Assembly: GCF_900302465.1 (NCBI RefSeq)
Contig: NZ_OMOR01000001.1
Coordinates: 2,232,001-2,296,000 of the forward strand
Source: Ascidiaceihabitans donghaensis
Lineage (GTDB): Bacteria > Pseudomonadota > Alphaproteobacteria > Rhodobacterales > Rhodobacteraceae
Length of the DNA stretch: 64,000 nt
Direction: 5' to 3'
Both the position numbers and the translations under genes were made by a program. Positions within the stretch are counted from its first letter, which is position 1; every line of letters begins with the position of its first letter. Of this stretch, positions 1 to 64,000 are shown piece by piece. The notes under the pieces are model-generated. The model worked only from the letters and a program-made list of their open reading frames with translations. It was not told the origin of the DNA and made no database searches.

Positions 1-1227
1 CAGCCCGGTAGACTGCGCAAGCGGGTTCAACAACCCGCAAACTTCGTACAACAGGCTGCGCAATTCATAAGGTTCCAGTTTTAGCTCAAGATGCCCAGCT
101 TCTATCTTGGAGAAATCCAGAATGTCCGAAATCAACCCCGTCAAAGCCAAAGCAGAAGACCGGATCGTTTCAATATATTCTTGTTGATCCGTGTCCAATT
201 CGCTTTGCGCGAGCATATCGGCCATGCCGACGATGCCATTCATCGGTGTCCGGATTTCATGGCTCATGGTGGCAAGAAAATTTGACTTGGTGGTCGCAGC
301 CACCTCGGCAGCATCTTTGGCTTCTTGCAGCATCAGATTATGTGCATGTAATTCTGTGACATCTGAATGCACTAGAATGTAGCCACCGTTGCGGCGCATA
401 CTCGAGGTCACGGAACAGGTCCGGTTCAAACCGGGAATGTCGATCAATACAGGTCGCATGGCCATGGTTTCTTCCTCGAAGCGCTTGCGCAATACGTCGT
501 CCTTGGACACATGCCCCCGCTCTACCAGTTTGCGGGTGAGATCTTTCACCAATGTTCCCGGCATCACGTCATCATCATCAAGATCAAACAGTTTCCGGTA
601 TGCCGGATTCACCATGATGACTTCATTTTCCGGGTCAAACAGCTTGTGCTTGGAGGTCACAATCAACCCTTCCCCCATCGCTTCCAATACCTCGCTGAGA
701 AGTTTGTTGTTGGCCTCCAGCTCTGCGTTGCGGGTGGACAGTTCACGTTCAAGCGCATCTGCACGCGACTTGAGCCCGTAGACCAGACCGGATGTTGCGC
801 CCGCCTTTTCGATTGTGTGCGTGACATGAATGCTGATGCCGTTGAAACCGCGAAACGCACCCTTGTCGTCGAAGACCGGAATAGCACTGTCCATCAAAAC
901 CACGCGCGTTCCGTCTTTCATGTTTCGTTCGTAGCATAAGTTGTTAAACGGTCGTTGCGCGCGTAAGGCCGAATAATAGGCATCTATGCCTGCTTCGGTT
1001 TTGGCGTCACCATAGATAGGATCCAAGATCGAAATGCCCGTTAAATCGGAATGCGTGGATCCGGTGATCACGCCGACATTGTCGCTGAGATACGTCAAGG
1101 TATAGTTTTCATCGACGCTCCAAAACCAGCCAGGCAATGTGTCCAGCATAGGCGCCCAATCGCGGGACAACGCCGCCAGCCCGTCGGGTGCACCAAATGC
1201 TTGATCGATCAGATTTTGCAGCAACAT
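1..1227 (-). CDS. PAS-domain sensor histidine kinase, 3' end beyond the window
   Basis: Reading leftward from the ATG at 1227, an open frame of 409 codons runs off the left edge, so the C-terminus is missing. Residues about 30-140 and 180-295 look like two PAS-type sensor modules (WFWSVDENYTLTYLSDNVG in the first), joined by a charged helical linker at about 150-178. A HisKA dimerisation box FLATMSHEIRTPMNG follows, with the phospho-accepting His at about 323. The ATP-binding domain, and any receiver or HPt domain, would lie outside the window. No transmembrane segment is visible, so it is probably cytosolic. The H-box is of the kind common in hybrid kinases, but that is inference. It is divergent from ilvN with a 142-base gap. 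No response regulator is adjacent, so it is an orphan as far as can be seen. Confidence 0.9.
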   Translation of the reverse strand, partial: MLLQNLIDQAFGAPDGLAALSRDWAPMLDTLPGWFWSVDENYTLTYLSDNVGVITGSTHSDLTGISILDPIYGDAKTEAGIDAYYSALRAQRPFNNLCYERNMKDGTRVVLMDSAIPVFDDKGAFRGFNGISIHVTHTIEKAGATSGLVYGLKSRADALERELSTRNAELEANNKLLSEVLEAMGEGLIVTSKHKLFDPENEVIMVNPAYRKLFDLDDDDVMPGTLVKDLTRKLVERGHVSKDDVLRKRFEEETMAMRPVLIDIPGLNRTCSVTSSMRRNGGYILVHSDVTELHAHNLMLQEAKDAAEVAATTKSNFLATMSHEIRTPMNGIVGMADMLAQSELDTDQQEYIETIRSSALALTGLISDILDFSKIEAGHLELKLEPYELRSLLYEVCGLLNPLAQSTGL

Positions 1228-1369
1228 CGACTGTCTCTTTCTGTGCTTTTTCCCCTCATATCGCCAAGCTCTTAATCGACAATTATCAAGCTCAAAAAAA
1301 CAGTGTTTCTCTGGTCATTTGACAGGAACAGCGGTAGGCTTAAACATCGTTTGCGTAAGGAAAAATCCC

Positions 1370-1930
1370 ATGTCCGCTCTGAAGATCAAAAAAGGTGCTT
1401 CATCCAAATCCGCATATAACTTGCGGCCCACGTTTTCAGACGTCATTGAACGTCACACGTTGGCGGTCTTGGTCGAAAATGAACCCGGTGTTCTGGCGCG
1501 TGTGATTGGGTTGTTTTCAGGACGCGGGTACAACATTGAAAGCCTGACGGTGGCTGAAGTGGACCATCAGGGTCATCTAAGCCGCATCACCATTGTCACC
1601 GCCGGCACCCCGCAAGTGATCGAACAGATCAAGGCGCAGCTGGGACGGATCGTGACAGTACACGAAGTACACGATCTGACTGTAGAGGGCCCTTGCGTTG
1701 AACGCGAACTGGCCATGTTCAAAGTGGCCAGTACCGGAGATAAACGTGTCGAAGCCCTGCGGCTTGCGGATATTTTCCGGGCCAACGTGGTGGACAGCAC
1801 GCTTGAAAGCTTTGTTTTTGAAATTACCGGTGCGCCCGAAAAAATTGACGCTTTCGCTGATCTGATGCGCCCCTTGGGGCTTGCTGATGTCGCACGCACC
1901 GGTGTTGCCGCCCTGTCACGCGGCGATTAA
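1370..1930 (+). CDS. ilvN: Acetolactate synthase small (regulatory) subunit
   Basis: This is the regulatory subunit of acetohydroxyacid synthase. It binds the catalytic IlvB/IlvI subunit and confers valine feedback inhibition in branched-chain amino acid synthesis. The product is 186 residues. The ACT domain is at about 27-100 (HTLAVLVENEPGVLARVIGL, then GRGYNIESLTV) and the C-terminal ALS_ss_C domain at about 105-184. The ATG at 1370 was chosen because a purine-rich AAGGAAAA lies just upstream; the frame stays open to 1319 but that extension is not IlvN-like. The catalytic subunit gene is not next to it. Upstream is a divergent kinase and downstream a convergent gene only 4 bases away, so ilvN appears to be transcribed alone. 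Confidence 0.96.
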   Translation: MSALKIKKGASSKSAYNLRPTFSDVIERHTLAVLVENEPGVLARVIGLFSGRGYNIESLTVAEVDHQGHLSRITIVTAGTPQVIEQIKAQLGRIVTVHEVHDLTVEGPCVERELAMFKVASTGDKRVEALRLADIFRANVVDSTLESFVFEITGAPEKIDAFADLMRPLGLADVARTGVAALSRGD

Positions 1931-1934
1931 ACGT

Positions 1935-2267
1935 CTACGCGCCCTGCACGTTGCGTTTGTTTGGTGTAGTTGGTGTCTCAGGCACTGGCCGGAATGGAAT
2001 AATTTTGGCTGATGCCTGTGATGTGTCCAATCGTTGAGGCGCAGTTTGCGTCTGTGCCGTGTCGTCCTCTAGTATTGTTGCATTGTGCGCCCGTCGCAGG
2101 TTCGCCTCGACGTAAAGGTCGAAACGCACAACGTCTCCGACAGCAAAAAACGGTTTGCCCTCGGACAATGAACTCGCATCATCCAAAAATGCCAGATCGC
2201 CCTGATCTTCGCACCAGATAACGGCCTGACGATCTACTTCGTCGCTCCAAAGGATGACACCAATCAT
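1935..2267 (-). CDS. Small acidic protein of unknown function, possibly cold-shock-like fold
   Basis: I do not recognise a named family. The frame gives 110 residues from the ATG at 2267. It is open further upstream to 2396, but that extension is Arg-rich and looks non-coding, and an AGGGCAAG stretch precedes 2267. The N-terminal 70 residues read like a short beta-rich domain: GVILWSDEVDRQAVIWCEDQ, then FFAVGDVVRFDLYVEANLRR. The 'V.W...D..A..W....G.L.F' then 'VGD.V.F' pattern is reminiscent of cold-shock/OB folds, without clear RNP motifs. The C-terminus is Thr/Gln/Pro-rich and probably disordered. It converges on ilvN and is divergent from the XRE regulator, sharing the promoter region that holds TTAA boxes. 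Confidence 0.6.
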   Translation of the reverse strand: MIGVILWSDEVDRQAVIWCEDQGDLAFLDDASSLSEGKPFFAVGDVVRFDLYVEANLRRAHNATILEDDTAQTQTAPQRLDTSQASAKIIPFRPVPETPTTPNKRNVQGA

Positions 2268-2330
2268 GAAACTTGCCCTGCTTGTTTCGCAATAGCCATA
2301 TCTGACTAGATTTTGGAGCCGGTGCACATG

Positions 2331-2457
2331 GTTAACTCGGTATCGTACTCTTGCAATTTGTGTCCATGTGCGTATCGTGGTGCCGCGCTTGCGCAACGCA
2401 GGTGACTCTAATTGGCGTCAACTTATTAACATCAAGTTAATCCGCGCCGTTAACTCG
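2331..2457. repeat. Direct repeat GTTAACTCG, two copies 118 bases apart
   Basis: The 9-mer GTTAACTCG occurs at 2331-2339 and again at 2449-2457, both in the gap between the small acidic protein gene and the XRE regulator gene. The first six bases form a palindrome (GTTAAC). The spacing is about 11 helical turns, which would suit an operator pair or DNA looping. Function is inferred only from position. Confidence 0.4.
2426..2440. promoter_or_regulatory. Perfect CtrA-type box TTAA-N7-TTAA
   Basis: The bases are TTAA, CATCAAG, TTAA, which matches the TTAA-N7-TTAA consensus of the alphaproteobacterial cell-cycle regulator CtrA and reads on both strands. Two further TTAA boxes lie at 2450-2453 and 2458-2461. 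The box is 61 bases upstream of the XRE regulator start and 159 bases upstream of the divergent gene start. Binding is inferred from the consensus alone; AT-rich promoters can produce such matches by chance. Confidence 0.5.
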
Positions 2458-2500
2458 TTAATTGGTATGATCTATTACGTAGGACACAGACGGAGCTAAG

Positions 2501-3298
2501 ATGCCCCCCCACGTTAAAACACCTGCTGAATTGCGCAGTATGTTCGGCTCGAATTTGCGGATTTTATCCCAAAACTACCAATCTGTGTCAGAGTTGTCGC
2601 GGCAACTTGGTATCAACCGCACCCAATTCAACAGATACCTTGCGGGGGAAAGCTTCCCGAGACCTGATGTTTTGGCGCGGATATGTGCATTCTTTCATGT
2701 AGACGCACGCATGCTTTTGGAACCCGTCGAGACGATCAATTCATTGTCCGACCCAATTTCAGGGCCATTTTTACGCGATTTCGTCGGACGTGGCGCCTAT
2801 GGCATCCCCGAAGATCTCTTTCCCAGTGGCTTTTTCCGCTTTACGCGCCGCAGCTTTCTGGAAGCTTCGCAATTTGTCGAAGGTTTGGTGTTTGTAAAAC
2901 GCGAAAACACTGTCACTTACATCCGCGGCTACGAGACGCGCCAAGCCATGCAATCCCAGGGGTTGTCGGCAAAACGCAGTGCCAGCGAATTCCGCGGCCT
3001 TGTCATGCAACAAGAAGAAGGCATCGCAGCCCTTATATCGCGGCGCAATTCCATGACCTGTTCATTTAACTACCTTAGCCGCGTTGCATCTTTTGAAAAC
3101 AACTTCTGGGTTGGTTACGTGGCCCGCACAGTACGCGAAAGCATGTCCGGTGATCGGGCTGTTCGCATGGTGTATGAACATCTGGGGAGCGATTTCTCGA
3201 CGGCGATGGCGGCGGCGCGGAAATCAGGATATTGTGCCGAAGAAGATCTTATCCCGTTCCACAGACGTTTGTTGGACCCTGCACGCCCCTTTGGTTGA
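2501..3298 (+). CDS. XRE-family helix-turn-helix transcriptional regulator
   Basis: The product is 265 residues. An N-terminal HTH_XRE domain covers about 12-72: the first helix SNLRILSQN, then SVSELSRQLGINRTQFNRYL with the recognition helix around NRTQFNRYLAG, then PRPDVLARICAFFHVDARML. The remaining 190 residues (around GRGAYGIPEDLFPSGFFRFT) match no ligand-binding domain I can name and may be a family-specific effector or oligomerisation domain. It is probably a cytosolic DNA-binding regulator. It lies 105 bases upstream of the Rieske oxygenase on the same strand and could control it, which is inference. The region upstream carries a perfect CtrA-type box and the GTTAACTCG repeat. Confidence 0.85.
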   Translation: MPPHVKTPAELRSMFGSNLRILSQNYQSVSELSRQLGINRTQFNRYLAGESFPRPDVLARICAFFHVDARMLLEPVETINSLSDPISGPFLRDFVGRGAYGIPEDLFPSGFFRFTRRSFLEASQFVEGLVFVKRENTVTYIRGYETRQAMQSQGLSAKRSASEFRGLVMQQEEGIAALISRRNSMTCSFNYLSRVASFENNFWVGYVARTVRESMSGDRAVRMVYEHLGSDFSTAMAAARKSGYCAEEDLIPFHRRLLDPARPFG

Positions 3299-3403
3299 CG
3301 CCAGCGGGCAATGTCGCATTGGGAAAACTCAAGTCGCGGATGAGCACACAAAGCAATGGCTTCCCTTGTAACGCTGGAACAAGACATCAGCGAGGGGCCA
3401 GCC

Positions 3404-4555
3404 ATGACCACCACCGATCTTGACACAGTATGCCAACCCATCGAGCACGCCAATGGCTTGCCAAATGCGCACTACATTGATCCGGACATCTTCGATGAAG
3501 AAAAAAACGCCGTTCTGTTTGCGGGCTGGGCGGGTTTGGCTGTGGGCGCAGATGTGCCGGATATCGGTGATGCCGTGCCCATCGACTTTTTGGGCATGCC
3601 ATTGCTGATGGTGCGCGACAAAAACGGCGCAGTGCGCGTTTTTCAAAACACATGCCGTCACCGCGGCATGATCCTTGTCGATGCCCCCCGCAAAATCGAA
3701 GGCGCAATTCGCTGCCCCTATCACAGTTGGTGCTATTCAACGGATGGCCGCCTTGTTTCAACACCGCATGTCGGCGGGCCGGGGCAAAACACACATCCCG
3801 ACATCGATCGTTCATTATTGGGTTTGGTCGAAATCCGCAGCCACATCTGGATGGATGTCATCTGGATCAATATTTCAGGGGATGCAGCGCCGTTTGAAAC
3901 TGTAAACGCAGCCCTGATGGAACGCTGGTCAGAGTTTGACACACCAATCCATCATGGTGGTGCCGACAGCCGGTTTCAGCTTGAGATCAATTGCAATTGG
4001 AAGTTGGCAGTCGAGAACTATTGCGAAAGCTACCACTTGCCTTGGGTACACCCCGGCCTGAACAGCTATTCCCGCCTTGAAGACCATTACCATATCGAGA
4101 AAAAACAAACCTTCGCGGGACAAGGCACATATGTGTACCGCCAATTGAAGGACGATCAAGGGAACAGCTTTCCCGACTTTGACGGGTTGTCACAGACATG
4201 GGACACGGCGGCAGAATATATCACGGCCTTTCCAAATGTCCTGTTGGGCGTGCACCGCGACCATGTTTTCTCGATTGTTCTACTGCCGCAAGGTCCCGAA
4301 AAAACAATTGAAAACATTCACTTGTACTATGCTTCTGACAAAACAGACGCGGGCTTGCGGGCCCAAAACACGCGCCTTTGGAAAGACGTCTTTGCAGAAG
4401 ATGTCTTTGTTGTAGAAGGCATGCAGCGCGGACGTCACGCAGTTCACTTCGACGGCGGGCGGTTTTCGCCGGCCATGGACAGCCCCACACATCTGTTTCA
4501 CGAATGGGTCGCTACCCGGATCCAAACCCATCGCAGCCCCCTTGCGGCAGAATGA
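3404..4555 (+). CDS. Rieske non-haem iron oxygenase, alpha subunit (quaternary-amine oxygenase-like)
   Basis: The product is 383 residues. The Rieske [2Fe-2S] ligands are visible as C84-R-H86 (NTCRHRG) and C104-P-Y-H107 (CPYHSWC). The catalytic domain follows, with NWKLAVENYCESYHLPWVHP giving the bridging acidic residue E208 and iron ligands H211 and H216. A third ligand, D333, sits in AEDVFVVEGMQRG. The bridging residue is Glu rather than the usual Asp; Glu there is known from the CntA carnitine oxygenase group, so a quaternary-ammonium substrate is a reasonable guess. The ATG at 3404 has a GAGGGG ribosome site; an in-frame ATG at 3356 would add 16 residues. No reductase or ferredoxin gene is adjacent. 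The stop overlaps the start of the next small gene by 4 bases. Confidence 0.9.
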   Translation: MTTTDLDTVCQPIEHANGLPNAHYIDPDIFDEEKNAVLFAGWAGLAVGADVPDIGDAVPIDFLGMPLLMVRDKNGAVRVFQNTCRHRGMILVDAPRKIEGAIRCPYHSWCYSTDGRLVSTPHVGGPGQNTHPDIDRSLLGLVEIRSHIWMDVIWINISGDAAPFETVNAALMERWSEFDTPIHHGGADSRFQLEINCNWKLAVENYCESYHLPWVHPGLNSYSRLEDHYHIEKKQTFAGQGTYVYRQLKDDQGNSFPDFDGLSQTWDTAAEYITAFPNVLLGVHRDHVFSIVLLPQGPEKTIENIHLYYASDKTDAGLRAQNTRLWKDVFAEDVFVVEGMQRGRHAVHFDGGRFSPAMDSPTHLFHEWVATRIQTHRSPLAAE

Positions 4556-4767
4556 CAGATTTAAATGCCGCTATGCTGGCGGCACATACAGCATCTGACC
4601 AAAACGCTTTGGTGGCTTTGTATACCCAAGCTGCGGATCAGGCTGTTGATCTGGATGCGGCCTGCTTTTTTCTGACACATGCTTATGTGTTTGCCCTGGA
4701 ACTCGGACACACACAGGCCGAGGCATTGCGGCTTAGGTTGGTCGCGGAAGGCCGCGAACCGGCATAG
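4552..4767 (+). CDS. Small helical protein coupled to the Rieske oxygenase, unknown function
   Basis: This 71-residue protein starts at the ATG overlapping the oxygenase stop (ATGA, 4552-4555), so it is very probably translated by coupling. It is Ala/Leu-rich and predicted helical: two or three amphipathic helices around AAMLAAHTASDQNALVALYT and ACFFLTHAYVFALELGHTQA. This pattern is loosely TPR-like, but I recognise no named family. It has no cysteines or histidines arranged as a metal site apart from a single Cys, so it does not look like a ferredoxin. It could be an assembly or accessory factor for the oxygenase; that is inference from the overlap only. Confidence 0.75.
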   Translation: MTDLNAAMLAAHTASDQNALVALYTQAADQAVDLDAACFFLTHAYVFALELGHTQAEALRLRLVAEGREPA

Positions 4768-4794
4768 GTTTGGCCGCCCACCGGAAGCTGTGGC

Positions 4795-5610
4795 TTATGA
4801 CTGGGCAGGTCCGTCCAGCAGTGCGGCGTAAACATGCCACGACGCATGGCCCAGCCACGGAAGAACGATCAACAAGCCCAAAAAGCCAGGCAGCAGCGCC
4901 AACAGGCAAACCCCCGCAACAAAGATCGCCCATGGCAACATGACCCAAGGATGCGCCATCACGGTTTGAACGCTGGTCAGCATCGCCGTCACATAATCCA
5001 CCTCACGGTCCAGCAACAACGGCAACCCGATCACGCACATTGAAAACAGAAAAAGCGCAAAACCGGCGCCTACAACTGTGCCCATTCCCAACATCATCAC
5101 CCCGTCCGGCGTCAAAAACACCGTCAGAGACGAAGAAATATTCGTCATCGGCGCAAGTCCCAGAAACAGCGCAAAGATCATGTGGCCAAGGAAAAACCAA
5201 AACAGCAAAACGACGATCATGATGGCACACAGCCAAGGCAGTTGGCGATTGCGCTCTCCCCACATAACGCGCAGCACTGCGCCCACCGACACGCGCTGCC
5301 CCGCTGCACGTCTGCGTGACACCTCATAGGTGCCAAAAGCTGCAAAAGGCGCCGCCAACGGAAATCCGAACACCATCAAAATGAGCCAAAACGTGTGACC
5401 CGAAGCATAGGTCACCCCCACCATCATCCATCCTGCCAATATGCAGGCCAATGCCGCGAGCAGACCAAACACAGGGGCCGCTTTAAAATCCTGCCACCCC
5501 GACACAAGTGCACCGCGTAAAATGGCGATATTGGGCGCATCCATCTCAGGCACCCCATGATTGGCGGGTAAGGTTTCTGGTGATCGTTCCATTTCGGGAG
5601 TGTGCGCCAT
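4795..5610 (-). CDS. DUF2189 integral membrane protein
   Basis: The product is 271 residues and belongs to the DUF2189 family of polytopic inner-membrane proteins of unknown function. Several hydrophobic segments are visible: about 42-60 (FGLLAALACILAGWMM), 70-92, 128-155 (AIMIVVLLFWFFLGHMIFAL), 170-200 and 222-255. The N-terminal 25 residues are polar. The middle contains GTYEVSRRRAAGQRVSVG, a cytoplasmic-type loop with three Arg. The start lies one base after the amidase stop on the same strand, so the two are probably one transcript. Nothing in the sequence suggests a catalytic site. Confidence 0.85.
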   Translation of the reverse strand: MAHTPEMERSPETLPANHGVPEMDAPNIAILRGALVSGWQDFKAAPVFGLLAALACILAGWMMVGVTYASGHTFWLILMVFGFPLAAPFAAFGTYEVSRRRAAGQRVSVGAVLRVMWGERNRQLPWLCAIMIVVLLFWFFLGHMIFALFLGLAPMTNISSSLTVFLTPDGVMMLGMGTVVGAGFALFLFSMCVIGLPLLLDREVDYVTAMLTSVQTVMAHPWVMLPWAIFVAGVCLLALLPGFLGLLIVLPWLGHASWHVYAALLDGPAQS

Positions 5611-5611
5611 A

Positions 5612-7039
5612 CTATACTGTTATTTCAAGTCTCGGGCGTCGCGCATTTGGCCAATCGGTTGCAAGGTGCCAATTTTGCGCCAAACGCAAAAGCATGGCAT
5701 CTGACCCACGACGACCGATCAGTTGCAGCCCCATTGGCAGATCATTCGGCCCGCCAAAGCCCACTGGAACATTGACGACGGGCAAACCAAGAAGGCTTGG
5801 GGCGATCACAATTTCCATCCAGCGATGATAGGTATCCATTGTTTGCCCCGCGACTGTTTTGGGGTATTCCAATGCCACATCGAATGGCCACACCTGCGCG
5901 GACGGGGCAACAATTACATCATATTTATCAAATAGATGCGAAGCAGATTTAAACCAACCAGACCGCACTGCACTGGCGTCATGAATTTCAGTGGCCGACA
6001 AGGCCAAACCCTTTTCGATTTCCCACTGTGCAGAAGGTTTCAAGCGCTGGCGTTTCGTCTCGTCCTCGTACAATGCGCGTAACCCCATCGACACATTGAA
6101 CGCGCGCAACGTGGTCCAGCTGTCCCAGATCGCGTCTGGCGAAAACGGAGGGTTCAGTGCATCCACAACGCAGCCCATATCAGACATTTGGCGCAGCGCG
6201 GTTTGCGACAGTTCGTCAATGCCATCCTCAAGCGGGATTGCACCGCCCCAATCCCCCAACCACCCCACACGCAAGCCCGTGACGTCTCCGTCTATGGCAG
6301 GCAGGGTCTGGGACAGGGCAATCCCATGGGGTTGACGCGGATCAGGGCCTGCCATCGTATCCAACAGGGCCGCAAGATCTTTTGGGGTTCGCGCCATTGG
6401 CCCGTTTGTCGCATTTTGATGCAAGAACGTATCGCCCTGAGGCTCTGATGGCACCAACCCGAATGTTGGTCGCATCCCGTAGACGTTGTTCCAAGCGGCC
6501 GGATTGCGCAAGGACCCCATCATATCAGACCCATCCGCCACACAAAGCATACCTGTCGCCAAGGCCACGGCCGCCCCACCTGATGATCCACCAGCCGTTT
6601 GCCCCGGGCCGTAGGGATTTCGCGTGGCGCCGAACACGGGATTGAACGTATGGCTTCCAAGACCGAATTCAGGCGTGTTGGTTTTCCCTATGACAATCGC
6701 ACCAGCGTCTCGCAGACGTGCCACCATAACATCATCTGCCTGTGCCATCTGTCCGGCAAACAAAGGGGACCCCATTGATGTGGGAAACCCTTTTGCATTG
6801 GCCAAATCTTTGATCGCAATGGGTATTCCGTGCAGCCAGCCCTTACGTGCGGTTTTATCCGCACTGCGGGCTTCGGCCATCAAAGCATCGCTGTCCCGTA
6901 AAGACACGATGGCATTTACGGTCCCATTTACGGCGTCGATACGGTTCAGCGTCGATTGCATTACGTCCGAGGCGCTTACAGTACCATCGGCCAGTTTTTC
7001 GGAAAGCGTCAGCGCACTTTGGAAACTTAAATCTGTCAT
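5612..7039 (-). CDS. Amidase-signature family hydrolase
   Basis: The product is 475 residues of the amidase-signature (Ser-cisSer-Lys) family, which hydrolyses carboxamides; it includes GatA-like, acetamidase and aryl-acylamidase enzymes. The catalytic Lys is K77 in IAIKDLANAKG. The Gly/Ser loop TAGGSSGGAAVAL supplies the cis-Ser (S152/153), and the nucleophile is S176 in GSDMMGSLRNPA. The usual GSDxGGS motif reads GSDMMGS here, a modest variation. The C-terminal part ends with PVVNVPVGFGGPNDLPMGLQ, typical of the family. It is not part of a gatCAB cluster and its 475 residues do not specifically suggest GatA, so the substrate is unknown. It is followed one base later by the DUF2189 gene. Confidence 0.92.
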   Translation of the reverse strand: MTDLSFQSALTLSEKLADGTVSASDVMQSTLNRIDAVNGTVNAIVSLRDSDALMAEARSADKTARKGWLHGIPIAIKDLANAKGFPTSMGSPLFAGQMAQADDVMVARLRDAGAIVIGKTNTPEFGLGSHTFNPVFGATRNPYGPGQTAGGSSGGAAVALATGMLCVADGSDMMGSLRNPAAWNNVYGMRPTFGLVPSEPQGDTFLHQNATNGPMARTPKDLAALLDTMAGPDPRQPHGIALSQTLPAIDGDVTGLRVGWLGDWGGAIPLEDGIDELSQTALRQMSDMGCVVDALNPPFSPDAIWDSWTTLRAFNVSMGLRALYEDETKRQRLKPSAQWEIEKGLALSATEIHDASAVRSGWFKSASHLFDKYDVIVAPSAQVWPFDVALEYPKTVAGQTMDTYHRWMEIVIAPSLLGLPVVNVPVGFGGPNDLPMGLQLIGRRGSDAMLLRLAQNWHLATDWPNARRPRLEITV

Positions 7040-7142
7040 ATGTTAAAGGAACGCGAAAAGCTTTGTCAGCGCAAGGCCATTGCAGCCATTGTCGCTGGAC
7101 AATTGGGTCGTCTCAAACACGGTCCGCCCCAAAGGTTGGAGA

Positions 7143-8267
7143 TCAGTCGCCCTGTGCTTCTGCGCGGCTTTTGCCTGACACGTCCATCGCCAAAGTGGCC
7201 CCCATCAACCCGTCCAAATCACCGTCAAGCACCCCTTTGGTGTCCGAGGTCTCAAAGTTCGTGCGCAGGTCTTTGACCATCTGATAGGGCTGCAAAACAT
7301 AGGACCGGATTTGGTTGCCCCACCCCGCATCGCCCTTGTTTTCATGCATTTCGTTCACCGCAGCATTCCGGCGGTCCAGTTCCATCTGATACAGGCGCGA
7401 CTTTAACGCTTTCATCGCGATGTCCCGGTTCTGGTGCTGCGATTTTTCGGAACTCGTCACCACGATGCCAGTTGGCGCGTGTGTGATACGCACAGCGGAA
7501 TCCGTGGTGTTGACGTGCTGTCCGCCCGCCCCCGAGGACCGATAGGTATCGATACGGATATCAGCCGGGTTCACTTCGATTTCAATGTTGTCATCCACAA
7601 CAGGATACACCCCAACCGAGGTAAAAGAGGTGTGCCGTTTCGCAGCGGAATCGAACGGCGAGATACGCACCAAGCGATGGACGCCGCTTTCCGATTTCAT
7701 CCAGCCATAGGCGTTTGTTCCACTGATTTTATAAGTCGCGGATTTGATCCCCGCCTCTTCGCCGGCACTTTCAGACTGCAATTCAACCTTGTAGCCTTTC
7801 TTTTCGGCCCATCGCACATACATACGCGCCAACATGGATGCCCAGTCACAGGATTCTGTGCCGCCTGCCCCGGAATTGATTTCCAGAAATGTATCATTTC
7901 CGTCGGCTTCACCATCCAACAATGCTTCTAGCTCTTTTTGGGCCGCCATCGCTGCAAGCGCTGTCAGTGCCGCTTCTGCATCTGCAACAACTTCTGCGTC
8001 TTCTTCCATCTCGCCCAGCTCAATCAAATCGATGTTGTCGGCCAAATCGGTTTTGATGCCTTCATAGGTGTCGATGGCATCCACCAACATCTGACGGTCG
8101 CGCATCAGCTTTTGGGCGGCGTCTGGATCATCCCACAGATTGGGGTTTTCGACACGCGCGTTAAATTCTTCCAAGCGATATGGCGCTGTTTCAACATCCA
8201 GCCGTTGGCCCAAAAGCTCTAGGGATTTTTCAATCTCGGCTACGGTATTTTGAAGCTCTGCGCGCAT
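7143..8267 (-). CDS. prfB: Peptide chain release factor 2
   Basis: Class-I release factor recognising UGA and UAA. The product is 374 residues. [13 protein letters not shown] (about 205) contains the SPF tripeptide that defines RF2, and [19 protein letters not shown] carries the universal GGQ motif that triggers peptidyl-tRNA hydrolysis; its Gln is the target of PrmC, encoded at 52.6-53.4 kb. The reading frame is continuous from the ATG at 8267, with no internal UGA near codon 25, so this gene lacks the autoregulatory +1 frameshift known from Escherichia coli prfB. AAAGG lies about 10 bases upstream of the start. It is followed on the same strand, upstream side, by PBP1a. Confidence 0.97.
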
Positions 8268-8356
8268 CGGATTTAACCTTTAGGTTCAACAGTTAGACCC
8301 GCGTGATAGACCACCGCGCGCCCATGGGCAAGCGATGGGCCAAGCGGTGGCGCTTG

Positions 8357-10909
8357 TTAATACAATCCGCCGGAACTGAGCGTGCCGAAGCTGGCTTTTC
8401 CCCCCACCACGGCTTTCTTACCGGTAGAGGTCGTAACCTGCTTGGACGTCCGTTGCACCTCTTCCACCAATGGCAGATCACCGCCCATCGCAAAGCCACC
8501 GTCAAAAGACACACCAAAGGTCGGCTCTTCACCGTCTCGGAAGTATTCCGCAACTACGTTAGGGCCAGACGCGCCATCGCCAAGACGTGCGCCGGTGAAG
8601 CGATCGATGTTGATAAAGTGTCCCCCAGGCGGGACATCAAACGGGCCACCACCATATTTCTTGGTCGCTTCTTTCATAAACTCCTGAAAGACGGGTCCGC
8701 ACATGCCGCCCCCCGATGCGCCACGTCCCATAGATCGCGGTTGGTCATACCCGATGTAGCACCCTGCAACGATGTTGCTGGTGAACCCGACAAACCACAC
8801 ATCTTTGGAATCGTTGGTTGTGCCGGTTTTACCTGCCGTCGGCACTGGCAGTTTGACCGCTTTGCGGGCCGTTCCGCGTTCGACAACACCGCGCATCATC
8901 GACGTCAACTGGTAGGCCGTGATGGGGTCCATAACCCGTTCGCGGTCTGACAGGATTTGCGGCGCAAACCCCGGATCAAGGCTGGCAATACGGCAGTCAT
9001 CACAGGTGCGTTCATCGTGACGGTACACAGTTTTGCCATAGCGGTCCTGAACGCGGTCTACCAATGTCGGGCGCACGCGTTCGCCGCCATTGGCAAACAT
9101 CGCATAAGCCGCAACCATTTGGTAAAGCGTGGTTTCTTCAGATCCCAAAGCGTTTGCCAGAAAACGCCCCAGCTGATCGTAAACACCAAAGCTTTCGGCG
9201 TAGGCTGCGACTGTGTCCATGCCCACTTCTTCTGCCAAACGGATCGTCATCAAGTTTCGTGACTGTTCAATCCCGGTGCGCAAAGGTGTCGGCCCGTAAA
9301 ACTTGTTAGAGGCGTTCTTGGGGCGCCACAGCCCTTGTGGCGTATTGATTTCAATCGGCGCGTCGACCACGATCGTGGCGGGCGTGTACCCGCTATCGAG
9401 GGCTGCCGCGTAAACAAACGGTTTGAACGACGACCCCGGCTGGCGTTTGGCTTGGGTCGCACGGTTAAAGACCGAATGTTGGTAGCTGAACCCGCCTTGC
9501 ATGGAAATCACACGGCCCGTATCGACGTCCATCGCAACAAAACCACCCTGCACTTGCGGAATTTGGCGCAAGGTCCAGCGGATGAATGATCCGTCTGCAT
9601 CTGCCGTCATGCGGCGCACCAAAACAACATCACCTACGGTGAGCAAATCACCGGCCACGCGGGCTTTCTTCGCCAAAGAACCGTCTTCGCGACGTTTGCG
9701 CGCCCATTGCACGTCTTTCGCAGGCACCCAGTGCCCGTCTTCGTCCTCTTCCACACCTTCAATGCCGATACGGGCGTCGTTGTTGCCCACCTCAAGCACC
9801 ACGGCGGGGTACCACTGGTTTTCCAGGTCAACGTCACGGGCCACTTTGACATCCGCCAGGGCAGCGCGCCACACGGCTTCGTCAGACAAAGCATCTTCCG
9901 CGATGAATTTTCCCGTGCCACGCCAAACACCCTGCCCCCGGTCAAAACGCTCAAGCTGTTTGCGCAAGGCGTTGGCGGCAATGGGCTGCATTTCATTATC
10001 GATGGTCGCGCGAACACTCAGACCACCGGTGAAAAATTCACCTTCGCCAAAATCACGGGTCAATTGGCGGCGAATTTCATCGGTGAAGTAATCGCGCGGC
10101 GGCAGTTCTTTTTTGAAACTGTCAAAGTCACCGTTTTGTACCGAACGCAAAGGTTTGGCCCGTTCGCTTTCATAAACGGTTTCGGAGATATAGCCGTTCT
10201 CCATCATCTCTTTCAGCACAAAATTGCGACGCGATGTCAGGCGGTCTTTACGGCGCACCGGATGGTAGTCGGATGGCGCTTTGGGCAAGCTGGCCAGTGT
10301 CGCCGCCTCGTGCGGGGCCAATTGGCCGAGGTTCTTGTTGAAATATGTCTGGCTGGCAGCGGCCACGCCGTAGCTGTTTTGACCCAAAAAGATTTCGTTC
10401 AGGTACAATTCCAGAATCTGCTCTTTGTCTAGCGTCTCCTCAATACGGCTGGCCAGAATGATTTCCTTGATCTTCCGCTGTGCTTGACGATCACCAGACA
10501 GCAAGAAGTTCTTCATCACCTGCTGGGTAATCGTAGACGCCCCGCGCACGTCTCGACCGCGGGATTTAATCGCGTCAATTGCAGCAGCTGCGATGCCGCG
10601 CAAATCGTACCCCTCATGGGTGTAGAAATTCTTGTCTTCGGCGGACACAAATGCCTGTTTGATCAAGTCCGGGATCGTGTCGGCGGGGGCAAACAGGCGG
10701 CGTTCCTTGGCGAACTCATCAATGATCCGGCCCTGGCCCGAATAAATACGGCTGATTGTGGGCGGTGTATATTGCGCCAGAGATTCGTGGCTGGGCAAGT
10801 CCCGTCCATACATCCAGAACACCGCGCCGATGGTCAGGGCCAACATACCCAAACCCATTGTAATCGTTGTGAAAATACCGCCAAAAAACGATAAAATAAA
10901 TCGGAACAT
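8357..10909 (-). CDS. mrcA: Penicillin-binding protein 1A, bifunctional transglycosylase/transpeptidase
   Basis: Class A PBP that polymerises and crosslinks peptidoglycan in the periplasm, anchored by an N-terminal transmembrane segment (about 5-33). The GT51 glycosyltransferase domain has its catalytic Glu at E91 (SAEDKNFYTHEG) and GASTITQQVMKNFLLS at about 123-138. An OB-like insertion lies between the two domains (about 330-440), typical of Gram-negative PBP1a. The transpeptidase motifs are S493-S-F-K496, S549-R-N, and KTGTTND at about 690. The length of 850 residues is normal for the family. It is transcribed in the same direction as the murein amidase upstream and prfB downstream, though gaps of about 90-115 bases separate them. 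Confidence 0.97.
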   Translation of the reverse strand: MFRFILSFFGGIFTTITMGLGMLALTIGAVFWMYGRDLPSHESLAQYTPPTISRIYSGQGRIIDEFAKERRLFAPADTIPDLIKQAFVSAEDKNFYTHEGYDLRGIAAAAIDAIKSRGRDVRGASTITQQVMKNFLLSGDRQAQRKIKEIILASRIEETLDKEQILELYLNEIFLGQNSYGVAAASQTYFNKNLGQLAPHEAATLASLPKAPSDYHPVRRKDRLTSRRNFVLKEMMENGYISETVYESERAKPLRSVQNGDFDSFKKELPPRDYFTDEIRRQLTRDFGEGEFFTGGLSVRATIDNEMQPIAANALRKQLERFDRGQGVWRGTGKFIAEDALSDEAVWRAALADVKVARDVDLENQWYPAVVLEVGNNDARIGIEGVEEDEDGHWVPAKDVQWARKRREDGSLAKKARVAGDLLTVGDVVLVRRMTADADGSFIRWTLRQIPQVQGGFVAMDVDTGRVISMQGGFSYQHSVFNRATQAKRQPGSSFKPFVYAAALDSGYTPATIVVDAPIEINTPQGLWRPKNASNKFYGPTPLRTGIEQSRNLMTIRLAEEVGMDTVAAYAESFGVYDQLGRFLANALGSEETTLYQMVAAYAMFANGGERVRPTLVDRVQDRYGKTVYRHDERTCDDCRIASLDPGFAPQILSDRERVMDPITAYQLTSMMRGVVERGTARKAVKLPVPTAGKTGTTNDSKDVWFVGFTSNIVAGCYIGYDQPRSMGRGASGGGMCGPVFQEFMKEATKKYGGGPFDVPPGGHFINIDRFTGARLGDGASGPNVVAEYFRDGEEPTFGVSFDGGFAMGGDLPLVEEVQRTSKQVTTSTGKKAVVGGKASFGTLSSGGLY

Positions 10910-11025
10910 TGTGTCCGCGCCTCTCTGAGGTTCTGCTCTGGGGTCAACCTATACCGGAGCGCGCGATTTTGGTCAAAACACGAAGTGGTATTCAGACGGC
11001 TAAAACCCGCCCATTGGCCGATGTT

Positions 11026-12240
11026 TTACTGGCGGATCAGCGCCCGTTTCGCCAAATCATCCGCCCGCCAATCCAAGATTGATTGCGCCAACGCATTGAT
11101 CATCCCCTCGCGCCAGACAGGATCACGTAAATTTGCCAGATCGCGGGGGCTGGACAGAAAACCGACCTCAAGCAGAACAGAAGGAATATCAGCGGACTTC
11201 AACACAGAAAAACCAGCACGCCGTTGCCGTGTTTTGGCCAGTGGCTTTCCCGCAGCTTCCATACCATCCAACAGTGCTGTGGCCAAAGCGTCGTTGCGCG
11301 GATTGGTTTCCTGACGCGCCAAATCAATCAGGACACCGGCCACGGAATCATCGGCCCCGCTTAAATCAACACCGGCGATGATATCAGCGCGATTGTGTTG
11401 CGCGGCCAACTGTGCCGACGCGGCATCAGACGCTTCATCTGCAAGTGTATAGACGGTCGCCCCATGGGCTTGACCTTGACTGAGCGCGTCTGCGTGAAGC
11501 GACAGGAAAAGGTCGGCTTTTGCACGGTGCGCCATCCCGACGCGCGCGGGCAAAGAAACAAAAACATCTTCGTTGCGGGTCAAATACACATCCGCCTGCC
11601 CGGACCGCGCAAGCGTTTCTGCCAAACCACGCGCCATGGTCAGCATCAGGTCCTTTTCATTGATCCCGTCGCGCACCGCCCCCGGATCAACGCCGCCATG
11701 CCCCGGATCAATCACAATCACGAAACGATCGTCTGCTTTGGCTGTAATCTGCGGCTCTGTTGTGCTGGCTTCCCAGCGTGCGTCGGCTGGCGCACCGGCC
11801 TTGGCCGCAAATTCCTGCTTTGACGCGACTTTCAGCGCGATGCCCAACACAGCTTGCCCTGTTTGTGCATCGACAGGCAATCCAATCTCGCTGGGCAGCA
11901 TCGGTTCCGCCAGATCAAGCACCAAACGGGACCAGCCCTGTTTGAATGGCCCAAAGCGCACCTGCGTGATCCGCCCGGGTTCCTTTAGAATATCGGACGC
12001 CTCAACGCCGGCCCAATTGGCATCTTGGAAATCCACAACCAAACGCGGCGGATCCGCCAGATGGAACACCCGAAACGGCACCCCTTGACTGAGATGCAAT
12101 GTCAGTTGCGTCTTGCCGAACCATCCATCTTCTATGCTGCTTTTGGTGCCATCCACACGGGCCACAGCACTTAGGCTTTGCGCGGCCGCAGGACCGCACA
12201 GCATCGCCAACACGCAAGTTGCCTTCAGAAAGTTCCACAT
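11026..12240 (-). CDS. amiC: N-acetylmuramoyl-L-alanine amidase with AMIN domain
   Basis: Periplasmic zinc amidase that cleaves the peptide stem from murein glycan strands, acting in daughter-cell separation. The ATG at 12240 gives a clean signal peptide, MWNFLKATCVLAMLCGPAAA, with cleavage near residue 20; an upstream in-frame start at 12270 would bury it. An AMIN domain (septal targeting) is at about 45-140 (VPFRVFHLADPPRLVVDF). The Amidase_3 domain begins at VIVIDPGHGGVDPGA (first zinc His), continues with NEKDLML (Glu) and LFLSLHADAL (second His), and ends with VLLEVGFLSSPRD (catalytic Glu). The total of 404 residues fits AmiC-type enzymes. It lies next to the PBP1a gene on the same strand. 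The exact ami symbol is by analogy. Confidence 0.94.
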   Translation of the reverse strand: MWNFLKATCVLAMLCGPAAAQSLSAVARVDGTKSSIEDGWFGKTQLTLHLSQGVPFRVFHLADPPRLVVDFQDANWAGVEASDILKEPGRITQVRFGPFKQGWSRLVLDLAEPMLPSEIGLPVDAQTGQAVLGIALKVASKQEFAAKAGAPADARWEASTTEPQITAKADDRFVIVIDPGHGGVDPGAVRDGINEKDLMLTMARGLAETLARSGQADVYLTRNEDVFVSLPARVGMAHRAKADLFLSLHADALSQGQAHGATVYTLADEASDAASAQLAAQHNRADIIAGVDLSGADDSVAGVLIDLARQETNPRNDALATALLDGMEAAGKPLAKTRQRRAGFSVLKSADIPSVLLEVGFLSSPRDLANLRDPVWREGMINALAQSILDWRADDLAKRALIRQ

Positions 12241-12290
12241 ACCGCTCTGCCTCTGTTGGGCGTTTGGCACATCTTACGCCAGATTTTACG

Positions 12291-13442
12291 TCAAGCGAAG
12301 CCCCGACGGACCATAAACGCCTGCAATCTGGCCAAACCTTCCGTGATGTCCTGAGAACTGCGCGCATATGAAAACCGCAAAGTTTTATGACCACGCACCG
12401 GGTCAAAATCCAGTCCCGGTGTGACAGCAACCCCTGCTTCGCTTAAGATGTCGGCCGCAAAGCTGCGGCTGTCTTCGGTGAATTCAGAGACATCCGCATA
12501 GACATAAAAAGCGCCATCCGGCGGCGCGAATTTTGCAAACCCGGCCTTTGGCAGTCCGTCCAACATAAAGGCGCGGTTGGCTCGGTAAACATCCATGTTC
12601 GCTTCAAGCTCATCTTTGGCGTCCATCGCCGCCAATGCAGCGACCTGACTGGCATGCGGCGCACAGATAAACATGTTTTGCGCAATACGTTCTACCACAC
12701 GCACGTGATCTTCAGGCACAACCATCCAGCCGATGCGCCAGCCGGTCATACTGAAGTACTTTGAAAAAGAATTGATGACGTAACACTCATCCGTGATGCT
12801 CAAGGCCGTTACGGCTTTGGCTTCATATTCAATACCGTGGTAAATTTCGTCAGAAATCACCGAGGCCCCTTGGGCTTGCGCACCTTCAATTAGCTTTGTC
12901 ATCGCAGATGTATCAAGCATTGTGCCGCTTGGATTGGCGGGACTTGCAAAGAGCAAACCCTGCAAATCACTATTTGCAAAGTCACCTGCTGTGGGTTGCA
13001 AACGGTTTTCAGAAGATGTTTGCAAATCCACCGGTGTCAGCCCCAAAGCATGTAAAATTTGGCGGTAGCTGGGATACCCCGGTGCCCCGATCCCGACGCG
13101 GTCGCCACTGTCAAACAGTGCTGTGAAGGCCAAAATGAATCCGCCGGACGACCCGGACGTGACAACCACGCGGTTCGGATCCAGATCAATACCGTGCCAA
13201 TCACCATACATCTTTGCAATTCGCTGGCGCAGCGCAGGCAGACCAAGCGCCACAGTATACCCCAAAGGCCCGTCAGCCATCGCCTGCGCCAAAGTGCGCG
13301 TTGCTGCCTTGGGCGCACCGGTTCCGGGCTGGCCCACTTCCATATGGATAATATGGCGGCCTTCCGCTTCTGCACGCCGCGCAGCCTCCATAACATCCAT
13401 CACAATAAAGGGATCGACCTTTGAGCGGGTTGAAACTCTCAT
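12291..13442 (-). CDS. Class I/II pyridoxal-phosphate aminotransferase
   Basis: Fold-type I aminotransferase of 383 residues. The PLP Schiff-base lysine is K228 in NSFSKYFSMTGWRIGW, with SDEIYHGIEY (Asp and Tyr contacting PLP) and SPANPSGTM upstream. Arg in the C-terminal LRFSYARS binds the substrate carboxylate. The ATG at 13442 is preceded by a strong AGGAAGGA ribosome site, so it is preferred over the in-frame ATG at 13466. Family knowledge suggests an aspartate- or aromatic-type aminotransferase, but the amino donor cannot be told from sequence. It is divergent from the M48 protease with start codons only 23 bases apart, so the two promoters must overlap the coding regions. Confidence 0.92.
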   Translation of the reverse strand: MRVSTRSKVDPFIVMDVMEAARRAEAEGRHIIHMEVGQPGTGAPKAATRTLAQAMADGPLGYTVALGLPALRQRIAKMYGDWHGIDLDPNRVVVTSGSSGGFILAFTALFDSGDRVGIGAPGYPSYRQILHALGLTPVDLQTSSENRLQPTAGDFANSDLQGLLFASPANPSGTMLDTSAMTKLIEGAQAQGASVISDEIYHGIEYEAKAVTALSITDECYVINSFSKYFSMTGWRIGWMVVPEDHVRVVERIAQNMFICAPHASQVAALAAMDAKDELEANMDVYRANRAFMLDGLPKAGFAKFAPPDGAFYVYADVSEFTEDSRSFAADILSEAGVAVTPGLDFDPVRGHKTLRFSYARSSQDITEGLARLQAFMVRRGFA

Positions 13443-13464
13443 GATATTCCTTCCTAGTGTGTCC

Positions 13465-14826
13465 ATGTCCTTTCACAGCGTCCTTGCACACCCGTCAACA
13501 CCTGCCCGCCTGATTGGTCGGGCAATGGCTTTGTTTTTTGCGATGTGTCTGGCGGTTCTTCCCGCATCCGCCACAAGCCTGCTGCGCGATGCGGACATCG
13601 AATACGGCCTAAAGCAAATCGCAACGCCTATTTTGCGGGCCGCGGGGCTAAGCCCGCATAGGGTGAAAATCCTGATTGTGAACGATTCCACGTTGAATGC
13701 ATTTGTCGTGAACAACAGTGCGATTTTCATCCACTCGGGCCTTATCAACAAAATGACAAACGCCGAAATGCTGCAAGGCGTGATTGCGCATGAGGCGGCC
13801 CATATCACAAACGGGCACATCACACGCCGCATCACCAATTTGGGCGCATCACGCACAGCTGCCGGTTTGGGTTTGGCACTGGCCGCCATTGCTGCAGCCG
13901 CCGGTGGGGCCGAAGCCGCCACAGGCATCGCGTTGGGGACACAAAGCGCGGCACAACGTGCCTTTTTAAGCCACACGCGCGCCGAAGAAGCATCCGCAGA
14001 TCAAACCGGCGTACGCTACATGCGCAGCGCAGGCGTCAATCCCAAAGGGCTGTTGGACACTTTGGATATTTTCCGCGGCAAAGAGCTGTTGAGCGCATCA
14101 CGTCAGGACCCGTATCTGCGCAGCCACCCTTTGTCGCGTGACCGTATTCGTGCTTTGGAAGCCTATGTTGCAGCCAACAAAACCGCGACCAAAGACCAGA
14201 ATGCCAGCTATTGGTTTGCACGGGTCAAAGGCAAACTTACCGCCTTTCAACGCGCCCCGAAATGGACACTGCGCCGAGCGGGTGAAAGCGGTTACGCGGA
14301 TGTGAAGCTGATGCGCCAGGCTGTGGCGTACCACCGGACATCCAAAACCAAAAAAGCTGTGAAAACGATCAATCAAGCGATTGCACAACGGCCGAAAGAT
14401 GCATTTTTGTATGACCTCAAAGGGCAAATCTTGATGGAATCCCGTCAATTTGCAGCAGCCCAAAACGCTTATGCACAGGCCGTACGTCTCGCCCCGCGTG
14501 ATGCGCTGATCTTGTCGGGATATGGCCGCGCATTGCTGGTGCGGGGCGACATCAACGCTGCACGCACAACATTGGAAAAAGCCAGGTCAATCGATTTTCG
14601 GGACGGCATCATGTTGCGCGATTTGTCCGTGGCCTACGCCAAATCAAAACAACCCGGCATGGCCGCTTTGGTGACAGCCGAACGCTATGCCCTGACGGGC
14701 CGACTGAAAGACGCAGGTATTCACGCCAAACGCGCATCGGATCTATTGCCGCAAGGCAGTGGCCCTTGGCAACGGGCGCAAGATGTGTTGATTGCCACCA
14801 AACGCGCCGCAAAAAAACGGAGATAA
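13465..14826 (+). CDS. M48-family zinc metalloprotease with C-terminal TPR repeats (BepA-like)
   Basis: Periplasmic metalloprotease resembling BepA/YfgC, which works in outer-membrane protein quality control and LptD assembly. An N-terminal signal segment MALFFAMCLAVLPASATS ends near residue 38. The zinc site is H109-E110-A-A-H113 (GVIAHEAAHITNGH), with a third ligand Glu in TRAEEASADQTGV. A glycine/alanine-rich hydrophobic stretch (about 132-160) lies between them. The C-terminal half (about 280-450) contains TPR-like helices: AVKTINQAIAQRPKDAFLYD, AAAQNAYAQAVRLAPRDALI, AARTTLEKARSI. The start at 13465 gives 453 residues; an ATG at 13525 would place the signal peptide at the very N-terminus and is a reasonable alternative. 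It is followed after 4 bases by a DsbA-like gene. Confidence 0.92.
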   Translation: MSFHSVLAHPSTPARLIGRAMALFFAMCLAVLPASATSLLRDADIEYGLKQIATPILRAAGLSPHRVKILIVNDSTLNAFVVNNSAIFIHSGLINKMTNAEMLQGVIAHEAAHITNGHITRRITNLGASRTAAGLGLALAAIAAAAGGAEAATGIALGTQSAAQRAFLSHTRAEEASADQTGVRYMRSAGVNPKGLLDTLDIFRGKELLSASRQDPYLRSHPLSRDRIRALEAYVAANKTATKDQNASYWFARVKGKLTAFQRAPKWTLRRAGESGYADVKLMRQAVAYHRTSKTKKAVKTINQAIAQRPKDAFLYDLKGQILMESRQFAAAQNAYAQAVRLAPRDALILSGYGRALLVRGDINAARTTLEKARSIDFRDGIMLRDLSVAYAKSKQPGMAALVTAERYALTGRLKDAGIHAKRASDLLPQGSGPWQRAQDVLIATKRAAKKRR

Positions 14827-14830
14827 CCCA

Positions 14831-15580
14831 ATGTCCTTGCACCATACTTTGACCGCAGCCGCCGTTGCAGGGCTTTTTGCCATGCCTGCTGCCGCGCTCG
14901 ATTTGACCAAAATGTCCGCAGAAGAACGTTCTATTTTCCGCCAAGAGGTTCGCTCCTATTTGATGGACAATCCGGAAGTGATTATGGAAGCGGTCAATGT
15001 TCTGGAAGAACGCCAGCAGCAAGCGCAGGTGCAAGCAGATCTGAGCATGGTCACAGACAATGCCGACGAGATTTTCAACGACGGGTTTTCCTATGTTGGC
15101 GGCAATCCCGATGGCGATATCACATTGGTTGAGTTTCTGGATTATCGATGCGGGTATTGCAAACGCGCCCATGGCGAAGTGTCCAAGCTGTTGGAAACAG
15201 ACGGAAACATTCGTCTGATCGTAAAAGAATTTCCTATCCTTGGGGAACAGTCAGTTCTAGCATCGCGGTTTGCTGTGGCCACAAAACAGGTTGCTGGTGG
15301 TGAAAGCTACAAGGCCCTGAACGATGCATTGATGACTGTAAACGGGGACGTATCTTTGCCGATGTTGCGCCGCTTGGGCACAACTTTGGGCTTGGACACC
15401 GCAGCGATCGAAGCCCGAATGGACAGCGCAGACGTGACGGAGGAAATCACCCGCACACGCGCTTTGGCCCAAAAACTGCGCATTACCGGCACGCCGACCT
15501 TTGTTGTGCATGACGAAATGCTGCGCGGCTATCTGCCTTACGACCAGATGATGGAAATGATCAAAGAAAAGCGCGGCTAA
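14831..15580 (+). CDS. DsbA-family thiol-disulfide oxidoreductase
   Basis: Periplasmic thioredoxin-fold protein of 249 residues. The signal peptide MSLHHTLTAAAVAGLFAMPA ends near AAALD. A short helical segment follows at about 25-70, then the thioredoxin fold: LVEFLDYRCGYCKRAHGE with the redox pair C107-G-Y-C110, and the cis-Pro loop ITGTPTFVV at about 222-230. The N-terminal extension before the Trx domain resembles the Com1/ScsC-type DsbA group. The start was chosen at 14831 because GGAGAT lies just upstream, overlapping the stop of the M48 protease. Pairing with a BepA-like protease suggests a shared role in envelope protein folding; that is inference. Confidence 0.92.
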   Translation: MSLHHTLTAAAVAGLFAMPAAALDLTKMSAEERSIFRQEVRSYLMDNPEVIMEAVNVLEERQQQAQVQADLSMVTDNADEIFNDGFSYVGGNPDGDITLVEFLDYRCGYCKRAHGEVSKLLETDGNIRLIVKEFPILGEQSVLASRFAVATKQVAGGESYKALNDALMTVNGDVSLPMLRRLGTTLGLDTAAIEARMDSADVTEEITRTRALAQKLRITGTPTFVVHDEMLRGYLPYDQMMEMIKEKRG

Positions 15581-15613
15581 GGCCCACCTTTTCCAACGAT
15601 TTTATAATGGGCG

Positions 15614-16912
15614 TCAGGACGTGGGGAAAAACGCAGGAAAATTCAACACCACTTGAGTTCCACGTCCGACCTTTGAGGTCAGATGAAGCTGCCCGCCGGA
15701 CTGTTCGACAAAGCCCTTGGCCATCGACAAGCCAAGTCCGGATCCCTTACCGACCGGTTTGGTCGTGAAATAGGGATCAAACACCTGTGGCAAAATACTC
15801 GGTTCAATCCCGGTTCCCTTGTCTGCGATTTTTATGCTGAGCGTGCGGTTTTTTAGCGCATAACTGGGTTCGGCGTGGAACTTTATCGTGCCGCCATCGA
15901 CCATCGCGTCCCTTGCGTTCAAAATTAGGTTCATCAAAACCGCTTGCAGTTTTGCCAAATCCACATCAATCAACGGGGTATCCTTAGAGATGTGGAATTC
16001 CAAATTATGCTTTTCGCCCAATAGCCTCATAATAAGCGGTTTCACATCCTTCACAATCTGATCGATGCTTGCGGGCTCCGGCAACAGTTGTGATTTTCTG
16101 GAAAAAGCCAAAAGTTGACCAGTCAAATCAGCCCCACGCCGTGCGGCCCTTTCCGCTTCGCGCAGAAGTTCTTTACGTTCCGCGACCTCTGTTACTTCGC
16201 CGTGCAGTTGTAGATTTCCGATAACGACGGTCAACAAGTTATTGAAATCATGGGCAACCCCACCGACCAGCTGGCCAATGGCCCGTTGCCTGTCGGCTTC
16301 TTTTTCGCCGCGACGAAGCTGCAACAGCTTCCCACGAAATCTGGCAATCCCGCTGATAGATTGAATGTGATACAAAAAAAGCGCCAAAAACGAAATGCTG
16401 AACACAGCCAACGTCGCGCCATCGGTGCCACGCATAAATTCGATCATCAGCATGGCCACCCCCGACAGGAAAATCACACAAATATCCATGATCAAGAAAT
16501 AGCTCTCCACCGCTCTGGGAGAGATCGCATTCAGCATTGCCGCAAACCACAACATCATACCTAATGACTGCGCGATACGCCCGTCAAAGGACCACAGCAA
16601 AACCGCACAGCTGAGAAACATGGCGTGTGTGATCAATGACAATATCAACAAGCCAGCCAGATGCCCTGTGCCAACTTTGCGAGGCGCTTTCGCAATGAGA
16701 CGGAAATACACCGACAAAGCCACCAGATAGGCTGCCATGATGTACGAAAACAAAGGCGCACTTAACCACCACGACAATTGCAGCGCCAGTGGGATCAATA
16801 ACGCGATACGCAGCCGCACTTCCATATTCGAAAAACTGTCAATGATTTTGACGCCCGACAAATCGTATCGCCTTCGGTCTTTCACTGCAGTGTTCTTCAA
16901 ATGATGGCCCAA
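15614..16912 (-). CDS. Membrane sensor histidine kinase, no receiver domain
   Basis: The product is 432 residues. Roughly six hydrophobic segments occupy about 33-185 (for example MEVRLRIALLIPLALQLSWW and FSISFLALFLYHIQ), with no large periplasmic loop, so it probably senses through the membrane domain. The kinase core has its phospho-accepting His at H221 in LVGGVAHDFNNLLTVV, an N-box MNLILNARDAM, the G1 box DKGTGI, the F-box FDPYFTTKP and the G2 box GKGSGLGLSMAKG. The H-box VAHDFNNLL is of the NtrB-like class. No response regulator is adjacent. It is convergent with the DsbA-like gene and lies 33 bases upstream of the ispG stop on the same strand. Confidence 0.93.
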   Translation of the reverse strand: MGHHLKNTAVKDRRRYDLSGVKIIDSFSNMEVRLRIALLIPLALQLSWWLSAPLFSYIMAAYLVALSVYFRLIAKAPRKVGTGHLAGLLILSLITHAMFLSCAVLLWSFDGRIAQSLGMMLWFAAMLNAISPRAVESYFLIMDICVIFLSGVAMLMIEFMRGTDGATLAVFSISFLALFLYHIQSISGIARFRGKLLQLRRGEKEADRQRAIGQLVGGVAHDFNNLLTVVIGNLQLHGEVTEVAERKELLREAERAARRGADLTGQLLAFSRKSQLLPEPASIDQIVKDVKPLIMRLLGEKHNLEFHISKDTPLIDVDLAKLQAVLMNLILNARDAMVDGGTIKFHAEPSYALKNRTLSIKIADKGTGIEPSILPQVFDPYFTTKPVGKGSGLGLSMAKGFVEQSGGQLHLTSKVGRGTQVVLNFPAFFPTS

Positions 16913-16945
16913 TCCTTGTGGTCTAAGTTGCGGATCGCCCGTCTG

Positions 16946-18073
16946 TTACTCTGCTGCCGTATCCAGTGCAGCCTGCTCAATTGCGGCGGCTTTGGTTTCG
17001 ACCTGTTCGACAATATGCTCAATCATTGCGTCATTGCCCAGCTTATGGCTTTGTTTGCCCGCAAGATAGACCATTCCAGCACCGTTGCCGCCGCCCGTAA
17101 ACCCGACATCTGTCATCAAAGCTTCGCCCGGCCCGTTCACAACGCAGCCGATGATCGACAAAGACATTGGCGTTTTGATATGAGCCAAACGGTCTTCCAA
17201 AATCTCAACGGTTTTTATCACGTCAAACCCCTGACGCGCACAAGAAGGGCAACTGATAATGTTCACACCGCGATGCCGCAGTCCCAATGATTTGAGAATT
17301 TCATAACCAACCTTCACCTCTTCCACAGGGTCCGCAGACAGCGATACCCGGATCGTGTCGCCGATCCCCATCCACAACAGGTTGCCCAAACCGATGGCAG
17401 ATTTGATGGTGCCAGATGTCAGCCCCCCTGCTTCTGTAATGCCAAGATGGATCGGTGCATCGGTGGCTTCCGCCAATTGTTGGTAGGCGGCCGCGGCCAT
17501 GAACACGTCCGAGGCCTTGCAACTGATTTTGAAATTGTGAAAATCGTTGTCTTGCAAGATTTTGATGTGATCCAGACCACTTTCGACCATCGCATCCGGA
17601 CAAGGTTCGCCGTATTTGTCCAACAAGTGTTTCTCAAGCGATCCTGCGTTGACGCCGATACGGATCGAACAGTTGTGGTCACGCGCGGCTTTGATCACCT
17701 CTTTTACACGCTTTTCATCGCCGATGTTGCCGGGATTGATGCGCAGACACGCGGCCCCTGCCTGAGCGGCTTCAATCCCGCGTTTATAGTGAAAATGGAT
17801 GTCCGCCACCAAAGGCACCGGCGATTCACGTACAATTTCTTTCATCGCTTGGGATGACGCTTCGTCGGGCACTGAAACACGCACAATGTCTGCGCCAGCC
17901 TCGGCCGCTGCCTGAATTTGGGCAATCGTCGCCTTGGCATCCGTGGTCAAAGTGTTGGTCATCGTCTGCACAGTGATCGGAGCATCGCCCCCCACAGGCA
18001 CATTGCCCACCATGATCTGCCGGCTTTTGCGCCGGTAGATATTGCGCCAAGGACGAATGTGGTTCAGCGACAT
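16946..18073 (-). CDS. ispG: 4-hydroxy-3-methylbut-2-en-1-yl diphosphate synthase
   Basis: Penultimate step of the non-mevalonate (MEP) isoprenoid pathway, converting MEcPP to HMBPP with a [4Fe-4S] cluster. The product is 375 residues. The cluster ligands are C275 and C278 ([13 protein letters not shown]), C310 ([11 protein letters not shown]) and E317. The N-terminal TIM-barrel begins with [19 protein letters not shown], and [14 protein letters not shown] binds the diphosphate. This is the shorter bacterial form without the plant or Chlamydia-type insert. It sits directly downstream of the RodZ-like gene on the same strand (76-base gap), an arrangement frequent in proteobacteria. Confidence 0.98.
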
Positions 18074-18149
18074 TTCAGTCTCCGCAAGAAGGATAATCTG
18101 TAATGTAAGGTAGACAGTTTAGAACAGCGTCACAAGGACCCGCAGCAGA

Positions 18150-19385
18150 TTAGTCCGTGCCGTTTTCGCCTTGCGTCAACTCAAGCGCTTTGGCTTCCGC
18201 ATACTGTGTCAGCCCTGCGTCAGTTTGCAAATCGGCTGGCACATAGTTTTGTTTCAGCTCGGCCACATCCAGCGGCAGATTGGATGTCACAGACCCGTTA
18301 GGTCCCACAGGGCCATAGAATTTATTGTCCATAGCAAAGTAGATCGCACCGCTTTCGCCCGTTCGCAAAGTGGGGGGTTCTTCGGTGGCTGGCGCGTTCC
18401 ATGTGTCGCCAGCCTGCATGGTGGATTCGAAGATGATGGTGCCATCAGCAGCCCGCACACGCACCCACGATGGGCGCACTGCGACCATTTGCAACGCAGG
18501 TGCTGGGCCTTCAACAACCTGCGGCACATTCAAGCTGCCCGCCAAAGAACCGGACGACGCAGTCGCATCATTGATGCCAGCCACGACAACACTGTCAGGC
18601 GATGGAGAGGTGAAACTGCCGATTGAGCTGGGATCGATGTTTGCAATGGGCGCATCGCGCGCAATCAAAACCGGAACATCCAACGCCTGAGGCCGGTACA
18701 GGCGGTCCAGCGCATCACCGCGCGGATTTTCCGAAAGCTGTGGCGCGGCAGGGTTCACTTCAGCGCTGGGTGCCGTAACGGCATCATCCAGAGGGTCAAG
18801 GTCCGCCAAAACGACAGGCGTTTGATCTACCGGGGCCACTTGCACACGTTGCACTTCTTGCAACACAGAGTAGCCACCAAATCCGATGGCCCCGATCAGG
18901 GCGATCAGAACAAGCGACGACCCGATGGCGCCCGGTTCAACCCGGTTCCAAATACTTTCACCTGTCGGAATAAAAGGTGTTGCAGGTTTCGCAAAAATAT
19001 CAGCGCTGCGGCCGCTGTTCAGGCGATCTTCGCGGGACGGTTTTTTGACAACAGAAGCCTCTGCCGACATGCCGTGCGCTACAGAAAATCCGCTCTCGGT
19101 GCAAAACACCGCAAAGGCCCGGTCCGGATCCATATCCAGATACCGCGCATATGACCGCACGTAGCCCGCGATAAAACCGGGTGTGTCGAACGCTTCCGGA
19201 TCACAATTTTCAATGGCAGCGATGTAGCTCGCTTTGATGCGCAGTTCGCGTTGCACGTCCAGCAGGCTTTTGCCCATTGTGGCGCGTTCGCCGCGCATCA
19301 TGTCGCCAAGGCGCAGTTCGAAATCGTCAAACCCTTTTGGTTCAACGTTTTCTTCAATGATCTTGGGTTGCTTTCGCCCGATCAT
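18150..19385 (-). CDS. RodZ-like membrane-anchored helix-turn-helix protein
   Basis: The product is 411 residues. A cytoplasmic HTH_25 domain covers about 20-105 (FDDFELRLGDMMRGERATMG, RELRIKASYIAAIENCDPEA, GFIAGYVRSYARYLDMDPD). A polar linker follows, then one transmembrane helix at about 175-200 (SSLVLIALIGAIGFGGYSVL). A Pro/Ala/Asp-rich periplasmic linker leads to a C-terminal DUF4115 domain (about 300-385, SWVRVRAADGTIIFESTMQA). In RodZ the HTH binds MreB and helps maintain rod shape; the same domain order supports that role here. It lies upstream of ispG on the same strand and downstream of hemA. Confidence 0.9.
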   Translation of the reverse strand: MIGRKQPKIIEENVEPKGFDDFELRLGDMMRGERATMGKSLLDVQRELRIKASYIAAIENCDPEAFDTPGFIAGYVRSYARYLDMDPDRAFAVFCTESGFSVAHGMSAEASVVKKPSREDRLNSGRSADIFAKPATPFIPTGESIWNRVEPGAIGSSLVLIALIGAIGFGGYSVLQEVQRVQVAPVDQTPVVLADLDPLDDAVTAPSAEVNPAAPQLSENPRGDALDRLYRPQALDVPVLIARDAPIANIDPSSIGSFTSPSPDSVVVAGINDATASSGSLAGSLNVPQVVEGPAPALQMVAVRPSWVRVRAADGTIIFESTMQAGDTWNAPATEEPPTLRTGESGAIYFAMDNKFYGPVGPNGSVTSNLPLDVAELKQNYVPADLQTDAGLTQYAEAKALELTQGENGTD

Positions 19386-19520
19386 AGTTGGTGCGCCCCG
19401 TCTTCCATATCTGCACTGCTCTTAGGCCTTAAAGTCCGCCATCCCCTAGGCGATTCGACTTTCGACCCGTTGTTAGCAGCACCTTAGCATAGCGCCAATT
19501 GAAATGCACCCTGAGGGGAA

Positions 19521-20753
19521 TTATGCCGTTAGTTCGGCACGATTCAGCGCACAATGAGACCATAAACCGTCCATTGCAGTCACAAGCGCATCCATTTCGG
19601 ACGCACCGTGTACTGGCGAGGGCGTAAAGCGCAACCGTTCCGTGCCACGCGGCACCGTCGGAAAGTTGATGGGCTGCACGTAAATGCCATGATCTTGCAA
19701 CAACATATCGCTTAGAAGCTGCGTGTGCACAGGGTTGCCGACCATCACAGGTACAATGTGGCTGCCGTGATCAATGATCGGCAATCCAAGACCCTTCAAT
19801 CGAAGTTTCAGAATTTTGGCTTGTGTCTGTTGTTGTTCACGCAATTCCGGCGCAGTTTTCAAAAACGCAACAGAGGCCGCAGCGCCCGCGGCAACGGCTG
19901 GCGGCAACGACGTGGTAAAGATGAAGCCCGGCGCGTAAGATCTTATGGCGTCACACATTTTCTCGGATGCTGCGATGTATCCGCCCATCACGCCGTATGC
20001 TTTGGCCAGGGTGCCATTGATAATGTCCAACCGGTGCATCAAGCGATCGCGTTCCGCAACCCCCGCGCCGCGTGGCCCGTACATGCCAACGGCGTGCACT
20101 TCGTCAATATACGTCAGTGCCCCGAATTCATCGGCCAAATCGCAGATCGCTTCGATGGGACCAAAATCGCCGTCCATCGAATAAATCGATTCAAAGGCAA
20201 TGATCTTGGGGGCCGCAGGATCGTCAGCAGCCAGAAGCTCACGCAGGTGCTCCACATCATTGTGCCGGAAAATACGCTTTGCGCCACCGTTGCGACGCAC
20301 ACCTTCGATCATAGAGGCGTGGTTCAAAGCATCAGAGTAGATGATGAGACCCGGAAACAACTTCGGCAAAGTGCTCAGTGTCGCATCGTTGGCGATATAG
20401 GCCGAGGTAAACAGCAGCGCGGCTTCCTTGCCATGCAAATCCGCCAGTTCGGCCTCAAGGCGCTTGTGGTACACTGTCGTGCCGGAAATATTGCGCGTCC
20501 CGCCCGACCCTGCGCCGGTGGCTTCGATGGCTTCATGCATCGCGTCCAGAACAACAGGATGCTGGCCCATACCCAAATAGTCGTTGCCACACCACACTGT
20601 GATGTCTTTTTTGTCGCCCTCTGGCGTTGTCCAAACCGCGTGGGGGAACTGGCCATTCTGGCGTTCAATATCGATAAACGTGCGGTAGCGTCCCTCTTCG
20701 TGTAGGCGCCCAATCGCTTCATCTAGCTTTGCAGTATAGTCCAAACCGGTCAC
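19521..20753 (-). CDS. hemA: 5-aminolevulinate synthase
   Basis: PLP enzyme that condenses glycine and succinyl-CoA to 5-aminolevulinate, the first step of haem and bacteriochlorophyll synthesis by the Shemin (C4) route typical of alphaproteobacteria. The product is 410 residues, the normal length. The PLP lysine is at about K251 in [14 protein letters not shown], with [18 protein letters not shown] upstream. The glycine/substrate region [19 protein letters not shown] is intact. An FnrL-type TTGAT-N4-ATCAA box, known upstream of some Rhodobacter hemA genes, was looked for in the 230-base upstream gap and not seen. Confidence 0.97.
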
Positions 20754-20823
20754 TCCGTCGTCTTAAGGTGTTGTAATGACTTTGATAAAAATACGTCTGA
20801 TTAAATATATGTCATACTTAGAA

Positions 20824-20907
20824 TGAATTTAGATTCTGCGCCAGCACTTCGGCCCCCTAAATTATGCGCACCTTGTCGCATCTGCAAAAACACATGTACG
20901 TCATGAC
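20824..20907 (+). CDS. Possible 27-codon cysteine-rich mini-ORF upstream of the M20 peptidase
   Basis: This ORF lies in the gap between hemA and the M20 peptidase. It reads ATG to TGA and encodes 27 residues with four Cys arranged CAPCRICKNTC near the C-terminus, a pattern that could bind a metal. There is no convincing ribosome-binding site upstream, so translation is uncertain and chance is a real alternative. It is listed because the Cys spacing is unusual for random sequence and no other gene occupies this gap. Confidence 0.2.
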
Positions 20908-20984
20908 GCCGATAGGAAACGGGCTGGACAGTCGGCTTGGCCTGCGTAACGTGGCACCAACACACAATTATCCGGAGCCTCCTC

Positions 20985-22361
20985 ATGTCCCTTGATGCCG
21001 TCCTTGCCAAAATCGACACTGATCTGTCTGACGCCACTGAGCGCCTGAAAGAGCTGTTGCGCATCCCGTCAATTTCCACCGACCCCGCCTATGCGCAGCA
21101 TTGCCAAACGGCTGCCGATTGGCTGGTGGCGGATCTGGCGCGTCTGGGTGTGCCTGCACAAAAGCGTGAAACCCCCGGTCATCCGATGGTTGTGGGCCAC
21201 ATCAACGAAGACAGCGATGGGCCGCATTTGCTGTTTTATGGCCACTATGATGTGCAGCCTGTCGATCCCTTGGACTTGTGGGACAATGATCCGTTTGATC
21301 CGCAAGTTGAAGACACTGCCAAAGGTCAGGTCATTCGCGGCCGCGGCTCTGCCGACGACAAGGGGCAATTGATGACGTTTCTGGAAGCCTGCCGCGCCTG
21401 GACCCACGTGCATGGCGCCCTGCCCTGCCGCATCACCTTTTTCTTTGAGGGCGAAGAGGAAAGTGGATCACCCAGCCTTGTGCCATTCATGCAGGAAAAC
21501 GCCGACGAATTGCGGGCCGACATTGCCCTGATCTGCGATACAGGGCTGTTCGAAAGCAAAACACCCGCCATCGTGACCATGCTGCGCGGGCTTTTGGGCG
21601 AAGAATTCACCATCCAAGGCCCCGACATCGACCTGCATTCCGGCATGTATGGCGGCATTTCCATCAACCCGATTCGCGTCATGGGCAAGGTTATTGCCGG
21701 TTTGCACGACGATGAGGGGCGCATCACCGTTCCGCATTTCTACGACGGTGTGGCAGAGCTTTCCGATGAAATGGAAGCACAGTGGCAAGGCTTGGCCTTT
21801 GATCATGCGCATTTTCTGGGCGAAGTGGGGCTGAGCCATCCTGCAGGCGAACAGGACCGCACACCTTTGGAAATGATCTGGTCGCGTCCCACCTGCGAAG
21901 TGAACGGAATTTGGGGCGGCTACACCGGTGATGGCTTCAAAACCGTTCTCCCCGCGCAGGCCCATGCCAAAATCAGTTTTCGCCTTGTGGGTGATCAGGA
22001 CCCTGAAGCCATTCGCGCCAATTTCCGCGCTTATGTGCAAAGCATGCTGCCCGAAGACTGCACCGTGGAGTTCAAGGGCCACAGCTCGGGTGCTGCATCG
22101 GCCACAGAAACCACCGATCCGATGTTTGAAAAAGCCCGTCAGGCGCTGTCGACCGAATGGGGGGTGCCTGCGGCTTATGTGGGCTGCGGCGGCTCGATCC
22201 CGATTGCAGGCCATTTCCAGAACATTCTGGACACAACGCCCATGCTGATTGGCTTCGGCAAGGACGATGATGCCCTGCATTCCCCAAATGAAAAATACGA
22301 CGTGGAGAGCTTTCACAAGGGCATCCGCAGTTGGGCACGTATCCTAGATGCGCTGACGTAA
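20985..22361 (+). CDS. M20-family dipeptidase / metallopeptidase
   Basis: The product is 458 residues of the M20 family, closest in length and motifs to the carnosinase-like dipeptidases. The metal site is visible: LLFYGHYDVQPVDP (His and Asp), RGSADDKGQLMTF (bridging Asp), FFFEGEEESGSPSL (catalytic and metal Glu) and a later Asp in ALICDTGLFES. A dimerisation 'lid' domain spans about 210-330, and the final metal His probably lies in DALHSPNEKYDVESF. The ATG at 20985 has GGAG upstream. It is probably cytosolic, as no signal peptide is seen. Only 10 bases separate it from the dehalogenase-like gene, suggesting one transcript. Confidence 0.92.
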   Translation: MSLDAVLAKIDTDLSDATERLKELLRIPSISTDPAYAQHCQTAADWLVADLARLGVPAQKRETPGHPMVVGHINEDSDGPHLLFYGHYDVQPVDPLDLWDNDPFDPQVEDTAKGQVIRGRGSADDKGQLMTFLEACRAWTHVHGALPCRITFFFEGEEESGSPSLVPFMQENADELRADIALICDTGLFESKTPAIVTMLRGLLGEEFTIQGPDIDLHSGMYGGISINPIRVMGKVIAGLHDDEGRITVPHFYDGVAELSDEMEAQWQGLAFDHAHFLGEVGLSHPAGEQDRTPLEMIWSRPTCEVNGIWGGYTGDGFKTVLPAQAHAKISFRLVGDQDPEAIRANFRAYVQSMLPEDCTVEFKGHSSGAASATETTDPMFEKARQALSTEWGVPAAYVGCGGSIPIAGHFQNILDTTPMLIGFGKDDDALHSPNEKYDVESFHKGIRSWARILDALT

Positions 22362-22371
22362 AGGACAGATC

Positions 22372-23256
22372 ATGATTGACGGGTTTGAAAACGGCACAGC
22401 GCAGCTTGGCGACCAGACGATAGCTTACAGCATAGGCGGGTCCGGCCCTGCCTTGTTGTTGTTACATGGTTTTCCACAAACCCGCGCAATGTGGCGACAG
22501 GTGGCACCGGCGCTTGCACACCACTTCACCGTCGTTGCAGCCGATTTGCGCGGCTACGGCGACAGCGCGGCGCCGGAAGGCATGGAAAACTACAGCTTTC
22601 GTGCAATGGCGGCCGATCAAACGGCACTTATGGCCCATTTGGGGCACGACAGATTCCATCTTGTGGGGCATGATCGTGGTGCGCGCACCGCGCATAGGCT
22701 GACACTGGATGCCCCCGAAGCTGTCAAAAGCCTGACAGTGATGGACATCATTCCAACGCATACACTGTTAAACGATCTGCAACAAAACGTGGCACGGGCC
22801 TATTACCATTGGTTTTTTCTGGCGCAGCCCGCACCATTTCCAGAAAATCTAATCGCATCCGACCCCGACACCTACTACCAGACCGCCTTGACGGCTTGGG
22901 GGGCAACACCGCTTGACGCTTTTGATCCCGTCGCTCTGGACCACTACCGCAATGCGTGGCGCAAACCGGAAGTGATCCATGCCACATGCAACGATTACCG
23001 CGCGGCCATTGACGTGGATTTTGCATTGGATGCGGCCGATCTGGGGCGCGAAATCACCTGCCCTGCTTTGGTGCTTTACGGCGCAGACGGCATTATGGGC
23101 AAGCTGTATGATGTGCCAGCCACATGGGCGGACCGCCTGACGCATATGCAAAGCGCAGGCCTGCCTGGCGGGCATTTCTTTGTGGACGAACATCCCACAG
23201 GCACCACACAGGCTTTGTTGGATTTCTTGTTGTCAGACACTGTTGTCGGGCTTTGA
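22372..23256 (+). CDS. Alpha/beta hydrolase, fluoroacetate/haloacetate dehalogenase-like
   Basis: The product is 294 residues. The nucleophile is Asp rather than Ser: D101 in VGHDRGARTAHR. The rest of the triad would be D125 (VMDII) and H268 (PGGHFFVD). Fluoroacetate dehalogenases use Asp-Arg-x-x-Arg to bind the carboxylate and a His-Trp-Tyr pocket to hold the halide. All are present: R102, R105, H146-W147 (YYHWFFLAQPAPFPE) and a candidate Tyr at Y209. The oxyanion loop is LHGFPQTR. A hydrolytic dehalogenase acting on short 2-haloacids is therefore well supported by residues. Whether fluoride or other halides are the natural leaving group is not shown. It follows the M20 peptidase by 10 bases. 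Confidence 0.85.
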   Translation: MIDGFENGTAQLGDQTIAYSIGGSGPALLLLHGFPQTRAMWRQVAPALAHHFTVVAADLRGYGDSAAPEGMENYSFRAMAADQTALMAHLGHDRFHLVGHDRGARTAHRLTLDAPEAVKSLTVMDIIPTHTLLNDLQQNVARAYYHWFFLAQPAPFPENLIASDPDTYYQTALTAWGATPLDAFDPVALDHYRNAWRKPEVIHATCNDYRAAIDVDFALDAADLGREITCPALVLYGADGIMGKLYDVPATWADRLTHMQSAGLPGGHFFVDEHPTGTTQALLDFLLSDTVVGL

Positions 23257-23329
23257 ATAACCTTGGATGCGCCCCACCATTGGCGCATTCTTCACGTATG
23301 GTTTTGTGACTGAAACACAGGACGATCTT

Positions 23330-23515
23330 ATGTCACGACATCTTCATGATCCCAAGGACCCGCGCCATTCGCGGCTGTTTGAGCTGTTGCGCCAAGGCGA
23401 ACGGGCCGCTGACGTTGTGGCGCCTGCCCGCAAATTGACGTTTCGCAAAGCGACACCTGAAGAGGTGGAGATGATCAAGCTGAGTGCCGCGAAAACACTA
23501 CAGCGCCCCAACTAG
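23330..23515 (+). CDS. Small conserved-looking hypothetical protein
   Basis: A 61-residue basic protein beginning MSRHLHDPKDPRHSRLFELL, with an AGGA ribosome site before the ATG at 23330. The C-terminal half, LTFRKATPEEVEMIKLSAAK, looks like a charged helix. It has no cysteine and no transmembrane segment. No named family is recognised. It follows the dehalogenase-like gene by 73 bases on the same strand and converges with rlmE. Confidence 0.6.
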   Translation: MSRHLHDPKDPRHSRLFELLRQGERAADVVAPARKLTFRKATPEEVEMIKLSAAKTLQRPN

Positions 23516-23562
23516 GCCCTGCCCGTCACATCACTATCGACTTGCGCTTTGGCCTTTCAAAT

Positions 23563-24306
23563 TTAGCCTTTGAAACCGGTCGCCACGACAAATTTTTCAG
23601 AACTGTCGGAGCGCGATGAAGGTGGCTTGAAATTCGCCACTTTCTTAAAGCGCTGCTTCAGCAGTTTTTGCAAATCGCCCTCAGCCCCCCCCGCCAGAAC
23701 TTTGGCGACAAATGTGCCGCCCTCTTCCAGAACGTCAAAAGCAAAATACGCAGCAGCCTCACACAAAGCGATGATGCGCATGTGATCGGTTTGCTTATGA
23801 CCGGAACTGGAGGCCGCCATATCGGACATCACAACATCCGCCTGCCCACCCAGCCAGTCCTTGACCTTCAGATCAGCGTCGTCTTCCATAAAATCCAATT
23901 GATGCAAAGTGCAGCCTGCAATCGGTTCCATTTCCTGCAGATCCACGCCCAGAATTGTGCCAACTGCCTTGCCTGATCGCTCGTCCAGCGCATTGACGCG
24001 TTTGACCGCCACCTGACACCAACCGCCCGGCGCACAGCCCAGATCAACCACCCGCGCCCCCGGCACCAAAAAGCGGTACTTATCATCCAGCTCCATGATT
24101 TTGAACGCAGCCCGTCCGCGGTACCCTTCGGCACGGGCGCGTTTGACATAAGGGTCGTTCAACTGGCGCTGTAACCAGCGGGTCGAACTGGTTGTGCGCC
24201 CGCGGGCCGATTTGACCTTTACTTTCAGATCACGCTGTCCGCGCCCCGAGGTATTCTTGCCCGTAGGCGTCTTGCCACTGCCTGATGGTCCGGGTTTCTT
24301 AGCCAT
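23563..24306 (-). CDS. rlmE: 23S rRNA (uridine-2'-O)-methyltransferase RlmE
   Basis: SAM-dependent 2'-O-methyltransferase (FtsJ/RrmJ family) that modifies U2552 in the A-loop of 23S rRNA. The product is about 247 residues. An N-terminal basic, Gly/Lys-rich tail (about 1-30) precedes the fold. The K-D-K-E tetrad residues are visible: Lys in [14 protein letters not shown], Asp in [15 protein letters not shown], and Lys in [12 protein letters not shown]. The SAM loop is [15 protein letters not shown]. The ATG at 24306 lies 2 bases after the ppx/gppA stop; a TTG two codons earlier is also possible. The two genes are evidently one transcript, a pairing common in alphaproteobacteria. Confidence 0.95.
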
Positions 24307-24308
24307 GC

Positions 24309-25442
24309 TCAAAACGCTCCACTGTCCAGAACGCCATCGGCGCTCATTTGTGCATATAACAGCCCTTCACGCAGACCGCGATCCGCAACTGACAATTTGT
24401 CTGTGGGCCAGCAACGCATCAATGCCTGCAAAATCGCGGCCCCCGACATGATCAACGCCTGACGGTCTTGGCCGATGCGCGGGTCGGCACGGCGTCCGTC
24501 AGGGCCCATTTCCAGATATGAGCTGATCACGGTGTCGATTTGCGTCGACGACATGCGCAGCCCGTCTACTTTTGTCCGGTCGTACCGCTTCAGCCCAAGG
24601 TGACTGGCCGCCACAGTTGTGACGGTGCCGGACGTGCCGACAATCTGAAAACGTTCGCGGGCTTCCGTGTCGTGATAGGGCGAAAAATCAGACAGGTTTT
24701 CTTCAAAAAACCAGCTCATAAGCGCAAACCGTGCGGCGTCGTTTTCAACATCATTAAACTGGTCGCGCAATGTCGCCACACCCAAAGGCACGGAAATCCA
24801 GTCAACGACCCGTGCCGCCGGCATTGATTTGTCCAGCGCGATAAACCCCGAATGCAACCGCATGATAGATTGCGGGCGATCCCGTTTGGGCACATTTTTC
24901 ATGTCGATCCAAACCAGTTCGGTCGACCCGCCCCCGATATCCACAACCAACAGGTTTTCGGTCTTTTTGCTGACCAATGGGGCGCAGGAAATGACCGCAA
25001 GCCGTGCTTCTTCTTCGGGTTTGATGATTTCAAGACGCAGACCGGTTTCGCGGTGGGCACGGTTGATAAAATCATCCGCATTAAGCGCCCGACGACAGGC
25101 CTCAGTCGCCACCAAACGCATGCGTTTGACTTTATGTTTGCGTAATTTTTGCTGGCAGATGCGCAAGGCCTGAACGGTACGCGCCATTGATCCGCGCGAC
25201 AAACGCCCGCTTTTCTCAAGTCCCGCCCCCAATTGGACGGACTTTGAGAAACTGTCCACCACATGGAACCCGCCCCCTTTGGGCTGGGCTATCAACATGC
25301 GGCAGCTATTTGTTCCCAAATCCAATGCAGCATAAAGCTGCTCAGACCGGGGCTGTGCCGGTACGGGACGTCTTTTTGACGGACGCTTTACAGCGCCCTT
25401 ATCGTTTTGCGCGCCCGCACCATTGGGACGCTGTGGCGCCAT
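24309..25442 (-). CDS. Ppx/GppA-family exopolyphosphatase / pppGpp phosphatase
   Basis: The product is 377 residues of the ASKHA-fold Ppx/GppA family, which hydrolyses polyphosphate or pppGpp. After a 30-residue basic tail ([13 protein letters not shown]), the phosphate-1 loop is [17 protein letters not shown] and the phosphate-2 loop [13 protein letters not shown]. The catalytic Glu is expected in the segment around [11 protein letters not shown]. It lacks the C-terminal HD-like domain of long Ppx enzymes, so it is the short form. Polyphosphatase and pppGpp phosphatase cannot be separated from sequence. It is co-transcribed with rlmE, whose start follows by 2 bases. Confidence 0.92.
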
Positions 25443-25520
25443 CTTGCGCGCCTTTCATATCGAGTTGTGTTTACGATAAGCCTGCAGCCAAGCACACGCA
25501 AGACCCAAGCGCCGCACAGG

Positions 25521-25554
25521 CCCATTTAGGGACCGGACCCATTTAGGGGCCAGA
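25521..25554. repeat. 17-base tandem duplication
   Basis: Two adjacent imperfect copies of a 17-base unit beginning CCCATTTAGGG (25521-25537 and 25538-25554) lie in the gap between the starts of ppx/gppA and the end of the sulfotransferase gene. They differ at only a few positions. They may be a replication-slippage product or a repeated protein-binding site upstream of ppx. Confidence 0.7.
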
Positions 25555-25557
25555 CCG

Positions 25558-26271
25558 CTACAGTGCCTGCAATTGCGCCGGGCGTTTGTCGTAGTGGTTG
25601 ATCAAGAACCCGTATTCCAAACACAACCACGGCGTCAGCGCTTTTACAGTTTCCGGTTTCAAATCATCCAGCGTCAAAGTCATCGAGCTTGTATTTTCGC
25701 GCCCGATCTCAAATGGCGCATTGGTCCAGTCGCTGAGATCCTTTGCCAATGCCCCCAACTTTTCCGTGGGGTAGACCTTTTTGTACACACTCAGATCGGG
25801 GCCGGTGAACAACCACGTGTGCATCGCATGGTGTTTGATAACCGAGGCCGCCTTTTTGTAGGCGTCCAGATTTTGAAAGAAGAAATCCGGATCAGGGTCC
25901 ACAGGCAAGTTATAGGCCCCGTTTTTGATTTTCCGGCTGTTTTTAAGTTCACCACGTTCCACCACACGGTTCGTGTAACACGCCATCAAGCGTTTGACCG
26001 GATCGCGGACCACGGTGAAACCGAACCAGTCGGGATCAAGGGCAGACCACCGGTGCGGGCGAAACCGTTGTGTTGGATACACCATATGCCACTTGTCATA
26101 GTCATATTCGGTGTCCGCCAATTCATCCACTTTGACGGCTGGGTCGATCGTGGCCAATGCCTTTTTTATCGAAGAACACGCCGCTTTTGGCAGCGCCATA
26201 TAGGCTATCTTATGTGCTTCGACTTTGATCATTTTGGTATGCAGCCTCACGCTTTTGCACATGTGATCCAT
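25558..26271 (-). CDS. Sulfotransferase-family protein (Sulfotransfer_2-like)
   Basis: The product is 237 residues from the ATG at 26271; starts at 26262 and 26229 are also possible. The 5'-phosphosulfate-binding loop is YMALPKAACSSIKKAL, with the Pro-Lys and Ser pattern expected. The 3'-phosphate-binding element is FGFTVVRDPVKRLMACYTN. These two motifs define PAPS-dependent sulfotransferases of the carbohydrate/HNK-1 type. No signal peptide or membrane anchor is seen. The acceptor is unknown; bacterial relatives act on polysaccharides or lipids. There are no glycan genes nearby. It is divergent from the folate C1 operon. Confidence 0.85.
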   Translation of the reverse strand: MDHMCKSVRLHTKMIKVEAHKIAYMALPKAACSSIKKALATIDPAVKVDELADTEYDYDKWHMVYPTQRFRPHRWSALDPDWFGFTVVRDPVKRLMACYTNRVVERGELKNSRKIKNGAYNLPVDPDPDFFFQNLDAYKKAASVIKHHAMHTWLFTGPDLSVYKKVYPTEKLGALAKDLSDWTNAPFEIGRENTSSMTLTLDDLKPETVKALTPWLCLEYGFLINHYDKRPAQLQAL

Positions 26272-26297
26272 GCTTTGGACACAACCTAAAACATCGC

Positions 26298-26316
26298 CCT
26301 CATGAAAACCATGAGG
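26298..26316. promoter_or_regulatory. Palindrome CCTCATG-N5-CATGAGG in a divergent promoter gap
   Basis: A perfect 7-base inverted repeat with a five-base spacer (AAAAC) lies 27 bases upstream of the sulfotransferase start and about 155 bases upstream of the Virulence_fact gene. It could be an operator for a dimeric regulator of either gene, or a hairpin in a long 5' leader of the metF operon. I saw no match to known SAM or SAH riboswitch consensus sequences in this leader. Confidence 0.45.
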
Positions 26317-26470
26317 ATTTTGAGCAACCCGCGCACTGGCCCCTTTTACAGAGCCCGCCTAAACAGGTGCAGACAAAGAGGTCGCGGACAGCTTCGTTTC
26401 TGTCGAAAAACGACGCCGGAATGCGCAAAACCTGCCCTACACAGGCCAAACCAACCAAGGGGAATCACAC

Positions 26471-26773
26471 ATGCCAGACGTCACGATCGTATATTGGCGC
26501 GACATTCCTGCCCAAGTCATCGTGGGCAAAGGACGTCGTGGATCAAAACGCCAGCTGGAAGAGCGGTTTGAACAAGCCATCGACCGCGCCGCGATGAAAG
26601 TGAACGCCAAAGATGCCGATGCTTATCTTGCCGAATGGCGCAAAGCGGCCCCCTACCCCATGGACGGTGACCCCGACCAGATCGCAGAGGCAGAAGCCCT
26701 GCGTCTGGAAGCCGAATATGATGCAGATCGCATCAAGGCGTTGATTGCAAACGACGGACACGCCCCAACCTGA
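26471..26773 (+). CDS. Virulence_fact-family small protein of the folate C1 operon
   Basis: A 100-residue acidic protein beginning MPDVTIVYWRDIPAQVIVGK, matching what I remember of the Pfam 'Virulence factor' family, a name of historical origin. Its genes are repeatedly found beside methylenetetrahydrofolate reductase and corrinoid methyltransferase genes in alphaproteobacteria, as here. The N-terminal beta-strand segment precedes a basic stretch KGRRGSKRQ and a helical C-terminus. The reaction, if any, is unknown to me. An AAGGGGAA ribosome site precedes the ATG. It is the first gene of an operon with metF and the methyltransferase gene, with short gaps of 28 and 12 bases. Confidence 0.8.
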   Translation: MPDVTIVYWRDIPAQVIVGKGRRGSKRQLEERFEQAIDRAAMKVNAKDADAYLAEWRKAAPYPMDGDPDQIAEAEALRLEAEYDADRIKALIANDGHAPT

Positions 26774-26801
26774 CGGGTCCACTCCTTGGAAAGGAAAGCT
26801 G

Positions 26802-27728
26802 ATGGCTTTGTTCAATTTCAAAAAATCCGAAGGCCCCGATGCAGGCCGTTTGTCCCCAGAGGTTGAAAGCTTTCTGCAAGGCTATTCCATCGAGGTGATG
26901 CCCCGCACTGCTGCAAAAGTGGATAACTTTGGCGACATCTTGCCCGAAGGCACGCGCGTTTACATCGCGCATATCGAAGGCACCCCCATCGAAGACATGG
27001 TCGACACCGCCAAGCGCCTAAACGCCGAAGGCTTTGATGTGATGCCGCACTTTCCGGCCCGCATCATCAAAGACGCATCCACTTTGCAAGACTGGATCGC
27101 CCGTTATCAAGGCGAAGCAAACGTCGATCAGGCGTTGCTATTGGCTGGCGGCGTCACAACGCCTCATGGTGATTTCGACAGCTCCATGCAGCTTTTGGAA
27201 ACAGGTGCGTTTGACGCGGCCGGCTTCAAACATTTGCACGTCGCAGGCCACCCCGAAGGCAACAAAGACATTGATCCCGACGGCAGCATGAAAAACGTCG
27301 ATGACGCGCTGCGCTGGAAGCAGGATTTTTCCACCCGTACCGATGCGAAGATGGCTTTGGCCACTCAGTTTGCCTTTGAAGCAGGTCCGATCATCGAATG
27401 GGCTGACGCGCTGAAAGCAGCGGGCATTGATTTGCCCATTCACATCGGCATTGCGGGTCCCGCCAAGCTGCAAACCATGATCAAATTTGCCATCGCTTGC
27501 GGCGTTGGCCCCTCTTTGCGTGTGCTGCAACGGCGCGCCAAAGACGTCACGAAACTGCTTTTGCCATTTGAACCCACAGAAGTCATCTCGGAATTGGCTG
27601 CACACAAAGCGGCCAACCCAGATTTCAACATCGCCCAAGTTCACTTTTTCCCGCTGGGCGGCATCAAAACCAATGCAAATTGGGCTATCGAAAACGGTGG
27701 GGCCGCAGCCACACCGAAAAACGCATAA
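26802..27728 (+). CDS. Methylenetetrahydrofolate reductase-family protein
   Basis: The product is 308 residues of the MTHFR TIM-barrel family, which reduces 5,10-methylene-THF to 5-methyl-THF using FAD. It carries GTRVYIAHIEGTPIEDMVDT, VMPHFPARIIKDASTL, LLAGGVTTPHGDFDSSMQLL and DLPIHIGIAGPAKLQTMIKF, segments placed as in MetF barrels. It is a divergent type rather than classical Escherichia coli MetF. The start at 26802 has GGAAAGGAAAG just upstream. Pairing with a methyl-THF:corrinoid methyltransferase downstream suggests it works in methyl transfer from C1 substrates or the reverse oxidation, not only in methionine synthesis; that is inference. Confidence 0.88.
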   Translation: MALFNFKKSEGPDAGRLSPEVESFLQGYSIEVMPRTAAKVDNFGDILPEGTRVYIAHIEGTPIEDMVDTAKRLNAEGFDVMPHFPARIIKDASTLQDWIARYQGEANVDQALLLAGGVTTPHGDFDSSMQLLETGAFDAAGFKHLHVAGHPEGNKDIDPDGSMKNVDDALRWKQDFSTRTDAKMALATQFAFEAGPIIEWADALKAAGIDLPIHIGIAGPAKLQTMIKFAIACGVGPSLRVLQRRAKDVTKLLLPFEPTEVISELAAHKAANPDFNIAQVHFFPLGGIKTNANWAIENGGAAATPKNA

Positions 27729-27740
27729 AGGATTGCCGTC

Positions 27741-28823
27741 ATGGTAAAAACGATTGTCGAATCCAAGACAAAAACAGCCGTCATCGGGTTTGACCAGCCC
27801 TTTTGCGTGATCGGAGAACGGATCAACCCAACGGGCCGAAAAGTACTGTCCGAAGAATTGGAACGCGGTGATTTTTCACGCGTTGAAGCCGATGCATTGG
27901 CACAGGTTATGGCGGGCGCGAATATCCTCGACATCAACTCTGGTGCTGTTTTTTCCAACAAAATGGCCGAAGACCCCCGCTATGCGGACAACAACTTTGT
28001 TGAGCCTATGTTGATGACCGAACTGGTGCAGCGCGTACAAGCCATTACAGACTGCCCCTTGTGCATCGACAGCTCTGTTCCAGGGGCTTTGGAAAACGGT
28101 TTGGCCGCTGCCGAAGGTCGCCCCCTTTTGAACTCGGTTACAGGCGAAGAAGAACGTCTGGAAATGGTTTTGCCGTTGGTCAAGAAATACAACGTGCCTG
28201 TTGTCGCGATTTCCAACGACGACACAGGTATTTCCGAAGACCCGGATGTGCGTTTCGCTGTTGCCAAGAAAATCGTGGAACGGGCGGCTGATTTCGGCAT
28301 TCCCGCGCATGACATCGTTGTTGACCCATTGGTTATGCCGATTGGTGCGATGGCCACTGCCGGACTTCAGGTTTTCACGCTTGTACGCCGTTTGCGCGAA
28401 GAACTGGGCGTGAACACGACATGTGGCGCGTCCAACATTTCTTTTGGTCTGCCGAACCGTCACGGCATCAACAATGCGTTTTTGCCGATGGCAATGGGCG
28501 CAGGCATGACGTCAGCGATCATGAACCCTGTGGCATTGCCGGTTGGCCCAAAGCGTTTGGCGGAGAAGCGCGCGGAAGTCGAAGCATCAGGTATCATCTT
28601 ACCGGCTGATATGGATGACGAAGCTTTTGCTCAAATGTTTGGGATCGGATCAACCCAGGCACGCGCAGGCAAGGAAATGGAAGCCATTCGCGCAGCCAAT
28701 TTCCTGACAGACAATGACCCGCACGGCGGTGATTGGATCAGCTTTAACAAGGTGGCGCCCAAAGCTGGCCAAGAAGGCCGCGGTCGCGCCGGGCGCACAG
28801 GTGGACGCCGTCGTAAGGCCTGA
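27741..28823 (+). CDS. Methyltetrahydrofolate:corrinoid methyltransferase-like, pterin-binding domain protein
   Basis: The product is 360 residues with a pterin-binding TIM barrel related to AcsE/MtgA and to the folate domain of MetH. FCVIGERINPTGRK starts the domain. ILDINSGA provides the Asp-Asn pair for pterin binding; CIDSSVPGALENGLAA and PLLNSVTGEEERLEM follow in the expected order. The last 30 residues are Gly/Arg-rich (GQEGRGRAGRTGGRRRKA), an unusual basic tail. It would move the methyl group between methyl-THF and a corrinoid protein. The corrinoid protein, an MttB-type methylase and a reductive activator are not in this window. It ends the operon at a strong terminator. Confidence 0.9.
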   Translation: MVKTIVESKTKTAVIGFDQPFCVIGERINPTGRKVLSEELERGDFSRVEADALAQVMAGANILDINSGAVFSNKMAEDPRYADNNFVEPMLMTELVQRVQAITDCPLCIDSSVPGALENGLAAAEGRPLLNSVTGEEERLEMVLPLVKKYNVPVVAISNDDTGISEDPDVRFAVAKKIVERAADFGIPAHDIVVDPLVMPIGAMATAGLQVFTLVRRLREELGVNTTCGASNISFGLPNRHGINNAFLPMAMGAGMTSAIMNPVALPVGPKRLAEKRAEVEASGIILPADMDDEAFAQMFGIGSTQARAGKEMEAIRAANFLTDNDPHGGDWISFNKVAPKAGQEGRGRAGRTGGRRRKA

Positions 28824-28847
28824 TCACTACACTAAATAACAGATTTA

Positions 28848-28884
28848 AACGCCCCGTTGCTTCCGCAGCGGGGCGTTTTCTTTT
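28848..28884 (+). terminator. Strong rho-independent terminator
   Basis: A 13-base-pair stem beginning AACGCCCCG (28848-28860) pairs with 28865-28877 around a TTCC tetraloop and is followed by TTTTCTTTT. It sits 24 bases after the methyltransferase stop and separates the folate C1 operon from the Che operon. Confidence 0.93.
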
Positions 28885-28977
28885 GGAGATGCAAAAGAAA
28901 TCTTAGCTAGTAACGCTGTCTTAAGAACCCCTCGGCTAAACAGAGATCGTTCGAATTGAGACTGGATGGAGAACGCG

Positions 28978-29022
28978 ATGACGATGCAACAGGTTGGTAG
29001 TTTGGATCAGATCTATGGCTGA
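28978..29022 (+). CDS. 14-codon upstream ORF overlapping the STAS gene start
   Basis: ATG at 28978 follows a good Shine-Dalgarno (GGATGGAG) and encodes MTMQQVGSLDQIYG before a TGA. Its end overlaps the start of the STAS gene (29015) by 8 bases in another frame. The STAS gene has only a weak ribosome site (GGAT), so this small ORF may serve to deliver ribosomes to it by coupling. It could also be a leader peptide or chance. Confidence 0.4.
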   Translation: MTMQQVGSLDQIYG

Positions 29023-29293
29023 GACAATTAAACTAACAGCGCGGCTCGATCTGTCCTTTTCTGAGAAACTGGTATCGGATTTGAAAGCAGTCGATGCAGG
29101 CACCGACATTATTTTGGACGCCTCAGACGTCGTACATTTCGGCGCATTAGGTGCACAGGCCATTTTGGCAACGGCACGGCGCACCCACGCATCAGGGGCA
29201 TCTTTAAAGCTTGAAAATGTCAGCGAACGTGTCGAACAGCAATTGGGCTACATGGGGCTCAATTCCGCAAACCTCATGGAGGGCACAGCATGA
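29015..29293 (+). CDS. STAS-domain protein of the chemosensory operon
   Basis: A 92-residue STAS (anti-anti-sigma-like) domain: a strand-helix start TIKLTARLDLSFSEKL, a core TDIILDASDVVHFGALGAQA, and a closing RVEQQLGYMGL. The position usually holding a phosphorylatable Ser in SpoIIAA-type proteins reads DVVHFGALG, so the regulated Ser seems absent. STAS proteins occur in chemosensory and stress-signalling clusters. It is the first gene of the che operon and its stop overlaps the next start by 4 bases (ATGA). Confidence 0.85.
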   Translation: MAETIKLTARLDLSFSEKLVSDLKAVDAGTDIILDASDVVHFGALGAQAILATARRTHASGASLKLENVSERVEQQLGYMGLNSANLMEGTA

Positions 29294-29655
29294 GCCTTGA
29301 AATTTTGGCCGTTGATGACAGCCGTACAATGCGTGAAATGATCCGACTGGCGTTGGAACCAGCCGGTTTTACTGTCCATACTGCCGATGACGGTATTCAC
29401 GGTGTCGAAGTTCTTGAAAACCTTTCCCCCGACGCGATTATCACCGACATCAACATGCCTCGGATGGACGGCTTCGGGTTCATCGACGCGGTCCGCCAAA
29501 AGAATTCATATCGCGCCACTCCTATTTTGGTCCTGACCACTGAAGCTGCACCTGAACTTAAAATGCGTGCGCGGCAAGCCGGGGCAACAGGGTGGATCGT
29601 AAAGCCGTTTGAACCGACGAAATTGATCAAAGCGCTTCAGATGGTTGCCGGGTAA
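29290..29655 (+). CDS. cheY: CheY-like single-domain response regulator
   Basis: A 121-residue receiver domain with no output domain. The acidic pocket is D9-D10, the phospho-acceptor D53 (ITDINMPRMDGF), the switch Thr in VLTTEAAPE (about 83-84), and the conserved Lys K105 (WIVKPFEP). All catalytic positions are intact, so it should be phosphorylated by CheA, encoded immediately downstream. In motile bacteria CheY binds FliM; no flagellar gene is present here. Its start overlaps the STAS stop by 4 bases, and CheA follows after 11 bases. Confidence 0.94.
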   Translation: MSLEILAVDDSRTMREMIRLALEPAGFTVHTADDGIHGVEVLENLSPDAIITDINMPRMDGFGFIDAVRQKNSYRATPILVLTTEAAPELKMRARQAGATGWIVKPFEPTKLIKALQMVAG

Positions 29656-29666
29656 GGACAAAAAAC

Positions 29667-31793
29667 ATGACCGAACCAACCGATCCAATGGCCGAGATTA
29701 AGGCCTCATTCTTCATTGAATGTGAAGAATTGCTTGAAGCGATGCACGATGGATTGCAGACCATTGACGACGGCGAATGGGACGCTGAGACAATCAACGT
29801 CGTCTTTCGGGCGGTCCATTCGATCAAGGGTGGTGCCGGTGCTTTTGGGTTGGAAAAACTGGTCCGGTTTGCGCACCGGTATGAAACGGTGATGGACAGT
29901 ATCCGATCGGGTACTTTGGAAATCGACAGCAGTCTCTTAAAATTGTTCTTCCGTTGCGCTGATCACCTTTCAGATCTTGTTCGTGCAGCACGCGACGGAT
30001 TTGATCTGCCGGACGATCAAGGGAAGCTACTGACTGATGAGCTTGATGTTGCAATTGGCGGAAGCCCGGAAGAAGAAGCTGAAGAAGAAGAAATCGACTT
30101 CCAACCAATGGGGTTAAATCTGGACCTTGATCTGGACCTTGATCTGGACATACCCGATATGTCCGTCGAACCAGAGCAGCCTAAATTCTACATTCATTTC
30201 ACCCCCAATGCAGAACTTTTCGAAACTGGAAATGAACCGTTTCAAATTCTCAAAGCATTGCAAGAACTGGGTAAATGCAAAACCGAATGCAATCTGGACA
30301 AGTTGCCTGCCTTAGAGGAATTGTCGCCAGAAATGCCTTATCTTTCATGGCAGGTGACGCTCTCGGCAAATGTTGAAACTGCTGAAATTGAGTCTGTTTT
30401 TGAATTTGTCGATGGACTGTGCGACCTAAAAATTACTTCGGACAGTGCGCAAAGCCCAAACGTCACGCCTGAAGTGGATGATCTGCCTGATCTGCCAGAA
30501 CCTCCACCGACACAAGATGACGCACCTGATACTGGTCTAGGAATGAAGCCTCCACAACCCTTGCAGACGCCACCTAAAGCACCCGGAGCCGCAGCAGCGA
30601 AGTCCGTTGTGCGCGTTGATTTGGACAGAATTGAACGTTTGGTAAACTTGGTCGGTGAATTGGTTATCAACCAAGCCATGTTGTCGCAAAGTCTGGAAGC
30701 AGCCGGGCTGTCACCACATTCGGATGCAATGAACGGACTGGAAGAATTTCAACGTCTCACCCGTGACATTCAGGACAGTGTCATGATGATCCGTGCACAG
30801 CCTGTTAAGTCTCTATTTCAAAGAATGTCACGTATCATACGTGAAGCATCTGCGGCCGTTAATAAGGACGTTCGGCTGGAAACTGACGGCGAAAATACTG
30901 AAGTCGACAAAACTGTCATTGAACGTCTTGCTGACCCCCTGACCCATATGATCCGAAATGCTGTCGATCACGGATTGGAAACAACTGCGGACCGCAAAGC
31001 AGCAGGGAAATCTCCACAAGGACAAGTCCGTTTGACCGCTGCGCATCGCTCGGGCCGCGTTGTGATTGAAGTTTCAGATGACGGCGGCGGAATAAACCGA
31101 CCCAAAGTTCAGCAGATTGCCACTGAAAAAGGGCTCATTCCTGCTGACGCTGTGCTATTGGACACTGAAATCGACAATCTGTTGTTTCTTCCAGGCTTTT
31201 CAACCGCAAGCAGCGTGTCAGACCTTTCGGGGCGCGGTGTGGGAATGGACGTAGTAAGGACTTCTATTCAGGCTTTGGGCGGACGCATCACAATAACCTC
31301 CCAGAAAGGGGTTGGCACAACCTTTTCAATATCGTTGCCATTAACACTGGCAGTGTTGGATGGAATGGTTGTTCAAATCGCAGAAGAAACGCTTGTTCTA
31401 CCTCTAAATGTCGTGGTGGAAACACTGACCCTTACCGAAGAAAATTTGGACCAGGTCCGCCCTGGACTTGATGTCGTTCGGGTCCGCGGAGAGTTCGTTC
31501 CCCTTTTTGATCTGGGGGTCTCTTTAGGGTACCGGGAGACAAAAGACAGCTATATAGATTCTGTCGTGTTGTTGATTGTTCAGGAAGACGGCAATAGGGC
31601 CGCGCTCATCGTTGACGATATTCAAGACCAACGCCAAGTGGTGATCAAAGGGTTAGATGACAGCTTCTATCGTGCCCCCGGGATCGCAGCAGCAACCATT
31701 CTGGGTGATGGGCAGATTGCCCTTATTCTCGACCCTTCGGACATAATTGTTCAAGCGCAGGATAGTTCAGCTGCAACCAGATTTGCTTCGTAA
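29667..31793 (+). CDS. cheA: Chemotaxis histidine kinase CheA
   Basis: The product is 708 residues with the CheA domain order. The P1/HPt domain carries the phosphorylated His H51 (FRAVHSIKGGAGAF). An acidic linker of Leu-Asp repeats (about 150-165) follows. A region at about 175-255 resembles a duplicated regulatory or P2-like module. The P3 dimerisation domain begins at VVRVDLDRIERLVNLVGELV (about 313). The P4 kinase has DPLTHMIRNAVDHGLE (N-box), SDDGGGINR (G1) and SGRGVGMDVVR (G2). The P5 CheW-like domain is at about 565-700 (TLAVLDGMVVQIAEETLVLP). There is no C-terminal receiver. The base composition looks more AT-rich than in neighbouring operons. Confidence 0.96.
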   Translation: MTEPTDPMAEIKASFFIECEELLEAMHDGLQTIDDGEWDAETINVVFRAVHSIKGGAGAFGLEKLVRFAHRYETVMDSIRSGTLEIDSSLLKLFFRCADHLSDLVRAARDGFDLPDDQGKLLTDELDVAIGGSPEEEAEEEEIDFQPMGLNLDLDLDLDLDIPDMSVEPEQPKFYIHFTPNAELFETGNEPFQILKALQELGKCKTECNLDKLPALEELSPEMPYLSWQVTLSANVETAEIESVFEFVDGLCDLKITSDSAQSPNVTPEVDDLPDLPEPPPTQDDAPDTGLGMKPPQPLQTPPKAPGAAAAKSVVRVDLDRIERLVNLVGELVINQAMLSQSLEAAGLSPHSDAMNGLEEFQRLTRDIQDSVMMIRAQPVKSLFQRMSRIIREASAAVNKDVRLETDGENTEVDKTVIERLADPLTHMIRNAVDHGLETTADRKAAGKSPQGQVRLTAAHRSGRVVIEVSDDGGGINRPKVQQIATEKGLIPADAVLLDTEIDNLLFLPGFSTASSVSDLSGRGVGMDVVRTSIQALGGRITITSQKGVGTTFSISLPLTLAVLDGMVVQIAEETLVLPLNVVVETLTLTEENLDQVRPGLDVVRVRGEFVPLFDLGVSLGYRETKDSYIDSVVLLIVQEDGNRAALIVDDIQDQRQVVIKGLDDSFYRAPGIAAATILGDGQIALILDPSDIIVQAQDSSAATRFAS
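30120..30149 (+). repeat. 12-base in-frame tandem repeat inside cheA
   Basis: The unit CTGGACCTTGAT occurs twice and then in half (CTGGAC), encoding a Leu-Asp run in the acidic linker after the HPt domain. Because the unit is a multiple of three, gain or loss of copies would change linker length without breaking the frame. Confidence 0.85.
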
Positions 31794-31810
31794 ATAACAG
31801 GACATTTCAA

Positions 31811-32269
31811 ATGACCGATGTAGAAACCAGCGTACCTTCCGAATTGCTCACCTTCCGTCTCGGGGACCAAGAGTATTCACTGGACATCATGTGTGTCCGA
31901 GAAATCCGAGGATGGACGCGGACAACGCCATTGCCACATGCGCCCAAGCATATGAAAGGCGTCATAAATCTCCGCGGCACCGTTCTTCCGGTAATGGATT
32001 TGGCGGAACGACTGGGAATGGAATCTCGAGAACATACCGAGCGAAATGTCATTATTGTCGTCAAACACAAAGATAGCATGACAGGGCTTCTTGTAGACGC
32101 CGTGTCGGATATCATCGCTTTAACGGAAAGCGATCTTCAACCCCCTCCTGAAATGTCAACAAGTTCTCAAGCTGGTGTTATTAAGGCCCTTACCTTGCTG
32201 GATGAACGCATGATCCGGGTGTTGGATTTGTCGAACATTATAGAGCTGGAAAAAAGTGAGGCCGCCTGA
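31811..32269 (+). CDS. cheW: CheW coupling protein
   Basis: The product is 152 residues, a single CheW/SH3-like domain. It has LLTFRLGDQEYSLDIMCVRE, then HMKGVINLRGTVLPVMDLAE (the conserved N-L-R-G segment contacting receptors and CheA P5), and GLLVDAVSDIIALTESDLQ. It would link CheA to chemoreceptors, but no receptor gene is in the window. It follows cheA after 17 bases, so the two are co-transcribed. Confidence 0.96.
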   Translation: MTDVETSVPSELLTFRLGDQEYSLDIMCVREIRGWTRTTPLPHAPKHMKGVINLRGTVLPVMDLAERLGMESREHTERNVIIVVKHKDSMTGLLVDAVSDIIALTESDLQPPPEMSTSSQAGVIKALTLLDERMIRVLDLSNIIELEKSEAA

Positions 32270-32360
32270 CGAAAAAAACAACACAACAGACGCTTCGAAA
32301 TCATCCGATTTTGAAAAAGAAAATCAAATTTTCGACCACCGTACACCATAGGGAAAATAA

Positions 32361-32747
32361 ATGGCACTGAGGGATCAAATCAGAATTATGGTAGTCGATG
32401 ACATGTCCACAAGCAGAGGACTGATAACTCAAGCCCTTGATTCATTCGGCATTTCAAATGTGTCGACAGCCGAAGACGGTGCAGATGCACTTCGGGTTCT
32501 GGCCAAGGCGCCAGTTCACTTGGTCATATCTGACTATAACATGCCAAATATGGACGGCCTAAAGTTGCTTCACAGCTTACGCAGCGGAGAAAAGACAAAA
32601 GGCGTTGGGTTTATTCTCGTAACCGGCCGTGCTGAACAGCAAATTATAGACTATGGGCGTAAATTGGGCATGAATAACTATTTAAAAAAGCCATTTGAGC
32701 AAGCAGATTTGCGCAGATGCATAGAGACCGTTGTTGGTCCTCTCTAA
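32361..32747 (+). CDS. Second CheY-like response regulator
   Basis: A 128-residue receiver domain starting MALRDQIRIMVVDDMSTSRG. The key residues are D13-D14, phospho-acceptor D58 (VISDYNMPNMDG), T88 (LVTGRAEQ) and K110 (LKKPFEQ), all intact. No output domain is present. With the first receiver gene this operon has two CheY-type proteins, which in other systems act as output and phosphate sink; which is which cannot be told here. It is separated from cheW by 91 bases that contain no gene I can support. Confidence 0.92.
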   Translation: MALRDQIRIMVVDDMSTSRGLITQALDSFGISNVSTAEDGADALRVLAKAPVHLVISDYNMPNMDGLKLLHSLRSGEKTKGVGFILVTGRAEQQIIDYGRKLGMNNYLKKPFEQADLRRCIETVVGPL

Positions 32748-32749
32748 AA

Positions 32750-33106
32750 ATGAAGGATCATGATCCAAATTCCGAAGTACAATATTTGTTGACTGTTTTG
32801 GGCAGAATGGCCCAGCACGTCGCGAACTTGTCGAAGACTTTGACAACCACAGAAGACTTCATGACAGAACATTTCCATGTCATCCTGTCCAAACATCCGA
32901 ATGCTATGGAAGACTTTCAGCGGCTAGATTTTTTGAACCAATCGATTATGGACACGTCCAGATTGCTATGCAGTCTTAGCGAAGGGTGTACGGACCCAAA
33001 ACAATTGGTTCAAGACCTACATCTGGCATCGACACAACATTTGGTATGCCCGGTCGCTTCGGAAAAAATGCCTGAAGATGGTACAGGTGATGTCAATTTG
33101 TTTTGA
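32750..33106 (+). CDS. Unknown small protein at the end of the che operon
   Basis: The product is 118 residues from the ATG at 32750, two bases after the preceding stop. It is mostly helical: LLTVLGRMAQHVANLSKTLT and DFQRLDFLNQSIMDTSRLLC. I recognise no family. The helical character and the operon position make a CheA- or CheY-binding accessory role (for example CheZ-like) imaginable, but the QxxDxxxxQ pattern of CheZ is not evident: D and Q residues occur in RLDFLNQSIMD without the right spacing. The ATG lacks a clear separate ribosome site, suggesting coupling. Confidence 0.7.
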   Translation: MKDHDPNSEVQYLLTVLGRMAQHVANLSKTLTTTEDFMTEHFHVILSKHPNAMEDFQRLDFLNQSIMDTSRLLCSLSEGCTDPKQLVQDLHLASTQHLVCPVASEKMPEDGTGDVNLF

Positions 33107-33165
33107 AGTAACTACCGTGAAACCTCTATTCCGCTAGATCAACGCAGTCAGGGTCTGGTTTCCGT

Positions 33166-33300
33166 ACCGACGTTTTCGAAGACACTTAATAAAAACTGAC
33201 GCAACGGAAATTCAATCTACCGGCTCACTGGTCTGATTAGATGTTACTCAACAACGTCGGTGCGGCTGCGTCTCACAATCATAAAGAATGATACCGACGT
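33166..33300. repeat. Three copies of ACCGACGT in the gap after the che operon
   Basis: The 8-mer occurs at 33166-33173 (+), 33254-33261 (on the minus strand, reading ACGTCGGT) and 33293-33300 (+). The second and third can form a hairpin with a 31-base loop. The gap (33107-33303, 197 bases) lies between convergent genes and holds nothing else I can identify. A bidirectional structure or binding sites are possible. Confidence 0.4.
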
Positions 33301-33303
33301 GCG

Positions 33304-34335
33304 TCATTTCTCCACTTTTCGTCTCTGATCGTCACGACCCATGGCACTCAACACCCCAGTTTCGGCCTGAAGCTGCAAAAAACTGTCTCGATCGCGCATA
33401 CCCAACCACCCGCAGCCCACCAGCGATTGCGCGACAGCACCGCCCAACGTCGTACCCGGCCCCGCGACAACAAACAAATCGGGGGCGTATTCTTTTGCCG
33501 CAACTTGTACAGCTTTCGTAAAATTATAGGTTTCACAGATCTGGTCGCCTAAAGTGTAGGCCGCCAAGGCCTGAAGGTCCGACATGTCAGGCCACCAGAT
33601 CTTACCGGTTCCGTCAATAATGGGGACGTTGGGCGAACTCCAATCAATATCAGCCAGAGCCTGACGCCCCAGTTGCGCAACATTTTGTTGCATATGCGTG
33701 TGAAATGCAGCGTGGTTTTTCAGCCTTAATGGGAAAACGCCTTTCTGCGGAACCGCTTTTTCAAACGCAGCCAACCCGGCAATGTCCCCTGCGACAACAA
33801 GCATGCCACCCAAATCAATAGACAAAGACAACTGATGTTGAGGCTTTGACGCTATGTCTGAAATCAAGTTTAAAAGCCGCTGCTTTTCAACCTCATCACT
33901 TTGCCAGTCATCGCCAACAAAAGGATACACAGTTTGTCCGCCAACACCGTGTTCCTCCATCAAACAGCCCATGGTGTCGGCCACTTGAAAACCGTCTGGA
34001 AGCGACAAAACACTGGCAGCGGCCAAAGCCGTATACCAACCCATCGAATTGCCCGTAATCGCAACAATTTCAATATCATCTGCCAAGACCTGAGCATCCA
34101 GGGCCCCACACGCAAAGATCAGAGCCGACGCAACACTGCCAGTCGAATAGGTTTCCGGGTCAAATTTTGCGGCACCGTCAAGGTCCGACACTGTCAAGTG
34201 ACCATTCGATTTCCGATGCGCATCGAATTGTCGAACAGTGTCGTTTTCAAGCCCGTGATGCCGCGACACGTACCCCAGCTCAGGGGCATTGTACGTCCCC
34301 CGTCCAGGAAAAATCAGCACCGCGCGGCGGGTCAT
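33304..34335 (-). CDS. FabD-like acyltransferase lacking the malonate-binding Arg
   Basis: The product is 343 residues with the fold of malonyl-CoA:ACP transacylase. The nucleophile is S97 in ITGNSMGWYTAL and the catalytic His is H208 in LKNHAAFHTHM. Aligned without gaps to Escherichia coli FabD over this stretch (S92 to R117), the Arg that grips the malonyl carboxylate falls on M122, and His91 before the Ser is Asn. An uncharged acyl substrate is therefore more likely than malonyl. The C-terminal part VVAGPGTTLGGAVAQSLVG is as in FabD. The start overlaps the stop of the E1 dehydrogenase gene by 4 bases, so the two are coupled. The acceptor is unknown; no ACP gene is adjacent. Confidence 0.82.
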   Translation of the reverse strand: MTRRAVLIFPGRGTYNAPELGYVSRHHGLENDTVRQFDAHRKSNGHLTVSDLDGAAKFDPETYSTGSVASALIFACGALDAQVLADDIEIVAITGNSMGWYTALAAASVLSLPDGFQVADTMGCLMEEHGVGGQTVYPFVGDDWQSDEVEKQRLLNLISDIASKPQHQLSLSIDLGGMLVVAGDIAGLAAFEKAVPQKGVFPLRLKNHAAFHTHMQQNVAQLGRQALADIDWSSPNVPIIDGTGKIWWPDMSDLQALAAYTLGDQICETYNFTKAVQVAAKEYAPDLFVVAGPGTTLGGAVAQSLVGCGWLGMRDRDSFLQLQAETGVLSAMGRDDQRRKVEK

Positions 34336-36524
34336 GCGCCCTCTCCTGTCACCATGTTTCTGGCCATCGCAACAATTCCTTCACGGGATGGAAGTGTTGC
34401 AGAATAGGCCGGACCCGTCGCAATAAAGCTGTCTTCAGCCGCCAATATACCAACCGAATTTACGTTGTTTCGAGCCAGCAACGCAATCAGCGCATCGCCT
34501 TGTCCGCCGGTGCGTCGACATTCGTCCACGATCAATACGTGATCGCAGCCTTGAACAGCTTGCACAATTGCGGCTTCGGGCAAAGGCGCGATCCAACGCA
34601 TGTCAATAACACGCGCATTGATGTTGAGATCCTCCAAATCAACCTGCGCCTGACGAGACAGATAATGCCCATTGCCATAGCTCAGTATCGCGATGTCTGT
34701 GCCATTCCCATGCACACCGATATCGGTTAACCCAATACTCTGACGGCCCAAAGGATACGTCGACATCCAACCACCATCGCCAGTTTGTGCAAGATCGCGC
34801 ATGGGATAAAGGGCGATCGGTTCAACAAAAACCACGACCCTTTGTTCTTCACGCGCCAACCGAACGGCTTCACGCAACATGCCCACAGCATCCGCCCCAT
34901 TAGACGGGCAGGCAATAATCACGCCGGGAATATCGCGCAGAACAGCCAAGGAGTTGTCGTTGTGAAAATGCCCCCCGAAGCCCTTCTGGTACCCAAGCCC
35001 TGCGATGCGCAGCACCATTGGGTTGGTGAATTGACCATTTGAAAAGAACGGCAGCGTCGCCGCTTCCCCGCGCAATTGATCTTCGGCGTTGTGCAGATAG
35101 GCCAAGAACTGGATTTCAGGGATCGGAATAAAACCGTTGTGCGCCATGCCAATCGCAAGACCAAGGATGCTTTGTTCGTCCAACAGGCTGTCAATCACAC
35201 GGTCTGGCCCGAAACGTTGCTGCAACCGCTGCGTTACACCGTAAACCCCGCCTTTGCGCCCGACATCTTCCCCCATCATGACCGTTTCGGGATGGTCCAA
35301 CATAATGTCGGTTAAAGCCCAATTGATCAGCTTGGCCATAGGTTGCGGAGCCGCTTGTGCTTTTGCGTCACTTCCAAACACCGCTGTTCGCGTTGATGTG
35401 CTGGGTCCATTGCTTGGGGTGCAGGTGCGCTTTGGCGGGACGATGGCGGCCATAACATCTTGCGCCGTCTGCAGATGGGGCCGCGTGACGACTGTGGCCG
35501 CCACGTCTTTGACGCGTGCGGCGGTGGATGTGTAGATGTTCAAAGCATCTTCCGGCGCCAATGCCCCCGCATCCCGCAGCAAACGCACGCCGTGCAACAG
35601 TGGATCATTTGCCTCATCGGCCTCCACTTCGGACTTGGGGAGGTAACTGGTGGCGATATCCGCACCGGCGTGACCGTACAGACGTACCATTCTCAGGTGC
35701 AAAAACGCAGGTTTGCGCCGTGTACGCACATAGTCGGCAGCTGCTTGGGCCGTCGCGTATGTGTCATAGATGTCCAAACCGTCAGCCTCAAAATACGCGA
35801 CCCCTGGGCGGTGTTTCATGGATGCCGCAATCCACCCTTGTGGCGTCTTAGTCGAAATCCCGATACCGTTGTCTTCACACACAAACAGCAAAGGCAATGG
35901 CGTGGCTTGAACAGATGTCCAGCCCGCGGTGTTAAACGCCCCTTGCGCTGTGGAGTGGTTGGCAGACGCATCACCGAAACTGCACATCGCAATGCCGTCT
36001 TGCGGCAATTCCCGATGTTCCGGGGCATGTCTGCGGGCCAACCCAAGTGAAAATGCGGCCCCGACGGCTTTCGGCAAATGACTTGCGATAGTTGATGTTT
36101 GCGGCGGTATCATCAGCGACTTTGATCCCAGAACTTTGTGCCGCCCGCCGCTTGTCGGGTCTTCGGAGGAACAGGCAAAACTAAGCAGCATGTCCCATGT
36201 TATCGTCTGCCCTGGCACTTGATCCGCGCGCGCGATTTGAAAAGCTGCATCGCGGTAGTGCAAAAACGCAATGTCATCGGGACGTAACGCACGTGCCACA
36301 GCCGCCATCCCCTCGTGGCCAGACGATCCGATAGTGTAAAAACCCTGCCCCGCCTTTTGCATGTCACGGCTGGTCAAGTCCAACGCCCGGCTCAGGCAGC
36401 CTGCCCGAAAAATCTCGATTGCTGTGGTTGCGTCCAAACCCGATTTTGGCGCAGCACCCTGAGGGAAATCCTGCGCCTGTACGCGCCGCAAGAAATTCTC
36501 ATGCACGATTTTTGCGCGGTCCAT
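34332..36524 (-). CDS. Single-chain 2-oxoacid dehydrogenase E1 (alpha and beta parts fused)
   Basis: The product is 730 residues, a thiamine-diphosphate enzyme with E1-alpha (about 40-350) and E1-beta (about 395-725) in one chain. The alpha part has GSSGHEGMAAVARALRP, the ThDP/Mg motif G184-D-A to N219 (FGDASANHSTAQ then VCEDNGIGIS) and RLYGHAGADIATS. The beta part starts GEDVGRKGGVYGVT and includes PEIQFLAYLHNAEDQLRGEA. Fused E1 resembles branched-chain 2-oxoacid dehydrogenases of several groups. No E2 (lipoyl) or E3 gene is nearby. The ATG at 36524 has AAGGAT upstream and was preferred over an in-frame start at 36557. It precedes the FabD-like gene with a 4-base overlap. Substrate identity is not determinable from sequence. 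Confidence 0.92.
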   Translation of the reverse strand: MDRAKIVHENFLRRVQAQDFPQGAAPKSGLDATTAIEIFRAGCLSRALDLTSRDMQKAGQGFYTIGSSGHEGMAAVARALRPDDIAFLHYRDAAFQIARADQVPGQTITWDMLLSFACSSEDPTSGGRHKVLGSKSLMIPPQTSTIASHLPKAVGAAFSLGLARRHAPEHRELPQDGIAMCSFGDASANHSTAQGAFNTAGWTSVQATPLPLLFVCEDNGIGISTKTPQGWIAASMKHRPGVAYFEADGLDIYDTYATAQAAADYVRTRRKPAFLHLRMVRLYGHAGADIATSYLPKSEVEADEANDPLLHGVRLLRDAGALAPEDALNIYTSTAARVKDVAATVVTRPHLQTAQDVMAAIVPPKRTCTPSNGPSTSTRTAVFGSDAKAQAAPQPMAKLINWALTDIMLDHPETVMMGEDVGRKGGVYGVTQRLQQRFGPDRVIDSLLDEQSILGLAIGMAHNGFIPIPEIQFLAYLHNAEDQLRGEAATLPFFSNGQFTNPMVLRIAGLGYQKGFGGHFHNDNSLAVLRDIPGVIIACPSNGADAVGMLREAVRLAREEQRVVVFVEPIALYPMRDLAQTGDGGWMSTYPLGRQSIGLTDIGVHGNGTDIAILSYGNGHYLSRQAQVDLEDLNINARVIDMRWIAPLPEAAIVQAVQGCDHVLIVDECRRTGGQGDALIALLARNNVNSVGILAAEDSFIATGPAYSATLPSREGIVAMARNMVTGEGA

Positions 36525-36582
36525 TTGGGCATCCTTACATTGGTGTTGTTTGCACAAAAGGCTTGATCGGCGCCAAGGTCAA

Positions 36583-36595
36583 GCTTTGTCAAAGC
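36583..36595. promoter_or_regulatory. Palindrome GCTTTG-N-CAAAGC in a divergent promoter gap
   Basis: A perfect 6-base inverted repeat with one central base lies between the divergent starts of the E1 dehydrogenase (36524) and the aldose epimerase (36636). It overlaps TTGACA/TTGACC-like hexamers on the minus strand, consistent with an operator over a promoter. This is a positional inference only. Confidence 0.4.
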
Positions 36596-36635
36596 GTGTC
36601 TTGCAAAAGCTGTGGATACGATCAAAATATGAAAC

Positions 36636-37580
36636 ATGACTGACAAATTCACCTTATCTTGCGGCCCCTTACACGCAGAAGTTCTGGCCCAAGGGGCAAC
36701 CTTGTCTCGTCTACGTTATGTGAAACGCGACCTTTTGCTGGGGTTTGAGGATTCAGCAAACCATGCGAACATTCCTATCTTTGCCGGACCATTGGTCGGA
36801 CCGATCGCAAACCGTCTTGCGAACGGCCAATTGGTCATCGATGGAAAAACCTATCAAATGCAGTGTAACGAAAACAACCGTACAACACTTCATTCGGGTG
36901 ACAGCGGATTGCACGCCATCCATTGGACGGCCTCTGACGTAACCCCGACACAAATCACCCTGAAGTGCGTTTTGGAAGATGGCGTTGGCGGCTTACCCGG
37001 GCTTCGAAAATTTACAGCAACCTATCGTTTGACCGCGAACGCACTCAGTCTGGATATCACGGCGACGACGACGCAAAAAACCCCGATGAACATCGCCCAC
37101 CATCCCTATTGGGCATTGGACAAAACGATCTCGGACACAAAACTTTGGGTGGCGGGGGACCGATATGTCGAAGTGGACAACGCGAACATTCCAACAGGCC
37201 AGACGCCCAAGACCGAAGGAACAGTTCTTGATTTCAACACGTTACGATACCTACCTCGTGCGAAAAATATAGACCATTGTGTTTGTTTGCCAGGGTCGAA
37301 ACACATGACCCCCCGCCACATCGTAACGCTGCAGGCAAGCGACGGGTTATGCGTGGACATCGACAGCACGGAAGCGGGCCTGCAAGTCTATGACGGTGCG
37401 GGTCTACCGCAAAACGCAACCTGCGCCAGCTTTCCCCATGCGCTGGCGCCCTATGCCGGTGTCGCATTGGAGCCCCAAGGTTGGCCAGACGCCCCGAACC
37501 ATGCAAGTTTTCCAGACATCCTGTTGGCCCCGGGCGACACCTATCGTCAAACCACGCGGTACCGTATTTCAAAGCGGTAA
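36636..37580 (+). CDS. Aldose 1-epimerase (galactose mutarotase) family protein
   Basis: The product is 314 residues with the GalM-like beta-sandwich signature. NRLANGQLVIDGKTYQM begins the sugar-binding face, TTLHSGDSGLHAIHWTA carries the catalytic His region, MNIAHHPYWAL has the second His, and DIDSTEAGLQVYDGAG, ALEPQGWPDAPNHASFPD and DTYRQTTRYRI end the fold with the catalytic Glu in ALEPQGWPDA. It interconverts alpha and beta anomers of hexoses. It is not in a sugar operon here: upstream is divergent E1 dehydrogenase and downstream a 30-codon ORF. Confidence 0.9.
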   Translation: MTDKFTLSCGPLHAEVLAQGATLSRLRYVKRDLLLGFEDSANHANIPIFAGPLVGPIANRLANGQLVIDGKTYQMQCNENNRTTLHSGDSGLHAIHWTASDVTPTQITLKCVLEDGVGGLPGLRKFTATYRLTANALSLDITATTTQKTPMNIAHHPYWALDKTISDTKLWVAGDRYVEVDNANIPTGQTPKTEGTVLDFNTLRYLPRAKNIDHCVCLPGSKHMTPRHIVTLQASDGLCVDIDSTEAGLQVYDGAGLPQNATCASFPHALAPYAGVALEPQGWPDAPNHASFPDILLAPGDTYRQTTRYRISKR

Positions 37581-37680
37581 AGCCTCCGCCAACCTCGTCA
37601 CAATTTTGCCTCATTTGCGCCCCCCTTTAACCTTAGAGCTGTGCTGAAGTTAACGGGTTCACAATCCATTGAGGTCCACA

Positions 37681-37773
37681 ATGTCACAAAAAGACCCGGC
37701 ACCAGCCCCGCAACCCGTTCAAGCGCAGGACAACCGCCCTGCCCCCGTCATCACGGATTACGCGAGCCTTTAA
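37681..37773 (+). CDS. 30-residue proline-rich small protein
   Basis: An ATG at 37681 with GAGG eight bases upstream opens a 30-codon frame, MSQKDPAPAPQPVQAQDNRP then APVITDYASL, ending at TAA. It is Pro/Ala/Gln-rich, soluble and has no Cys. The clear ribosome site and an otherwise empty surrounding gap support translation. I cannot name a family. Confidence 0.5.
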   Translation: MSQKDPAPAPQPVQAQDNRPAPVITDYASL

Positions 37774-37821
37774 GCACGTTGTTTTGATGACAATCTAAAC
37801 CACAGCTCATAAGATCAGGGC

Positions 37822-38151
37822 ATGACAACGCCTGTATCTTCTATCCGCAACCTTGGCCCCGCCATGGAAGCGTCCTGCGAAAAGGCAGGAATACATTCCG
37901 CGGAAGAATTGCGGGCACTCGGGCCTGACGAAACCTACCGCCGCCTGTTGCAAACCGGCATGAAACCGCACTTCATCGGTTATTACGTGTTGGTGATGGG
38001 GCTTCAGGGGCGCCCGTGGAACGATTGCAAAGGCGATGAAAAACGCAATTTGCGCAAAAATTTTGATCAGATCAAATCCCAAGCCTCCGATGAAGGGCGT
38101 GGTGCATTCGAACAAATGATGAATAAAATCGGAATTTTGGAGAAGCGCTAA
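37822..38151 (+). CDS. TfoX C-terminal-domain protein
   Basis: The product is 109 residues and corresponds to the TfoX/Sxy C-terminal (helix-hairpin-helix-like) domain: VSSIRNLGPAMEASCEKAGI, SAEELRALGPDETYRRLLQT, then ALQ-like GYYVLVMGLQGRPWNDC. The N-terminal TfoX domain is absent. Sxy controls competence in some gammaproteobacteria, but stand-alone C-terminal domains are widespread and of unknown role, so no competence function is claimed. It converges with ndk across a bidirectional terminator. Confidence 0.85.
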   Translation: MTTPVSSIRNLGPAMEASCEKAGIHSAEELRALGPDETYRRLLQTGMKPHFIGYYVLVMGLQGRPWNDCKGDEKRNLRKNFDQIKSQASDEGRGAFEQMMNKIGILEKR

Positions 38152-38196
38152 AAACAGGCGCGCACCGTACGTCATTCATAACACACGTATCTCAAC

Positions 38197-38230
38197 AAAA
38201 AAGGGCCGGTGACTTGCACCCGCCCTTTTT
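38197..38230. terminator. Bidirectional terminator between TfoX-C gene and ndk
   Basis: AAAAAGGGC with GGTG on one side pairs with CACC and GCCCTTTTT on the other around a short loop, flanked by A-rich and T-rich tracts. It can stop transcription from both directions, fitting its position between convergent genes. Confidence 0.8.
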
Positions 38231-38259
38231 CAAATCTTGTCGCTAAAAGCAGTTAGGGC

Positions 38260-38682
38260 TTAGCCCACCAACTCCAAACCAGAGAAGAAATACGCGATTT
38301 CCACTGCAGCTGTTTCTGGCGCATCAGAACCGTGAACAGAGTTTTCGCCGACGCTTTCGGCAAATTCCGCGCGGATCGTGCCCGGTGCAGCGTCAGCTGG
38401 GTTTGTAGCGCCCATGACTTCACGGTTTTTCGCAATGGCGCCTTCGCCTTCCAGAACCTGCACAACGACGGGTTCGGAAATCATGAACTCGCACAATTCG
38501 CCAAAGAAAGGGCGCTCAGAATGGACACCGTAAAATTCTTGCGCTTGCGCCAGAGTCATCTGGATGCGCTTGGATGCAACAACGCGCAAACCGGCTTCTT
38601 CGAACTTGGCAACGATCTTGCCTGTCAGGTTGCGTTTGGTGGCATCTGGTTTGATGATGGAAAAAGTACGCTCAAGCGCCAT
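38260..38682 (-). CDS. ndk: Nucleoside diphosphate kinase
   Basis: Transfers the gamma-phosphate between nucleoside triphosphates and diphosphates through a phospho-His. The product is 140 residues, the standard length. [19 protein letters not shown] begins the fold. The catalytic His sits in [20 protein letters not shown] (NxxHGSD motif), followed by the short bacterial tail. MALERTFSI at 38682 has AGGAG upstream; a GTG three codons earlier is less likely. Confidence 0.98.
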
Positions 38683-38825
38683 GGTATTCACTCCTGGGAT
38701 GGTGCGGACCCCGGCCCGCCTTGACTATTGCGCGCCGCCTACCATGCACGGCGGCCCTTGAAAAGAACAATTCCGCCCGCCCACCACCGATTGACAGCGC
38801 AGCGCCCTTGCGCCACACCGCGCCC

Positions 38826-40670
38826 ATGTTGCGCATCAATGATATATCCTATTCCGTCGAAGGCCGCCCGCTGCTTGCTGGTGCCAGTGCTGTCATTCCC
38901 GAAGGCCACAAGGTTGGCCTGATCGGGGCCAACGGTGCAGGCAAAACCACGCTGTTCAAGCTGATCCGCGGCGAATTGTTGCTGGACGGTGGCGACATTT
39001 CATTGCCGTCCAAAGCCCGCATCGGTGGTGTGGCCCAAGAAGTCCCCGCATCCGAGACATCGCTTGTCGACACGGTTTTGGCCGCCGACACCGAACGCGC
39101 ATCTCTTTTGTCCGAACAGACCGAAGACCCCAACCGTATCGCAGAAATCCAGACCCGTCTGGCCGACATCAACGCATGGTCGGCCGAAGCACGCGCATCC
39201 TCAATCCTTAAGGGCCTGGGCTTTGATGACAAAGAACAACAGATGCCCTGCTCTGATTTTTCTGGCGGCTGGCGGATGCGTGTGGCCTTGGCAGCGGTTC
39301 TATTTTCGCAGCCTGACTTGCTGTTGCTCGATGAACCGACCAACTACCTTGACCTTGAAGGTGCGCTCTGGCTGGAAGCCTATCTGGCCAAATACCCCCA
39401 CACCGTCATCATCATCAGCCACGACCGTGGTTTGTTGAACCGCGCCGTAGAAGGTATTTTGCACCTCGAAGAACGCAATCTGACTTTTTATTCAGGCCCC
39501 TATGACCAATTCGCGCGGCAACGGGCCGAACGCCGTGCTGTGCAAGCCGCAATGGCCAAGAAACAACAGGCGCGCAAAGATCACATGCAAGCCTTTGTGG
39601 ATCGTTTCAAAGCCAAGGCATCCAAAGCGAAACAGGCGCAATCCCGCCTGAAAATGATCGAAAAGATGGATATGATCGCGGCCCCCGAAGAGGCTGCAAA
39701 GCGGGTGTTCACCTTTCCCGAACCCGAAGAAATGTCACCGCCCATCATCAACATTGAAGGCGGCTCAACCGGTTACGGCGACACAGTTGTGCTGAAAAAG
39801 CTTGACCTGCGCATCGACCAAGATGACCGTATCGCGTTGCTGGGCAAGAACGGGCAAGGCAAATCGACCCTGTCCAAACTGTTGTCTGACCGTCTGGATT
39901 TGATGGGTGGCCGTATGAACCGCTCCACCAAACTGCGCATCGGGTATTTCGCGCAGCATCAGGTGGATGAATTGTTCGTGGACGAGACGCCGCTGCAACA
40001 CTTGCAGTCCATGCGCCCCGGCGTTCTGCAATCCAAGCTGCGGGCCAATCTGGCGGGCTTCGGGTTGGGGCCGGATCAGGCCGAAACTGTTGTAGGACGC
40101 CTCTCTGGTGGGCAAAAAGCGCGGCTTTCGTTGTTGCTGGCCACGCTGGACGCACCGCATATGCTGATTTTGGACGAACCGACAAACCACCTGGACATCG
40201 AAAGCCGCGAAGCATTGGTCGAAGCGCTAACCGCCTATACCGGCGCGGTCATCTTGGTCAGCCACGACATGCACCTGCTCAGCATGGTCGCGGACCGGCT
40301 TTGGCTCGTGTCTGATGGCACAGTAAAGCCCTACGACGACGATCTGGAAAGCTACCGCAAACTTCTGCTGTCCAGCGATAAACCGGCCAAAGCGAAGGCG
40401 GCAGCGCCCAAAGCACAAAAGCCCGGTCGGGACGCACTGTTGGCGTTAAAAGCCGAAGTGCGCAAATCCGAAGACCGTGTCGAAAAACTGAATACAATGC
40501 GCGACAAGCTGGCCACCAAACTGGCAGACCCTGCCCTTTACGAGGACAGCAAGCTTGGGGAAATGGAAGTTTGGCAGAAGAAGTACGCCGAAGTCATGAA
40601 CGCGCTGGACCGTGCCGAAGCCCTGTGGATGCAGGCTTTGGAAAAGCTTGAAAAAGCCAATGCCGCCTAG
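38826..40670 (+). CDS. ABC-F family ATPase (translation/ribosome-associated type)
   Basis: The product is 614 residues with two ABC cassettes and no transmembrane segments, as in the Uup/EttA/YheS group that bind ribosomes. Cassette 1 has Walker A GANGAGKTTL, signature FSGGWRMRVALAA and Walker B LLLLDEPTNYLD. Cassette 2 has GKNGQGKSTL, LSGGQKARLSLLL and ILDEPTNHLD. The interdomain linker (about 240-305) is rich in Lys/Arg/Gln (RFKAKASKAKQAQSRLKM). A C-terminal coiled-coil extension (about 540-612) follows. The ATG at 38826 begins MLRINDISYSV directly at the fold. The exact ABC-F subfamily cannot be fixed by eye. Confidence 0.93.
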   Translation: MLRINDISYSVEGRPLLAGASAVIPEGHKVGLIGANGAGKTTLFKLIRGELLLDGGDISLPSKARIGGVAQEVPASETSLVDTVLAADTERASLLSEQTEDPNRIAEIQTRLADINAWSAEARASSILKGLGFDDKEQQMPCSDFSGGWRMRVALAAVLFSQPDLLLLDEPTNYLDLEGALWLEAYLAKYPHTVIIISHDRGLLNRAVEGILHLEERNLTFYSGPYDQFARQRAERRAVQAAMAKKQQARKDHMQAFVDRFKAKASKAKQAQSRLKMIEKMDMIAAPEEAAKRVFTFPEPEEMSPPIINIEGGSTGYGDTVVLKKLDLRIDQDDRIALLGKNGQGKSTLSKLLSDRLDLMGGRMNRSTKLRIGYFAQHQVDELFVDETPLQHLQSMRPGVLQSKLRANLAGFGLGPDQAETVVGRLSGGQKARLSLLLATLDAPHMLILDEPTNHLDIESREALVEALTAYTGAVILVSHDMHLLSMVADRLWLVSDGTVKPYDDDLESYRKLLLSSDKPAKAKAAAPKAQKPGRDALLALKAEVRKSEDRVEKLNTMRDKLATKLADPALYEDSKLGEMEVWQKKYAEVMNALDRAEALWMQALEKLEKANAA

Positions 40671-40685
40671 ACCACAAGCTTTTGT

Positions 40686-40732
40686 TTCTTTTCGCTAAAA
40701 ATATCCCGGGGGTCCGGGGGCAGCGCCCCCGG
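40686..40732. repeat. Intergenic repeat element, copy 1, with GC hairpin
   Basis: The conserved core CGCTAAAAATATCCCGGG is followed by a perfect 8-base-pair hairpin (40714-40721 with 40725-40732, loop AGC). The same core recurs at about 62.66 kb, also followed by a GGGGGC-AGC-GCCCCC hairpin. It lies between the ABC-F and MarC genes. Dispersed elements of this type are widespread in Rhodobacteraceae genomes as far as I recall. A terminator or RNA-stability role is possible. Confidence 0.8.
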
Positions 40733-40743
40733 ATACAACGCCA

Positions 40744-41373
40744 ATGATTGACACCACATTTCTGATTACCGCGTTCGTGACGATGTTCGTGATCATCGAC
40801 CCTATCGGCCTCGCGCCGTTGTTTTTGGCGCTGACACAAGGGCAGGATGTTAAAAAACGCCGTTCGATCGCGGTGCGGGCCTGTGTGATCGCGATGGTCA
40901 TACTCATCCTTTTTGCGCTTCTTGGCGAATCGCTGCTTGGGTTTATTGGCATCTCCATGCCCGCTTTTCAGGTATCGGGCGGGGTGTTGTTGTTTCTTAC
41001 TGCCCTCGACATGCTGTTTGAGAGACGCACAAAGCGTCGCGAAGATCAGGCAGACGAAGATGACAACGAAGACCCTTCGGTCTTTCCTTTGGCCATTCCC
41101 CTGATTGCGGGACCAGGCGCCATCGCATCCGTAATTTTGCTGACAAACCAGCGTCCCGGATTGGAAGGTCTGGGCATGGTGCTTGGCGTAACAGCGGCCG
41201 TGTTGCTGATCGCTTTCGGGTTGTTTTTGGCCAGCGGGTTGATCGAAAAGGTACTGGGCAAGACGGGTATTACCGTTTTGACACGGCTTTTGGGCATGCT
41301 TTTGGCCGCCCTTTCCGTGCAAATTATGTTGGATGGGCTGGCCGCGTTCGGGTTTGGTCCCGGCGCAGGCTGA
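40744..41373 (+). CDS. MarC-family integral membrane protein
   Basis: The product is 209 residues with six hydrophobic segments: about 5-25 (FLITAFVTMFVIIDPIGLAP), 42-66, 70-88, 118-138, 145-168 and 182-200. A charged cytoplasmic loop ERRTKRREDQADEDDNEDP separates halves. The DPIGLAPLF segment near the N-terminus is characteristic of the MarC/NAAT family. Substrate is unknown, and the multiple-antibiotic-resistance link of the name is historical. It follows the intergenic repeat and precedes the protease gene by 48 bases. Confidence 0.9.
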   Translation: MIDTTFLITAFVTMFVIIDPIGLAPLFLALTQGQDVKKRRSIAVRACVIAMVILILFALLGESLLGFIGISMPAFQVSGGVLLFLTALDMLFERRTKRREDQADEDDNEDPSVFPLAIPLIAGPGAIASVILLTNQRPGLEGLGMVLGVTAAVLLIAFGLFLASGLIEKVLGKTGITVLTRLLGMLLAALSVQIMLDGLAAFGFGPGAG

Positions 41374-41421
41374 CATTTTAAAAAGAACCACTATGTTCTA
41401 CCCGAAGCCGTCGGAGGGTTC

Positions 41422-42003
41422 ATGGAAAACGTCGATCAAGCCAGTGCAATCTATCTGATCCTCTTGGGGCTTTTGTTGGCCGTAGGATTCTGGACACAAG
41501 CACGCAGCAACTGGAACCGGACGTTGCAACAGGCCGCCATTTGGGTGCTCATATTTTTAGGGGCTATTGCCGCCGCTGGACTTTGGGGTGACATTTCCAA
41601 AGGGCTAAACCCGCAACAGGCCAGTTTTGATGAAAATGGCAAAGTCGACGTCCCACGCAGCCCGGATGGGCATTATTATCTGACACTGAGTTTGAACGGC
41701 GCGCCCGTAGATTTCATCGTAGACACGGGCGCCACCGACATGGTTTTGTCCCGCAAAGATGCAAAACGCGCCGGTTTGAACCTGGAAAACCTGATATTTT
41801 CCGGCCGCGCCATTACAGCGAACGGTGAAGTGAAAACAGCCACAGTGCGCTTGGACGAGGTCGCTTTGGGCCCCCATATCGACACAAATGTCCGTGCCAT
41901 TGTGAACGAAGGCGACATGGCGGGATCGTTGTTGGGCATGGGATACCTGCAACGCTGGGGCAGGATCGAAATAACAGCAAATGGGTTAAGTTTGACGCGC
42001 TAA
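41422..42003 (+). CDS. Membrane-anchored retropepsin-like aspartic protease (TIGR02281 type)
   Basis: The product is 193 residues. An N-terminal hydrophobic segment (about 8-25) and a second (about 38-56) precede a single aspartic protease domain, with the catalytic motif FIVDTGATDMVLS at about 95-107 and a C-terminal AGSLLGMGYLQRWGRIEI. Having only one D-T-G unit, it must act as a dimer like retropepsins. The protease part probably faces the periplasm. The target is unknown. It converges with holC with a 5-base gap. Confidence 0.88.
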   Translation: MENVDQASAIYLILLGLLLAVGFWTQARSNWNRTLQQAAIWVLIFLGAIAAAGLWGDISKGLNPQQASFDENGKVDVPRSPDGHYYLTLSLNGAPVDFIVDTGATDMVLSRKDAKRAGLNLENLIFSGRAITANGEVKTATVRLDEVALGPHIDTNVRAIVNEGDMAGSLLGMGYLQRWGRIEITANGLSLTR

Positions 42004-42008
42004 GCGCC

Positions 42009-42467
42009 TCACATCTCTGCCTTTTTCTCCCAAGACCCGCTTGCCTCCGACCAATATTGCGCCGACGCCCCTGCCGCTTTCAGGGTCTTCCATTGCCCCC
42101 GCGCCCGGTCCAAAGCACGGTCATCATTGCCATCGAACAACACGCAAACGCGGTCCAGCGTTGCGATTTCATCGGCGGTCACGTCTGCACCATCGATGCT
42201 CATGACACAGTGCGGTGAATTAGCGGATTGGGCTTGCGTGGTCAGCAAGATGGGTTGGTCCGCATCATGTGAACCGCCTGCGATCCCATGGGGCAGAAAA
42301 CTGTCGTCTGCCCCCATCCACAGCTTTTCGTCCAGCCACATCATGCGTCCCGGATCAACACCACGCACGGCCACGCGCCACCCCGCCTGCCCGGCTTTTC
42401 CCAGCAACATGGTCAGCGTCTCATCCATTGAACGGCGCGTTAGATGATAGAAATAGGCGGCCCCCAT
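42009..42467 (-). CDS. holC: DNA polymerase III chi subunit
   Basis: The product is 152 residues of the HolC family, which joins the clamp-loader to single-stranded-DNA-binding protein. AAYFYHLTRRSMDETLTMLL is typical of its N-terminus, and a helix-rich middle DADQPILLTTQAQSANSP follows. The start codon (42467) shares one base with the pepA stop (TGATG), the usual pepA-holC operon arrangement in proteobacteria. The family motif is modest in strength, so the operon context adds to confidence. Confidence 0.88.
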   Translation of the reverse strand: MGAAYFYHLTRRSMDETLTMLLGKAGQAGWRVAVRGVDPGRMMWLDEKLWMGADDSFLPHGIAGGSHDADQPILLTTQAQSANSPHCVMSIDGADVTADEIATLDRVCVLFDGNDDRALDRARGQWKTLKAAGASAQYWSEASGSWEKKAEM

Positions 42468-43939
42468 CAGCCGTCCTCGTAGACGTCCGACACCAAGCGG
42501 TTCAATGCCATAACACCCCACCCTGTGGCCCCTGTGGGTGCCAGTGCTGTTTCGGATTTCACCGATGCAACACCTGCGATATCCAAGTGGATCCACGGTG
42601 TGTCATCTTTCACAAACCGCTGCAAAAACTGCGCCGCAGTGATGGATCCTGCAGGACGCCCGCCGATATTTTTCATGTCAGCGATGCGGCTTTTCAACAT
42701 GTCGTCATATGCGTCACCCAAAGGCATGCGCCACGCGCCTTCGCCTTCGGCCTCAGCCGCTTTCAAAAATGCATTGCAGAACGTGTCATTGTTAGAAAAC
42801 ACCCCGGCGTTTTCATGCCCCAATCCGATGATGATCGCACCTGTCAGTGTTGCCAGATCAATCATTGCCTTGGGGGCAAAACGGTCCTGCGCGTACCACA
42901 TCACATCACACAACACCAAACGACCTTCGGCATCTGTGTTGATGACCTCGACAGTATCGCCTTTCATGGATGTGATCACATCCCCGGGGCGGGTTGCATT
43001 GCCAGACGGCATGTTTTCCACCAAACCGACAAGCCCTACAACATTGGCTTTCGCACCGCGCAACGCCAATGCACGCATCGTGCCCGCCACAACGCCTGCG
43101 CCCCCCATGTCCATGGTCATGTCTTCCATGCCGCCTGCAGGTTTCAGGCTGATGCCGCCAGTGTCAAACACCACGCCTTTGCCGATCAGCGCCAGTGGTG
43201 CGTCGCCCTCAGTGCCACCGTTCCATTCCATCACGACGACTTTGGACGGGCTATCCGAACCTTGACCAACCGACAAAAGCGTTCGCATTCCAAGGCTTGC
43301 CAGCGCTTCCTCATCCAAAACCTCTACCTTCAATCCCAAGTCGCGCATGTCTTCCAAGCGGTTGGCAAATTCTGTGGTTGTCAGAATGTTCGCAGGTTCG
43401 TTTGTCAAATCGCGCGTCATGAATGCGCCTTCCGCGATGGCCAACAAAGGCGAAGCGGCTTGCGTTGCGGCGTCGGGTTTGGAGCACATAATCACCACAG
43501 ACCCGGAAATGTCATCGCTGCCGGTCTTGTGATCCACAAAGGTGTAATCCCGCATCGCCAGTCCAAGTGCTACGTTTTCGACACCGCGCAAAGGCCCGGC
43601 GGCCACCAACACTTCAGCCGTGCCGCGCAGCTTGGCCAAAGTGGCCCCTGTTTTACGCGACTGCACAACCGTCGACCGACGCGCCACACGAACAATATCA
43701 AGCGCAATGGCTGCCATGCCAACAGGCATATTCAGCGTAAATGCCTGTCCGGGCTTGGTTTTTGCGAAAGCATCGCCTTCTACAGCGCGTGCGACTGCAC
43801 CTTTGGTCAAGGTGTTGCAACGCCGCGCATTGCTGTCCAAACGGCCCTCTTCATCCACAAAGATTGCCACACGGCCTGTGTGATCTTTCAGCTTTGCGAT
43901 GTCCGTCATCTCGAAACGGATGGCTGTTGGTTTTCTCAT
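42467..43939 (-). CDS. pepA: Leucyl aminopeptidase (M17)
   Basis: Cytosolic hexameric zinc/manganese aminopeptidase of the M17 family, 490 residues. The catalytic domain carries GKGVVFDTGGISLKP (Lys and Asp ligands), MEDMTMDMGGAGVVAG (Asp) and the signature NTDAEGRLVLCD (Asp and Glu ligands plus the catalytic Arg). The N-terminal domain (about 1-170) is the non-catalytic A-type macro-like domain. In some bacteria PepA also binds DNA; nothing here shows that. It is followed by holC with a 1-base overlap. Confidence 0.96.
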   Translation of the reverse strand: MRKPTAIRFEMTDIAKLKDHTGRVAIFVDEEGRLDSNARRCNTLTKGAVARAVEGDAFAKTKPGQAFTLNMPVGMAAIALDIVRVARRSTVVQSRKTGATLAKLRGTAEVLVAAGPLRGVENVALGLAMRDYTFVDHKTGSDDISGSVVIMCSKPDAATQAASPLLAIAEGAFMTRDLTNEPANILTTTEFANRLEDMRDLGLKVEVLDEEALASLGMRTLLSVGQGSDSPSKVVVMEWNGGTEGDAPLALIGKGVVFDTGGISLKPAGGMEDMTMDMGGAGVVAGTMRALALRGAKANVVGLVGLVENMPSGNATRPGDVITSMKGDTVEVINTDAEGRLVLCDVMWYAQDRFAPKAMIDLATLTGAIIIGLGHENAGVFSNNDTFCNAFLKAAEAEGEGAWRMPLGDAYDDMLKSRIADMKNIGGRPAGSITAAQFLQRFVKDDTPWIHLDIAGVASVKSETALAPTGATGWGVMALNRLVSDVYEDG

Positions 43940-44087
43940 TGGGGGACCCTTTCATGGAGGCGGCATGCGATGTTTCGCCAAGACCTAGCGCGACCGCTAT
44001 GAAAAAACCAGATAACAGTTTTCCCCGCGCCCCGCTTGCCCTATTGTGGCTGCAAACGAAAAACACGACAGACCTTGGGGGAAATGA

Positions 44088-45212
44088 GTGGCCAAACTCG
44101 ACAGATATGTCCTGTCGCAGCTTCTGCTGTTGTTTGGATTCTTTTCACTGGTTCTGGTGGCCGTGCTTTGGATCAACCGCGCCGTGGTTTTGTTTGACCG
44201 GTTGATCAGCGATGGCCAGACCGCTTTGGTCTTTTTGGAATTCACCGCACTGAGCCTGCCCAAGTTGATTACGACAGTGTTGCCCTTGGCGACTTTTGCC
44301 GCCTCCGTTTACGTCACCAACCGCATGAACAATGAAAGCGAACTGACGGTGATGCACGCCACAGGCAGCAGCCCATGGCGCTTGGCCCGTCCTGTTTTTA
44401 TCTTCGGTTTGATTTCGGCCGCCATGATGTCGCTGCTCAGCCATGTCTTGGTGCCTTCGGCGCAGGCTTTGGTCAGTGAACGCGAAGCCGAGATATCCCA
44501 AAACGTCACCGCCCGCCTTTTGACAGAAGGCACCTTTCTGAACCCCACCAAAGGTGTCACCTTTTACACCCGCGAAATCGATGACGAAGGCGTGTTGCGG
44601 GATGTGTTTTTGTCCGACAGGCGTGCGCCTGTAGAAACGGTCACCTACACAGCCTCAGAGGCGTATCTGGTGCGCAACGGGGATGGCAGCACATTGATTA
44701 TGGTGGATGGGCTGGCGCAGCGGCTCAACACCCAGACCCAGACTTTGTCCACGGCAAAGTTTGCGGACTTTTCTTTTGATATCAGCGCCATCGTCAAATC
44801 CGACGACGGCAAATCGACCTCGATCAGGCATCTTAATTCCTTGGCTTTGATGCAGGACTGGGATGTGATTGCCGATCAAACCGGCGCCAAACGCGGCAGC
44901 ATTGCCGAAGAATTTCACAGCCGCTTTGCGCAGCCGTTGTTTTGTGTCGCTGCTGCGTTGATCGGGTTTTCGACACTTTTGATCGGCGGCTTTTCACGCT
45001 TTGGCGTGTGGCGCGAAGTTGTGATTGCATTTGGCTTGTTGATCTTCATAGACGGGGCGCGATCGGCTTTGGTTGATACCGTCGTTCAGGACGCATCCAA
45101 ATGGTTCGTGATGTATGTGCCTGCACTGATCGGAGCGGCTTTGGTTGCGGGAATGTTGTTCACCGCCGCCCACCCCAGATGGTGGCGCCGTCGCAAAGAG
45201 GTGGCGCTATGA
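44088..45212 (+). CDS. lptF: LPS export ABC transporter permease LptF
   Basis: Inner-membrane partner of LptG in the LptB2FGC transporter that extracts lipopolysaccharide. The product is 374 residues. The first segment (about 8-32, LLLLFGFFSLVLVAVLWINR) and helices at about 55-75, 100-122, 275-300, 305-325 and 335-360 surround a periplasmic beta domain (about 125-270). The start is GTG at 44088 with GGGGGAAA upstream; an ATG four bases earlier is out of frame. The stop overlaps lptG (ATGA). The gene is divergent from pepA. Confidence 0.94.
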   Translation: MAKLDRYVLSQLLLLFGFFSLVLVAVLWINRAVVLFDRLISDGQTALVFLEFTALSLPKLITTVLPLATFAASVYVTNRMNNESELTVMHATGSSPWRLARPVFIFGLISAAMMSLLSHVLVPSAQALVSEREAEISQNVTARLLTEGTFLNPTKGVTFYTREIDDEGVLRDVFLSDRRAPVETVTYTASEAYLVRNGDGSTLIMVDGLAQRLNTQTQTLSTAKFADFSFDISAIVKSDDGKSTSIRHLNSLALMQDWDVIADQTGAKRGSIAEEFHSRFAQPLFCVAAALIGFSTLLIGGFSRFGVWREVVIAFGLLIFIDGARSALVDTVVQDASKWFVMYVPALIGAALVAGMLFTAAHPRWWRRRKEVAL

Positions 45213-46306
45213 TTTTACATTTCTACTTTGCCCGCCGTTTTGCCATGAGTTTTTTGATCATTACGGGCGTCTTTTTGACGTTGGTTGTTTTGGTCGATCT
45301 GATTGAGCAAACCCGCCGCTTTTCGGATATGGGGGTCACATTGGGGCAACGTCTGACACTGTCTTTGTTGAACGCCCCCGAGACCATCAACCAGATTTTG
45401 CCATTGATCATGATCCTGGCAACTGTGGTTTTGTTTATCAGCCTTGCGCGGTCTTCCGAATTGGTGGTGGCACGTGCCGCCGGGCGCTCAGCCATGCGCA
45501 CCCTTATGTCACCTGTCGTGGTGGCTTTGATCATCGGATGTATGGGGGTGGGTATGCTGACCCCTATCGTGGCCGCCACAACAAAGCGTTACAGCGCATT
45601 GGTGGACGGCTACCGCAGTGGTGGCGCATCGACCCTGTCCATCAGCGCGGAAGGCCTGTGGTTGCGCCAAGGCAGCGAAAGCGGCCAAACGGTTATTCGC
45701 GCAAGCCAGTCCAACGCAGATGCGTCCGTGCTGTATGACGTGACCTTCATGGAATACGGCGAAAACGGCAGCCCTTTGCGGCGCATCGAGGCCAAAAGCG
45801 CCGCTTTGCAGTTGGGGGCATGGTCTTTACGCAGCGCCAAGGAATGGCCATTGCAAGCCGGCATCAACCCTGAGGGCAACGCCACAACACACGAGTTGCT
45901 AGAGGTGCCATCGTCCTTGACCCTGGACCGCATCCGCGAAAGCCTTGGCACACCGGCCAGTGTAGCCATCTGGGACATGCCCGAGTTCATCGCGCAATTG
46001 GAACAAGCCGGTTTTTCCGCGCGCCGCCACAAGGTCTGGATGCAGGCCGAACTGGCACGGCCCGCGTTCTTGATGGCGATGGTTCTTGTTGCCGCGGCCT
46101 TCACCATGCGCCATACCCGTTTTGGGGGGACGGGCATTGCTGTGCTGTCCGCAGTTCTAATGGGGTTTGGGCTGTATTTTATGCGTAGTTTTGCGCAGAT
46201 TTTAGGGGAAAACGGGCAGATTCCCACCGTTTTGGCAGCATGGGCGCCACCTGCTGCCGCGATTCTATTGGCTGTTGGCCTCTTGTTGCATGCGGAGGAT
46301 GGATGA
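45209..46306 (+). CDS. lptG: LPS export ABC transporter permease LptG
   Basis: The product is 365 residues with the same plan as LptF: six transmembrane segments in two groups (ARRFAMSFLIITGVFLTLVV near the N-terminus, the last group near residues 285-360) and a periplasmic beta-jellyroll region between (about 130-270). It carries the Arg/Asp pattern LVVLVDLIEQTRRFSDMG after the first helix. The start overlaps the lptF stop and its stop overlaps lptD, both by 4 bases. Confidence 0.94.
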   Translation: MILHFYFARRFAMSFLIITGVFLTLVVLVDLIEQTRRFSDMGVTLGQRLTLSLLNAPETINQILPLIMILATVVLFISLARSSELVVARAAGRSAMRTLMSPVVVALIIGCMGVGMLTPIVAATTKRYSALVDGYRSGGASTLSISAEGLWLRQGSESGQTVIRASQSNADASVLYDVTFMEYGENGSPLRRIEAKSAALQLGAWSLRSAKEWPLQAGINPEGNATTHELLEVPSSLTLDRIRESLGTPASVAIWDMPEFIAQLEQAGFSARRHKVWMQAELARPAFLMAMVLVAAAFTMRHTRFGGTGIAVLSAVLMGFGLYFMRSFAQILGENGQIPTVLAAWAPPAAAILLAVGLLLHAEDG

Positions 46307-48456
46307 TCCGTAATCTGGCAGTTGCATGTATTTTGGCTTGCGCCCCTTTGGCGGTTCTTGCACAAGATACCCCACCGCCGCCTGCGGCTTTGGTCGCGGA
46401 CAGTGTAGAAGTCACCCGTGACCGCGTCTTAATCGCAACAGGCAACGTCGAGATATTCCAAGGCGACACCCGCCTTCGTGCGCAAGGCGTGACATATGAC
46501 GCCCGCAATGGCTCGCTGGTTTTGACAGGGCCGATTTTACTGCAAGACGGGCCCGACATCGTGGTTGTGGCGGATCAGGCAGAGCTGAGCAAAGACCTGC
46601 AAGACGGGCTTTTGATCGGTGCGCGCGTTGTGATGAACGAACAGTTGCAGTTGGCCGCTGTGGAAATGAACCGCGTCGGCGGGCGCTACACCCAGCTTTA
46701 CAAAACTGCCGTGACATCGTGCCATGTCTGCGACAGCGGCAAAGCCCCCTTGTGGCAAATCCGTGCAAAGCGCGTTGTACATGACCAGCAAGAACAACAG
46801 CTGTACTTTGATCGCGCCCAGTTTCGCATTCGCAATGTGCCGGTGTTTTACTTGCCGCGCCTACGCCTGCCCGACCCGACTTTGGAACGCGCCAGCGGGT
46901 TTCTGATCCCGTCGCTGCGCACAACGTCGCAATTGGGAACAGGCATAATCGTTCCGTATTTTATCAAGCTTGGCGATCATCGGGACCTGACACTTAGCCC
47001 CTATTGGTCCGCACGCACAGACACGTTGAATTTCCGCTATCGTCAGGCGTTCAAAACGGGCCGCATTTCCTTCGAAGGTGCCTATACCCGGGATGATCTG
47101 CGCCCCGGCGAAGATCGCGGTTATTTGTTCGGGGAAGGCCGTTTTGATCTGGAACGCGGCTATGTTCTAAGCTTTGCTTTGGAAACCACATCGGATGACG
47201 CCTATCTGATCGACTATGGCATCACCGACGCGGACCGCTTGACGAGCGAGCTGGCTTTGACGCGGGCCAGACGTGACAAATACATACGGGCAGCCGTGAT
47301 CAACTTCCGGACCTTGCGCGAAGGCGAAGTGAACAAGACCTTGCCGACGAACGTCATCGAAGCGACGTATGAACAACGCTTTTTCCCCAACCAGCTTGGC
47401 GGCGAATTTCGTATTGCGGCCAACGCCCATGGTCATTTCCGCCAATCCGGTGATCCCAACGATACAAATGGCGATGGCATTGCAGACGGGCGGGATGTGC
47501 TGCGTCTGAACCTCGAAGCGGACTGGCACCGTCAATGGACCTTCCGCAACGGGCTGCAGGCGGATTTTGGCATCGGGTTTGCCGCAGATCTGTTCCACGT
47601 CAAACAGGATGCGTTTTTCACCGATCCGGACTCTGACATCGTGCCCCGTACATCGCTGACCTTGCGCTATCCGATGGTGCGTCAGGGCCCTAATGGTCGC
47701 CAACTGCTGGAACCTGTGCTGCAAATTGGTGCGACGGGTGGATCAAACCTGAACATTCCCAACGAGGAAAGCACCCGCGTCGAATTCGACGAAGGCAACC
47801 TGTTGTCCCTGTCACGTTTCCCGCGCCCTGACCGGCGCGAACGCAGCGCCACCGCTGCAATCGGGATCAACTGGAGCCACTTTGGCAACGAAGGCTGGGA
47901 CAGTCATCTGACCTTCGGCCAAGTCATTCGCCGCCGTGCCAACACCGATTTTTCTGACACATCCGGCCTTGCCGGAACACATTCCGATTTCTTGCTGGCT
48001 GGACAACTCAAATCCGAAGGCGGGTTTTCTGTGACGGGCCGCGCCCTGTTCAACGAAAAGTTCGACGTCTCCAAAGCCGAATTGCGCGGTGATTGGGCCG
48101 GACAACGCAGCAGCTTTGGCACCTCTTATGTGTGGCTGACCGCGGATGCCGCAGAGGACCGTCCCACAGCCGTATCGGAACTGACGTTTGATGGCACCTA
48201 CAAGCTGAGCAATGTGTGGACCGCCAATGCGAACTGGCGATACGATTTGGTGGATGACCGCGCGGCCAGCGCCGGTTTGGGCATCCAATACGTCAATGAA
48301 TGTGTTACAGTCGATTTCTCTGTGAAGCGGCGCTATACATCCTCAACAAGTGTTGAGCCTTCGACCAATCTGGGCTTTACAATATCCTTGCGCGGTTTTT
48401 CAGCCTCCAATGGAACTGAAAGATACGCCAACTCATGCGAAACAAAAACAAGATGA
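46303..48456 (+). CDS. lptD: LPS assembly outer-membrane protein LptD
   Basis: Outer-membrane beta-barrel that inserts LPS at the cell surface with LptE. The product is 717 residues. The signal peptide MIRNLAVACILACAPLAVLA ends near residue 20. An LptA-like (OstA) N-terminal domain with RVLIATGNVEIFQGDTRLRA spans about 30-150. TSCHVCDSGKAPLWQIRAKR holds a Cys pair that may form the structural disulfide, and a C-terminal Cys pair is seen in QYVNECVT and RYANSCETK. The rest is a beta-barrel with alternating residues. The start overlaps the lptG stop (ATGA). Confidence 0.95.
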   Translation: MIRNLAVACILACAPLAVLAQDTPPPPAALVADSVEVTRDRVLIATGNVEIFQGDTRLRAQGVTYDARNGSLVLTGPILLQDGPDIVVVADQAELSKDLQDGLLIGARVVMNEQLQLAAVEMNRVGGRYTQLYKTAVTSCHVCDSGKAPLWQIRAKRVVHDQQEQQLYFDRAQFRIRNVPVFYLPRLRLPDPTLERASGFLIPSLRTTSQLGTGIIVPYFIKLGDHRDLTLSPYWSARTDTLNFRYRQAFKTGRISFEGAYTRDDLRPGEDRGYLFGEGRFDLERGYVLSFALETTSDDAYLIDYGITDADRLTSELALTRARRDKYIRAAVINFRTLREGEVNKTLPTNVIEATYEQRFFPNQLGGEFRIAANAHGHFRQSGDPNDTNGDGIADGRDVLRLNLEADWHRQWTFRNGLQADFGIGFAADLFHVKQDAFFTDPDSDIVPRTSLTLRYPMVRQGPNGRQLLEPVLQIGATGGSNLNIPNEESTRVEFDEGNLLSLSRFPRPDRRERSATAAIGINWSHFGNEGWDSHLTFGQVIRRRANTDFSDTSGLAGTHSDFLLAGQLKSEGGFSVTGRALFNEKFDVSKAELRGDWAGQRSSFGTSYVWLTADAAEDRPTAVSELTFDGTYKLSNVWTANANWRYDLVDDRAASAGLGIQYVNECVTVDFSVKRRYTSSTSVEPSTNLGFTISLRGFSASNGTERYANSCETKTR

Positions 48457-49673
48457 GCAGTAAACCGATGAAACGATCCGTCCTTGCCTTGGCGCTCACT
48501 GCGGCCCTCGTGTTGCCTGCCACAGCCCAAAACCTGTTTAAACCCGTCGTGCAAGTCAACGACAGCATTGTCACGGAATTCGAAGTCAACCAGCGCATCC
48601 GCTTTTTGCAAATCATTGGCGCCCCCGGTGGCACGCGTGATGCTGCCATTGAAGCGCTGATCGAAGACCGCTTGCGGATCGAGGCAACCCGCGACGCAGG
48701 TCTTGTGTTGACGGAAGAAGGCGTCACCGCGTCGATGGCAGAATTCGCCACACGCGGCAACATTGAGCTGCCCGAATTTGTGCGCCTGTTGGGGCAAGCC
48801 GGTGTATCGCAGGAAACGTTCCGTGATTTCGTCACAGTCAACATTGCGTGGCGCGACCTGATCCGGGCGCGATATGGCAACCGTGTTCAAATTTCATCTG
48901 CGGAAATTGACCGCGCATTGGCCGCGTCCAGTGACCAAGGCAGCATTCGCATTCTGCTGTCTGAAATTATCATTCCCGCCCCACCCCCGAAGGCCGCCCA
49001 AGTGCAGGCTTTGGCGGAACGGATTGCCCAAGCCAAAAGCATCGCTGAATTTTCAAGCTTTGCCCGACAGCATTCTGCCACGGCCACACGGACACGCGGC
49101 GGACGGCTGGATTGGGTGCCGCTTAGCAATATGCCGCCTCAGTTGCGCGGCGTGATTTTGGGGCTTAGCGTGGGTGAAATCACGCAGCCACTGCCCATTC
49201 CCGGTGCCGTGGCCCTGTTCCAACTGCGCGACATTGAAGAAACGGACGCGCCTGCCCCCGAATTCGCAGCCGTAGAGTATGCCGCATACTACATGGCAGG
49301 TGGCCGGTCTCAGGCGACCTTGTCCGCAGCCGAAGCCCTGAAAGCCAAAATCGATGTTTGTGATGATCTTTATGGCGTCGCCAAAGGCCAACCCGAATCC
49401 GCGTTGGATCGCGGCAGCTTGGCCCCTGCGGACATCCCCCAAGACATCGCCATCGAACTGGCAAAACTGGACCCCGGCGAAGTCTCGACCAACCTAACAC
49501 GGTCCAACGGCGAAACACTGGTCTTTTTGATGCTGTGCGGCCGCACTGCTGCACTGAACGAAGAAACCGATCGTGAAACAGTTGCAGCCGGCCTGCGTCA
49601 ACAACAGTTGACGGGCCTGTCTGACAGTCTTTTGGAACAGTTGCGTGCGGACGCTCGTATCGAATACAAGTGA
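48453..49673 (+). CDS. surA: SurA-type periplasmic chaperone/peptidyl-prolyl isomerase
   Basis: Periplasmic chaperone for outer-membrane proteins, including LptD. The product is 406 residues from the ATG that overlaps the lptD stop (48453); an ATG at 48435 is also in frame. The signal peptide KRSVLALALTAALVLPATAQ ends near residue 26. The SurA N-domain (about 28-150) is helical with QRIRFLQIIGAPGGTRDAAI. One parvulin (PpiC) domain lies at about 160-275 (SEIIIPAPPPKAAQ to GAVALFQLRDIEE); a second is degenerate or missing. Escherichia coli SurA has two. The stop overlaps pdxA (GTGA). Confidence 0.9.
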   Translation: MSSKPMKRSVLALALTAALVLPATAQNLFKPVVQVNDSIVTEFEVNQRIRFLQIIGAPGGTRDAAIEALIEDRLRIEATRDAGLVLTEEGVTASMAEFATRGNIELPEFVRLLGQAGVSQETFRDFVTVNIAWRDLIRARYGNRVQISSAEIDRALAASSDQGSIRILLSEIIIPAPPPKAAQVQALAERIAQAKSIAEFSSFARQHSATATRTRGGRLDWVPLSNMPPQLRGVILGLSVGEITQPLPIPGAVALFQLRDIEETDAPAPEFAAVEYAAYYMAGGRSQATLSAAEALKAKIDVCDDLYGVAKGQPESALDRGSLAPADIPQDIAIELAKLDPGEVSTNLTRSNGETLVFLMLCGRTAALNEETDRETVAAGLRQQQLTGLSDSLLEQLRADARIEYK

Positions 49674-50635
49674 CACTGCCGATCGTTATAAGCTGCGGTG
49701 AGCCTGCGGGTATTGGCCCCGAGGTCGCCGCAAAAGCTTATCAGGTTTTGCGCTCTACGGTGCCCATGGCCTATGTGGGGGACCCCAGACATCTGCCAGC
49801 AGACACACCTGTTGTGGGCATTGACCATCCGTCAGAAGCAGCAAATGCCATGGCGCAAGGGCTTCCTGTTCTGACCTATGGTTTTGCCGGACATTCAACG
49901 CCCGGGCACCCCGATCCGAAAGACGCGCAAGGTGTCATCGATGTTATCGCGGCTTGTGTGGATTGGGTCACCCAAGGCCATGCCAGCGCAATCTGTACTG
50001 CCCCCATTCACAAAAAAGCGCTGCAAGACGGGGCCCAGTTTGCCTACCCCGGACATACTGAATACCTAGAGGCTTTGGCAGGCAACGGGGCACATGCCGT
50101 TATGATGCTTGCCAGTGATGCGCTGCGCGTGGTGCCCACAACAATCCACATCCCGCTGGCTGATGTGCCTGCGGCGCTGACGCCTGCAGTGTTGCGTGAC
50201 ACCATCGCCATCACGCACCGCGACCTGCAACGTCAATTCCAGATCAATGCCCCCCGCCTTGCCATCGCGGGTTTGAACCCCCACGCAGGCGAAGGCGGTA
50301 AAATGGGCCGACAAGAGGTCGATTGGATAGCCGACCTTGTGCGTGACATGGTGGCAGAGGGCTATGACCTGACCGGCCCCCTGCCCGCGGACACGATGTT
50401 CCACGCCGCAGCCCGCGCCAAATATGACGCCGCGATTTGCATGTACCACGATCAAGCACTTATTCCGATAAAAACGCTGGCTTTTGACAAGGGCGTCAAC
50501 GTCACGCTTGGACTTCCCTTCATTCGTACTTCGCCGGATCATGGCACAGCCTTTGATATTGCAGGCAAAGGCATCGCCGATGAAACCAGCATGGTAGAGG
50601 CCCTGAAACTGGCCCAAAAGATGAGCAAAACATGA
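49670..50635 (+). CDS. pdxA: 4-hydroxythreonine-4-phosphate dehydrogenase
   Basis: Oxidises 4-phosphohydroxy-L-threonine in the DXP-dependent synthesis of pyridoxal 5'-phosphate. The product is 321 residues. [16 protein letters not shown] opens the fold, [20 protein letters not shown] follows, and the metal-binding His residues are in FPGHTEYLE-like [31 protein letters not shown], and [12 protein letters not shown]. The start is GTG, overlapping the surA stop. The surA-pdxA-rsmA order is conserved in many proteobacteria. Confidence 0.97.
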
Positions 50636-51474
50636 GCCAGATCGACACCCTTCCCCCGTTGCGGGATGTGATTGCCACCCATGAGCTAAGTGCGCGCAAA
50701 TCCTTGGGGCAGAATTTTCTGCTGGATCTGAACCTGACGGCAAAGATTGCACGACAAGCCGGTGATCTGACGGGCTGTGATGTGCTTGAAATCGGCCCCG
50801 GTCCGGGCGGGTTAACACGTGGTTTGCTCAGCGAAGGGGCGCGGCGGGTACTGGCGATTGAAAAAGATCCGCGTTGCTTGCCTGCACTGAACGAAATCGC
50901 CCAAGCCTACCCCGACCGTTTGCAGGTCATTGAAGGTGATGCATTGGACATTGACCCGCTTGTGCATCTGAGCCCACCCATTCGGGTGGCAGCAAACCTG
51001 CCCTATAATGTGGGAACCGAACTTTTGGTGAGGTGGTTGACGCCCAAAGACTGGCCGCCTTTCTGGGACAGCTTGACGTTGATGTTTCAACGCGAAGTGG
51101 CACAGCGGATCGTGGCGCAGCCGGGGTCAAAGGCCTATGGGCGTTTGGCCATTCTGGCACAATGGCGTGCAGAGGCAGAAATCGTGCTGTCGTTGCCGCC
51201 CGGGGCCTTCACGCCACCGCCAAAAGTTTCCAGTGCTGTGGTGCATTTGAAGGCGTTGGCTGAACCGCGCTTTCCTGCCAAGGCAGCAACGCTGTCGCGC
51301 ATTGTCGCTGCCGGGTTCGGGCAACGTCGAAAGATGCTGCGTGCGTCATTAAAAAGTGTCGCACCCGATATAGAAGACCGTATGCGTGAAGCGGGTATCA
51401 AACCCACAGACCGTGCGGAGCAAATCCCGCTGGAAGGGTTTTGCGCTTTGGCCCGTGCCGTGGATGCAGCTTAA
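50632..51474 (+). CDS. rsmA: 16S rRNA A1518/A1519 dimethyltransferase RsmA (KsgA)
   Basis: SAM-dependent enzyme dimethylating two adenosines of 16S helix 45, a late step of 30S assembly. The product is 280 residues. [20 protein letters not shown] begins the fold, [16 protein letters not shown] is the SAM loop, [18 protein letters not shown] is the NLPY catalytic motif, and [20 protein letters not shown] and [14 protein letters not shown] end the domain. The start overlaps the pdxA stop by 4 bases (ATGA). It converges with a small gene one base after its stop. Confidence 0.98.
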
Positions 51475-51475
51475 A

Positions 51476-51655
51476 TCAGCCCTTTTTGTCGCGGGCCGCT
51501 TTTTCTTCTTTTGTCAGCTTGTTGTTCCAAACATTGTTGCTTAGGCCCAGTTCAGGCTTCAACGGTTTGGTTTTGCCAACGCTGACCTTGCCGCCTTTGT
51601 TCAGAAATTCCTGAATAAGTGCGTCGTCTGTGGTTTCTTTTGGGACATGTTTCAT
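51476..51655 (-). CDS. Small lysine-rich protein, unknown function
   Basis: The product is 59 residues from the ATG at 51655: MKHVPKETTDDALIQEFLNK then GGKVSVGKTKPLKPELGLSN. The frame is open up to 51724, but the upstream part is hydrophobic/Arg-rich and less plausible. It ends in a basic helix (NKLTKEEKAARDKKG). No named family is recognised. It lies at the end of the prfA-prmC-DUF4167 direction and its stop meets the rsmA stop. Confidence 0.6.
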   Translation of the reverse strand: MKHVPKETTDDALIQEFLNKGGKVSVGKTKPLKPELGLSNNVWNNKLTKEEKAARDKKG

Positions 51656-51725
51656 AGCCAAAAGCCTACGTGTGGCAAACCGCACTGACAACAGCGTTTC
51701 GTGCACAAACTGTCCAACACGCAAA

Positions 51726-51752
51726 AAAAGCCCCGCGACTGGCAGGGCTTTT
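51726..51752 (-). terminator. Terminator downstream of the DUF4167 gene
   Basis: AAAAGCCC at 51726-51733 pairs with GGGCTTTT at 51745-51752. Read on the minus strand, the hairpin is followed by a T-run (from the A-run at 51723-51729) and sits 24 bases after the DUF4167 stop at 51776, fitting transcription in that direction. Confidence 0.75.
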
Positions 51753-51775
51753 GTCTTCGTCGTGTTTTTACGCGA

Positions 51776-52372
51776 TCACTCTGCAGCTTCGGGCGCGTCC
51801 GGAGTGCTTGGGGCCTCTGGCGCGGGGGCCGCGTCAGCTGCGGGTGCCGGTTTTGGTTTCGGTTTGCGACGTGGGCGCGGTTTTGGCTTGGGTTGGCTTT
51901 CTGGTGTTTCGACCAACCCGCTGTCACCCTCTGCTGCCTGTTCCGGCTGTGGTTTGGGTGCTGGCTGTTCCGTCACCTCAGGCTGTGGCGCTTCCCCGGG
52001 ATCGTTTGATGCGGCTTCCTGGCGTTCCACACGTTCTTGACGTTCGCGATCACGCTCGGCCTGACGTTCACGGTTCTGGCGTTCTTGCTCTTCGCGCTTG
52101 GCGTCCATTTCACGCTGCGCTTCAGACAGCATGCGTGTGTAGTGTTCGGCGTGTTGCTGGAAGTTTTCCAATGCGACGCGATCACCGCTAAGTTGCGCAT
52201 CGCGGGCCAGTTGATTGTATTTGTCGATGATCTGTTGCGGCGTGCCGCGCACTTTGCCCTCGGGACCGGAGCTGTCGAACACGCGATTGACGACGTTGCC
52301 ACCGCTGTTGTTGTTGTTGCCACCGCGGTTGCGATTGTTCTTGGACCTAGAGCGTGATCTGGACGATTTCAT
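51776..52372 (-). CDS. DUF4167-domain protein with RNA-binding-like low-complexity N-terminus
   Basis: The product is 198 residues. Residues 1-27 (MKSSRSRSRSKNNRNRGGNN) are Arg/Ser/Asn/Gly-rich. The DUF4167 core at about 30-100 (NRVFDSSGPEGKVRGTPQQI, then HAEHYTRMLSEAQREMDA) is helical. A Gln/Arg/Glu-rich coiled segment follows (about 100-130), and the C-terminal 60 residues are Pro/Ala/Lys/Glu-rich. No signal peptide is visible. The composition suggests nucleic-acid binding, which is inference. It lies downstream of prmC on the same strand after a 229-base gap that holds only a short CCTA-CGT-TAGG inverted repeat. Confidence 0.85.
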   Translation of the reverse strand: MKSSRSRSRSKNNRNRGGNNNNSGGNVVNRVFDSSGPEGKVRGTPQQIIDKYNQLARDAQLSGDRVALENFQQHAEHYTRMLSEAQREMDAKREEQERQNRERQAERDRERQERVERQEAASNDPGEAPQPEVTEQPAPKPQPEQAAEGDSGLVETPESQPKPKPRPRRKPKPKPAPAADAAPAPEAPSTPDAPEAAE

Positions 52373-52601
52373 AAATTCACTTCAGCCTTCGTGATTAAGC
52401 TTGGACGATGTCGGATGCGCCTTGCATCTTGTTTGCGATATCGAATTGTTGGGCTATGAGCCGCGCGGGACTACCTAACGTAGGCATCCACCACTGCAAC
52501 GCCTTTGAATAAACACGGTGGCCCCGTCGCGGCAAGCCTAAATCCCACTATAGCCCCGATAAATCACATGATTCAGTGGATAAATGCTGAATTTGCTACG
52601 A

Positions 52602-53435
52602 TCAGCCGGCAAAATCCGCACAAACCACCCTGTCGCGCCCATCCAGATCCGGTAAAACCCGAACATTGCGCCAGCCCGCGGCCTCGAACAGCGCGCACAC
52701 ACCCGGCCCCTGCTTGTGTCCGATTTCCGTAAGAACACGCCCCCCGGGGTCAAGATGGTCTTGCGCCAACGCCGCTAACACGCGGTATCCCGTCAGCCCG
52801 TCTGCTTCATCCGTCAGTGCCATACGCGGTTCATGGTCGCGCAATTCCGGTGCCACACCTTCCATTTCTTCGACTGCAAGATAGGGCGGATTGGACACGA
52901 TCAAATCAAAGCGCCCTGTCACAGACCCGAACCAGTCGGACTGAAAAATATCGGCGCGGTCCGCCACCCCGTTGGACACAGCGTTTGCACTGGCTTGCAA
53001 ACAGGCTGCTTCGGACAGGTCGGTCCCCACCCCTACGGCCGTAGGGCGTTCCGCCAACAGGGTAATCAGGATGCATCCCGAACCGGTCCCGATGTCCAAA
53101 ACCGACCCAAACGGCTGCGCCAATGCCGCTTCGATCAGCGTCTCGGTTTCGGGCCTTGGGTCCAGAACATCAGAGCTTACGTTAAAACGGCGGCCATAAA
53201 ATTCACGCGCTCCGATCAGATGTGATACTGGCACACGCACAGCCCGGAGCGAAATCAACTGGTCATAGCGTTCGGCAATATCAGGGGCCAAATCTTCGGG
53301 TGCAATCAAGGTGATACGCGCCGCATCCACCGAAGCCGCATGGGCCAGCAACACCCGTGCATCGCGCGCAGGATCCGGCACACCAGACGCCCGTAGTTTC
53401 GCCGTCGCGGCCACCAAAGCCTGCGCTGCAGTCAT
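52602..53435 (-). CDS. prmC: Release-factor glutamine methyltransferase PrmC
   Basis: Methylates the Gln of the GGQ motif of RF1 and RF2. The product is 277 residues. A helical N-domain (about 1-80, [20 protein letters not shown] at its end) precedes the SAM domain: [16 protein letters not shown], then [15 protein letters not shown] with the NPPY catalytic motif. The start overlaps the prfA stop by 4 bases, so its translation is coupled to that of one of its own substrates. Both substrates (RF1 and RF2) are encoded in this window. Confidence 0.96.
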
Positions 53436-54487
53436 GTGCCCATCTCGGCAAGTTTACGGGCCTGATCGTCTGCAGTCAGCGCATCGACAATTTCGTCCAG
53501 ATCCCCCGTCATGACCGCATCCAATTTGTATAGCGTCAGATTGATACGGTGATCTGTCATGCGCCCTTGGGGGAAATTGTAGGTGCGAATACGCTCTGAC
53601 CGGTCGCCCGACCCGACTTGGCTGGCGCGGTCCGCTGACCGCGCGTCATCAATGCGGCTGCGTTCCATGTCATACAGCCGCGCACGTAAAACTTGCATCG
53701 CGATCTCGCGGTTGCGGTGTTGGCTTTTCTCGGAACTGGTGACCATCAGCCCGGTGGGCAAATGCGTGATGCGCACGGCAGAATCGGTGGTGTTGACGTG
53801 TTGCCCACCAGAACCTGACGCCCGCATTGTGTCGATCCGCAGATCGTTTGCGTCGATCTGGATGTCTACGTCTTCAGCTTCGGGCAAAACTGCGACCGTT
53901 GCCGCAGATGTATGCACACGCCCCTGACTTTCGGTGGAGGGCACACGCTGCACACGGTGCACGCCGCTTTCGTATTTCATCCGCGCAAAGACATTTTCGC
54001 CTTTGATATGCACCACAACTTCCTTGACGCCGCCCAGTTCAGTCAGCTGTTCTTCGATGATGTCGTATTTCCAGCCCCGCGCTTCGGCGTAACGCAGATA
54101 CATGCGCAACAAATCACCCGCAAACAACGCCGCTTCGTCGCCGCCAGTGCCAGGGCGGATTTCCAGCATCGCAGGCTTCGCGTCTGCAGCATCTTTGGGC
54201 AACAGTGCCAGTTGCAACGCAGCTTCAGCGTCCGGCAAGGCGTCGCGCAATTGCGGAAGCTCTTCGCGCGCCAACTCCGCCATATCGGGGTCGTCCAGCA
54301 TCGCCTCTGCGTCATCAATTCCTGTCAGGATTTGGCGGTATGCGATGATCTGGTCCACGACAGGCTTCAAATCGGAATATTCTTTGGCCAAAGCCGCAAT
54401 ATCCGCGCCATCTGCCCCTGCCGCCATTGAGGCTTCAAGGAATTGAAAACGCTGATTGATCTGTTCTAGTCGGTCTGCAGGGATCAT
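53432..54487 (-). CDS. prfA: Peptide chain release factor 1
   Basis: Class-I release factor for UAA and UAG. The product is 351 residues from the ATG at 54487. The PxT tripeptide reads PST in [19 protein letters not shown], and the GGQ motif is in [20 protein letters not shown]. An in-frame upstream start would add an N-terminal stretch ([15 protein letters not shown]) not seen in RF1. The short N-domain (about 1-90) binds RF3. It is followed by prmC with a 4-base overlap. Confidence 0.97.
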
Positions 54488-54550
54488 GACCTGTCTGTGC
54501 GGGATTGAAGGGGTTTGGTCAAGAGGCGGAACTGTGATAAGCTTCACCAC

Positions 54551-54862
54551 ATGAGATATGGCGTTTTATTCCTGAGCCTATTGGCTTTTCCTGTAGCCGC
54601 TGACGTCACCAGTCCCAGCGGCAAAACGGTCGAGTGTTATTGCACCGATACATCAGGTGCCCGCATTGAATTGGGGCAAAGCATTTGCCTGCATGTTGAC
54701 GGGCGCATGTTCACAGCCCAGTGCCAGATGTCGCTGAACGTGCCAATGTGGCGCGAAGTGCAAAACGGGTGTTTGTCCAGCATGGGGCCAGACGTGCGGC
54801 CCGGCCTAGGGCAAAGCCGCCAGCAGTTGCCGCAATCGCGCATCATTGACGCCAAGATCTGA
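54551..54862 (+). CDS. Small secreted cysteine-containing protein, unknown function
   Basis: The product is 103 residues from the ATG at 54551. The signal peptide [20 protein letters not shown] has a cleavage site near residue 17. The mature part holds five Cys ([37 protein letters not shown]), suggesting disulfides in the periplasm. No family is recognised. Its last 57 bases overlap the 3' end of the convergent DUF1499 gene. It is divergent from prfA by 63 bases. Confidence 0.75.
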
Positions 54863-55219
54863 ACGCCCGAACCGCAAACGGGCGTGCAATTTCAACGTCC
54901 CGTTTGCCTGTTGAACCGTTGTGTAGTCAGGAAACCCCATCAATTTGGACCGTGTGATGTAGGTGATGTGCCCGTCCTCAACCGATCCGGCCAAACGTGA
55001 CGTGCGCGGCAAAGCCTGTGCAGCCTTATCGACAAGAGCCAGCGCATCTGGACCTGCCTGCGTCACCCGAATAGCACCCGCCGCGAAGCGTTTGTCGCTG
55101 TCGGCTTCAATCGCAGTGTGCCAACGCGCCGGATCAGACGGCGCCAACCGGATGTAAGCCAGCCCCGCCACAACCAGCAGCAATATTCCCCAAATCGCCA
55201 TACCCACACCTTTTTTCAT
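54806..55219 (-). CDS. DUF1499-family membrane-anchored protein
   Basis: The product is 137 residues. An N-terminal hydrophobic segment (about 7-25, MAIWGILLLVVAGLAYIRL) is a signal anchor; an in-frame ATG at 55201 with AAGG upstream is an alternative start. The DUF1499 domain (about 50-125) has TSRLAGSVEDGHITYITRSK and GFPDYTTVQQANGTLKLHAR. The function is unknown. The 3' end overlaps the convergent secreted-protein gene by 57 bases. Confidence 0.85.
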   Translation of the reverse strand: MKKGVGMAIWGILLLVVAGLAYIRLAPSDPARWHTAIEADSDKRFAAGAIRVTQAGPDALALVDKAAQALPRTSRLAGSVEDGHITYITRSKLMGFPDYTTVQQANGTLKLHARLRFGRSDLGVNDARLRQLLAALP

Positions 55220-55249
55220 GTTGCTTTCGTCACATCATCAAAATCGGCA

Positions 55250-56197
55250 TTATCGGTAGGCCACCCCGGGCAAAATGCACAGCATTTCGTACAGAATGTT
55301 GGCCCCGACCAGCGCCGTATTTCCAGACGTGTCATAGGGCGGCGATACCTCAACAAGGTCGCAGCCCACAACACTGACGCCACGCAACGCACGAATAAGT
55401 TGCATGGCTTGCGGTGTGGTTAGCCCACCAATTTCTGGCGTTCCGGTACCGGGGGCGTAGGCCGGGTCAAGGCTGTCGATGTCATAGGTGATGTATGTGG
55501 GCACATCCCCGATATCGCGCCGGATTTCAGCGCCCAAAGTGTCCAGTGGACGATGCCACAGTTCGTGGCTGGGGAATTGTTGAAAGCCCCACCGTGCCGC
55601 TTCTTTGAAATCATCTGCACCGTACCCTGTGCCGCGCAGGCCGACTTGGTACGTCTTTTCAGGAACGATCAACCCCTCTTCATAGGCGCGGCGGAACACC
55701 GTGCCGTGGGTTTCCTTTTCACCAAACATTTCGTCGTTCACATCCGCATGGGCGTCCACATGCACCAAGGCCACAGGCCCGTGCCGTTTGGCCATCGCCC
55801 GCAGGATGGGTAAAGTGATTGAATGATCGCCCCCGATGGCCATAGGCATCGCATCGTAGTTTAAGATCGCATCGTAACTATCTTGAATAATGCGCAAACT
55901 GTCACTTAGGGAAAATGTATTGATCGCCAGATCGCCAATGTCCGCCACTTGTAGGCTGTCAAAGGGCGCGGCCCCCGTTTGCATATGATAAGGCCGCAAC
56001 ATCGCACTTTGGCTGCGCACTTCCTTGGGGCCAAAGCGCGTGCCGGACCGCCATGAGGTACCGATGTCCATGGGAATGCCCAAAACCGCCACATCAAGAC
56101 CTTTCAGGTCGTTGACCGCTGGCAGACGCATAAATGTGTTAGGACCAGAAAAACGGGCCAGCGCATTGCCACTGATCGGTTGATTTTTATCCGCCAT
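55250..56197 (-). CDS. Agmatinase-family ureohydrolase, first copy
   Basis: The product is 315 residues of the arginase/agmatinase family, which removes urea from guanidino compounds with a dimanganese centre. The metal ligands are in AIGGDHSITLPI (His), LVHVDAHADVNDE (Asp, His, Asp), and YDIDSLDPAYAPGTGTPEIG (two Asp). The N-terminus VAVLGIPMDIGTSWRSGTRF is standard. The ATG at 56197 was chosen for the family's usual length. It overlaps the second copy by 11 bases. The natural guanidine substrate (agmatine, guanidinobutyrate or other) cannot be decided. Confidence 0.9.
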   Translation of the reverse strand: MADKNQPISGNALARFSGPNTFMRLPAVNDLKGLDVAVLGIPMDIGTSWRSGTRFGPKEVRSQSAMLRPYHMQTGAAPFDSLQVADIGDLAINTFSLSDSLRIIQDSYDAILNYDAMPMAIGGDHSITLPILRAMAKRHGPVALVHVDAHADVNDEMFGEKETHGTVFRRAYEEGLIVPEKTYQVGLRGTGYGADDFKEAARWGFQQFPSHELWHRPLDTLGAEIRRDIGDVPTYITYDIDSLDPAYAPGTGTPEIGGLTTPQAMQLIRALRGVSVVGCDLVEVSPPYDTSGNTALVGANILYEMLCILPGVAYR

Positions 56198-57155
56198 TGC
56201 GCAGTCTCCATCCCAGCAGGCAACACAGCTCTGTTGCGACATGGGCGCCCGCAATCGCCGTGGCCCCCGTTGTATCAAAAGGCGGGGACACTTCCACCAC
56301 GTCACCGCCTTTGATGTTGATGCCCGCCAATTCACGCAACAGTCGCGCCGCCTGTGCGCTGCTGAGCCCCCCCCAAACAGGGGTTCCTGTGCCGGGCGCA
56401 AAGGCGGGGTCCAATCCGTCTATATCAAAGGTCAGATAGACAGGATGGTCGCCCACGATACTACGCGCGCGTCGCGCGGTTTCCACGGGGCCGATGTCAT
56501 GCACGGTGGCCGCGTCGATGATGTTGACGCCCAATGTGTCTTCGTTCGTGGTGCGAATGCCGATCTGCACCGACCGCGCAGGGTCCACTAGCCCCATTTT
56601 CACGGCTTTGTAAAACATCGTGCCGTGATCGACGCGGTCCATATTATCATCCGCCCAGGTGTCGGTATGCGCATCGATTTGGATCAGTGACATGGGACCG
56701 TATTTGGCGGCATAGGCCTTCAGGATCGGAAAACTGATGTAATGATCACCGCCCAAGGTCACAGATGCTGTATCCGTCGCCAGAATGCCCGCGATATGAT
56801 CGGTCAAGGCCGCAGGAAAGGCAGGAATATTGGCGTAATCAAACGCCAGATCGCCATAGTCCACGATGGCCATTTCACAAAGCACATCAAAGGGCCAGCC
56901 GTAGGGCGCATCAGGGGCTTGCAGCGCAGAGGCTTCGCGGATTGCGCGCGGCCCAAGCCGTGTGCCGGGGCGGTTGGTGACCGCTTGGTCGAACGGCACA
57001 CCTGTCACAGCGATGTCGGCGTGGGTCAGGTCCTTGGTATAGCGCCGACGCAGAAACGACAGCGCCCCACCAAAGGTGTTTTCATTGGTCAGCCCTTTTA
57101 GGTCATCGCGGGTAAACCCATGATCTACTTGACTTTTTGCATCTTCCAATCCCAT
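56187..57155 (-). CDS. Agmatinase-family ureohydrolase, second copy
   Basis: The product is 322 residues. The metal motifs are TLGGDHYISFPI, IQIDAHTDTWADDN and FDIDGLDPAFAPGTGTPVWG. It differs from its neighbour: TPVWG replaces TPEIG after the last Asp pair, and the N-terminal 40 residues are unrelated, so the two are divergent paralogues rather than a recent duplication. It is probably a different guanidino-substrate enzyme. It starts 4 bases after the M20 gene stop and its end overlaps the first-copy start. Confidence 0.9.
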   Translation of the reverse strand: MGLEDAKSQVDHGFTRDDLKGLTNENTFGGALSFLRRRYTKDLTHADIAVTGVPFDQAVTNRPGTRLGPRAIREASALQAPDAPYGWPFDVLCEMAIVDYGDLAFDYANIPAFPAALTDHIAGILATDTASVTLGGDHYISFPILKAYAAKYGPMSLIQIDAHTDTWADDNMDRVDHGTMFYKAVKMGLVDPARSVQIGIRTTNEDTLGVNIIDAATVHDIGPVETARRARSIVGDHPVYLTFDIDGLDPAFAPGTGTPVWGGLSSAQAARLLRELAGINIKGGDVVEVSPPFDTTGATAIAGAHVATELCCLLGWRLRNGG

Positions 57156-57159
57156 GACG

Positions 57160-58326
57160 TTATCCCGCCACCGGTTGCGCCGTTTCCACCAGCCGCGCAA
57201 AGAAGGACGCACCGACAGGGGCCACTTCATCGTTGAAATTGTATTCGGGGTGGTGCAGCGATGCGCTTTTGCCTTGGCCCAAAAACAGGTACGCGCCCGG
57301 GCGGGCCTCAAGCATGTAGGAAAAATCTTCAGACCCCATGACGGGTTCCACATTGTCCAAAACCGCGTCCGCGCCCACAACATTCCGCGCCACGTCTGTG
57401 GCCAGCGCCACGCCCACTTCTGTGTTCACAGTGGGCGGGTAGCCGCGGTGGTACACAAAATCGACTGTGCAGCCAAAGCTGGCGGCCTGACCTTCGGCAA
57501 TCTCACGCAGGCGGCGTTCGGCCATGTCGCGGATCTCGGGATCGAAGGTGCGCACGGTGCAATTCATGTAGGCCGTGTCAGGGATGACGTTTTCCACCGA
57601 ACCGGTGTGGATTTGCGTCAGCGAAATGACCAGCTGCTTGAACGCGTCCATGTTACGGCTGGAAATCGTCTGGATCGCTTGGCCGATGGAACAGGCCGCG
57701 ACCACAGGATCTATGGCGTCGTGGGGGTTGGCGCCGTGCCCGCCCTGCCCCTGAATGGTAATATGCACCGAATCCGCAGCCGCCATCAGAGGGCCGGACG
57801 TCGTCATAAACTGGCCCACCGGAAAATCGGGCGCATTGTGCACGCCGTAGACCTGCGCGATGTCAAAGGTGTCCATAATGCCTTCCTCGACCATGGCTTC
57901 GGCCCCGCCGGTGGCTTCTTCATCGGGCTGGAAAATCAATGCAACACGGCCCGAGAAATTGCGTGTCTCGGCCAGATATTTGGCGGCGCCCAGCAACATG
58001 GTGGTGTGCCCGTCGTGACCGCAGGCATGCATCCGGCCGTCGTGGGTGGATGCATAATCCAGCCCCGTGGCCTCGACGATGGGCAAGCCGTCCATGTCTG
58101 CCCGCAACCCGATTGTCGGCCCCGGTCCCTGCCCTTCGATAATCGCCACAACACCCGTTGTCGCAAATCCTTCGTGAATGTCAGTGATCCCGAATTCACG
58201 CAGCTTTTCCACAACAAACGCTGCCGTCTTGTGACACTCGCGCCCCAATTCGGGAATGGTGTGCAAGTGCTGCCGCCACGCGGCCATGTCTTCGGCAAAG
58301 CCTGCTATACGATTAACGATGGCCAT
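57160..58326 (-). CDS. M20-family amidohydrolase (hippurate hydrolase/IAA-amidohydrolase-like)
   Basis: The product is 388 residues of the M20D group, which cleaves N-acyl amino acids and similar amides. The metal-site motifs are MHACGHDGHTTMLLGAAKYL (two His, Asp), FQPDEEATGGAEAMVEEG (Glu) and a final His near GQGKSASLHHPEYNF. A dimerisation lid domain (about 180-290) is present. It begins an operon with the two agmatinase-type genes, suggesting catabolism of acylated guanidino compounds. It is divergent from mazG by 63 bases. Confidence 0.9.
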   Translation of the reverse strand: MAIVNRIAGFAEDMAAWRQHLHTIPELGRECHKTAAFVVEKLREFGITDIHEGFATTGVVAIIEGQGPGPTIGLRADMDGLPIVEATGLDYASTHDGRMHACGHDGHTTMLLGAAKYLAETRNFSGRVALIFQPDEEATGGAEAMVEEGIMDTFDIAQVYGVHNAPDFPVGQFMTTSGPLMAAADSVHITIQGQGGHGANPHDAIDPVVAACSIGQAIQTISSRNMDAFKQLVISLTQIHTGSVENVIPDTAYMNCTVRTFDPEIRDMAERRLREIAEGQAASFGCTVDFVYHRGYPPTVNTEVGVALATDVARNVVGADAVLDNVEPVMGSEDFSYMLEARPGAYLFLGQGKSASLHHPEYNFNDEVAPVGASFFARLVETAQPVAG

Positions 58327-58389
58327 GGGTGGACTCCTTTGCCCTGAATAAGGTTTGGTGCATCCAAACCGAAACCGCAGGGGGCTGCA

Positions 58390-59214
58390 ATGGAAGATGC
58401 ACTAATCCACGACCAGAATGCGGGCATCGACCGTCTGCTTGAGATCATGCGCCGCCTGCGTGACCCTGCCACAGGTTGTCCTTGGGACATCGAGCAGACC
58501 TTTGACACCATTGCCCCTTACACGATTGAGGAAGCCTATGAGGTGGCCGACGCGATCGAGCGCGGCGATTGGGCGGATCTGGAAGGCGAATTGGGCGATT
58601 TGCTGCTCCAATCGGTCTATCACACCGCCATCGGCGAAGAACTGGGACATTTCAGCTTTCAATCGGTGGTCCGCAACATCAGCGACAAGATGGTGGCGCG
58701 ACATCCCCATGTCTTCGGCGACGAATCACGCGACAAGTCCGCCGAACAACAAACTCGCGACTGGGAGGCGATAAAAGCCGCAGAACGCGCTGGAAAAGCG
58801 CAAGGCGGGACGCTGGATGGTGTTGCCGTCGGCCTGCCAGCACTTTTGCGAGCGTTCAAACTGCAAAAACGTGCCGCCCGTGTTGGCTTTGATTGGCCCA
58901 GCACCGATCAGGTGATCGATAAAATACAAGAGGAAGCCGCAGAACTCGTCGAAGCACGCGATACGCTGACCCACGCAGAAGTCACCGAGGAATTTGGTGA
59001 TCTGATGTTTGTCATGGCCAACCTTGGCCGTCATTTAGGCGTAGAACCAGAAGCCGCCTTACGGGCCGCCAATGCCAAATTCACGCGCCGCTTTGAAGGC
59101 GTAGAGGCCGCCCTTGCCCAAAAAGGCAAAACCCCACAAGACAGCGATCTGCAGGAAATGGACGCGGCGTGGAATGACGTTAAACGCGCCGAGAAAGCCA
59201 ACCGCCCCACCTGA
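58390..59214 (+). CDS. mazG: Nucleoside triphosphate pyrophosphohydrolase MazG
   Basis: Hydrolyses NTPs to NMP and pyrophosphate, cleaning damaged nucleotides. The product is 274 residues with two MazG domains. The first carries DPATGCPWDIEQTFDTIAPY and LEGELGDLLLQSVYH (ExxE/D metal motif), the second EEAAELVEAR and EEFGDLMFVMANLGRHL. This tandem form is the housekeeping type, not the toxin-linked short one. The ATG at 58390 overlaps no other gene. It is divergent from the M20 gene. Confidence 0.96.
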   Translation: MEDALIHDQNAGIDRLLEIMRRLRDPATGCPWDIEQTFDTIAPYTIEEAYEVADAIERGDWADLEGELGDLLLQSVYHTAIGEELGHFSFQSVVRNISDKMVARHPHVFGDESRDKSAEQQTRDWEAIKAAERAGKAQGGTLDGVAVGLPALLRAFKLQKRAARVGFDWPSTDQVIDKIQEEAAELVEARDTLTHAEVTEEFGDLMFVMANLGRHLGVEPEAALRAANAKFTRRFEGVEAALAQKGKTPQDSDLQEMDAAWNDVKRAEKANRPT

Positions 59215-59317
59215 TCTGCCAAACGCTACCCACAATACCCGTCACCGCGATGTGTCTGGACAACCCCGAACCGGCTTGCGACAGTCCGCGCCACAGCACA
59301 AAAGGCCAAAACACCAC

Positions 59318-60259
59318 ATGCCCCCTCGCAAGATTATCATCGACACGGATCCCGGTCAGGACGACGCCGTCGCTATTTTACTGGCCCTCGCCAGCCCCGA
59401 AGACCTTGAAGTCTTGGGCATCACTGCCGTCGCAGGCAATGTGCCACTTGATCTGACCCAGAAAAATGCCCGCAAAATTTGCGAACTGGCGGGCAAAACG
59501 GATGTGCCTGTTTATGTGGGCTGTGATCGCCCGTTGGGCCGCGACCTTGTAACGGCGGAACACGTGCACGGGCAAACCGGTCTTGACGGTCCGGACCTGC
59601 CAGATCCCGCGATGCCCCTGCAAGACCAACACGCGGTTGATTTCATCATCGACACCCTCAGAACCGAAGCACCCGGCACCGTGACGCTTTGCCCGTTGGG
59701 GCCGCTGACAAACATCGCCACCGCCTTTGAAAAAGCCCCCGACATTGCCCAGCGCGTGCAACAGATTGTGCTGATGGGGGGCGCATATTTTGAAGTCGGC
59801 AACATCACCCCAACTGCCGAATTCAACATCTACGTTGACCCGCAAGCGGCTGATATTGTGTTTAAAAGCGGCGTGGACATTGTGGTTATGCCCCTTGATG
59901 TCACACACAAAGCCCTTGTGACCAAACCGCGCAACGACGCATTTCGCGCCCTTGGCACCCCTTGCGGTGTCGCGGTTGCGCAAATGACCGACTTTTTTGA
60001 ACGCTTCGACAAGGAAAAATACGGATCTGCGGCCGCCCCGTTACACGATCCGTGTGTGACGGCCTATCTGATACGCCCCGATATTTTCAGTGGCCGAAAG
60101 GTCAATGTGGTGGTGGAAACACAATCCGAGCTGACGATGGGCATGACGGTGACCGACTGGTGGGGTGTAACGGACCGCCCCCCAAACGCGCTGTTCATCG
60201 GAGACCTTGATGCCGATGCTTTCTTCGCGCTTTTGACGACGCGTTTGGCGCGTCTGTGA
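59318..60259 (+). CDS. Inosine-uridine-type nucleoside hydrolase
   Basis: Hydrolyses the N-glycosidic bond of ribonucleosides. The product is 313 residues. The calcium-binding signature IIIDTDPGQDDAVAILLALA (DTDPGxDD) opens the fold, MGGAYFEVGNITPTAEFNIY provides the nucleoside contacts, and APLHDPCVTAYLIRP gives the catalytic His-Asp. The ATG at 59318 was taken; the open frame upstream is not homologous. Purine or pyrimidine preference is not decided. Its stop overlaps the next gene start (GTGA). Confidence 0.94.
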   Translation: MPPRKIIIDTDPGQDDAVAILLALASPEDLEVLGITAVAGNVPLDLTQKNARKICELAGKTDVPVYVGCDRPLGRDLVTAEHVHGQTGLDGPDLPDPAMPLQDQHAVDFIIDTLRTEAPGTVTLCPLGPLTNIATAFEKAPDIAQRVQQIVLMGGAYFEVGNITPTAEFNIYVDPQAADIVFKSGVDIVVMPLDVTHKALVTKPRNDAFRALGTPCGVAVAQMTDFFERFDKEKYGSAAAPLHDPCVTAYLIRPDIFSGRKVNVVVETQSELTMGMTVTDWWGVTDRPPNALFIGDLDADAFFALLTTRLARL

Positions 60260-60768
60260 CCATTCTTGTTGCGCCAGACCCAAACTGGCCTGCTGTTGCG
60301 CAAGCGCTGTGCGATGAATGGCGGGCTTTGAAACTTGTGGGTTTACAAACCATTCACCACATCGGGTCGACCTCTGTGCCGGGGTTGCCTGCGAAACCGG
60401 TGATTGATCTGATGCCGATCTTTGACACGCAGCCTCATGCAGCCGAAGCAGCAGATGCCGTGACATCATTGGGCTATGAATGGATGGGCGCTTTTGGCCT
60501 TGAAGGGCGGCACTATGCCCGCCGTGACGATCCGGTCACTGGCGCTCGGCAAGTTCAGGCCCATTGTTACCCTCAAGACCACAAAGACATTGCACGCCAC
60601 CTCGCCTTCCGCGATGCCTTGCGCGACAACGGCATTTTACGCGCCGTCTACACCCGCGAAAAAGCCAGATGTGCTGCCCTGCATCCGGGTGACACACACA
60701 GCTACGGCGATTGCAAATCCGACTGGATAAAAAAGGCCGAAGCCAAAGCATTGGAACACTACGTATGA
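60256..60768 (+). CDS. GrpB-family (UPF0157) nucleotidyltransferase-fold protein
   Basis: The product is 170 residues from a GTG start overlapping the nucleoside hydrolase stop. The fold is that of GrpB proteins, in the nucleotidyltransferase superfamily: VGLQTIHHIGSTSVPGLPAK has the characteristic HIGSTSVPGLxAKP motif, and PVIDLMPIFD follows with the Asp. The C-terminus (IARHLAFRDALRDN) is helical. The molecular function is unproven; some relatives modify CoA or nucleotides. It lies in a three-gene coupled string. Confidence 0.9.
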   Translation: MTILVAPDPNWPAVAQALCDEWRALKLVGLQTIHHIGSTSVPGLPAKPVIDLMPIFDTQPHAAEAADAVTSLGYEWMGAFGLEGRHYARRDDPVTGARQVQAHCYPQDHKDIARHLAFRDALRDNGILRAVYTREKARCAALHPGDTHSYGDCKSDWIKKAEAKALEHYV

Positions 60769-61214
60769 GCGCGGCCCTGACCCTTGCGACCCCCGAGCAT
60801 CTTGACCGTTTGATGATCCTGGTTGCCGCCTTTCACGCCGAAGAAGGCATCGCGCAATCCGACGATATGCGCCGCGCGGGTCTTGCCCCTTTGCTGGACG
60901 GTATTCCCCACGGCGTGGTTTACCTGATTGGCCCCCCCAGGGCCGCGATCGGTTATATCGTGATCACCTTTGGCTGGTCGGTCGAGTTTGGCGGCTTGGA
61001 CGGTTTCATCGATGAGCTCTATATTCGCCCCGGCGTGCGCAAACGCGGCATCGCCTCCGAAACGCTTCTAAGTTTGCCGCGTGCGCTTGCAGGCGCCGGA
61101 CTAAAGGCCTTGCACCTTGAAGTTGATCAAACAAATGAAACCGCCCAGCGTCTTTACGCCCGTGCAGGATTTGCGTTGCGACCCAATTATCACCTTATGA
61201 CACGACGCTTCTGA
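60765..61214 (+). CDS. GNAT-family N-acetyltransferase
   Basis: The product is 149 residues from an ATG that overlaps the GrpB stop (ATGA). The GNAT fold is visible: a beta region AAIGYIVITFGWSVEFGGLD, then FIDELYIRPGVRKRGIASET with the acetyl-CoA pyrophosphate loop (R-x-x-G-I/A), and a C-terminal ALHLEVDQTNETAQRLYARA. The acceptor is unknown. It could act on a nucleotide-linked or amino-group substrate produced by the adjacent enzymes, but that is inference. Confidence 0.9.
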   Translation: MSAALTLATPEHLDRLMILVAAFHAEEGIAQSDDMRRAGLAPLLDGIPHGVVYLIGPPRAAIGYIVITFGWSVEFGGLDGFIDELYIRPGVRKRGIASETLLSLPRALAGAGLKALHLEVDQTNETAQRLYARAGFALRPNYHLMTRRF

Positions 61215-61239
61215 CCTATTTCACCCAAAGGCTAGGCCC

Positions 61240-62655
61240 ATGACCCTGAGAATTCCCTTCGACAACAGCTTTGCGGGCCTGCCAAACACCTTTTACAGTG
61301 CGCAAAATCCGACGCCCGTCAGTGCCCCCTATATGATTGCGTTTAACGAAAGCCTTGCACAGCTTTTGCGGGTTCAGCCGGGGGATCTCGCGGATATGGC
61401 GCAGATCTTTGCTGGCAATGTAGTGCCTGACGGGGCCGCCCCCCTTGCACAGCTTTATGCCGGACACCAGTTTGGCAATTACAATCCACAGCTTGGCGAT
61501 GGCCGCGCGGTGCTGCTGGGGGAAACCGTCGGCACGGACGGGATACGACGCGACATCCAGCTTAAGGGATCAGGACCCACGCCCTACAGCCGTATGGGCG
61601 ATGGGCGCGCATGGTTGGGGCCAGTGCTGCGTGAATACGTGATCTCGGAAGCAATGCATGCTATGGGCATTCCGACAACACGCGCTTTGGCCGCCGTGGG
61701 TACCGGAGACACCGTTTACCGTGATACCGGCGCAATGCCTGGGGCGGTGTTGACCCGTGTGGCCCAAAGCCATTTGCGAGTGGGCAGTTTTCAGGTTTTT
61801 GCGCATCGCGGGCAGATCGCGCCTTTGACGCAACTGACAAATTACGCCATCGCCCGGCACTATCCGGAAGCAGACGGGCCGATGGGGCTGCTACAAGCGG
61901 TATGTGACGCGCAGGCGGCACTTATTCCTGCTTGGATGTCTGTGGGCTTCATCCACGGTGTCATGAATACCGACAACTGCACCATCTCAGGGGAAACCAT
62001 CGACTATGGCCCCTGCGCCTTCATGGACAGTTTCGATCAGGGGCGTGTGTTCAGCTCCATCGATGCTCAAGGGCGGTATGCCTATGGCAACCAACCGGGG
62101 ATCGCGGTGTGGAACATGGCACAATTTGCAACGGCGCTTTTGCAACAGATGGACAACAAAGAAGCGGCATTGGAGCAGGCCACAGCGATTGTGCACGCGA
62201 TGCCGGACCGGATCGAAGCACAGTGGCTCACCCGTTTTGGCCAGAAGATCGGCTTGGTGGGCGCAAAAACCGAAGACCGTGTACTAATCGACGATCTTCT
62301 GGCCTTGATGCAAAAAGATGGAGCGGATTTCACCAACACCTTTGCAGCACTTGGCACGGACACCGCACGGGACCAATTTGTGGACCGCGACGGTTTTGAT
62401 GCTTGGGAAAAAGATTGGATGGCGCGTTTGCAATCCGAAGCCGATGCACAAACAACAATGGCGCGGTGCAACCCCCAGGTCATTCCCCGCAACCACCGCA
62501 TTGAAGACATGATTTCCCACGCAGTTGCAGGCGACTACGAACCGCTTGAACGACTGAACAAAGCCCTGAAGACGCCCTACACATCCACGGACCCTGATCT
62601 GCACAGCGCCCCGACGACACAGCAAATCGTGCCGGCGACGTTCTGCGGCACGTAA
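61240..62655 (+). CDS. selO: SelO/YdiU-type protein adenylyltransferase
   Basis: Pseudokinase-fold enzyme that transfers AMP from ATP to protein Ser/Thr/Tyr. The product is 471 residues. QLKGSGPTPYSRMGDGRAWL holds the Lys and phosphate-binding residues, GFIHGVMNTDNCTISGETID carries the catalytic-loop N, and DYGPCAFMDSFDQGRVFSSI has the DFG-like D. A near-C-terminal Cys is in TFCGT, at the position where eukaryotic SelO has selenocysteine. A CG-rich repeat lies just after the stop. Confidence 0.94.
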   Translation: MTLRIPFDNSFAGLPNTFYSAQNPTPVSAPYMIAFNESLAQLLRVQPGDLADMAQIFAGNVVPDGAAPLAQLYAGHQFGNYNPQLGDGRAVLLGETVGTDGIRRDIQLKGSGPTPYSRMGDGRAWLGPVLREYVISEAMHAMGIPTTRALAAVGTGDTVYRDTGAMPGAVLTRVAQSHLRVGSFQVFAHRGQIAPLTQLTNYAIARHYPEADGPMGLLQAVCDAQAALIPAWMSVGFIHGVMNTDNCTISGETIDYGPCAFMDSFDQGRVFSSIDAQGRYAYGNQPGIAVWNMAQFATALLQQMDNKEAALEQATAIVHAMPDRIEAQWLTRFGQKIGLVGAKTEDRVLIDDLLALMQKDGADFTNTFAALGTDTARDQFVDRDGFDAWEKDWMARLQSEADAQTTMARCNPQVIPRNHRIEDMISHAVAGDYEPLERLNKALKTPYTSTDPDLHSAPTTQQIVPATFCGT

Positions 62656-62658
62656 CGC

Positions 62659-62716
62659 TTCTTTTCGCTAAAAATATCCCGGGAACGCGCGAACAGCGCG
62701 GGGGGCAGCGCCCCCT
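62659..62716. repeat. Intergenic repeat element, copy 2, overlapping the EamA stop
   Basis: The same core CGCTAAAAATATCCCGGG as at 40.69 kb is followed, after a 15-base unrelated stretch, by GGGGGC-AGC-GCCCCC (62701-62715). The hairpin ends at the TAG stop of the convergent EamA gene, so it could end transcription from either side. Confidence 0.8.
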
Positions 62717-63590
62717 ACCGCCGGTTGATCAAGAATATTCCGGCAGCGACCAGACCCAAAGCGGCCCAAATTTGCACCCCCACCTGTTCGTCCAGAACCA
62801 ACCACCCAAGGATCACGGCAAACACCGGCGACAAAAAGCTGAACGACGCCACCGTGTTCGCGGGATAAACAGACATAAGCCAGAACCACGCCAAAAACCC
62901 CAAGCTGGCAACGGCAATGATCTGATAGGCAAGCCCCACGAGGTGAATGGGCGCTATGTCGCGCACCAACGGCCCGAACAAGGGCGCCAGAAGCAGCAAA
63001 ATGGGCGCGGATACGATCAGTTGCCAATACAGTTGTTGGGCAGGCGGGACTTTGGCCAATGGCGTCAAACGGACGCCCAGCGCGATTGCAGCCCAACACA
63101 TCGCCGCAAACAGCGCCAACGCATCGCCCAACCAGCTGACCTGAACCTGATCGCGTTCAAAAATCGCCAGCACCACACCTGACATTGCCAAAAGCAACCC
63201 CAACGCCCGTTTGCCCGTCAAAGCTTCGCCCGGCAACAACACATGGGCGCCAAGTGCCAACCAGACAGGCATGGAATAGAAAATAATGGAAACACGCGAC
63301 ACAGTGGACAAATCGATGGCCGTGAAAAGTGCGGTGAACTCTGCGGCGAACAACACACCCGACAAGACCCCCGCCCATAGGGTCACCATCGACAACCGCA
63401 GCGAAACACCACGCCACCACATCCAAAGCGTCAGCACCATCACCGCGCCAACAGATCGAAGTCCGGCTGCAAAAACCGGCTCTAACCCGCCATTTGTGAC
63501 TTTAACCACCACCTGATTCACCGCCAAATTCAAGGCGAATGCGGTCAAGGCAATCGTGCCAAACTGATCGAGATGCGCTTTGCGTTCCAT
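62715..63590 (-). CDS. EamA/DMT-family transporter
   Basis: The product is 291 residues with about ten transmembrane helices in two EamA repeats: for example TIALTAFALNLAVNQVVVKV (first), VSIIFYSMPVWLALGAHVLL and, in the second half, AVASLGFLAWFWLMSVYPAN and SFLSPVFAVILGWLVLDEQV. The second repeat matches the first in length (about 140 residues). It is a drug/metabolite exporter of unknown cargo. The ATG at 63590 was taken; a TTG at 63641 would add 17 residues. Confidence 0.9.
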   Translation of the reverse strand: MERKAHLDQFGTIALTAFALNLAVNQVVVKVTNGGLEPVFAAGLRSVGAVMVLTLWMWWRGVSLRLSMVTLWAGVLSGVLFAAEFTALFTAIDLSTVSRVSIIFYSMPVWLALGAHVLLPGEALTGKRALGLLLAMSGVVLAIFERDQVQVSWLGDALALFAAMCWAAIALGVRLTPLAKVPPAQQLYWQLIVSAPILLLLAPLFGPLVRDIAPIHLVGLAYQIIAVASLGFLAWFWLMSVYPANTVASFSFLSPVFAVILGWLVLDEQVGVQIWAALGLVAAGIFLINRR

Positions 63591-63776
63591 GGGCGCAGCA
63601 AGCGGCAGGACCGAAACAAAGTCAATCACTTGCCGGATCAAAGCTGCACATGGTGGCCGACGGGGTGCGCCGCCGCAGATGTCTCAAAAACACTCTGGGA
63701 CAGGCATTTGTGTGCATAAGCTGCAAAATCTGCCAAATTAACCCAAACGAATCCAATTTACACAGGGAACACTGTC

Positions 63777-64000
63777 ATGAGTCTGATGAAAACACTGGCC
63801 CAAGTCGCTATCGGCGTCGCTGCATCCAAAAAAGCCAAACCTGCGGCCGCGCAAGCCGGCAGTGGTGGTCTTGCCGGACTATTGGGCGGATTGTCAGGCG
63901 GCGGCGGTGGTGGTGGTGCTGCAGATCTGCTGGGCGGGCTTCTGGGTGGCGGTGGTCAAACAGCGGCCAGTGCTGGCGGTGGTGTTCAGGACTTGCTGGG
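63777..64000 (+). CDS. DUF533/TerB-like protein (YebE type), 3' end beyond the window
   Basis: Only the first 74 codons are present. They read MSLMKTLAQVAIGVAASKKA, then a Gly-rich and Ala-rich region with repeated GLLGGL and GGGGGGG stretches and a second GLLGGGGQ. This glycine-rich start is typical of the DUF533/YebE family, whose C-terminal TerB-like domain would follow outside the window. A GGGA ribosome site lies upstream of the ATG. The assignment rests on the N-terminus only. Confidence 0.65.
   Translation, partial: MSLMKTLAQVAIGVAASKKAKPAAAQAGSGGLAGLLGGLSGGGGGGGAADLLGGLLGGGGQTAASAGGGVQDLL

Follow-up and report, generated by a model that had tools for sequence, protein, structure and literature searches.

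A conserved gene pair of a fused E1 and a FabD-like protein as a proposed 2-oxoadipate dehydrogenase module of lysine degradation

Which acyl group is made, and what receives it, when the gene for a thiamine diphosphate (ThDP)-dependent 2-oxoacid dehydrogenase E1 overlaps that of a FabD-like protein? This question is raised by a gene pair in the window, the whole 64,000-nucleotide stretch of the Ascidiaceihabitans donghaensis genome analyzed here (C1:2232001-2296000). The open reading frames (ORFs) of the E1 (36524 to 34332) and the FabD-like protein (34335 to 33304) were both real in an ORF check of the window sequence, and the ATGA overlap of the fused E1 and FabD-fold ORFs reported in a preliminary description was seen at 34332-34335, which suggests translational coupling (Table 1). 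The two plasmid records inspected annotate proteins of the pair as "thiamine pyrophosphate-dependent enzyme" and "ACP S-malonyltransferase", labels that hide their function. No paper on the pair was found in searches of the open-licence literature. The evidence below favors, with a probability of roughly 0.6, a module of two genes that acts as a 2-oxoadipate dehydrogenase in lysine degradation.

Table 1. Positions of the gene pair and its key residues in the window
Feature	Position	Strand	Evidence
Alpha-beta fused ThDP-dependent E1, 730 aa, proposed 2-oxoadipate-decarboxylating	34332..36524	(-)	Pfam domains, PDB relatives and 31-sequence alignment
FabD-fold protein of 343 aa, proposed to transfer glutaryl in place of the E2 catalytic core	33304..34335	(-)	AlphaFold2 model and Foldseek
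ATGA stop/start overlap of the E1 and FabD-like genes	34332..34335	(-)	Sequence
Arg12 codon, FabD Gln11 place, candidate omega-carboxylate clamp	34300..34302	(-)	91/91 family alignment and 15/15 diverse rows
Asn96-Ser97 codons, nucleophile motif GNSMGWY	34045..34050	(-)	Invariant 91/91
Met122 codon, FabD Arg117 place	33970..33972	(-)	90/91; ungapped alignment to FabD
His212 codon, FabD catalytic His201 place	33700..33702	(-)	Invariant 91/91; aligned to the FH motif of the genome's FabD
E1 His521 codon, beta-half His (His of PDH GAQHSQ)	34962..34964	(-)	Invariant; aligned to the genome's PdhB

The E1 gene directly adjoins the FabD-like gene in all of the 80 best genome-contig loci, which are mostly from Rhodobacteraceae, with many from Ruegeria, and are thus not independent. 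In 78 of these loci, the FabD-like start has an in-frame ATGA no more than 60 bp away, a loose test that about 1 in 7 would pass by chance. The genes are also adjacent in 16/16 carriers among 41 near genomes and in 16/16 carriers from a 398-genome draw across the phylum (15 fetched genomes and the window). Distances between the E1s and between the FabD-like proteins were correlated (r = 0.907 over 27 loci, a value reached in none of 5,000 permutations), and the two proteins co-diverge. The pair is therefore a conserved unit, a point that the preliminary description had proposed to check. In one relative, G010, the E1 is kept at 83% identity, and the FabD-like gene is a remnant adjoining what was judged by eye to be an IS3-type transposase. 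An apparent E1-Fab fusion in another locus was not accepted, since the E1 frame there is broken and the sequence comes from a metagenome bin.

The E1 scored above the Pfam cut-offs for E1_dh (94.6 bits), Transket_pyr (87.4 bits), and Transketolase_C (58.4 bits), and its best PDB relatives are subunits of alpha2beta2 2-oxoacid dehydrogenase E1s of the PDH/BCKDH type, followed by DXS and transketolase. With its three domains, ThDP motif (GDA in the window protein, where GDG is usual), and catalytic Glu and His, it belongs to the alpha2beta2 ThDP type of 2-oxoacid dehydrogenase E1. Residues G184, D185, H285, E450, and H521 are invariant among 31 aligned sequences; their PDH counterparts were aligned in this analysis, and we take their roles to be those generally ascribed to these. 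No OGDH/DHTKD1-type chain occurred among the 44 PDB sequence matches at E ≤ 0.001, so this comparison showed no sequence relationship to E1o/E1a. In the PDB sequence comparison, the E1 is closest to pyruvate and branched-chain type E1s, which is in line with the product originally proposed for the pair, an acyl group without charge, branched or short, passed from a 2-oxoacid to a carrier or small molecule. However, the E1 has extra charged residues relative to the PDH E1 of the same genome, at 18 positions (including H149, H190, H478, and R485) that are invariant in the 31 pair E1s and uncharged in the PDH E1, which argues against such a product. H149, H190, H478, and R485 are candidate substrate residues, judged from the alignment.

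AlphaFold2 modeled the FabD-like protein with a mean pLDDT of 95.4, and the best 20 Foldseek matches of the model in the PDB were all FabD/MCAT or AT-domain structures. Model, Foldseek search, and alignment agree on a FabD fold with a Ser-His dyad. The protein therefore shares with FabD the fold, the Ser nucleophile, and the catalytic His, but its scores are far below the family cut-offs, with 39.4 against 260.9 for the FabD model TIGR00128 and 19.9 bits against 32.7 for Pfam Acyl_transf_1. The best NCBIfam match was the malonate decarboxylase epsilon subunit MdcH (TIGR03131), at 57.9 bits also well under the cut-off of 297.9. MdcH is a FabD-like enzyme that serves a swinging-arm carrier; no malonate decarboxylase gene was recognized by eye among the recurring neighbors of the pair.

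The active site also departs from that of FabD. Ordinary FabD-type ORFs, one from the same genome and four from relatives, have PGQG, GHSLGE, and Arg at Ser+25 in 5/5 cases, whereas the window protein has PGRG, GNSMGW, and Met. The stretch from Ser97 to Met122 aligns without gaps to a FabD structure (3k89), and among 91 family members (distinct sequences, many of them close kin) Asn96, Ser97, and His212 are invariant and Met122 occurs in 90. The preliminary description was thus right that Asn replaces the His before the nucleophile and that Met stands at the place of the malonate-binding Arg117, and the family alignment it suggested bears out the missing Arg. This loss, which would fit an uncharged acyl group, is not unique, since the acyl hydrolases of trans-AT polyketide synthases (PKS; PksD type) are likewise FabD-like, lack Arg117, and have an altered residue before the Ser, according to passages of PMC11775670. 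In those passages, the oxyanion residue of the hydrolases is kept as Gln or His (PksD Gln12); in the FabD-like family, residue 12, at the place of FabD Gln11, is Arg in 91/91 members and in 15/15 diverse family rows, with Gln in the genome's own FabD. No PKS context was seen around the pair. Arg12 is likely a new carboxylate clamp, as judged from its invariance, and a malonate-pocket Arg at a different place, named at the outset as evidence that would tell against an uncharged acyl group, is thereby probably present.

A search of the genome with PF00198 gave two E2 genes and no more, C1:948457 and C1:1607499. Both lie outside the window, so the statement that no E2 is nearby holds. The E2 gene at C1:1607499 adjoins a PDH E1beta gene, and that at C1:948457 encodes two lipoyl domains and is taken as SucB. 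A classical 2-oxoacid dehydrogenase complex, in which a dedicated lipoyl E2 accompanies the E1, was thus not found. Profiles built from domains of the window genome, four lipoyl and three ACP, were also compared with ORFs of at least 60 aa in 102 pair loci of unequal lengths. The only lipoyl matches were weak and fell in one 345-aa ORF of L069, and there was no recurrent ACP, with a single ACP 5.7 kb away in L100; GcvH, sought in the window genome only, had no match. The carrier or lipoyl-domain gene whose association with the pair had been suggested as a check is therefore not recurrent in the 102 loci, which also weighs against transfer of an uncharged acyl group to a carrier.

The substrate is indicated by the neighboring genes. 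Recurring neighbors of the pair are genes for glutaryl-CoA dehydrogenase (GCDH) upstream and piperideine-6-carboxylate dehydrogenase (P6CDH) downstream, together with pipecolate-oxidase-like, saccharopine-dehydrogenase-like, and aminotransferase genes. The upstream acyl-CoA dehydrogenase (ACAD) scored 640 and 556 bits against GCDHs in the PDB, and no NCBIfam GCDH model exceeded its cut-off on it; the P6CDH scored 818.9 bits with a curated model (cut-off, 730), and the pipecolate-oxidase-like protein scored 419, under its curated cut-off of 600. GCDH was found in 15/16 phylum carriers and 161/382 other genomes (Fisher p = 3e-5, from counts without tree correction), the exception being G419 at 1e-120. 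In 7/16 carriers, from within the window's class and from beyond it, GCDH shares the strand of the pair and is at most 400 bp away. P6CDH adjoins the pair in 4/16 carriers, and its co-occurrence with the pair is moderate (8/16 carriers and 74/382 others; p = 0.007). Among the 80 contig loci, 49 have at least one lysine marker (a count without a random-neighborhood control), namely, GCDH in 6, P6CDH in 10, a pipecolate-oxidase-like gene in 35, a saccharopine-dehydrogenase-like gene in 12, and an aminotransferase in 15, of which 12 or 13 lie within 400 bp. When markers are counted only on the strand of the pair and no more than 400 bp from it, 9/16 carriers and 42/80 contig loci have one. A first neighbor clustering had suggested an ACAD in 26/80 loci; a true GCDH query identified GCDH in only 6/80, the rest being another ACAD. 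In L126 and L146, GCDH lies behind antisense shadow ORFs and was found by tblastn.

The linkage to GCDH, P6CDH, or pipecolate oxidase is thus found in many but not all carriers, and not at the window's own locus. Lysine markers are absent from 31/80 contig loci and 7/16 phylum carriers, the window among these 7, with none within its 64 kb; the window genome gave no match to NF050084 at 1e-180, and it encodes a GCDH that is 81% identical. Where informative, the neighbors are lysine-degradation genes, which point to 2-oxoadipate and glutaryl, that is, to a dicarboxylate and a charged acyl group, in place of the branched-chain or short substrates first considered. Of that first reading, the conserved pair, the missing dedicated E2, and the Ser-His FabD fold without the malonate Arg stand, and the uncharged acyl group is not supported and now improbable.

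In six loci (L094, L120, L158, L159, L162, and L181), GCDH lies directly upstream and P6CDH directly downstream of the pair, which leaves the step from 2-oxoadipate to glutaryl-CoA open. From this context, the pair quite likely acts at that step, with 2-oxoadipate as its substrate. The assignment rests on neighboring genes, which would also allow another 2-oxoacid of lysine metabolism (e.g., 2-oxo-6-aminohexanoate) or 2-oxoglutarate, with the GCDH linkage merely regulatory; given the six flanked loci, such a substrate is also improbable. The FabD-like protein might also be a glutaryl-CoA:ACP transferase for biotin synthesis, since alphaproteobacterial BioZ makes pimeloyl-ACP from lysine-catabolic glutaryl-CoA, as described in passages of PMC7645780. 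However, a plasmid from Shewanella and genomes from beyond the window's class also carry the pair with GCDH, whereas those passages describe the BioZ route for alphaproteobacteria, and no biotin gene was seen by eye among the recurring neighbor clusters, which makes this role very improbable.

In the proposed module, lysine would be converted through 2-aminoadipate to 2-oxoadipate, which the E1 would decarboxylate on ThDP. The E1 would then reductively acylate a lipoyl arm borrowed from OGDH or PDH, in this genome that of the E2 taken as SucB, with its two lipoyl domains, of PdhB, or of PdhC. Tentatively, the FabD-like protein may offload glutaryl from the borrowed arm: as a Ser97-His212 enzyme, it would take the glutaryl onto Ser97, with Arg12 holding the far carboxylate, and hand it to CoA in place of the E2 core. 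GCDH would then convert glutaryl-CoA to crotonyl-CoA. The human 2-oxoadipate dehydrogenase complex (DHTKD1 E1a, DLST E2, and DLD E3) carries out the same proposed reaction in lysine degradation and has its E2 in common with OGDH, as proposed for the pair, but the PDB relatives of the window E1 are of the PDH/BCKDH alpha2beta2 type, with no OGDH/DHTKD1 chain among its 44 matches, and a FabD-like partner is added.

If the E1 uses SucB, the SucB core itself might make glutaryl-CoA, like DLST in the human complex, and the FabD-like protein would not be needed. The E1 alone would then be the 2-oxoadipate E1, with the FabD-like protein a helper, e.g., a hydrolase that clears mis-charged lipoyl arms or acyl-CoA in the manner of the trans-AT PKS acyl hydrolases. 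Such a division of labor agrees with the absence of Arg117 from those FabD-like hydrolases in the passages of PMC11775670, with the partnership of human DHTKD1 and DLST, with the two lipoyl domains of the presumed SucB, and with G010, which keeps the E1 without an intact FabD-like gene. It is nevertheless unlikely, since an invariant Arg occupies the place that is strictly Gln or His in those hydrolases (passages of PMC11775670) and since adjacency in every examined carrier except G010, together with co-divergence, exceeds what an optional helper would need. Still less likely, neither an E2 nor a lipoyl arm takes part, and the acyl group passes directly from the ThDP of the E1 to the Ser of its FabD-fold partner and on to CoA, while a further acceptor receives the two electrons. 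Such a system would have evolved independently as an alternative to the pyruvate/2-oxoglutarate dehydrogenase design.

The enzyme for 2-oxoadipate to glutaryl-CoA in marine Rhodobacteraceae and in bacteria such as Shewanella appears unassigned in the literature searched. In passages of a study of lysine in Phaeobacter inhibens (PMC5653290), 2-oxoadipate was not detected and no enzyme is named for its conversion. The pair probably performs this conversion to glutaryl-CoA, and by a route as yet undescribed in the papers searched. If the 2-oxoadipate dehydrogenase module is right, it fills this pathway gap, corrects the "ACP S-malonyltransferase" mis-annotation, and adds a FabD-fold enzyme that does the acyltransferase work of an E2.

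The same metabolite is converted to D-2-hydroxyglutarate by HglS (DUF1338), an enzyme unrelated to the pair proteins. HglS had no match in the window genome, which favors the module; against it, the HGLS domain (PF07063) was found in 5/16 carriers, once at full length (over 400 bits, our own cut) and four times as short matches of 78-97 bits. An anti-correlation of HglS with the pair found no support (full-length HglS in 1/16 carriers and 44/382 others; p = 1). Among P6CDH carriers, full-length HglS occurs in 1/8 genomes with the pair and 28/74 others (p = 0.25).

The E1 and FabD-like genes are two ORFs on the minus strand within 33304-36524, where the preliminary description had placed them. 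The solved structures closest to the E1 in sequence comparison with the PDB are subunits of PDH/BCKDH-type E1 enzymes. The FabD-like protein scored 19.9 bits against Pfam Acyl_transf_1, under the cut-off of 32.7, and 57.9 and 39.4 bits against the mdcH and fabD profiles, both far under their cut-offs. Its AlphaFold2 model is confident (pLDDT of 95.4), with FabD structures as the first matches.

Features in the window and on the contig of the window genome (C1)
Feature	Coordinates	Strand	Description
E1	36524 to 34332	minus	730 aa, alpha-beta fusion; E1_dh, Transket_pyr, Transketolase_C
FabD-like gene	34335 to 33304	minus	343 aa, weakly recognized by profiles
Cytosol aminopeptidase	42470-43939	minus	Peptidase_M17, 405.8 bits
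E2, taken as SucB	C1:948457-949932		two lipoyl domains
E2	C1:1607499		adjoins PDH E1

Arg12, Asn96, Ser97, and His212 are invariant among 91 members of the FabD-like family, and Met122 is kept in 90 of them. By contrast, all five ordinary FabD-type ORFs compared (one from the window genome and four from relatives) have PGQG, GHSLGE, and an Arg at Ser+25, which indicates that the two changes recognized earlier, Arg117 to Met and the His before the Ser to Asn, are real. A third change, unnamed in that description, replaces Gln11 of FabD with Arg12. A wider alignment shows this Arg in each of its 15 family rows, of which 12 are 36% to 47% identical to the window protein; the window genome's own FabD has Gln at this position. 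In E. coli FabD, the malonyl carboxylate is salt-bridged by Arg117, and the Gln11 main chain contributes to the oxyanion hole (PMC10054515). Acyl hydrolases of trans-AT polyketide synthases, which retain Gln or His at the Gln11 position, are likewise without Arg117 and are a precedent for that loss alone (PMC11775670). The residue pattern suggests that the pocket charge may have been relocated, with Arg117 lost and Arg12 gained, which would fit a longer dicarboxylic acyl group.

In all 80 of the best genome_contigs loci, the E1 gene immediately precedes the FabD-like gene; these loci are not independent because they are mostly from Rhodobacteraceae, with many from Ruegeria. The FabD-like protein was found in 16 of 41 near genomes, the window genome counted (E ≤ 1e-80), and in 16 of 398 genomes drawn evenly from the phylum; the E1 adjoins it in 16/16 near carriers and in 16/16 phylum carriers (15 fetched wide plus the window). 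Six of the phylum carriers are placed outside the window's class because they are listed as "same phylum" only, and a Shewanella plasmid copy of the FabD-like protein has 40% identity. Distances of the two proteins are correlated over 27 loci (r = 0.907), with none of 5,000 permutations as high. In one relative, G010 (L154, 10640-12080), a natural E1-only case, the E1 is open at 83% identity, and the FabD-like gene is a short N-terminal remnant followed by a transposase-like sequence, of IS3 type by eye. At L036 (G020) and L116, the E1 frame is in pieces and the FabD-like frame is open, reflecting assembly error or decay.

The genes flanking the pair make 2-aminoadipate and consume glutaryl-CoA, most likely naming its pathway. 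In the textbook lysine route, 2-aminoadipate is transaminated, and 2-oxoadipate and CoA then yield glutaryl-CoA and CO2, a step served by DHTKD1 in humans. This step, left after transamination, is most likely that of the pair; two of the activities required, decarboxylation and acyl transfer, would be supplied by the E1 and the Ser-His enzyme. Public annotation lists an aminotransferase, an acyl-CoA dehydrogenase, a TPP enzyme, and an "ACP S-malonyltransferase" beside the pair on a Ruegeria plasmid, and the latter three on a Shewanella plasmid. In the PDB, the Ruegeria acyl-CoA dehydrogenase best matches an "acyl-CoA dehydrogenase" (681 bits), followed by glutaryl-CoA dehydrogenases (GCDHs; 640 and 556 bits), the last of which (1siq/1sir) is the human enzyme; no NCBIfam equivalog was over its cut-off for this protein. 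The aldehyde dehydrogenase downstream of the pair is a curated L-piperidine-6-carboxylate dehydrogenase (P6CDH; 818.9 versus a cut-off of 730). The FAD enzyme adjoining the pair in Ruegeria is nearest to L-pipecolate oxidase AmaA (419, under the cut-off of 600), and another recurrent neighbor is saccharopine dehydrogenase-like, based on Pfam and solved relatives. HglS represents another bacterial fate of 2-oxoadipate; it had no match in the window genome, and among the 16 pair carriers PF07063 was full length in 1 and a short match of 78 to 97 bits in 4. In Phaeobacter inhibens, some of the lysine is broken down via pipecolate and 2-aminoadipate to glutaryl-CoA, with 2-oxoadipate not detected (PMC5653290).

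Markers at the loci were counted by tblastn with fixed score limits. At least one lysine degradation marker was present in 49 of the 80 contig loci (AmaA-like, 35; aminotransferase, 15; saccharopine-like, 12; P6CDH, 10; GCDH, 6) and in 42 of them within 400 bp on the same strand (33, 13, 2, 5, and 6, respectively). Within 400 bp of the pair, GCDH occurred in 7/16 phylum carriers, P6CDH in 4/16, and either one in 9/16; the rough chance expectation for a given single gene in an 8-kb neighborhood is ~0.2% for ~4-Mb genomes. GCDH linkage was seen both in the window's family (G427 and G429) and outside its class (G165, G357, G359, G369, and G401). Anywhere in the genome, GCDH was found in 15/16 pair carriers versus 161/382 others (p = 3e-5) and P6CDH in 8/16 versus 74/382 (p = 0.007), with relatedness ignored in both comparisons. 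Several results count against the lysine reading: no marker was seen at 31/80 contig loci or in 7/16 phylum carriers (window included), and at the search threshold GCDH was absent from G419 and P6CDH from the window genome. The window genome's GCDH is 81% identical to that of Ruegeria. G427 and G429 (L162 and L181) each have three GCDH-like genes, one adjoining the pair, and in G429 the P6C dehydrogenase frame adjoining the pair has two stops.

In alignment, the E1 retains the PDH-equivalent catalytic residues, which in PDH serve decarboxylation and reductive acylation. No dedicated E2 for this E1 was found, the only E2 proteins of the window genome being the two in the table; its PDH E1beta has one further lipoyl domain, and the other five Biotin_lipoyl matches were taken for biotin domains. 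GcvH had no match in the window genome, and carriers at 102 loci were limited to weak lipoyl matches in one L069 ORF and one distant ACP in L100. Since the pair has no E2 of its own and its loci have no recurrent carrier gene, we infer that a lipoyl arm is borrowed. The E1 would charge this arm, the FabD-like enzyme would move glutaryl from it onto Ser97 and then to CoA, and the cell's E3 would reoxidize it. Relatives of this enzyme shuttle acyl groups to and from CoA, with a swinging phosphopantetheine arm as the other partner. Transfer by the FabD-like enzyme has a weak point: an OGDH E2 core, once borrowed, might move glutaryl to CoA unaided. Each protein is from a known superfamily, and the combination and role of the pair appear to be undescribed in the open-licence papers searched; only a reaction in which no lipoyl arm takes part would make them categorically new.

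The 577-aa ORF at 42269-43999 on the plus strand of the window had no Pfam match and was rejected as an ordinary antisense shadow of the cytosol aminopeptidase gene. At L125, on Shewanella aestuarii plasmid pPN3F2_1, the pair is flanked by a nar nitrate reductase operon on one side and NarK on the other, with GCDH ~400 bp upstream and transposase genes nearby; this region is perhaps a mobile lysine degradation cassette.
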